From Methylobacter sp. (GTDB lineage Bacteria; Pseudomonadota; Gammaproteobacteria; Methylococcales; Methylomonadaceae): 35,548 nt of DNA. The position numbers and the translations under genes are program-made. Of this stretch, positions 1 through 35,548 are shown piece by piece. A model generated the notes under the pieces. It saw only the letters and a list, made by a program, of their open reading frames with translations, ran no database searches and was not told where the DNA came from. The stretch is from the NCBI GenBank assembly GCA_016784875.1, contig JADHTX010000004.1, positions 1-35,548 on the forward strand, written 5' to 3'. Within the stretch, counting starts at the first letter, position 1. Every line of letters begins with the position of its first letter.

Positions 1-67
1 TCATCCATCATTCACACATTTTTATGCTGGGAGGAGAAAGCTATCGGCTGAAATCAAAACTGAATAA

Positions 68-1561
68 GTGATTTTTCTCTGGAAAAGTGGCTCAAAATTA
101 ATGGCCAAAAATGGCTCAATTCTGTTGGCCATTGACAGTGATGCGTCTGCGTTACTCAAATTTGAAAACCATACCTTAATTCCACTGGCGGTTAACGGCT
201 TATCGGAGGATACCTTGGGACGGCGGTTTGTTGTCAGTGAACATCCGCGTCTGGCGCAAATTTTAGCTTCCGATCAATCGGTACGTTTTGCCGCCGATTC
301 GGAGTTGCCCGATCCTTATGACGGCCTCATTGAAACCGATAATGATCAACTTTTGGTACATGATTGTATGGGGGTTACACTATTTATCGACGGCAAGCCC
401 TGGGGGGTTTTAACCTTGGATGCACTGGCTCCCGGCACTTTTGACCATATTGATGCCATGCAACTGACTACTTTTATTAGTCTGACAGCGGCTACGGTTA
501 AAGCGGCCGGATTGATTGCCTCCTTGGAACAGCGGGCACGTTATGCGACGCAAACTTTATTCAGAGAGAATGCCGACCACGACATGATAGGCGACAGCGA
601 ATGTATGCGGAAATTGCGTAATGAAATTTCTATCGTCGCTCCGTCACAACTGGCTGTGTTAATTTTGGGCGAGACCGGCGTAGGCAAAGAACTGGTTGCG
701 TTGCGTATTCATCTGGAATCGACTCACGCCGATCAGGTCATGGTATACGTTAATTGCGCGGCATTACCTGAAAATATTGCCGAGAGTGAATTATTCGGTC
801 ATATCAAAGGCGCATTTTCCGGGGCTATTAACGATAGAACCGGTAAGTTTGAACTAGCTAATGGCGGCACGATTTTTCTGGATGAAATCGGTGAACTACC
901 GCTTTCCATTCAGGCAAAGATATTGCGTACTTTACAAAATGGCGAGATACAACGTGTCGGCAGCGATCAACAGATCAAAGTGAATGTGCGAGTCATTGCC
1001 GCTACCAATCGCAATCTGCAACAAGAAGTCGCGGCGGGACTTTTTCGCCCGGATCTTTACCACCGATTAGCGGTTTACCCGATGCATGTTCCGGCCTTAC
1101 GGGAACGAGGAAAAGATGTTTTATTGTTGGCGGGGGCTTTTCTGGAAAAAAACCAGCAGCGTTTGGGCGTTAAAAAGTTGCGTTTGGATCAAAACGCCAA
1201 AAAAGCCTTGCTGGATTACCGCTGGCCAGGCAACATTCGTGAACTTGAACATTTACTCAGCAGGGCAGCGCTTAAATCGGCGACCCCTGAAAATCGTCAA
1301 GCCGATTTTATAACCATTTCCCCTGATTATTTGGATATAGTGTCGGAACCGTTGAATCATCCAGTTATCAAAATCGAAACTGATTTATTCCCAGTACCAG
1401 CCACGCCGATAAACTTAAAAAACGCCGTTGACGAATTTCAACGTCAACTCATCTTGCAACAACTTGCAGCTCAACAAGGCAATATGGCCGCTACCGCTCG
1501 TGCTCTGGGCTTGGATCGAGGTAATTTTCATCGCTTAATAAAACGGCTGGCGATTAATTAA
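68..1561 (+). CDS. norR: NorR-like sigma54-dependent transcriptional regulator (GAF-AAA+-Fis HTH), shortened N-terminus; start may be GTG 68 or ATG 101
   Basis: Protein has NorR-like GAF motifs (DASALLKF, HPRLAQI, ADSELPDPYDGLI), Walker A GETGVGKE, GAFSGA loop, Walker B GGTIFLDEIGEL, and C-terminal Fis-type HTH. Confidence 0.85.
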   Translation: MIFLWKSGSKLMAKNGSILLAIDSDASALLKFENHTLIPLAVNGLSEDTLGRRFVVSEHPRLAQILASDQSVRFAADSELPDPYDGLIETDNDQLLVHDCMGVTLFIDGKPWGVLTLDALAPGTFDHIDAMQLTTFISLTAATVKAAGLIASLEQRARYATQTLFRENADHDMIGDSECMRKLRNEISIVAPSQLAVLILGETGVGKELVALRIHLESTHADQVMVYVNCAALPENIAESELFGHIKGAFSGAINDRTGKFELANGGTIFLDEIGELPLSIQAKILRTLQNGEIQRVGSDQQIKVNVRVIAATNRNLQQEVAAGLFRPDLYHRLAVYPMHVPALRERGKDVLLLAGAFLEKNQQRLGVKKLRLDQNAKKALLDYRWPGNIRELEHLLSRAALKSATPENRQADFITISPDYLDIVSEPLNHPVIKIETDLFPVPATPINLKNAVDEFQRQLILQQLAAQQGNMAATARALGLDRGNFHRLIKRLAIN

Positions 1562-1586
1562 GTAATTACAGCAATTGGTTTTCTAA

Positions 1587-2669
1587 CTAACTTAGACGTT
1601 TTTGCCAAATATTACAAAGCTCAACGGAGATAGGCAGCTCATTCAACAAAGCAGATATATCAGGTGGTACAATTGAGTTTGCTGGCGAATTGACAGCCCA
1701 AAGCAACAGCCCTTCAAATAGTCCTGCGGCTTCCATAATTGATTGCCCATCCAGCCAAACTGGAAATAGTCGTACTTCAAAGGTATGTTTATCCAATGTC
1801 GGATAAATGATGTTTTTCAGGTTGAAATCACAATATTTAGTGACCTCTAATTGGGCTAATGATTGTCTAGCCTCTTCCCAATTTTTTTTACTCCACTCTG
1901 GATTTCGCACTAGATCATAAAGCTCACGATTCCAATTACCGAGCCTTCGACAATGTAAATTGGTTTGGACTAATTGTCGCAACTCTAAACCATAAGTCCA
2001 TAACAGTCTCACTAGGTTCGCTAAAACTGAAGCTGATTGCAATGGCATCGCATCAAAATGAATATGCGTTGCCCCTTCTTTAGGGGCAGTAAATCCCAAA
2101 AATCGTACAGTTGTTAAGAGAGATTCTAAATGTGCTAAATGATTCTTCTCAATAGGCGGTGTAATCAATTCACATGGCCGTTCGCGCTCGCCTGGAAGTG
2201 GAGCCGCAATCGCAATTGCCGCACCCGTTCGATCAGTAATGCGTACCATGCCGCCTTGACTCGATTGCGGTTCAGTTCCAAACAAATGCGCAATAGGTGT
2301 AAGCACCTCTGAAACCGGAGCGGTTGGGTCGGCCTGTTGCATTACCAGCTGTAGAAGACGAGCTTCATCACTGACAATGCGATACCAACCCGGTAGCGGT
2401 GGATGGGATCTGTCACAATCTTCCTGAAGCGTTAAATCATCGACGCATTGCGCCATTATCTGCCCAGCAGAATCGAGCACCTCAAATCCTTGGGTAAGGT
2501 TATTGAATAAAGGTTGCCCGGAAACTTTACTCGGCTCAACTTGCGGGTGAAAAAAAGAACGGACAGTTCCATTATGTTGCTGAGCGATTTTTAACGCTAA
2601 GTCGCGTCTACTAAGCCCCTTTGGAGCCATCAATTCAATTTCAACCCCTATTTTCCAGTTGATTTCCAT
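1587..2669 (-). CDS. Amidoligase family protein (glutamine-synthetase-like, Amidoligase_2-type)
   Basis: Motifs GVEIELMAP near N-terminus, ATHIHFDA, KYCDFNLKN, TFEVRLFP match my knowledge of the amidoligase family. Confidence 0.75.
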   Translation of the reverse strand: MEINWKIGVEIELMAPKGLSRRDLALKIAQQHNGTVRSFFHPQVEPSKVSGQPLFNNLTQGFEVLDSAGQIMAQCVDDLTLQEDCDRSHPPLPGWYRIVSDEARLLQLVMQQADPTAPVSEVLTPIAHLFGTEPQSSQGGMVRITDRTGAAIAIAAPLPGERERPCELITPPIEKNHLAHLESLLTTVRFLGFTAPKEGATHIHFDAMPLQSASVLANLVRLLWTYGLELRQLVQTNLHCRRLGNWNRELYDLVRNPEWSKKNWEEARQSLAQLEVTKYCDFNLKNIIYPTLDKHTFEVRLFPVWLDGQSIMEAAGLFEGLLLWAVNSPANSIVPPDISALLNELPISVELCNIWQKRLS

Positions 2670-2773
2670 ATGAGTAAATGATCTTAAATAAACTACGTCT
2701 ATTAAAATTAATGGGATATTTTATCTATTTGTTATTTATCGGTTTATCGAGGTTCTACAAAATAAGATTTCAA

Positions 2774-2802
2774 AATCGATATTATTGTAAATAATATCGA
2801 TT
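2774..2802. repeat. Perfect 13-bp inverted repeat with 3-nt spacer (AATCGATATTATT-GTA-AATAATATCGATT)
   Basis: Read directly; lies in the gap between the repeat protein (stop 2863) and the amidoligase gene (start 2669), both minus strand. Confidence 0.85.
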
Positions 2803-2862
2803 GAATAGAAAATCTGCGCATATCCTAAAATCGTTCATGCCGCTTATATCTATTTAAAGAAA

Positions 2863-3363
2863 TTATTGAGTCTGCGCGTTAGTTAATGCTTGTTGGACTG
2901 CGGTATTGTTACCGTTTAGTAGTAAACTACCGATTTTAAGCTTGGCATCCCAAGGTGTGGGTTTACCCCAAAATTTAGCCAGTAGCGCTGCGTCTTCGTA
3001 GGAATAGCTGTTGGCAAAAGCTTTGATTTCCTGATCTTCCACACTGGCTTGTTTAGCGTTATTTAGCGCCTGTTGAACCGCATCATTGTCACCGTTTAGA
3101 AGTAGACTACCGATTTTAAGCTTGGCATCCCAAGGTGTGGGTTTACCCCAGAAGTTAGCCAATAATACGGCATCTTCATAAGTGTAACTGTTAGCGAAAG
3201 CTTCGATTTCCCGGTCTTCTAAATTTCCTGATTGGGAGATGCTTTCATCGGCCTCAGCAGTCGCTATCCAGGGCATGTTATCAAGCATTATTGTTGGTGT
3301 GGTCAATGCAACTGATATAGCAATTGTTAGCGGAAGGTTATTTTTATTATTAGTAGATGACAT
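2863..3363 (-). CDS. Predicted secreted protein with two tandem ~60-aa repeats (WGKPTPWDAKLKIGSLLLNG motif), function unknown
   Basis: Hydrophobic N-terminus, then two near-identical units; DNA copies are offset by exactly 180 bp (anchors 2911 and 3091). Confidence 0.8.
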   Translation of the reverse strand: MSSTNNKNNLPLTIAISVALTTPTIMLDNMPWIATAEADESISQSGNLEDREIEAFANSYTYEDAVLLANFWGKPTPWDAKLKIGSLLLNGDNDAVQQALNNAKQASVEDQEIKAFANSYSYEDAALLAKFWGKPTPWDAKLKIGSLLLNGNNTAVQQALTNAQTQ

Positions 3364-3471
3364 AATTCCTTAACTCCATACAAGTTAAATATTCGAGACT
3401 TTTAGAATCCAAACTGGCTACTTAGATTGGACGTCAAAGTTGAATCTACCTTATGTGACAAGATAAGACTA

Positions 3472-4854
3472 CTATTTTCCAATACAAAAACTGGAAAATA
3501 TTTTCCCCAGCAAGTCATCCGAGGTAAATTTTCCGGTAATTTCTGCAAGGCTGTTCTGAGCTTGTCTTAAATCTTCCGCCACCAGTTCTCCGGCCTGACT
3601 GCCTCTTAACTGATTTAAAGCACTTTCGACAAATTCATGGCCTTTATTTAAGGCTTCGATATGTCGTCTTCGGGCGATAAACACGTTATCTGTAGCCTCG
3701 TTAAAACCGACACTCTGTTTGAGGTGTTGTTTTAATAGTTCCATTCCGTTTCCGGTTTTTATCGACAGGTAGATTTGAGCGCCTAGTTCAGTTTGTTTAA
3801 TTTCAGACTCCTGGCCCAACAAGTCTATTTTATTATAGATTAGGGTGATGTTGGCGCTCTGCGGCAGGGTTTTTAACAGCGATTCTGATTCCGGTTCTCT
3901 AATATCAATCAGTAACAGAATTTTATCGGCGTTTTTGATTTCTTCGTGAGCCCTGCGGATACCTTCTTGTTCAATCGCATTGTCACTTTCACGCAAGCCT
4001 GCGGTATCTATAATATGTAAAGGCATGCCGTCCAGCTGAATGCGTTCTTTTAACACATCGCGTGTGGTTCCAGCTATGTCTGTAACTATCGCCGCTTCAT
4101 GTCCGGCCAGCGCATTGAGCAGACTGGATTTTCCGGCGTTGGGTTTTCCTGCTAATACGACGGTCATGCCATCGCGCAGCAAGCGTCCTTGTTGAGCGAT
4201 TTTTTGAATCTGTTCAATGCGTTGTTGTAATTTAACTATCCGGTTTTCGACGACTCCATCGGTCAAAAAATCGATTTCTTCATCGACAAAGTCAATGGCC
4301 GCTTCGACGTAAATCCTGAGTTCGGTCAGCTCCTCGACCAGTTCATTGATCTGTACTGAAAAAACGCCTTGCATGGATTTTTGTGCCGACCGAACCGACT
4401 GTTCTGTACTGCTTTCTATTAAATCTGCGACTGCTTCAGCTTGAGCTAAATCGAGTTTGTTATTAAGAAAGGCACGTTCAGTAAATTCACCGGGATTGGC
4501 TAAGCGTGCGCCTAGAGATAGAACCCGCCTCAATAGCATGTCTAATACAACGCTGCCGCCATGTCCTTGAAGTTCGAGTATGTGTTCGCCTGTATATGAC
4601 GCGGGAGCTGGAAAATAAAGAGTGATGCCTGAATCGATTACGGTGCCGTCATCATCGAAAAAAGATGTATACAAGGCCTGTCGGGGAGTTAATGCTTTAG
4701 CGTATGTACCGCTAAACTGCTTGGAGGAAGTGCGGTGAATTAATTGTTTGGCGATTTCGGGAACTAATGCTCCCGAAATTCGAATAATACCAACACCGCC
4801 ATTCCCTGGCGGTGTTGCAATAGCTGCAATGGTATCTAGATTTTCAATATCCAC
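3472..4854 (-). CDS. mnmE: tRNA uridine-5-carboxymethylaminomethyl modification GTPase MnmE
   Basis: DTIAAIATPPGNGGVGIIRISG start, GKPNAGKSSLLN, DTAGLR, C-terminal FCIGK. Confidence 0.97.
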   Translation of the reverse strand: MDIENLDTIAAIATPPGNGGVGIIRISGALVPEIAKQLIHRTSSKQFSGTYAKALTPRQALYTSFFDDDGTVIDSGITLYFPAPASYTGEHILELQGHGGSVVLDMLLRRVLSLGARLANPGEFTERAFLNNKLDLAQAEAVADLIESSTEQSVRSAQKSMQGVFSVQINELVEELTELRIYVEAAIDFVDEEIDFLTDGVVENRIVKLQQRIEQIQKIAQQGRLLRDGMTVVLAGKPNAGKSSLLNALAGHEAAIVTDIAGTTRDVLKERIQLDGMPLHIIDTAGLRESDNAIEQEGIRRAHEEIKNADKILLLIDIREPESESLLKTLPQSANITLIYNKIDLLGQESEIKQTELGAQIYLSIKTGNGMELLKQHLKQSVGFNEATDNVFIARRRHIEALNKGHEFVESALNQLRGSQAGELVAEDLRQAQNSLAEITGKFTSDDLLGKIFSSFCIGK

Positions 4855-4865
4855 TTTAACTCAAG

Positions 4866-6578
4866 TTATGGCATTTTAGCTATTTGCCGGGTGATATACG
4901 ATTGTTGAATAATTGATAGCGTATTATTTACCACCCAATATAAAACCAAACCCGCCGGGAAAAACAGGAAGAAAACAGTAAAGACAATCGGAAACATCTT
5001 CATAACTTTTGCCTGTATCGGATCAATCGGTGCAGGGTTTAAGCTTTGCTGAATTTTCATGGTAATACCCATAATAACCGGCAATACAAAGAAAGGATCT
5101 TGTATCGATAAGTCTTGTATCCATAATGCAAAGGGCGCTTGACGAAACTCGACGGTTTCGCTCAACACCCAGTACAAACACATAAATACCGGAATCTGCA
5201 CCAAAATAGGCAAACAGCCGCCCAAAGGATTAACCTTTTCTTTTTTATACAAGGCCATCATTTCGGTATTAAAACGCGGTCTGTCATCAGCAAAACGTTC
5301 TTGCAATTCTTTAAGACGCGGCTGAATTTTACGCATTTTAGCCATTGACTTATAACTGGCTTGCGATAATGGGAAAAACAGTAATTTAATACAGATTGTT
5401 ACACCAATAATGGCTACGCCCCAATTACCGACTGCATCATGAATCTGATTCAATAACCAATAAATCGGTTTACCAATAAAGGTTAAAAAGCTGTAATCAA
5501 CGGTAAGCTCAAGACCAGGAGCGGTTTTTTCCATCATAGGCTGAATTTTAGGCCCTGCGAATAATTGCGCTACGAATTGTGCATCTGAATTTGCGTTAAC
5601 GGTGACTAATGGAGAATAAGTTCCGATCACATAACGTCCTTCATTCAACGCTTTGGTATAGAAATGATTTTCCTGATCCGCTGGCGGAACCCATGCTGAG
5701 GCAAAATAATGCTGAATGATTGCTGTCCAACCCCCTATGGTTGCAACATCAAGCTTTTCATCATCCATGTCGTCATAGCTTATTTTTTGATATTTTTCTT
5801 TTTCGGTATAAATAACTCCGCCGGCATAAGCTCTCATTCCGCCAGTTAACATTCCCCCGGTGCTTGTCGAACCAGGAACTCGAAGTAACTGACTATATTG
5901 CCTTCCTGACCAAGCCTTACCAGAATCATTTTTAACTTTTTGTGCCAAAGTTATTTGATAGCTACCTCGCTTAAAGGTAAATAATTTGGTAATAGTCAGA
6001 CCATTATTATCGGTCCATGTTAAAGGCACAGTTAAACTATCGTCGCCAAGTTTTAGTTCATAACTTTTTTGTTCGTTTTCAAATACCGTATGATGATTCG
6101 GAGCCGTCGCGGAACCGCTATCGGCAATTAAACCGCTTTGTGCGACAAATAGTTTTTCTTGGCTGCTATCAAATAAACGCACTGGGGCAGTGTTTTTTTC
6201 TGCCGCCGATAAACCAATCAGTTCACGCATACTATTTACAACACTGTTAGCTTTTTCTACAGGATAAGCTAATAAATCCAGATTTTGGATTGTGCCCCCT
6301 TGCATATCAATTTCCAGTGCAAGCACATCGGTTTTAACGGTAATGATGTTGGAGGATGACAATGTTGCCAATGGAACCGCTGTAATATCTTGATCTGTTG
6401 TTCCTGTTTGGGTTGAAGTGCCCGTAGCAGAAGGTAAATCTTCTTTCGTGTTGACCACTACCGCATCTTCAATAGCAGCAACTTCAGGTTTCGGTCCATA
6501 GTCTTGTTGCCAAGCTTGTTGCAGCATAAAAACAAGCATTGCAAAAGTAACGATCAGTACAAATCTTATATTATCCAT
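4866..6578 (-). CDS. yidC: Membrane protein insertase YidC (start MDNIRFVL; the ORF track extends it upstream to 6623)
   Basis: [10 protein letters not shown]... start, conserved 60KD_IMP domain ([36 protein letters not shown]). Confidence 0.96.
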
Positions 6579-6804
6579 TCTTATTACCAAATTTTTCTGG
6601 AACGGGATCAATACCACCTTCATGGAACGGATGGCATCTTAATAATCTTTTGAGAGTGAGATAGGAGCCGATAATGGCTCCATGGAGCTGAAGCGCTTCC
6701 AGAGAATAACTTGAACAACTTGGATAGAAGCGACACCGATTTCCAAGCAGAGGGCTAATAAAGTACTTATAAAACCTTATAATTGCTATGAGCACGAATC
6801 GCAT
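6571..6804 (-). CDS. yidD: Membrane protein insertion efficiency factor YidD
   Basis: [40 protein letters not shown]. Confidence 0.95.
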
Positions 6805-7154
6805 CGGGATACCAATTTAAGCCAATGTCTTTCCAAAGATTTTCTTAACAAATCTAATGGAGCATCTACGGCTTCTCTACGAGCCAAAACAACAATATCA
6901 ATATTTCCCAATTTATGTTGTTTTATTCTAAAGTTTTCCCGAACAGTTCGTTTAATCAAATTCCTTTGCACTGCCTTTCTTATATTTTTTTTAGCAATTG
7001 CCAAGCCTAGCCTCGGATGATCAAAATCGTTCCGTATAGCTAACAGGGTAAAATATTGGTCACTTGATTTTACAGGCTTAGCAAAAACCTTTTTATATTC
7101 AGCCGGTTTTTTTAACCGTAACTGCGGGGGGAAACTAAAAACTTCTTCAGCCAC
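6786..7154 (-). CDS. rnpA: Ribonuclease P protein component (GTG start)
   Basis: Position between rpmH and yid[26 protein letters not shown] motif. Confidence 0.95.
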
Positions 7155-7165
7155 ACAACCATCAA

Positions 7166-7300
7166 CTAAACGGTTAACTGGGCGCGTCCTTTTGCTCTAC
7201 GAGCATTGATAACTCTACGGCCACCGACTGTTGCCATTCTTGCACGAAAACCATGAGTTCTTGCGCGTTTAATTTTACTGGGTTGGTATGTTCTTTTCAT
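7166..7300 (-). CDS. rpmH: 50S ribosomal protein L34 (44 aa; not in the supplied ORF track)
   Basis: Manual translation [44 protein letters not shown]. Confidence 0.98.
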
Positions 7301-7469
7301 TGTACTTAAGGCCTGATCAGGTGAGTGTTAACAAAAACAGATAAAAAAGACAGCGGATGATAAAATAAACAGCTAGGCCTGTCAATTCTGTAGAGCAATG
7401 TTTTATTACTGTATAGTGCTAAAACGCAAAATTACTTCATTACACTAATCAACTTTAATTACTATTTCA

Positions 7470-8786
7470 ATGAGCTCAATTTGGAACAACTGCCTCTCTA
7501 AACTTGAAAATGAAATTTCAGGTTCTGACTTTAGTACATGGATAAGGCCCCTTCAGGCCATAGAAAACGATGGACAAATAAAATTATTAGCCCCAAACCG
7601 GTTCGTACTGGATTGGGTTAAAGAGCATCATTTTGCTAAAATCGAAGAAACGATTTATGAATTTTCTAACGGAACATTTAATTTAAGTCTTGAAATTGGT
7701 TCCAAAAATTCATCCGTTACTCCTGCCGCAAAAATAGCCAAGCCTGCCGGTACTCAAAAATCCAGCCCCAACTTCCTCAATAAGGCGTTTACCTTCGACA
7801 ACTTTGTTGAGGGTAAATCTAATCAATTAGCTCGGGCAGCTTCTATGCAGGTTTCTGAAAACATTGGCAAAGCTTATAACCCATTGCTAATTTACGGCAG
7901 TTCAGGCTTGGGTAAAACGCATATGATGCATGCAATTGGTAATGCCGTTTTACAAAAAAATCCATCGGCAACTGTTGTTTATCTGCATTCTGAAAAATTC
8001 GTTCAGGATATGGTTAGGGCATTACAACAAAACTCTATTAATGCATTTAAAGAATTTTATCGCGGCGTTGATGTGCTGTTAATTGACGACATACAATTTT
8101 TTGCTGGAAAAGAGCGCTCTCAGGAAGAGTTTTTTCATACGTTCAATACATTATTGGAAAAAAAACATCAAGTTATCTTAACTTGTGATAAATATCCTAA
8201 AGAAATTATAGGTCTTGAAGATCGCTTAAAATCACGATTTGGCTGGGGACTTCCTGTTTTAATCGAACCTCCTGATATGGAAACCAGAGCCGCTATTTTA
8301 ATGAAGAAAGCGGCTTTGGTTAATATTGAATTAGCTCAGGATGTGGCTTTTTTTATTGCTAAACGGATTCCTTCCAACGTTCGAGATCTCGAAGGCGCTT
8401 TACGAAGAGTTATTGCTAACGCACAGTTTACCGGTCGCGAGATCACCATCGACTTTACCAAAGAAGCACTGCATGATTTAATTTCTTTGCAAGATAAACT
8501 CGTTAATATCGACAATATACAAAAAACAGTTGCGGAGTATTTTAAAATTCGCGTTGCTGATTTGTCTTCTAAAAATAGAAAACAATCCATTACTCGACCA
8601 AGACAAATGGCTATGTGCTTAGCCAGAGAACTAACATCACACAGTTTTCCTGAAATTGGCGATGCCTTCGGCGGTCGTGATCACACCACGGTAATGAATG
8701 CCTGTAAACGAATAGCCGAATTAAAAGAAGCCGATAATAAAATTGCAGAAGATTATTCCAACCTGTTGAGAACTCTGTCACATTAG
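7470..8786 (+). CDS. dnaA: Chromosomal replication initiator protein DnaA
   Basis: [49 protein letters not shown]-terminal [15 protein letters not shown]. Confidence 0.98.
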
Positions 8787-8798
8787 GCGGGAGTAACC

Positions 8799-8807
8799 TG
8801 TGGATAA
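8799..8807 (-). promoter_or_regulatory. DnaA box (TTATCCACA on minus strand)
   Basis: TGTGGATAA at 8799-8807; exact match to the consensus box. Confidence 0.8.
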
Positions 8808-8866
8808 CTTGATACTTTACTGACAACCTTTACTTAACCCCAAAGCATACACATCAACGTACACCT

Positions 8867-8875
8867 TTAACCACA
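8867..8875 (+). promoter_or_regulatory. Candidate variant DnaA box TTAACCACA
   Basis: One mismatch to TTATCCACA, dnaA-dnaN intergenic region. Confidence 0.45.
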
Positions 8876-8921
8876 TTATTTATAACAATATAGCTAATTG
8901 ATTTTTAAGGACAAAAAGCTG

Positions 8922-8930
8922 TTTTCCACA
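8922..8930 (+). promoter_or_regulatory. Candidate variant DnaA box TTTTCCACA
   Basis: One mismatch to TTATCCACA, dnaA-dnaN intergenic region. Confidence 0.5.
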
Positions 8931-8974
8931 GTTTCCTTTTAAGCTAATAGTAATAATAGAGAAAATATTCTTTT

Positions 8975-10075
8975 ATGAAATTTATTATTAATAGAGAAGA
9001 GATTTTGCTTCCTTTACAGCAAATCGTCAGCGTAATTGAGAAAAGGCAAACAATGCCTATTCTTTCTAATGTGCTGATGGTTATTGAAGAGGACCAGCTG
9101 ATTTTAACGGGTACCGATTTGGAAATTCAGATCATTGCTAAAATTAACATTGCAACTGCGACCCCAGGGGCGATTACAGTCCCCGCTAGAAAATTTTTAG
9201 ATATTTGTAGGTTAGTACCAAGTGGAGCAGAAATTAAATTTGAATTGCAGGACGATAAGGTAAAAATAGCTTCAAGTCGAAGTCGTTTTTCATTGAGTTG
9301 TTTACCTGCCGATAATTATCCTGAATTTGCTGAGTCCGAACTTGAAAATCATTTATTTATTACGGCTGGTAAATTAAAAAAAGCCTTTGATAAGACGATC
9401 TTCTGCATGGCTAATCAAGATGTTCGCTATTATCTGAACGGCTTGTTATTTAATGTCTTTAACAGTAAATTTAAGCTGGTTGCTTCTGACGGACATAGAT
9501 TGTCTATTTATGAAGATAATTTAGAACAGCCTACCGGTTTTGAAGCCAGAATTATTCTTCCAAGAAAAGGTGTACTGGAACTCAGTAGATTACTTGACGA
9601 TCCGGAAGCTGAACTAAAAATTGAGTTTTCCAGCAACAATATTCGTATTTTTATCAAAAACCTGATTTTTTCTGCAAAATTAGTGGACTCAAAATATCCT
9701 GATTTTGGCAAAGTTTTTCAACAAGATTTTTTTAATCAAATTCATATCCAAAAGCAAATACTAAAAGACGCTTTAACTCGTGTTGCTATCTTGTCGAATG
9801 AAAAATTTAAGGGAGTGACTTTTGATATTACGCCTGACCGTTTAAAAATAAGTACCCATAACCCTGAACATGATGAAGCTGAGGAAGAGTTGGTTATTGA
9901 CTACACTGGCGAGCCCTTAACAATTGCTTTTAATGCCCAGTATTTATTGGATGCTGTATCCAACTTAGATTCTGAACTTGCTGTTTTAACTATTGCGAGT
10001 AATGCCAGTAGCTGTTTTATTGATGAACCGGGTGATTGTGGGTATAAATTTATTGTTATGCCCATGAGATTATAA
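8975..10075 (+). CDS. dnaN: DNA polymerase III beta subunit (sliding clamp)
   Basis: MKFIINREEILLPLQQI..., C-terminal KFIVMPMRL; synteny with dnaA/recF. Confidence 0.97.
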   Translation: MKFIINREEILLPLQQIVSVIEKRQTMPILSNVLMVIEEDQLILTGTDLEIQIIAKINIATATPGAITVPARKFLDICRLVPSGAEIKFELQDDKVKIASSRSRFSLSCLPADNYPEFAESELENHLFITAGKLKKAFDKTIFCMANQDVRYYLNGLLFNVFNSKFKLVASDGHRLSIYEDNLEQPTGFEARIILPRKGVLELSRLLDDPEAELKIEFSSNNIRIFIKNLIFSAKLVDSKYPDFGKVFQQDFFNQIHIQKQILKDALTRVAILSNEKFKGVTFDITPDRLKISTHNPEHDEAEEELVIDYTGEPLTIAFNAQYLLDAVSNLDSELAVLTIASNASSCFIDEPGDCGYKFIVMPMRL

Positions 10076-10085
10076 ACTTGCCGTA

Positions 10086-11162
10086 ATGACTTTGTTGAAA
10101 CTGGATATTTACTCAGTCAGAAATATCCACAAGGAATCGATAATCCCCTCTCCAAAAATTAATCTGATTTTTGGAGAAAATGCCAGTGGAAAAAGCGCTC
10201 TACTCGAAGCTATTTTTATTCTCGGACGCGCTAAGTCTTATCGCTGTTCAACAATAAAATCCGTTATCAATTTTACCAAAAATCAGTTAGTTGTTTCAGC
10301 GCAGTCATTACAAAAAAACGGCAACCAGTTACAGTTGGGCATACAGCTCGATGGAAAAAATATTGATATTCATATCAATCAGCAAGCAAAACAAAAACGC
10401 TCCGATTTAGCTTATGCATTACCGTTACAACTGATTCATCCAAAAAGTTATGAGTTACTTGATGCCGGTTCGCAAGTAAGAAGAGAATTTTTAGATTGGG
10501 GTGTTTTTAATCATGATCATGATTTTTTATTTGCTTGGCGTAAGTATAAAAAAGCCTTATCTCAGCGCAATGCTCTGTTGAAAACAAAACATCTTGACCA
10601 AATTAATGTTTGGGATAAAGAACTCGTTTATTACGGTACAATAGTCGATTGTTTTCGTCAGCAGTATTTAGAAAAATTCAAACCCGTTTTTATTGAAATT
10701 ATCGACAAATTCCTCGATCTTGATGGTGTTGATTTGAAGCTCGTGTCTGGTTGGGATATGGCCAAGGACTTTAATGTAATTCTAATTGAGGATCGGGATA
10801 AAGACTTGCGTTATGGTTTTACCCATAGTGGGCCACATCGCGCTGATTTTCAATTATTGATTAATAACCGTTTAGCAAAAGATTTTGTTTCTCGGGGTCA
10901 ATTAAAATTATTAGTCATGAGTTTGAAATTAGCTCAGGTTCAATTGCTTGCTAATGAGCATAGTCAAACAGGTTGTATTTTGATTGATGATTTCGCTGCT
11001 GAACTCGATGTTATTAACAGGGCTAAATTATTAAGCTATTTATCGAAAATGGCTTGCCAAGTATTTATTACAGCAACGGAAAAAAATGATTTTGGCAATT
11101 TAAGTCAAATTAAAATTTACAAAATGTTCCACGTGGAACATGGCACCATAAAATCCGTGTAA
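10086..11162 (+). CDS. recF: DNA replication/repair protein RecF
   Basis: NLIFGENASGKSALLEAIFILGRAKSYR, FVSRGQLKLLVMSLKLAQ, ILIDDFAAELD; C-terminal MFHVEH is encoded by parS. Confidence 0.96.
   Translation: MTLLKLDIYSVRNIHKESIIPSPKINLIFGENASGKSALLEAIFILGRAKSYRCSTIKSVINFTKNQLVVSAQSLQKNGNQLQLGIQLDGKNIDIHINQQAKQKRSDLAYALPLQLIHPKSYELLDAGSQVRREFLDWGVFNHDHDFLFAWRKYKKALSQRNALLKTKHLDQINVWDKELVYYGTIVDCFRQQYLEKFKPVFIEIIDKFLDLDGVDLKLVSGWDMAKDFNVILIEDRDKDLRYGFTHSGPHRADFQLLINNRLAKDFVSRGQLKLLVMSLKLAQVQLLANEHSQTGCILIDDFAAELDVINRAKLLSYLSKMACQVFITATEKNDFGNLSQIKIYKMFHVEHGTIKSV
11125..11140. promoter_or_regulatory. parS site 1 (TGTTCCACGTGGAACA), inside recF 3' coding sequence
   Basis: Perfect 16-bp palindrome (18 bp extended, 11124-11141) matching the ParB-parS consensus family. 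Confidence 0.9.
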
Positions 11163-11178
11163 TGTTCCACGTGGAACA
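11163..11178. promoter_or_regulatory. parS site 2 (TGTTCCACGTGGAACA), recF-gyrB gap
   Basis: Perfect 16-bp palindrome (20 bp extended, 11161-11180, overlapping the recF stop), 38 bp centre-to-centre from site 1. Confidence 0.92.
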
Positions 11179-11192
11179 TTCACAACCAATAG

Positions 11193-13670
<2,478 letters not shown>

Positions 13671-13908
13671 TCTGTTGTCGAGTAATACAGATATAGCTAA
13701 AGATACAATAACAACAATCCAACACGATTTTGGATAACAACTACCAACCTATGCTGCCAGGTATACAGAAATTTTTCACAATTAATGGCATAGGTTCCGG
13801 ATGTTTTTATTATTTATGACGAAACAACATTTTCGCGTGACACGAAAGTTGAAAAAGAATTTATCTTTCAATGGTTATCATTTTATTAAATTAGTCATTT
13901 AACACATT

Positions 13909-14685
13909 ATGCTGAATTTTCCACACATTGATCCCATCGCTCTTAGCTTAGGCCCGATAAAAATTCATTGGTACGGCCTGATGTACCTGATAGGTTTTGC
14001 CGCCGTCTGGTTTTTAGGACAAAAACGAGCCGAACAACCGTGGTCGCCAATCAAGCCGGAGGCGATAGAAGACCTGGTTACTTACGGTGCCTTCGGCGTT
14101 GTCCTGGGCGGCAGAATCGGCTATATCCTGTTTTATAACTTTGATGGTTTTTTAAGTAATCCGCTGGTACTGTTTAAAATCTGGCAAGGCGGTATGTCCT
14201 TTCATGGCGGCATGTTGGGTGTATTCATCGCGATGTGGTTATTTGCCAGAAAACAGCAATGCAGCATGTTGCAATTGACCGATATTATCGCACCGCTGGC
14301 ACCTATCGGCTTGGGAGCGGGTCGTATTGGTAATTTCATTAATTCCGAATTATGGGGTAGGCCTACCGATGTGCCTTGGGCCATGGTATTTCCTACCGGC
14401 GGCCCGTTAGCGCGTCACCCTTCGCAATTATACGAGGCCTTTCTAGAGGGAGTGGTGTTGTTTGCGATTCTCTGGGTATATTCCAGTAAACCAAGACCGG
14501 TTATGGCCACGACTGGCATGGCGCTGTTTTTTTACGGATGCTTCAGGTTCTTCGTCGAGTTTTTTAGAATGCCGGACGCGCAACTAGGTTATTTGGCTTT
14601 AGACTGGGTGACCATGGGGCAAATACTGTCAACGCCGATGATTTTGATCGGCGCTGGGTTGTTTTATTTTGCGCATAAAAAGTAA
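13909..14685 (+). CDS. lgt: Prolipoprotein diacylglyceryl transferase
   Basis: [58 protein letters not shown]. Confidence 0.97.
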
Positions 14686-14690
14686 TCTAA

Positions 14691-15791
14691 CGCTTGCCGA
14701 AACCGGCCTTGTTTTTGTGCGACCGGGACGAGCTGCGTGAACAGGGTTACAACAAGCTTAAAGCAGTATTCGGCGACAATGCCCGTATCGTTATCAATAC
14801 CAAAGGCGAAAACAGCGCCAAAAACGCCCGGATTCATATTGCGACTTACCAAACCTTGGGGCTGGATGACGAAGAGAACGACACCGCCAACAACCTCAAA
14901 TACTTTGGCGAACCGGTTTACGAATACAATCTGATCCAAGCCCAGGAAGACGACTACCTCGCCGCTTGCGAAATCATCAAACGCAAGGCCTCGATAGACG
15001 GCAAAACCTTTACCGGTGAAGAGGTGCTTAAAGCCAAGCCGATTGACGCCAAAACCGGCAGAGAAATCAGGCAGGAAGAAATCAAAGACCAATACACGTC
15101 CCGGCATTTCGACAGCCAACTACTGATACCGGAACGCATTGCGGCCATGTGCGAGGATTTGTTCAAGCAGCTTTGCCAACACGGCGGCCCCGAGCAGAAA
15201 GCGATTATTTTTTGCACCCGCGAAATCCACGCCGACCGCGTCGCCAAACAACATTACGCATTCAAATGCATGGGCACGGCTAACGGCGGGAGAGAATTGA
15301 TAGAGCCGATGCGCGGCTCCGGCGAACGGGCTTTCATCGCTTGCACCGTCGATTTGTTGGCGACCGGCGTCGATATAGAACGGCTTAATGCCGTGGTGTT
15401 TTTCCGTTATCTGGAATCCAGCATCCTGTTTTACCAAATGGTCGGACGCGGCACCCGTATCGACGAAGTCACGCAAAAATACAAATTCTGGCTGTACGAT
15501 TACACCGGCGTAACCGACTTGTTCGGCACCGATTTTATTAGCGCGCACAGTTCAGGCAAAAACAAGACCGGCGGTGGTGGAGGCGAAGACGGCGGAGATG
15601 ATGGCGAAGGAGAAGACGAACCGCCGGTGATTCAAATTGGCGGGCAAACCGTGACCGTCAACTCGGAAGGCCGCTTCATCCTGAGCCGTCGCGAAGGCCG
15701 GGATGTGAAAATCCCGATAGAGGAATACCGCCGGGAAATGCTGCAACGGGTGCTCAGCGAGGCGGGCAACTTGCGGGATTTTCGGCCTTAA
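14691..15791 (+). pseudogene. hsdR: Type I restriction enzyme R subunit relic (EcoEI-like HsdR): N-terminus absent, DEAH-containing segment deleted in frame
   Basis: Homology begins at RLPKPALFLCDRDELR 5 nt after the lgt stop; HIATYQTLGLDDEENDT is joined to ANNLKYFGEPVYEY; later helicase motifs (FIACTVDLLATGVDI, YQMVGRGTR) are present. Confidence 0.85.
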
Positions 15792-15849
15792 AGAAATTGG
15801 GTAAACCGGCTGGTGTTATATTGGATGCTAAAGAGAGGTTGTTTGGGAT

Positions 15850-16450
15850 ATGAGTTGGCCGATAAAAAAACTTTCTACTGTTGCACAAATAAACCCCAGT
15901 AGAACCAAAACCATACGCGAAGACCATACAAAAACTTCTTTCATTCCAATGGAAAATGTAGATGGTGTAAATGGGATTGTAATTGAGGCATTGAATCGGC
16001 CTTATGCAGAGGTAAAAAAGGGATACACATATTTTGAAGAAAACGATGTGATATTCGCAAAGATCACGCCTTGTATGCAAAACGGAAAAAATGCAATTGT
16101 CACCGGTTTAATTGATGGTATTGGTTTTGGGTCAACAGAGTTTCACGTTATTAGATGCTCAGAAGAAGTAATTCCTGAATGGATACATTTATTTTTACGC
16201 AGACAAGAAACTCTTGATGCAGCCATTAAAACTTTTTACTGTAGCAGTTGGACAAAAGCGTGTGCCAGCCAACTTCTTAGAAAATTTAGAAATACCGATA
16301 CCAGTATCAGTTGAAGAGCAATACCAAATTGTGTCATGTCTTAAAGCTCAACTAGACGAAGTAAAAACTGCGCGTAAGGCGGCAGAAATGCAACTAGCGG
16401 AAATTAAACGATTGCCGACGCAATTGTTGGCCCAAGCTTTCAAGCTATGA
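15850..16450 (+). pseudogene. hsdS: Type I restriction specificity subunit, single target-recognition half, frameshifted
   Basis: ORF 15850-16314 and ORF 16214-16450 are consecutive parts of one HsdS-like sequence; frame change at T5 run 16233-16237 (restored reading ...DAAIKTFTVAVGQKRVPANFLENLEIPIP). Confidence 0.8.
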
Positions 16451-16477
16451 GTAGCCAACCAGATAGAAAACAACTTG

Positions 16478-16549
16478 TTGTAGGAGTGGGCCGTGCCCGC
16501 GATTGGGCAGCAACATGACTCAAATCGCGGACACGGCCCGCTCCTACAA
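16478..16549. repeat. REP pair / BIME-like inverted repeat 1
   Basis: TTGTAGGAGTGGGCCGTGCCCGCGATT ... AATCGCGGACACGGCCCGCTCCTACAA. Confidence 0.85.
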
Positions 16550-16660
16550 GATAAACCTTGGTAATAAAATGAGCAGTAGAATAAGTGCAATAAACTCCAT
16601 GAATAGTTACTGACTAAAGCCCTCGAGAACAAATAAACATGCCTTGTTCAAATAAATTTG

Positions 16661-16732
16661 TTGTAGGAGCGGGCCGTGCCCGCGATCTGAGTCGTGCCTA
16701 GCCCTATTCGCGGGCATGGCCCGTTCCCACAA
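16661..16732. repeat. REP pair / BIME-like inverted repeat 2, overlapping the RAYT ORF start
   Basis: TTGTAGGAGCGGGCCGTGCCCGCGAT ... TCGCGGGCATGGCCCGTTCCCACAA. Confidence 0.85.
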
Positions 16733-17191
16733 AAAAATCGACCCGGACATCAGGCATTGCGTAAGGGAAGAGCGTCTTTGCCTAACCACGTTTATTTGAT
16801 AACCGCGACAACGCTTAATCGCCAATGTTTTTTTGATAAATTTAACGCCGGTTGCGCCGCCGCACGATGTTTTGAAAGCAACGAAATTCTTGGCGATGCC
16901 CGAATGCTCGCTTGGGTTCTGATGCCGGATCATGCGCATTGGCTTGTTGGTTTGGGTATGCAAGATAATTTAAGTATTGTCGTCAATCGGCTGAAATCGT
17001 CCAGTTCAAGATTGGCGAATCGCGTTCTTGAACGTAGCGGGACGCTATGGGAACCGGGGTATCATGATCACGCCTTACGCGCCGAGGAGGATTTACTCAA
17101 TATCGCTCGATACATTATTGCCAATCCTTTGCGGGCAGGGCTGGTTCAACGGGTAGGGGATTATCCGTTTTGGAATGCGATTTGGGTTTGA
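16694..17191 (+). mobile_element. REP-associated tyrosine transposase (RAYT, Y1/HUH family)
   Basis: RKGRASLPNHVYLITATT, MLAWVLMPDHAHWLV (HUH), LWEPGYHDHALRAEEDLLNIARYIIANPLRAGLV; flanked by REP hairpins. The real start may lie downstream of the GTG at 16694. Confidence 0.88.
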
Positions 17192-17222
17192 TTTTTAGTT
17201 GCAGCAGTAATTAGATGACTGG

Positions 17223-17250
17223 ACCATTTCGAGGATGTCCTCGTAATGGT
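17223..17250. repeat. Near-perfect 28-nt hairpin (ACCATT-T-CGAGGA-TG-TCCTCG-T-AATGGT)
   Basis: Two 6-bp stems separated by a T/T mismatch, read directly; RAYT-hsdM gap. Confidence 0.75.
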
Positions 17251-17318
17251 TGAAATCGGTTCAGGCGCAAGATATTAACTCCCTGGCTTCAGGTTATCTG
17301 GGGTGGCAAGAAAGTTTT

Positions 17319-17344
17319 TCGCGGGCATGGCCCGCTCCTACAAA
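17319..17344. repeat. Single REP half-site 3 downstream of RAYT
   Basis: TCGCGGGCATGGCCCGCTCCTACAAA matches the right arms of REP pairs 1 and 2. Confidence 0.8.
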
Positions 17345-17356
17345 ATATAATGAAAT

Positions 17357-19294
17357 ATGATCAACAAACCCAGCAACACACTAAAAACAGCGAAAAAAGG
17401 CAAATCGCCCAAGTCTATCGCTTCCACGCAATCGCTATCCTCATTTGTTAAAGCCATTTGCGACGTGATGCGCCGCTCCAATTGCGCCAGCGCCTTGCAG
17501 TATGTGCCGGAATTAACCTGGATCCTGTTTTTGCGCATTCTGGATGCGCAAGAGCAAAAGGCGAGGGAACAAGCCGAGGCATTAGGTAACGATTATGCCC
17601 CGGCCTTGACTGCGCCCTATCGCTGGCAGGATTGGGCAGCGCCGTTTGCCGATTAGGAAGAGACGGGAGAACAAGCTATCGGTTGGAAGCGCAAGGAGCT
17701 TTACGCGGCGGGCGACGGCAAGCTGTTCGAGTTTATTAATAACGAACAGCTGCCGCATTTGCACAGTCTGGATGTCGATCCTAACACCCAGTTGCCTAAT
17801 AGCAATGCCAGCCGCAAACAGCGGGTGATCGGCCGGATTATGACGGCGGTGGAAAAAGTGCGGGTCGATAGCGAAACCAATCTGCGCGATATTCTCGACA
17901 AGGTGCATGAAATCCATATCGACCATATCGACGACACTCACTTTTTTACCTTGTCGCAAGTCTATGAAGATTTGCTGCTGAAAATGGGCGAGAAAAATTC
18001 CGACGGCGGCCAGTTTTTTACGCCGCCCGAAGTGATCCGGGGCATGGTGTATATTCTCGATCCGCAAGCCGGGGAAACGGTTTACGATCCTTGTTGCGGC
18101 ACCGGCGGCTTTTTGGCGGTGGCGTTCGAGCATATCAGCCGCAATTTGGGCAATTCGCCCACCGCGACGATGTTGGATGTGTTGAAACACGATACCTTTT
18201 TCGGCAGGGAAAAAGAGAACTTGGTTTTTCCTATCGCGTTAGCCAATTTGATCCTGCACGGCATAGACCAGCCGAATTTGTGGTACGGCAATACGCTGAC
18301 CAACCGGCCTACTTATGCCGGTTTGTTTGAGCAAGCCCCGGCCACTTTCGATGTGATTTTGACCAATCCGCCGTTCGGCGGCAAGGAAGGCACGGATGCG
18401 CAAAAGAATTACAGCTTCGAAACCGGTTCGACCCAGGTTTTGTTCCTGCAACATATTTTGGCCGACCTGAAACTGCCGATGGACGGCAAAGCGGGTGGGC
18501 GTTGCGGTATTGTGTTGGATGAAGGCTTGTTGTTCCGAACCAATGAGAGCGCCTTTGTCGAAACCAAGCGCAAGCTGGTCGATGAATGCGATTTGTGGTG
18601 CATCATCAGCTTGCCGGGCGGCGTATTTTCAACAGCGGGAGCCGGTGTTAAAACCAATTTGCTGTTTTTTACCAAGGGTAAAAAAACCGAACGCATTTGG
18701 TATTATGATTTATCGCAAATCAAAGTTGGCAAGAAAACACCGACGACCTTGGCTTATTTTGGTTTCGATAAGCAAGGCGGTGTTCTGGATGATGCCGATT
18801 TGCCGAGGCCATTAGTCGCTGACTGGCTGGAACAGGAGGGTAATCAGGGCAAAGTCTTTTCTTCGGTTGCAAGGTTGCTCAGCAAACATGGAACACCTGA
18901 AGCGGACAGCGATTTTTCCTGGACGGTGGACTTTGCCGCTCGTCGTGTCAAGGCTCAGGCGGATATGCAGCCGTTTCTGGAAGAGCTTAAAAATCTCACC
19001 GAAGCATTACTGCCGCTGAAAGAGGATTTGAAAGCGCTGAAAAAGGATAAGGCCGACAAGGAAAAAATATCGGCTATTGAAGGGGCTATCAAAGTCAAAG
19101 AAAAAGCCGTCCGCGAAGCGCAAACCAAGGCTGCGGACATAGACGCTACGGTTTGTGACCTGAAAGTCGTTAATCCTAATGTGAAGGCGATTGTCGATAC
19201 CCGCACCGTGTTGGAGATTATCGATAATATCAATCTGCAAGGTCAGATAGCTGCTACGGCTATGAACAATTTGCGGGGATTGTTGGCGGAGTAG
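17357..19294 (+). pseudogene. hsdM: Type I restriction-modification methyltransferase HsdM interrupted by one in-frame TAG (17654-17656)
   Basis: ORFs 17357-17656 and 17759-19294 share a frame; the intervening 34 codons are open (EETGEQAIGWKRKELYAAGDGKLFEFINNEQLPH). Motifs YDPCCGTGGFL and LTNPPFGG present. Confidence 0.9.
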
Positions 19295-19338
19295 GTCATT
19301 TCGTATAAATTCAAAACATAACGCAGATGTTTTTTTGA

Positions 19339-19728
19339 TTGGCGAGAGTCTCGCAACTTGCGGCTAATCTTGAGCAGGTCGTGGAATCGCTGGCGGAACT
19401 GCTTATACCGGATAGCGCTACGATGTTGATCGGATTGGCTAAATACGCTATTGAGCGTTTAGAAAGCGCTCTGGAACAGATTGACGATTTGAATGGCGAG
19501 GTTGACGGTATTGTACAAGCACTTAATATGCTAGTGTTTTCGAACATCGTTAATTAAACCAATAATAGGGCTTATGCAGATGCGGTGAAGTTAATTCGCC
19601 GAATTGGTGGGATAATGATTACCCTGAATCGAAATCGGGAGTTTGGCGATTATTTGGTTGAGTTGCGCGTTCGCTTTAAAATTAAGCGAGATTTCATTAA
19701 ACTTCTGGATGGGTTGGGTGGCCATTAG
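19339..19728 (+). pseudogene. Relic of a SWIM zinc-finger / DUF6880-like protein (two in-frame pieces split by TAA at 19555-19557)
   Basis: VVESLAELLIPDS..IGLAKYAIERLESALEQIDDLNGEV..IVQAL then NRAYADAVKLIRRIGG...FGDYLVELRVRFKIKRDFIKLLDGLGGH*; resemblance from memory of the family. Confidence 0.45.
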
Positions 19729-19844
19729 TCTGAAAGATTGAATTTATTTGCCAAGGACGATTGAAATCACCCTACAAACGTACTCGTCAAGATTTAGGGA
19801 AATATTAACCCTATCTAAAAAACTAACAGTTATGAAAGAACTGC

Positions 19845-20678
19845 ATGAAGCAATATTTAGAATTACTCGATAAAATCCTTACTGAAGGCAGTCCAAAAGG
19901 CGACAGAACCGGTAGCGGTACTTTGTCCATTTTCGGGCATCAGATGCGGTTTTCGCTAGCAGAAGGTTTTCCATTAGTTACAACAAAGAAAATACATTTA
20001 AAATCAATAATCTATGAGTTAATCTGGTTTTTAAAAGGTGAAACCAATATCCGTTTTTTGCAGCAGAACAATGTCAATATCTGGAATGAATGGGCCGATC
20101 AAAACGGCGATCTAGGCCCGGTGTACGGTCATCAATGGCGTTCATGGCCGACACCTGACGGCCGGCATATTGACCAGATTCAGCAGGTGATCGAACAGCT
20201 TAAAACAACGCCAAACAGCCGACGGATTATCGTTTCCGCCTGGAATGTCGGGGATTTACCGGATGAAAGTATTAGCCCACAGCAAAATGTAGCACTAGGT
20301 AAAATGGCTTTATCTCCCTGCCATGCGTTTTTCCAGTTCTATGTGGCCGACGGCAAGTTATCTTGTCAGCTCTATCAGCGCAGCTGCGATACGTTTTTAG
20401 GTTTGCCGTTCAATATAGCGAGTTATGCGTTATTGACGCATATGGTCGCTCAGCAGTGCGATTTGGAAGTGGGTGATTTTGTTTGGACGGGGGGCGATGT
20501 GCATTTATACCTGAATCATCAGCAGCAAGCTAATTTGCAATTAATCCGCAAGCCTTACGCATTGCCGATATTAAAACTTAAACGTCGGCCGGAGTCGATA
20601 TTTGATTATCAATATGAAGATTTTGAAATCATTGATTATCAGGCTCATGAACATATCAAGGCACCGATTTCCGTTTGA
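19845..20678 (+). CDS. thyA: Thymidylate synthase
   Basis: [78 protein letters not shown]. Confidence 0.98.
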
Positions 20679-20698
20679 CCTTAGAAAAAATCATTTTT

Positions 20699-20809
20699 TC
20701 CACAAAAAGCACGAAAGTTTTTAAAGAGATGCCAAACTGTTGACGGTTATCCAAAGGGTGAATGACTATTTCATCGAAACATACAGATTTGTTGGTGTGT
20801 TTTGTGGAC
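20699..20809. repeat. MITE-like inverted-repeat element copy 1 (thyA-ppa gap)
   Basis: Terminal TCCACAAAA.../...TTTTGTGGA; shares exact ACAAAAAGCACGAAA and AAGGGTGAATG with copy 2 at similar spacing. Confidence 0.65.
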
Positions 20810-20914
20810 TAACTGCGGTTTTTAGATTTAAGAATATAGCGGCAATTAGTCGGTCTCCCGGTACCAAGGCAGGAATAGACACTCCTCATTTTTAAGTAAA
20901 AATTAACCAATCTT

Positions 20915-21529
20915 ATGAATATACAATACAAAGCACATCCTTGGCACGGCATCAGTCCGGGGGACAATACGCCTGACATTATTACAGCCTTCATCGAGAT
21001 AGTTCCATCGGATACCGTTAAATACGAAATTGATAAAGAGACCGGTTATCTTAAAATCGATAGGCCGCAAAAGTTTTCCAACACCGTTCCCACCTTGTAC
21101 GGGTTTATCCCGCAAACTTATTGCGCAGATCGGGTTGCCGAATATGCCGCAATCAAATCGGGAAAAACCGTTATTAAAGGCGATGGAGATCCATTGGATA
21201 TTTGCGTACTAAGTGAGCGCAATGTGACCCATGGCGATATTCTTTTACAAGCGATACCTATCGGCGGTTTTCGTTTGCTGGATGGGGGGGAAGCCGACGA
21301 CAAGATTATTGCGGTTATGAAAGGTGATGAGTTTTATCGGCAATGGAATGATGTATCGGATTGCCCAGAGTCTTATATTAACCGGCTGAAACATTATTTT
21401 TTAACCTATAAGCATCTGCCGAGCGAAAAGAACTCCTGTGAAATAACCAACGTTTACGGTCGGGAAGAAGCGCATGAAGTGATTAGACGGGCCATGGAAG
21501 ATTATCAGTGCCACTTTATTGCTGAATAG
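20915..21529 (+). CDS. ppa: Inorganic pyrophosphatase
   Basis: EIDKETGYLKIDRPQKFSNTVPTLYGFIPQTYC, GDGDPLDICVLSE, DDKIIAV. Confidence 0.92.
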   Translation: MNIQYKAHPWHGISPGDNTPDIITAFIEIVPSDTVKYEIDKETGYLKIDRPQKFSNTVPTLYGFIPQTYCADRVAEYAAIKSGKTVIKGDGDPLDICVLSERNVTHGDILLQAIPIGGFRLLDGGEADDKIIAVMKGDEFYRQWNDVSDCPESYINRLKHYFLTYKHLPSEKNSCEITNVYGREEAHEVIRRAMEDYQCHFIAE

Positions 21530-21540
21530 GTTTTACTGTT

Positions 21541-22560
21541 TCAGGAGAGGTGTTCACCGGCAATATCCTTGATCATAAAATTCAGGATTTCCTGATTATC
21601 ATTAAAATTGCCGTAAGCAAGCAGCAGTTTTACATAAGCGGCTTCAATCGACATATTCCAGATTATTTCAGCACCTTGCTCAATCAATGTTTGAGTACTG
21701 TGATAGGCATCGGCTGATTTAATCGCCGGAGCCAGATAAATAGCGACACCTTGTTTTTTGCAGTGCTTTATAAATTCAACTAGCGAATGGTTTTCACCCC
21801 ATTGCAAGGATGCACATGCGGTGCCGGAGTGATACAAGTCGTGTAAAACCGCATCGACGTTGTCTAGGTTGAAGCGTGTGTAATCAAGTCCCGGATAAGG
21901 CTTAATCATTAAAATGCGCCTGGAAAAATCGGCTCTTAACTGAGTGTAATTAGACGGAATTTGTTTGGTTGACTGATTTAATAGCGAAAATTTTCGCTTT
22001 TCAAAGCGCATGTAACTTTTACCCTGAACGCTGAAAAAATCGCCGCTTAATTGTAAGGAACAGGCTAAGCGAACACCTTGATGCAATTGGGTAATTTGCT
22101 GCTGGTTTCGGTAAGGGACAAACACACCGGGTTGGTTTATTTGCCGGATAAATTCAACCGCACAGATAAAATTTTCAACTCCGTTGGCTTTAGGATGATC
22201 CAGTGGGTAATCGCTGGAAACCAGCAGCATAGGAATCTTGGAACCATTAAAATAAAAGCTTAGCGCACAAGCGGTATAAGCCAATGTGTCTGTGCCATGA
22301 GTGATTATGATACCGTCGTACTGATCGGCCTGGACGGCTTCTATGGTTTCGATAATGCTTTTCCAGGCAGCGGGGGCAAGGTTTTCGCTTAAAATCTGTA
22401 GCGGCTGGATAGTGTCGAAATGGATTAGTTGGTGATTATCGTAATACTGTTGGAACAGTTGAATCAGTTTGTATGATGCACTGCCGACAGTATTGATAGT
22501 GCCGTCAGTTGCAACAGAGCCGATAGTGCCGCCGGTAAATACAACCAGTATATTTTTCAT
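21541..22560 (-). CDS. L-asparaginase (type I-like asparaginase/glutaminase family)
   Basis: VVFTGGTIGS and IIITHGTDTLAYTA signatures. Confidence 0.88.
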   Translation of the reverse strand: MKNILVVFTGGTIGSVATDGTINTVGSASYKLIQLFQQYYDNHQLIHFDTIQPLQILSENLAPAAWKSIIETIEAVQADQYDGIIITHGTDTLAYTACALSFYFNGSKIPMLLVSSDYPLDHPKANGVENFICAVEFIRQINQPGVFVPYRNQQQITQLHQGVRLACSLQLSGDFFSVQGKSYMRFEKRKFSLLNQSTKQIPSNYTQLRADFSRRILMIKPYPGLDYTRFNLDNVDAVLHDLYHSGTACASLQWGENHSLVEFIKHCKKQGVAIYLAPAIKSADAYHSTQTLIEQGAEIIWNMSIEAAYVKLLLAYGNFNDNQEILNFMIKDIAGEHLS

Positions 22561-22608
22561 AGTATGATGTTTGGGTAAAATTAATCTTTAAAAGAATACT
22601 GCAATAAC

Positions 22609-23100
22609 ATGAAAATATCACTTATCGTTGCGATGGCGAGCAACCGGGCCATCGGCTTGAACAATCAAATGCCGTGGCATTTATCCGCCGACCTTAAAAA
22701 ATTTAAAAAAATAACCATGGGCTCCCCCATTTTGATGGGTCGAAAAACATACGAATCCATAGGTAGACCGTTACCGGGGCGTACCAATATCATTATCAGC
22801 AGGAATTCGTCATATAGCCAACCGGGCTGTCTGGTGTTTAATGATATTGACCAAGCGCTGGCAAGTTGTGCTGAGGTTGAGGAAGTTTTTGTGATCGGCG
22901 GTGCGGATTTTTATCAGGCGATGCTGCCGGTTGCCGATACGCTATATTTGACGCTGATACATCAGGAATTTCCCGGCGATACGTTTTTCCCCGAAATTGA
23001 TGACGAGCAATGGATCGAGGTGGAGCGCGAAGATATTGGGGATGATCCCAATGTCGCGTTTAGCTACAGTTTTTTAAAGCTGGAAAAATTTAAAAAATAG
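22609..23100 (+). CDS. folA: Dihydrofolate reductase
   Basis: MKISLIVAMASNRAIGLNNQMPWHLSADLKKFKKITMGSPILMGRKTYESIGRPLPGRTNIIISR. Confidence 0.97.
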   Translation: MKISLIVAMASNRAIGLNNQMPWHLSADLKKFKKITMGSPILMGRKTYESIGRPLPGRTNIIISRNSSYSQPGCLVFNDIDQALASCAEVEEVFVIGGADFYQAMLPVADTLYLTLIHQEFPGDTFFPEIDDEQWIEVEREDIGDDPNVAFSYSFLKLEKFKK

Positions 23101-23106
23101 AACACA

Positions 23107-23188
23107 GACGGATGATGCTGATTTGACGAATAAGCGAGAATGATTTGTTAAAAATCCGTTTAGCGCTGTCTCATCAGCGTCATCCGTC
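23107..23188. repeat. Inverted repeat, 16-bp arms (15/16), between convergent folA and apaH
   Basis: GACGGATGATGCTGAT (23107-23122) and ATCAGCGTCATCCGTC (23173-23188). Confidence 0.75.
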
Positions 23189-23284
23189 AACAGCAGTTAC
23201 ATAGTTCGACTATGCGCCAGTTGTTGCGCCTTGAAGACAAATCAAGCTCCAGCGCTATCGGTATATTCTATTCCGACAATCACC

Positions 23285-24130
23285 TTAACCCGCTACAGCC
23301 AGATAATTTTTACCGGATTTTTTGGTTTCGGGACAATTAATGCTGTAACGTTGCACCGGTTCGCCCAGTTTTAATGCGGTGAGCTGGCCGCCCCAAAGGC
23401 AGCCGGTATCGATGGCGTAGCAGTTTTGTCCCTCGTAATAGCCTAGGGTTGACCAATGGCCGAAGATAATGCGCATGTCGGCATTTTTGCGTTTAGGTAC
23501 TGCAAACCAAGGAACAAGACTTTTGGGTTGAGAGCCGATAGGTCCGCTATGGACGAAATCCAGTCGGCCATCATCATCGCAAAACCGCATGCGGGTAAAG
23601 CAATTGACGATAAAACGTAACTTATCAACGCCTTTCAAATTGGATGACCAGATATTGGGCTTGTTGCCGTACATTTGTTTTAAAAATATCTGATAATTAG
23701 GCGCTCTTAAAGCCTGCTCTGCAAGAAAAGCCATTTTTTGGGTTTTTTTAAAATCCCACTGCGGCGGCAGGCCGGCATGAACCAGGCAGAAATCATCGTT
23801 AAAATGAAACAGCGGCCTATGCCTTAGCCAATCGATTAACTCGTCCCTGTCAGGCGCTTCAAGTATCGGCAATAGCGAGTCTTTTTTATTGGCAATTTTG
23901 GGAGCACAGGATGCGGCCAGTAAATGTAAATCATGGTTGCCCAGCACCGTGATTGCAGAATCTCCGAGCGATTTGACAAAGCGTAGGGTTTCTAGCGATT
24001 TAGGGCCTCGATTGACTAGGTCACCGGCAAACCATAGTTGATCGGAATGTTCATTAAAAGAAATGGTATCGAGGAGTCTTAATAATTCATCAAAACAGCC
24101 TTGAATATCACCGATAGCATAAATAGACAT
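23285..24130 (-). CDS. apaH: Bis(5'-nucleosyl)-tetraphosphatase (symmetrical)
   Basis: MSIYAIGDIQGCFDELLRLLD, GDLVNRGPKSLETLRFV, GNHDLHLLA. Confidence 0.96.
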   Translation of the reverse strand: MSIYAIGDIQGCFDELLRLLDTISFNEHSDQLWFAGDLVNRGPKSLETLRFVKSLGDSAITVLGNHDLHLLAASCAPKIANKKDSLLPILEAPDRDELIDWLRHRPLFHFNDDFCLVHAGLPPQWDFKKTQKMAFLAEQALRAPNYQIFLKQMYGNKPNIWSSNLKGVDKLRFIVNCFTRMRFCDDDGRLDFVHSGPIGSQPKSLVPWFAVPKRKNADMRIIFGHWSTLGYYEGQNCYAIDTGCLWGGQLTALKLGEPVQRYSINCPETKKSGKNYLAVAG

Positions 24131-24132
24131 TA

Positions 24133-24510
24133 TTAATGCAGTGTTCTTGGGATGGATAAGGTAAATCTGGGTACGTCTGCAAGGAAATGATTACCGTCAT
24201 CCGAATGCATAGTATAGTCGCCCTGCATGGTGCCGACAGGGGTTTCTATCATCGCACCGCTGGTGTAACGGAACGACTCGCCGGGTTTAAGATAAGGATG
24301 TTCGCCTATGACGCCATCGCCCCTGACTTCCTGGATTTTGCCGTTGGAATCGGTAATTAACCAATGACGCTGGAGTAACTTTGCCGGTATTTCGCCGGCA
24401 TTGGTAATAGTGATGGTGTAGGCAAAGACATATCGATCCTCATCCGGTGACGATTGTGCTTCTATAAATAGAGGTGTAGCCTTAACTATTATTTTGTTTT
24501 TTTCGTTCAT
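24133..24510 (-). CDS. apaG: Co2+/Mg2+ efflux protein ApaG
   Basis: FAYTITITNAGEIPAKLLQRHWLITDSNGKIQEVRGDGVIGEHPYLKPGESFRYTSG, GTMQGDY; adjacent to apaH. Confidence 0.95.
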   Translation of the reverse strand: MNEKNKIIVKATPLFIEAQSSPDEDRYVFAYTITITNAGEIPAKLLQRHWLITDSNGKIQEVRGDGVIGEHPYLKPGESFRYTSGAMIETPVGTMQGDYTMHSDDGNHFLADVPRFTLSIPRTLH

Positions 24511-24581
24511 TATTAGATCATATAGGTTATATGTTGTTTATTTCATCGTAACTTTTCACTAAACGCAAGCAACTATTCAGA

Positions 24582-25118
24582 ATGAAATATAAAGACTGCT
24601 TTTTAATCCTATTCTTGGTCTTGTCTACGGCGACGCATGCAGAAGATGGACAAGATTTATTTGCCGCAGCAATGACGGGCAAGATTGAAAGAACAGAAGC
24701 TATACTGGCTCAAGGGATAGATGTTAACAGTAAAACAATAAGCGGTCGCACTGCTTTAATGGCCGCTAGCTTTAGCGGTAATGTACATATTGTTAAAATA
24801 CTGCTGGTGTACGGAGCCGATGTCAATATCGTCGATAACTTAGGAGTAACAGCGCTAATGGACGCAATCGTTTTCGGTAACGAAGAGGTTGTCAACTTAT
24901 TGATTGCAGCAGGCGCCGATGTCAATGCCCTGGATAAACAAGGTGTGACTGTTTTGGCTCGAGCCAAAAAATTCGACCATAAAAAAGTTAATAAAATACT
25001 GGAGGATGCCGGAGCCAAAGAAGAGGCAGAAGTGCCGATAGAAGAAGCGACGTCAAAAGACGAGGTAGTTGGAAAACCGGGAGATAAGCCCGATACAAAA
25101 CCACCCGGCAAGAAATAA
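24582..25118 (+). CDS. Exported ankyrin-repeat protein with low-complexity charged/proline tail
   Basis: Signal-like N-terminus (CFLILFLVLSTATHA) and ankyrin repeats (GRTALMAASFSGNVHIVKILLVYGADVN). Confidence 0.85.
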   Translation: MKYKDCFLILFLVLSTATHAEDGQDLFAAAMTGKIERTEAILAQGIDVNSKTISGRTALMAASFSGNVHIVKILLVYGADVNIVDNLGVTALMDAIVFGNEEVVNLLIAAGADVNALDKQGVTVLARAKKFDHKKVNKILEDAGAKEEAEVPIEEATSKDEVVGKPGDKPDTKPPGKK

Positions 25119-25138
25119 TTTCAAATCAGGATAAAACA

Positions 25139-26518
25139 TTGCATATTCACATCTTAGGTATTTGCGGGACATTTATGGGCGGACTTGCCGTCATTGCGAG
25201 GCAGCAGGGGCATCAGGTCAGCGGTTCCGATCAAAATGTTTATCCGCCAATGAGTACCCAGTTGGAACAGCAAGGCATCGTATTGATGGAAGGCTATCAG
25301 GCTGAAAATTTGGATAGCAAACCCGATCTGGTGATAATCGGCAATGCCTTGTCGCGCGGCAATCCGGAAGTCGAAGCGGTGTTGAATAGCGGATTAAGAT
25401 ACGTATCCGGCCCGCAATGGTTAGCCGAGCAGGTATTGCAGGATAAATGGGTGCTGGGCGTTGCCGGAACTCATGGCAAAACCACCACGACCAGTATGCT
25501 GAGCTGGATACTGGAGCATCAGGGCTTTAAGCCGGGCTTTTTGATCGGCGGTATCCCGTTGAACTTCGGTATTTCGGCGCGGCTGGGCGAGTCTGACTTT
25601 TTTGTGATCGAAGCCGATGAATACGATTCGGCGTTTTTCGATAAACGCTCAAAGTTTGTCCATTATCGTCCCAGAACTGCGATCCTCAATAACCTTGAAT
25701 ACGACCACGCCGATATTTTTCCCGATCTGGATGCAATAAAAAAACAATTCCATCATCTGGTCAGGACGGTACCCGGAGAAGGGCTGATTATCAGCCCTGC
25801 ATGCGATGCCAATATCAATGAGGTATTAGCAATGGGCTGCTGGACGCCGGTGGCCAAGACTTCGATAAATTCCGATGCCCAATGGAATGCCCAATTAATT
25901 AAATCCGACGGTAGTCAATTTAATGTGCTGATGGACAATCAAGTGCAAGGCTGCGTCAACTGGACGCTGACTGGCGAGCATAATGTTTACAATGCACTGT
26001 CCGCGATAGTTGCCGCAAGACATGTCGGCATTCTGGCCAAAGATGCGATAGCCGCATTGGCTCAGTTTAAAAACGTCAAGCGTCGCATGGAAGTGATTGC
26101 CCGTATTCCTGTCCTGAATGCAGTCGAAGGAAATGGCGTGACAATTTACGATGACTTTGCCCATCATCCGACCGCGATACAAACAACCCTGGATGGTTTG
26201 CGAAAGCAGGTGGGAGTTGAGCGCATCATAGCAATAGTCGAGCCGCGCTCAAACACCATGCGTTTGGGCGTGCATACTAAAACACTGGCGGAATCCTTAG
26301 AAAATGCCGATCTGGCCATTATTTACCAACCGGAAGCGATGGGCTGGGATTTAGGCGAGTTGAAAAAATACGCCGATAATATCGAAATCTGTTCATCGTT
26401 GGATGAGATTATCGCCAAGCTGAAATTTGAAGCGCGTTATGGCGGTCATTTCGTATTGATGAGCAACGGCAGCTTTGGCGGCATATACCAGCGTTTGCAG
26501 GATGAGTTGAACGACTGA
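25139..26518 (+). CDS. mpl: UDP-N-acetylmuramate:L-alanyl-gamma-D-glutamyl-meso-diaminopimelate ligase (TTG start)
   Basis: MHIHILGICGTFMGGLAVIARQQGHQVSGSDQNVYPPMSTQL, VAGTHGKTTTTSML, NVYNALSAIVAA. Confidence 0.96.
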   Translation: MHIHILGICGTFMGGLAVIARQQGHQVSGSDQNVYPPMSTQLEQQGIVLMEGYQAENLDSKPDLVIIGNALSRGNPEVEAVLNSGLRYVSGPQWLAEQVLQDKWVLGVAGTHGKTTTTSMLSWILEHQGFKPGFLIGGIPLNFGISARLGESDFFVIEADEYDSAFFDKRSKFVHYRPRTAILNNLEYDHADIFPDLDAIKKQFHHLVRTVPGEGLIISPACDANINEVLAMGCWTPVAKTSINSDAQWNAQLIKSDGSQFNVLMDNQVQGCVNWTLTGEHNVYNALSAIVAARHVGILAKDAIAALAQFKNVKRRMEVIARIPVLNAVEGNGVTIYDDFAHHPTAIQTTLDGLRKQVGVERIIAIVEPRSNTMRLGVHTKTLAESLENADLAIIYQPEAMGWDLGELKKYADNIEICSSLDEIIAKLKFEARYGGHFVLMSNGSFGGIYQRLQDELND

Positions 26519-26545
26519 GTTTAATAATCTTAAAAACGGCGATTA

Positions 26546-26655
26546 GTCCACGAAAGACACGAAAGGAATTGGTTAATCCATTCACCCTTATAGGTGATCA
26601 TTTATATCATTGGATCTCCATTGAATATTTTCGTGCTTTTTGTGTTTTTCGTAGA
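26546..26655. repeat. MITE-like inverted-repeat element copy 2 (mpl-trpD gap), opposite orientation to copy 1
   Basis: GTCCACGAAAGACACGAAAGG ... TTTCGTGCTTTTTGTGTTTTTCGTAGA; exact 15-mer and 11-mer shared with 20699-20809. Confidence 0.65.
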
Positions 26656-26691
26656 TAAATTGATTTTTCAAATACAAAAACCTTAACCCGT

Positions 26692-27708
26692 ATGCATATA
26701 CAACAAGCCTTGCAAGCCCTGCTGAACAAACAAAACCTTAGTTACGATGAAATGCGCGAGGTAATGCGGCAGATTATGAGCGGCAACGCCACCGACGCGC
26801 AAATCGGCGGATTTTTAATCGCTTTGCGTTGCAAAGGCGAAACCATTGACGAAATCGCTGCCGCCGCCGAAGTGATGCGCGAACTGGCAACCAAAGTCGA
26901 TATAAAAGGCGACCACGTCATCGACACCTGCGGCACCGGCGGCGATGGCGCGAATACCTTCAATATCTCCACCACCTGCGCCTTTGTCGTAGCCGCAGCG
27001 GGCGGACAGGTCGCCAAGCACGGCAACCGCTCCGTTTCCAGTAGTTGCGGCAGTGCCGATCTGCTGGAAGCTGCCGGAGTCAACCTGGATTTAAGCGCCG
27101 AACAAGTCGCGCACTGCGTCAATGAAATCGGTGTCGGCTTTTTGTTTGCGCCCAAGCATCACGGCGCAATGAAGCATACCAGCAATGCCCGTAAAGAAAT
27201 GGGCGTTAGAACCCTGTTCAATCTGTTGGGTCCGCTTTCAAATCCCGCCGGTGCGCCGAACCAGTTGATCGGCGTGTTTGCCAAGCAGTGGGTTGAACCG
27301 CTGGCTCAGGTATTGAAAAAACTCGGCAGCAAGCATGTGCTGGTGGTCAATGCCGAGGATGGCTTGGATGAAATCAGCATTGCATCCGCCTCAACCATTG
27401 CCGAGCTAAAAGACGGTGAGGTCACTAGCTATACGATAACGCCCGAACAATTCGGATTTAAGCGTGCCAGTCTGGCCGAATTGGCCATTGATGGTGCAGC
27501 CTCCAGTCTGGTGATGGTAAAATCGGTGCTGGACAACAAAGCCGGAGCGGCCAGGGACATCGTGGCGCTTAATTCCGGGGCGGCAATTTACGCGGCCAAC
27601 ATCACCGATTCTTTAGGCGCAGGCATCGAAAAGGCCAAAGAGCTTATCGCCAGCGGAGAGGCAAAAGCTAAATTCGATGCATTGATCGCTAATTCAAAAA
27701 ACTTATAG
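26692..27708 (+). CDS. trpD: Anthranilate phosphoribosyltransferase
   Basis: [54 protein letters not shown]. Confidence 0.97.
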
Positions 27709-27720
27709 ATAATTAAAGCC

Positions 27721-28521
27721 ATGACCGACACCCCAGACATCTTAAAAAAAATCCTCGATAAAAAAGCCGAAGAAGTCGCAAGACGCAGAGTAGGCATGAC
27801 TATCGCCAACCTGGAAGAAATTGCCGGAGGCGTAGAAAATCCGCGCGGGTTTTACAACGCGCTGCAAAGTAAAGTCTTGGCAAAAAAACCGGCTATTATT
27901 GCGGAGATTAAAAAAGCTTCGCCCAGCAAAGGCGTAATCAGGGAAGATTTCCAACCGATAGCCATCGGCCAGGATTATGCGATGAACGGTGCAACCTGTT
28001 TGTCAGTATTAACCGATAAGGATTTTTTCCAAGGTTCGGAAGTCTATCTGCAAATGGTCCGAGAACGCTGCCCACTGCCGGTGCTAAGAAAAGACTTCAT
28101 GATCGACCCCTATCAAATTTTTGAGGCTCGCGCCTTGGGCGCAGACTGTATCTTGTTGATCGTCGCCGCGTTAGAACACGGCCAAATGCACGAACTGTCG
28201 GATACTGCAACTAAACTGGGCATGGACGTATTGGTGGAAGTTCATAATGCCGAAGAATTGCAAAGGGCATTAACACTGGAGACAAAGCTTATCGGCATCA
28301 ACAACCGCAACTTGCGTACCTTTGAAACCTCCTTGCAAACTACATTGGATTTAAAAGCCGAAATTCCGGCAGATCGTTTAATCATCACCGAAAGCGGCAT
28401 CCATACCCATGAAGACGTGCAGTTGATGCTGGATAACGACATTTACACCTTCCTGGTCGGCGAAGCGTTTATGCGGGCGGAAAGTCCTGGGCAGAAGATG
28501 AAGGAGTTGTTTGCTTTGTAA
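27721..28521 (+). CDS. trpC: Indole-3-glycerol phosphate synthase
   Basis: [75 protein letters not shown]. Confidence 0.97.
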
Positions 28522-28559
28522 GATAGCTCCACAATCTTTTCATATTACGAATGTTTAGT

Positions 28560-28592
28560 GGAATTCAACCATAGCTTACGATATTGAATTCC
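28560..28592. terminator. Hairpin (GGAATTCAA ... TTGAATTCC) between trpC and the GGDEF gene
   Basis: Perfect 9-bp inverted repeat; terminator function not demonstrated. Confidence 0.4.
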
Positions 28593-28656
28593 TTTGCGGG
28601 GAAATATGGTAAAGTTTGGGCAGTCCAACTGTTTTTCCAAACATATGCCCTAGCAC

Positions 28657-30282
28657 ATGAAATTCTTTCAGATAATTGCTTGCGCGATCACATGCCTTAT
28701 CGTGGCGTGGCCGTGTGTTGGTCTGGCCGATGAGTACGAACTTGCCGGACTCTGGTATCAGGCCCCTGAGAATTGGACCTATCAGGGGCAGGTCAACCTT
28801 GCGGCTGCGGGGCTCAAGCCGGTAGCCCGGGTAGAGTTGACAGGCGGCCATTTCTGGCAACAGGCGGATTTTGAGATCAAAACCGCTGGCCGCTATGTGC
28901 TGGATTTCAAGAACACCAGTACCATCGGGTATTTTCGCCATATCATTCTCGATGCGCAGAGACATCCGGTTACCGATGTGCAAGGCGGAATCCAGAGCCG
29001 GGAGATCAATCCTTTTTTTCTACGGCATGGCCGTGAGGCCGAGCTCCCTGCCGGCCATTATCTCCTGATGACCGAACTGAATTCCCCCTTCTTCCTGGGC
29101 GCCCCGCAACCTTATCTAAACACGCTGGATGCATACCGGCAAGCGATCAAGCCGGGAAATGCTCTGACGCTGCTTTGCTTAGGCATGTTTTTGGGCCTGA
29201 TGATCTATTACGCGGCGCTGGCGATTGTGTGCTGGAGCTTGTCTTCAGCGATGTACGCGACCTTCATTTTCGGCAATCTGCTATACAACAGCATGGCGCT
29301 GCTGGTGTTTCCGGAACTGTTTGGCATGCACTGGATTTACTTGGTTAGCGTTCCTATCTTGTTTTCCAATTGCGCCTACATCCTGTTTGTGATGGCCTTG
29401 CTGAAAATCCGGCATGACGCCTATCCGCGTCTACACACAGCCGGTACGGTGCTGTTAGCTTTGTTGGGAGGACTGATAGTGCTGGCGGCGGTTATGCCGA
29501 ATTGGTCACTGGAAATTGATCGTTACGGTGTCGGCCTGTTTTTGACTTATGGATTGGTTGCCGGCATTGTGCGTTCGCGCGAAGGCAGTGTTATAGCTCA
29601 GCTTTACCTGGGTGCGATTGGAACCTTCTTTGTACTGGGAATCACCTCAATTTCAATCGACAGTCTCAGTTTCTATACCCTGTATATCGAACACATGGGC
29701 CTGTTTTCGGTGTCGGTAGAAGTTATGCTGCTGGCGTTGGTGCTGACTCATCAGTTTACCCTGCTTTATCGTGAGAAAGAACGGGCGATTCAACGCATGG
29801 AGCAGAGCGCCCAGATTGCCCGCACCGATGCCCTGACCGGCCTGCCCAATCGTGTGGCGCTGGATCTGGCGCTGGAAAGCCTGCCGCCGAATGGCAGCCT
29901 GACGTTCATTGATATGGATGGCCTCAAGTATTACAACGACCGGTTCGGGCATGAGCGCGGCGACGAATTGTTGTGCGTCTTTGCCAGGCACCTGAGCAAG
30001 CGCTTGGATGTCAGGGCGCAGGCGTACCGTCTGGGCGGCGACGAATTTGCCATTACTTGCGAGCAAGGGGATGTGTTGTGGGTCGAGGGGATGTTGATGC
30101 AGGCAGTTGAAGACATGCGTGCCAGCGGGTTTGAGTCTGCCGGAGCTAGTTCCGGCTCGGTGCATGTCCACGAAAATCCGGGTAAAAAAGAACTCAAGCA
30201 TATGGCTGATAGCCGAATGTACGAAAATAAGCGTCTTCGCAAACGAAGTCGAAATGAAGGTCAGGAAAAAAATCAGTTCTAA
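28657..30282 (+). CDS. 7TM-DISM-type membrane sensor with C-terminal GGDEF (diguanylate cyclase) domain
   Basis: Signal sequence, periplasmic domain, several TM helices, TDALTGLPNRVALDLAL and YRLGGDEFAI. Confidence 0.88.
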   Translation: MKFFQIIACAITCLIVAWPCVGLADEYELAGLWYQAPENWTYQGQVNLAAAGLKPVARVELTGGHFWQQADFEIKTAGRYVLDFKNTSTIGYFRHIILDAQRHPVTDVQGGIQSREINPFFLRHGREAELPAGHYLLMTELNSPFFLGAPQPYLNTLDAYRQAIKPGNALTLLCLGMFLGLMIYYAALAIVCWSLSSAMYATFIFGNLLYNSMALLVFPELFGMHWIYLVSVPILFSNCAYILFVMALLKIRHDAYPRLHTAGTVLLALLGGLIVLAAVMPNWSLEIDRYGVGLFLTYGLVAGIVRSREGSVIAQLYLGAIGTFFVLGITSISIDSLSFYTLYIEHMGLFSVSVEVMLLALVLTHQFTLLYREKERAIQRMEQSAQIARTDALTGLPNRVALDLALESLPPNGSLTFIDMDGLKYYNDRFGHERGDELLCVFARHLSKRLDVRAQAYRLGGDEFAITCEQGDVLWVEGMLMQAVEDMRASGFESAGASSGSVHVHENPGKKELKHMADSRMYENKRLRKRSRNEGQEKNQF

Positions 30283-30305
30283 CATAAATAACGAGGAGAA
30301 TAATC

Positions 30306-31469
30306 ATGCAGCGAATCTGTAGTCTGGTTTGGCCGATCGTGTTGTCGAGCGTATTGCCGCTTGTGGCGGCGTGGTTTGCCTATCCCGAAACCCATTTGCC
30401 GCCCGGCTTCGGCGTATTTCCGCCGCTTTTGGTGGCGGAAGCTCCCGGTTTCAACCTGATAATTTTCGTTGCGCTGGCACTGGTGGAAGCCGCTTTCGCC
30501 CTGTTTCTGCTGTTCCCTCAATGGTTCGGTTTTACCATACCGACACCGCCACCCAAGCCGCTCCCGGCGGCGCTTCCGGTATGGTTCTGGTTTGGTGCCG
30601 CGCTGACGCTGTTTTTCTGGTGGCTGATGTGGACACGGGTCACGCCGTTCGGCGATTTGGTGTATTACGCCTTCACGCCTTTATGGTGGGGCTTCATCCT
30701 GACGTTGGACGGGCTGGTATATCGCAGTAGCGGCGGTTATTCATTGCTGGCGACACGGCCTAAAACACTGTTCATCAGTGCGGCGGTCTCGATAGCCGGT
30801 TGGTTCTATTTCGAGTATTTCGATTATTTTGCATTGGGCAACTGGTATTATCCAAACACCGCCGACGGCGTGATGCCGCTTAGCCACACTACTGTCGTGT
30901 TGCTGTTCCTGATTGCCTACACCACGGTCTGGCCCGCCATCTTCGAGTGGTACACCTTGCTTAATACCTTTCCCGGCGTGGCCTGCCGTTATAGTAACGG
31001 CCCAAAAGTAGCGCTGCCGGGCGGACTTTTGCTTTGGGGCGGCTTCTTTTTGATCTTCATCATGGTGTTTTTTCCCTATCCGCTGTTCTGGGTGTTGTGG
31101 ATCGGGACGCTGGCGGTTTTCTCCGGACAACTGATCAGGAAAAACATATGGAATCCGTTCACCGCGATGGCGGAAGGCGACTGGGGGCCGGTCTTATTGG
31201 TGGCGATCGGCAGTTTATGTAACGGGGTTTTCTGGGAATTGTGGAATTGGGGCAGCAATGCCAATCCGGCATTACCGGCAAGCAACCCCAATTACTGGAT
31301 ATACGATATTCCCTACGTCAATGTTATACATATTTTTTCAGAAATGCCGTTGTTGGGATACATGGGCTATTTGCCTTTCGGTCTTCTGGTCTGGGTGGTG
31401 TTCATCTGGATGGGAGAATTGTTCGGTTTTGACACTAGACTACTCAAAGGACGATCGGATAAAGGCTGA
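30306..31469 (+). CDS. Uncharacterised polytopic membrane protein (387 aa)
   Basis: Long ORF with many hydrophobic, Trp/Phe-rich segments; ATG shortly after GAGGAG ribosome-binding-like sequence. Confidence 0.8.
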   Translation: MQRICSLVWPIVLSSVLPLVAAWFAYPETHLPPGFGVFPPLLVAEAPGFNLIIFVALALVEAAFALFLLFPQWFGFTIPTPPPKPLPAALPVWFWFGAALTLFFWWLMWTRVTPFGDLVYYAFTPLWWGFILTLDGLVYRSSGGYSLLATRPKTLFISAAVSIAGWFYFEYFDYFALGNWYYPNTADGVMPLSHTTVVLLFLIAYTTVWPAIFEWYTLLNTFPGVACRYSNGPKVALPGGLLLWGGFFLIFIMVFFPYPLFWVLWIGTLAVFSGQLIRKNIWNPFTAMAEGDWGPVLLVAIGSLCNGVFWELWNWGSNANPALPASNPNYWIYDIPYVNVIHIFSEMPLLGYMGYLPFGLLVWVVFIWMGELFGFDTRLLKGRSDKG

Positions 31470-31480
31470 CAATATCGCGC

Positions 31481-31514
31481 GCAGGGCATCTGCGAACCTC
31501 CGCAGACGCCCTGC
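31481..31514. terminator. Strong hairpin downstream of the membrane protein
   Basis: GCAGGGCATCTGCG-AACCTC-CGCAGACGCCCTGC, 13/14 paired; weak downstream T run. Confidence 0.55.
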
Positions 31515-31705
31515 TCATGAATTTTTGCTACATGCGACGGCTCAACATGAGATGCAGGAATAGCGCTTCGTTCCCGACTTTGGCATTGCCGAACAAGGGA
31601 TTGGTGTAGTGAGGGTAGACGGGAAGCTAAAGCTTCCACGAACTGAGTTCTAAAGATATACTTCGCCCGGCCACGGTTGCGGATTCCTAGCGGCTGATTT
31701 TATGC

Positions 31706-31770
31706 CGATAGCCGCGTTGCTGAAACAGATTCATAGCTTGCTATGCGCCTGTTTCAGGGCCTTGCTATCG
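31706..31770. repeat. Nested three-tier inverted repeat (CGATAGC / CTGAAACAG / CATAGC)
   Basis: CGATAGC 31706-31712 with GCTATCG 31764-31770; CTGAAACAG 31720-31728 with CTGTTTCAG 31749-31757; CATAGC 31732-31737 with GCTATG 31740-31745. Confidence 0.8.
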
Positions 31771-31993
31771 ACAAAAATCAACTCGCTATCATTTCCTCAA
31801 CCGTAACCGTGCGAAGTATAGTGCTTGGGAACCATCGAAAATTTAACCCGTTCGATAGTTCATTTCCCTGTCTTTTGTTCTTGGTTTTGAATTGGAGTTT
31901 CTCATCTGCGGCTTGGGGCGGCGATTTTATTGTTTCACATGCCGTTCTCGAAGATCGTGGCGGTACATCGATTAGTGGTACTGCTCCTGCTGC

Positions 31994-32040
31994 AAAGCCG
32001 CATCCATACTCCATAAAGACGTGCAGTTGATGCTGGATAA
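31994..32040 (+). pseudogene. Short duplicated fragment of trpC
   Basis: Exact 25-mer AAGACGTGCAGTTGATGCTGGATAA at 28412-28436 and 32016-32040, with similarity extending upstream through GCATCCATAC. Confidence 0.75.
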
Positions 32041-32452
32041 TGGCATCTTAATGATTATGGCCCACCCAAAAAATCGAATTGTTTACCTTGAAAATCCGGA
32101 TTCTCCATACGATGAGAGTAAGCCTCCGTACATCGCTACGTACAGCCTTGTCCCCGGAGGCGTCTATCGCGGCAGTTTATTAAATCGGGTTATCGCGCCC
32201 TTAAAGGGCTGTTCAGGCTAAAAGCTCCGGTGCTCGGCGCGGCAAACGGGACCAATACCATCCGTGCTTAACATCAGTTAAGCTCCTTACTAATCAGGTA
32301 AAAATAGAAAGTAAGAATCCATCTGGAAATTGTCAGTAAATAATTACAATGTATTGGATAAGGGTTAATATATCAACCACCTCAGCGCATGCCTCCCGTA
32401 ATTTCATACGTTCAAGCAAAGCTTGAGAGCCTACAAATCCACCCAATCCGAG

Positions 32453-32476
32453 AACCCCACCTAGTGAGGTTTTTTT
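32453..32476 (+). terminator. Rho-independent-terminator-like hairpin with T run, upstream of the recombinase
   Basis: AACCCCAC-CTA-GTGAGGTT followed by TTTTT. Confidence 0.6.
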
Positions 32477-32498
32477 ATGCCTGCAATAAAGAGCAACA

Positions 32499-33455
32499 AT
32501 GAAAATAACAAATGCTTGCGAAGAATTCCTAAGCCATTGCCGCGTCGGCAAAAACCTATCCGATCATACCCTGCGAGCCTACAATATCGATTTGAAAGAG
32601 TTTTCCGGTTTTTGCCTGGAAGCCGCCGTCATTACAGACTGCGACCGCCATTTACTGCGTAAATATTTAACCCATTTATTCGACAAGAAAAACCTTAAAG
32701 AAACCAGCATCAAGCGGCGTATGGCCTGCCTAAAAGCCATGTTTCACTGGCTGGAAAGCGAAGACCTGCTAGCGAACAATCCATTCCACAAATTTAAAGC
32801 CCCGATCAAATTGCCCAAGCGTCTACCGCGTAGCCTTGCCGCCCATGAACTGCGCTCCCTGCTAACCGCCCCATTGGCGGAACTGGGCATCAAATCTCCC
32901 GGCGAAGTAGCAAGCATAGCCGGTAACCTAAGCCGCAAACAATTCAACCACATCAGCTGCTTGCTAACCGTAGAGTTATTGTTTTACACCGGCATGCGTA
33001 TCGGCGAACTGACGCAAATCATGCTGAGCGATATAGACTTGCAGGACTCCATCATCAAAATCACCGGCAAAGGCAACCGGGAGCGGCGGGTATTTATCAA
33101 CGATTCCGAGCTAACCCGATTGATAGAAACCTACATCCAGCTACGCCTTAGCTACAATCCCACCGATAAACACTTGCTGATTACCACCCACGGCAACCCG
33201 GCATCCCCGCAGTTTTTAAGAAAACTCATCGCCCGTAGCGCCAAACAGGCCGACATGGAACGCCACATCACCCCCCACATGCTACGCCACAGCACCGCCA
33301 CCCATCTACTGGAAGCCGGAGTAGACATCCGCCATGTACAGAAACTGCTGGGGCATAACAGCATTTCCACTAACGAGATTTATACGCAGGTGAGTGATAA
33401 CAGTTTGAAGGAGGTGATTTGTAAGGGGCATCCTAGGAGGAAATTGCTTATGTAG
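32499..33455 (+). CDS. Tyrosine recombinase / phage-type integrase (XerC/D-like)
   Basis: N-terminal SAM-like core-binding region; catalytic motifs TGMRIGEL, GKGNRERR, HMLRHS, LLGHNSI, EIYT. Confidence 0.92.
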   Translation: MKITNACEEFLSHCRVGKNLSDHTLRAYNIDLKEFSGFCLEAAVITDCDRHLLRKYLTHLFDKKNLKETSIKRRMACLKAMFHWLESEDLLANNPFHKFKAPIKLPKRLPRSLAAHELRSLLTAPLAELGIKSPGEVASIAGNLSRKQFNHISCLLTVELLFYTGMRIGELTQIMLSDIDLQDSIIKITGKGNRERRVFINDSELTRLIETYIQLRLSYNPTDKHLLITTHGNPASPQFLRKLIARSAKQADMERHITPHMLRHSTATHLLEAGVDIRHVQKLLGHNSISTNEIYTQVSDNSLKEVICKGHPRRKLLM

Positions 33456-33474
33456 TGATAACTAGGAATTATCT

Positions 33475-34551
33475 ATGAATTTATTTGATCAGCTTTTAAG
33501 TAAGCACCACGAGCTCGATTTTGCCATACGTGACCGCAAAGGAAAGATTTTTTATTCTGATTGGAACTGTAGCCATCCATTTGTAGATATGTATTTGCAA
33601 AATATAGATGACCGCATGACGAAAGATTCAGATATTCATCTTTATCAATTCTATGAAGATGCAAATAATGTAGTTTCACTGATCTCAAAATTTCATTTAG
33701 AGAATGAACAATTAAGTTATTCGAATGAAAGCATTCTCGCTGGAGATGGTTCTACCCCCCTAATTTCAAGTTTTTGTTCTTGGTTATATGAGCAGGGCGT
33801 TAAGGAGATTTTTTATGTGCCGCCGCTTTACTACACGTTTTATTATTTTGCCAAACTATTTGGATTTACCTTGCGACCTATTTCAAATCGACACTCCTTT
33901 GAAGAAAACTTTCAATATAACCTTCCCAAAAAGCGTTGCTATCTCATAGTTACTGATCCAGTTTGGTATGCAGGTGTTAAACAGAAAAAAGAACTTATTT
34001 CTGATTTGATGGAATGGCAATTAAAAACAGAATCATTTATATTCGTTGATGGATCATTCCAATACTGCAATTGGAATGGAAGTCATAATGAACTAACGGC
34101 TTGCTTTTTGCCCGAACAAACAGCAAGATTAATTTGTCCAACAAAGGCTCTGGCTATACATGGATTTAGATTTTCATATCTTCTTCTTCCCACTTGGATG
34201 CGTAATGATATTCGTTATATATTTGCCAACTCTCACGGCTCAACTACTGCACATAGTATAAGATTTGCTGAGCAGGCTATGAAAATATTAAATACAAAGT
34301 TATCTAACTCAAAGCTTATGAAATATATTGAAAATAGGTATCTTCTTTTGTTGCGTGATGAGTGGATAAAAAGTCAATTTAAACCAGATTCAGGATATTT
34401 TATTTTTGCTGAGCCATCAAAAAAACTGCTTAAGTATCCTCAATTATCCATGGATGGTGATTTTTTTGACCAAGCACGCTATAAGAAATATGTCAGATTT
34501 AATTTATTAGCACCTGATATGCATAAATTTATTTATTCCAAAATAAGTTAA
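33475..34551 (+). CDS. Divergent PLP-dependent aminotransferase fold-type I protein
   Basis: GDGSTPLISSFCSWLY, FVDGSFQY, CPTKALAIHGFRFSYLLLP (putative PLP lysine context); similarity judged by motif, not search. Confidence 0.6.
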   Translation: MNLFDQLLSKHHELDFAIRDRKGKIFYSDWNCSHPFVDMYLQNIDDRMTKDSDIHLYQFYEDANNVVSLISKFHLENEQLSYSNESILAGDGSTPLISSFCSWLYEQGVKEIFYVPPLYYTFYYFAKLFGFTLRPISNRHSFEENFQYNLPKKRCYLIVTDPVWYAGVKQKKELISDLMEWQLKTESFIFVDGSFQYCNWNGSHNELTACFLPEQTARLICPTKALAIHGFRFSYLLLPTWMRNDIRYIFANSHGSTTAHSIRFAEQAMKILNTKLSNSKLMKYIENRYLLLLRDEWIKSQFKPDSGYFIFAEPSKKLLKYPQLSMDGDFFDQARYKKYVRFNLLAPDMHKFIYSKIS

Positions 34552-34557
34552 CGTATT

Positions 34558-35451
34558 CTATCCTTCATTATCTAATGTGCTTGAATTTTCAAGCATAATT
34601 TCTAAAATTGCATTATCTTCCATTTCTAAAACATTTTTAGCATATTCATTTCTTGCGAACTCCGCTGTCTTTCTAGCAATATCACTTTTATAATCGCCTC
34701 TAAGTGCACTTAATGTATTTTGTTTTGTCTGTACTAATAAATTGGTGTCTGGTTTGTTTTTGCTAAATATATCAGTTGTATTTTTTTTTATATCAACAAT
34801 GTCCTTAGTGATGCCGGAAATTGTCTTTGTTGTTACCTTAACTGCTTTTAAAAATGAAAGAAATGCGCAATAATAAGCAGGGAGTAATATAGAATATTGT
34901 GACAGTATATCTGATGCAATCTCAGTGGAACCATATGTAATACGGTATTTAATTAAGCTTGGGTCAACATTGCAATAAGAAGCTATATAATCCTGCATAT
35001 ATCTTATTTGATTTTCTGTGTAATAGTCAGTAAATAACAAAGTAGAAGACGCTACTCCTGAATTTTTTACATCTTCTAGTGAAGCCATCTCTATTTCAAT
35101 ACTTGATATACGATCACCATATATTAGACGTATTGTCATAATTAACTGTACAAGCTCCGTATAAAGCCCTTTGTTGTTACTGCTAGATAGTTCTATTGTA
35201 TTTGTAATCAAAAACTCTAATCGCTTGATTCCCAATGGAGAGACATTCATAGAGCTAATATATGAACTGCATATAAGAGATAAATATTTTATTCTTAAAA
35301 GGTATGCTTTATTTGAGTTAGAAAGTAATTGTTCAATTATTTGAATAGATATACTTATAAAGTCATTGGTGAGGAGCTTGTTTTCAAAAAATAAGCGTGA
35401 CATTTTAATAAATAAATCTTTTGTTTGATCTGCAATATCAATTGCCATCAT
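34558..35451 (-). CDS. Hypothetical protein; frame stays open to the window edge, so it is probably 5'-truncated here
   Basis: 297-aa ORF convergent with 33475-34551; reading upstream of the ATG gives ...NQSVQFNAFNSCIFEKNVALGNVIDRNFGIRSMMAID with no stop to base 35548. Confidence 0.65.
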   Translation of the reverse strand: MMAIDIADQTKDLFIKMSRLFFENKLLTNDFISISIQIIEQLLSNSNKAYLLRIKYLSLICSSYISSMNVSPLGIKRLEFLITNTIELSSSNNKGLYTELVQLIMTIRLIYGDRISSIEIEMASLEDVKNSGVASSTLLFTDYYTENQIRYMQDYIASYCNVDPSLIKYRITYGSTEIASDILSQYSILLPAYYCAFLSFLKAVKVTTKTISGITKDIVDIKKNTTDIFSKNKPDTNLLVQTKQNTLSALRGDYKSDIARKTAEFARNEYAKNVLEMEDNAILEIMLENSSTLDNEG

Positions 35452-35548
35452 TGATCTAATTCCAAAATTCCTATCAATAACATTTCCAAGCGCGACATTT
35501 TTTTCAAATATACAAGAATTAAATGCATTAAATTGAACACTTTGATTA

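Follow-up and report, generated by a model that had tools for sequence, protein, structure and literature searches.

The end of recF in Methylobacter sp. carries two identical palindromes that very probably serve a ParABS system as its chromosomal parS centromere, and the first of them also encodes residues of the RecF tail. The evidence for this assignment came from the sequences of the two sites, their conservation among relatives, the codon constraint in recF, the presence of ParA and ParB in the same genome and the decay of the sites together with loss of ParB. The stretch of DNA analysed here, referred to as the window, is 35,548 nucleotides long (contig JADHTX010000004.1 of assembly GCA_016784875.1).

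A pair of parS sites in the origin gene cluster

The sequence TGTTCCACGTGGAACA, a perfect 16-bp palindrome, occurred in two copies with a start-to-start distance of 38 bp (Table 1), which agreed with the preliminary description of two perfect parS sites in tandem. Each copy formed the core of the 18-bp palindrome ATGTTCCACGTGGAACAT. The 18-bp palindrome of site 1 was in frame with recF and coded for MFHVEH, so the earlier reading of this site as part of the protein held as well. Site 2 had been thought to overlap the recF stop codon TAA (11160-11162); the 16-bp site, which starts one base past the stop and lies 26 bp ahead of gyrB, in fact only abuts it, and the overlap is limited to one base shared with the 18-bp palindrome.

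Both perfect 16-bp copies had the form of the parS consensus with its CACGTG core, and none was expected by chance. With up to three mismatches allowed, the two copies of TGTTCCACGTGGAACA were the only matches in the window; shuffling predicted 0.10 matches, and two matches did not occur in any of 100 shuffled windows. The preliminary description had proposed mapping parS genome-wide and locating parAB; the same two sites were the only matches in the whole draft genome at up to two mismatches, with 0 matches in the reversed control, and parA and parB were both found. A chance match as the origin of the site pair was ruled out by the shuffles and the genome-wide mismatch search. Since the draft genome (2.97 Mb in 278 contigs) was 80.65% complete, additional parS could be absent from the assembly.

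The genes in the window were arranged as mnmE-yidC-rnpA on the minus strand, followed by dnaA, dnaN, recF and gyrB, which is the standard origin cluster. Judged from this gene cluster, the parS pair, lying inside dnaA-dnaN-recF-gyrB, was placed near the origin.

Table 1. Coordinates of the parS sites and neighbouring genes in the window
Feature	Position	Strand	Evidence or description
dnaA, marker of the replication-origin gene cluster	7470..8786	+	TIGR00362, 591 bits
dnaN, beta clamp gene of the dnaA-dnaN-recF-gyrB cluster	8975..10075	+	TIGR00663, 330 bits
recF, host gene of the dual-coding site	10086..11162	+	TIGR00611, 324.4 bits, over cut-off
Vacated internal parS slot of recF, DWGVFNHD in place of DWGVFHVE[HPQ]	10504..10519	+	alignment to class sample
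parS site 1 (tail slot)	11125..11140	.	perfect 16-bp palindrome, centre of 18-bp palindrome 11124-11141
parS site 2	11163..11178	.	perfect 16-bp palindrome, upstream of gyrB
gyrB, downstream of site 2	11205..13670	+	TIGR01059 and NF011501, over cut-off

Elsewhere in the window, between lgt and thyA (14694-19294), type I restriction-modification genes were matched in part, below the curated cut-offs, with a fragment of the R subunit at 14694-15791 and an M-like piece at 17759-19294. By its gene content, this interval looks like a degraded restriction-modification locus.

ParA and ParB of the genome

The statement that parA and parB were absent locally was right for the window. The cognate pair required by a parS of the ParABS type was present in the same genome on contig C89, in the order mnmG-rsmG-parA-parB followed by the ATP synthase (atp) genes. 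ParB matched TIGR00180 with 210 bits, over the cut-off, and contained the Pfam domains ParB_N, HTH_ParB and ParB_C, while ParA, whose gene adjoins parB, matched AAA_31.

The bacterial parS consensus TGTTTCACGTGAAACA (Jalal et al., PMC7383237) has the same length, the palindrome and the CACGTG core of the window site, which differed from it only at the C/T- and A/G-variable positions. The window pair was distinguished from typical TGTTTCACGTGAAACA sites by its location in and beside coding sequence and by its close tandem arrangement. The Noc-binding site NBS (TATTTCCCGGGAAATA), a related palindrome of 16 bp that a paralogue of ParB recognises, has CCCGGG as its core. Residues that separate parS-binding ParB from Noc have been listed (Jalal et al., PMC7383237); read in motif register with this list, the specificity residues of the genome's ParB were R173, N178, G201 and R204, as opposed to Q and R at positions 173 and 201 of Noc. 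By these four residues, the predicted protein is of the parS type and not of the Noc type. An identity of the site pair as NBS was ruled out by the CACGTG core and by R173 and G201 in ParB.

An additional ORF of 97 amino acids, resembling a shortened ParB, was found between parA and parB on the minus strand (L035:6722-7015, contig C89). It retained the N-terminal KRGLGRGLEALLA peptide and the stretch ahead of the HTH, but had no GERRWRA motif, no HTH, no dimerisation domain and no Pfam match. The KRGLGRGLEALLA-type N-terminus of ParB is the ParA-activating end. The ORF was located at the same place in 17 members of the genus, with a median dN/dS of 0.28 as compared with 0.065 for parB, and it was also present in five other genera of the family, but not in G024, G033 or other families. 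It possibly encodes a DNA-free ParA regulator.

Conservation of the pair in the family

All 31 members of the family whose recF could be read (handles G000-G036) retained both parS sites. The spacing was exactly 38 bp in 29 of them and 37 and 47 bp in the remaining two, and each of these 31 genomes had just two parS matches genome-wide, except for one genome with three. The mean identity to the majority base (n=29) was 0.99 in site 1 and 0.97 in site 2, as compared with 0.84 between the sites and 0.70 after site 2. In three relatives the recF stop was shifted, with site 2 being coding as CSTWNT (L027) or VPRGT (L029), or lying around the stop (L031). The DNA of site 2 was thus retained while the reading frame changed, and therefore the DNA is the target of selection. 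The internal slot of recF contained no parS in any of the 31 family members, its sequence being DWGVFN or similar. By this comparison the family has lost the internal site, and it carries a parS copy directly after the recF stop.

Two family genomes were observed to differ. In G030 (96% complete, 5 contigs), there was no match to recF or parS, and ParB was a 32-residue remnant with an internal stop; recF, parB and parS seem to have been lost together. In G031 (99% complete), ParB was present with 204 bits, yet no recF match and no parS at up to one mismatch were detected, which would reflect either an assembly gap or a moved site.

The constant spacing could also be read at the RNA level, in that a hairpin formed by the pair in the recF-gyrB transcript would regulate recF termination or gyrB, with the parS match being secondary. 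The pair folded into a 19-bp outer stem of -35.9 kcal/mol (z = -7.9), the 38-bp spacing was kept in nearly all family members, and site 2 precedes the start of gyrB. However, two identical palindromes necessarily pair, so the DNA repeats suffice to predict such a fold. No U-run was present downstream, and the substitutions did not appear to follow pairing, judging from A-C mismatches between the copies in G032, G036 and G161. In most of the class the sites lie about 620 bp apart within recF, with no such local hairpin, and the sequence is still kept. Because of this separation and the mismatches in three genomes, the hairpin is better viewed as a by-product, and a regulatory role of it as the primary function is highly unlikely.

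Two parS slots in recF across the order and class

The survey of the class covered about 145 genomes belonging to roughly 135 families, with two mismatches to parS allowed in scoring slot occupancy. That this class is the Gammaproteobacteria is indicated by the order of the genes, the relationship to RecF of E. coli and the case published for P. aeruginosa. Two in-frame recF slots recurred in this sample, the tail slot (M-FHVEH-G) and the internal slot (DWGV-FHVEH), about 620 bp apart. Both were occupied in 109 genomes, the internal slot only in 17, the tail slot only in 10 and neither in 8. The tail slot had parS in 119 of 144 genomes, and the internal slot had parS at the aligned position in 127 of 145.

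The tail slot coded for FHV[EK] in 117 genomes and the internal slot in 125, always with parS-like DNA; among these 242 class-sample slots, no FHV[EK] was encoded by DNA more than two mismatches from parS. That a parS in frame codes for FHV[EK] is trivial, but that FHV[EK] never occurs in parS-unlike DNA is not. The codons CAC-GTG-(G/A)AA (RAA) were used in 113 of 117 tail sites and in 121 of 125 internal sites, whereas the codon usage of the individual recF genes predicted 10.8 and 10.6. Positions left free by parS varied widely, with TTT or TTC for F and GAA or AAA (E or K). Together, the codon test and the conservation profile demonstrated conservation of the DNA beyond protein coding. Our results thereby bore out the earlier proposal that the same nucleotides serve as parS and as RecF code and constrain the RecF tail, given that FHV[EK] occurred only with parS-like DNA and parS-compatible codons.

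The palindrome might instead be accounted for by a conserved RecF tail MFHVEH alone, with no centromere role. In favour of this, site 1 belongs to the recF reading frame, and the RecF alignment showed invariant F and G residues in the tail, with MFTVEKG of E. coli included. Protein conservation of this kind does not account for the excess of parS-compatible codons at the tail, nor for site 2, which is non-coding or in other frames and was conserved as well. Moreover, RecF proteins encoded without parS had T, S, N, E, Q or R replacing H. Pure RecF protein conservation was ruled out by the codon use and the tails lacking H and E, and this explanation has next to no chance of being correct.

The order showed the same dependence on the DNA site. 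Members with parS at the tail slot had tails such as FHVEH, FHVEQ and FHVKH, and ParB-bearing genomes of the order with no parS at the tail had VFEIS, VYTIS, VYDIA, LFHIA, VFHIS or TFRLE. The preliminary description had tied MFHVEH to the presence of ParB. This was correct insofar as the motif decays with loss of ParB, but the tail followed parS at the slot and not ParB itself. Since nearly every genome in the class sample had ParB, a comparison of ParB-plus with ParB-minus genomes was too coarse, and the informative contrast was between parS in the slot and parS elsewhere.

Decay of the sites in genomes lacking ParB

Within one genus, G082 had ParB and both recF sites, but G199 (one contig, 99% complete) had no ParB and carried TGTTCCACGTAAAACG at the tail and TGTTCCATGCGGAACC internally; from these sequences, parS decay accompanies loss of ParB. 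In 80 named Enterobacteriaceae, the tail was MF[TSNR]VEKG and the internal sequence DWGCFHN, with no FHV[EK] at the tail. Among 22 of these genomes, the best ParB match reached 160 bits and is probably plasmid-borne, and 8 had no match. Enterobacteriaceae and Pasteurellaceae have no chromosomal par genes (PMC3909081). The E. coli spelling ATGTTTACCGTGGAAAAG resembles a decayed parS and may derive from such a site. Decay where ParB was absent was thus observed for G199 versus G082 and for Enterobacteriaceae, with few independent losses and with G240 as a partial exception, in which no ParB was detected and the tail site was lost, but the internal site was kept. Both sites were kept in G161 (95% complete, 300 contigs), where no ParB was detected either; its parB gene may simply have been missed.

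An observation that weighs against the parS assignment, as does the site kept in G240, concerned G099 and G209, which belong to one genus and have genomes of about 2.0 Mb. They contained a ParB-like gene of 118-122 bits, with no parS at up to one mismatch anywhere, and their RecF tail was shortened to IIEI or LIEL. The ParB of these two genomes may read another site.

Possible replacement of a lost slot

Outside the window's family, a second parS within 120 bp after the tail slot was found in 8 of 32 one-slot genomes as compared with 1 of 116 two-slot genomes. The enrichment of a second site with one slot missing gave a Fisher p of 1.7e-5 in a test that ignores shared ancestry. On the RecF tree, 9 changes were needed for the second site, 23 for the tail site and 20 for the internal site; with 9 changes, the second site therefore arose or vanished repeatedly. 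The tree-based test of independent pairs yielded four supported pairs only. These distributions suggest that a new site beside the recF stop replaces a lost slot.

Comparison with P. aeruginosa and proposed function

In P. aeruginosa, recF harbours parS1 and parS2, at a distance of about 4 kb from oriC (PMC3909081, PMC5521831). The sequence shared by parS2 and parS3 is the best binder of ParB in vitro and is bound in vivo (PMC4368675, PMC5098823), and this 16-mer is letter-for-letter identical to that of the window. The parS1 site ends in ACC, like many internal-slot sites of the class sample (FHVEP). In contrast to P. aeruginosa, the window has no internal recF site, and its second copy directly follows the stop codon of recF, at 38 bp from the site in the tail; P. 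aeruginosa has the intergenic parS3 and parS4 too, but the draft genome of the window shows no additional parS. A parS inside recF has thus already been published, and the window, judged by its sequence, is a further case of a real dual-coding centromere. Neither the two-slot pattern of the class nor the tandem after the recF stop was found in the literature searched, a search that had the parS survey of Livny et al. 2007 outside its range.

For the identical sequence in P. aeruginosa, both ParB binding and a need for it in segregation are known. By the identity to the tested P. aeruginosa sites, ParB binding, loading and segregation would be expected in this organism too. ParB made elsewhere in the genome would recognise both sites, load and slide outward, and the loaded ParB would recruit ParA and probably SMC, with the dnaA-side origin region being segregated first. 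Site 1 would sit in the old parS slot of recF, where the last strand of RecF may tolerate F-H-V-E/K-H/Q, and selection on the DNA for ParB binding would fix the codons of site 1 and hence its residues. With the internal recF slot lost in the family, the copy after the recF stop would restore a pair of ParB loading sites.

The location of site 2 just upstream of gyrB raised another explanation, namely that the pair serves chiefly as ParB-dependent operators for tuning the expression of gyrB or recF. In P. aeruginosa, an excess of ParB reduces gyrB by a factor of about 2 (PMC5521831). At native ParB levels, however, genes near the intragenic parS1 and parS2 were unchanged in parB-null or parS-null strains, and only genes near the intergenic parS3 and parS4 were altered (PMC5521831). 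In addition, the stretch from recF to gyrB is free of such a site in most relatives, and in several of them parS is located at a long distance from gyrB. An influence of ParB spreading on gyrB, as proposed in the preliminary description, is argued against by the published data at native ParB levels, and an operator as the main role appears extremely unlikely.

Implications for recF and the centromere

Returning to the centromere reading, the class-wide pattern inclines us, by a narrow balance of probability, to regard recF as an ancestral centromere of Gammaproteobacteria, with two in-frame FHV[EK] slots that were kept across most families and were vacated only with loss of ParB or a move of parS, and with a tendency for a new site beside the recF stop to take over from a missing slot. 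If this is true, selection would act on how many ParB loading sites lie near recF, and not just on their presence. If lost sites are replaced, as it appears, the question of why chromosomes have more than one parS becomes testable. The HVEH in RecF tails should not be taken for a functional protein motif, and the RecF slots may serve as a genomic read-out of the position of the centromere, the activity of ParABS and the time of its loss. The site is a clear example of DNA that carries two messages at once, with a centromere fixing residues of a repair protein throughout a bacterial class.
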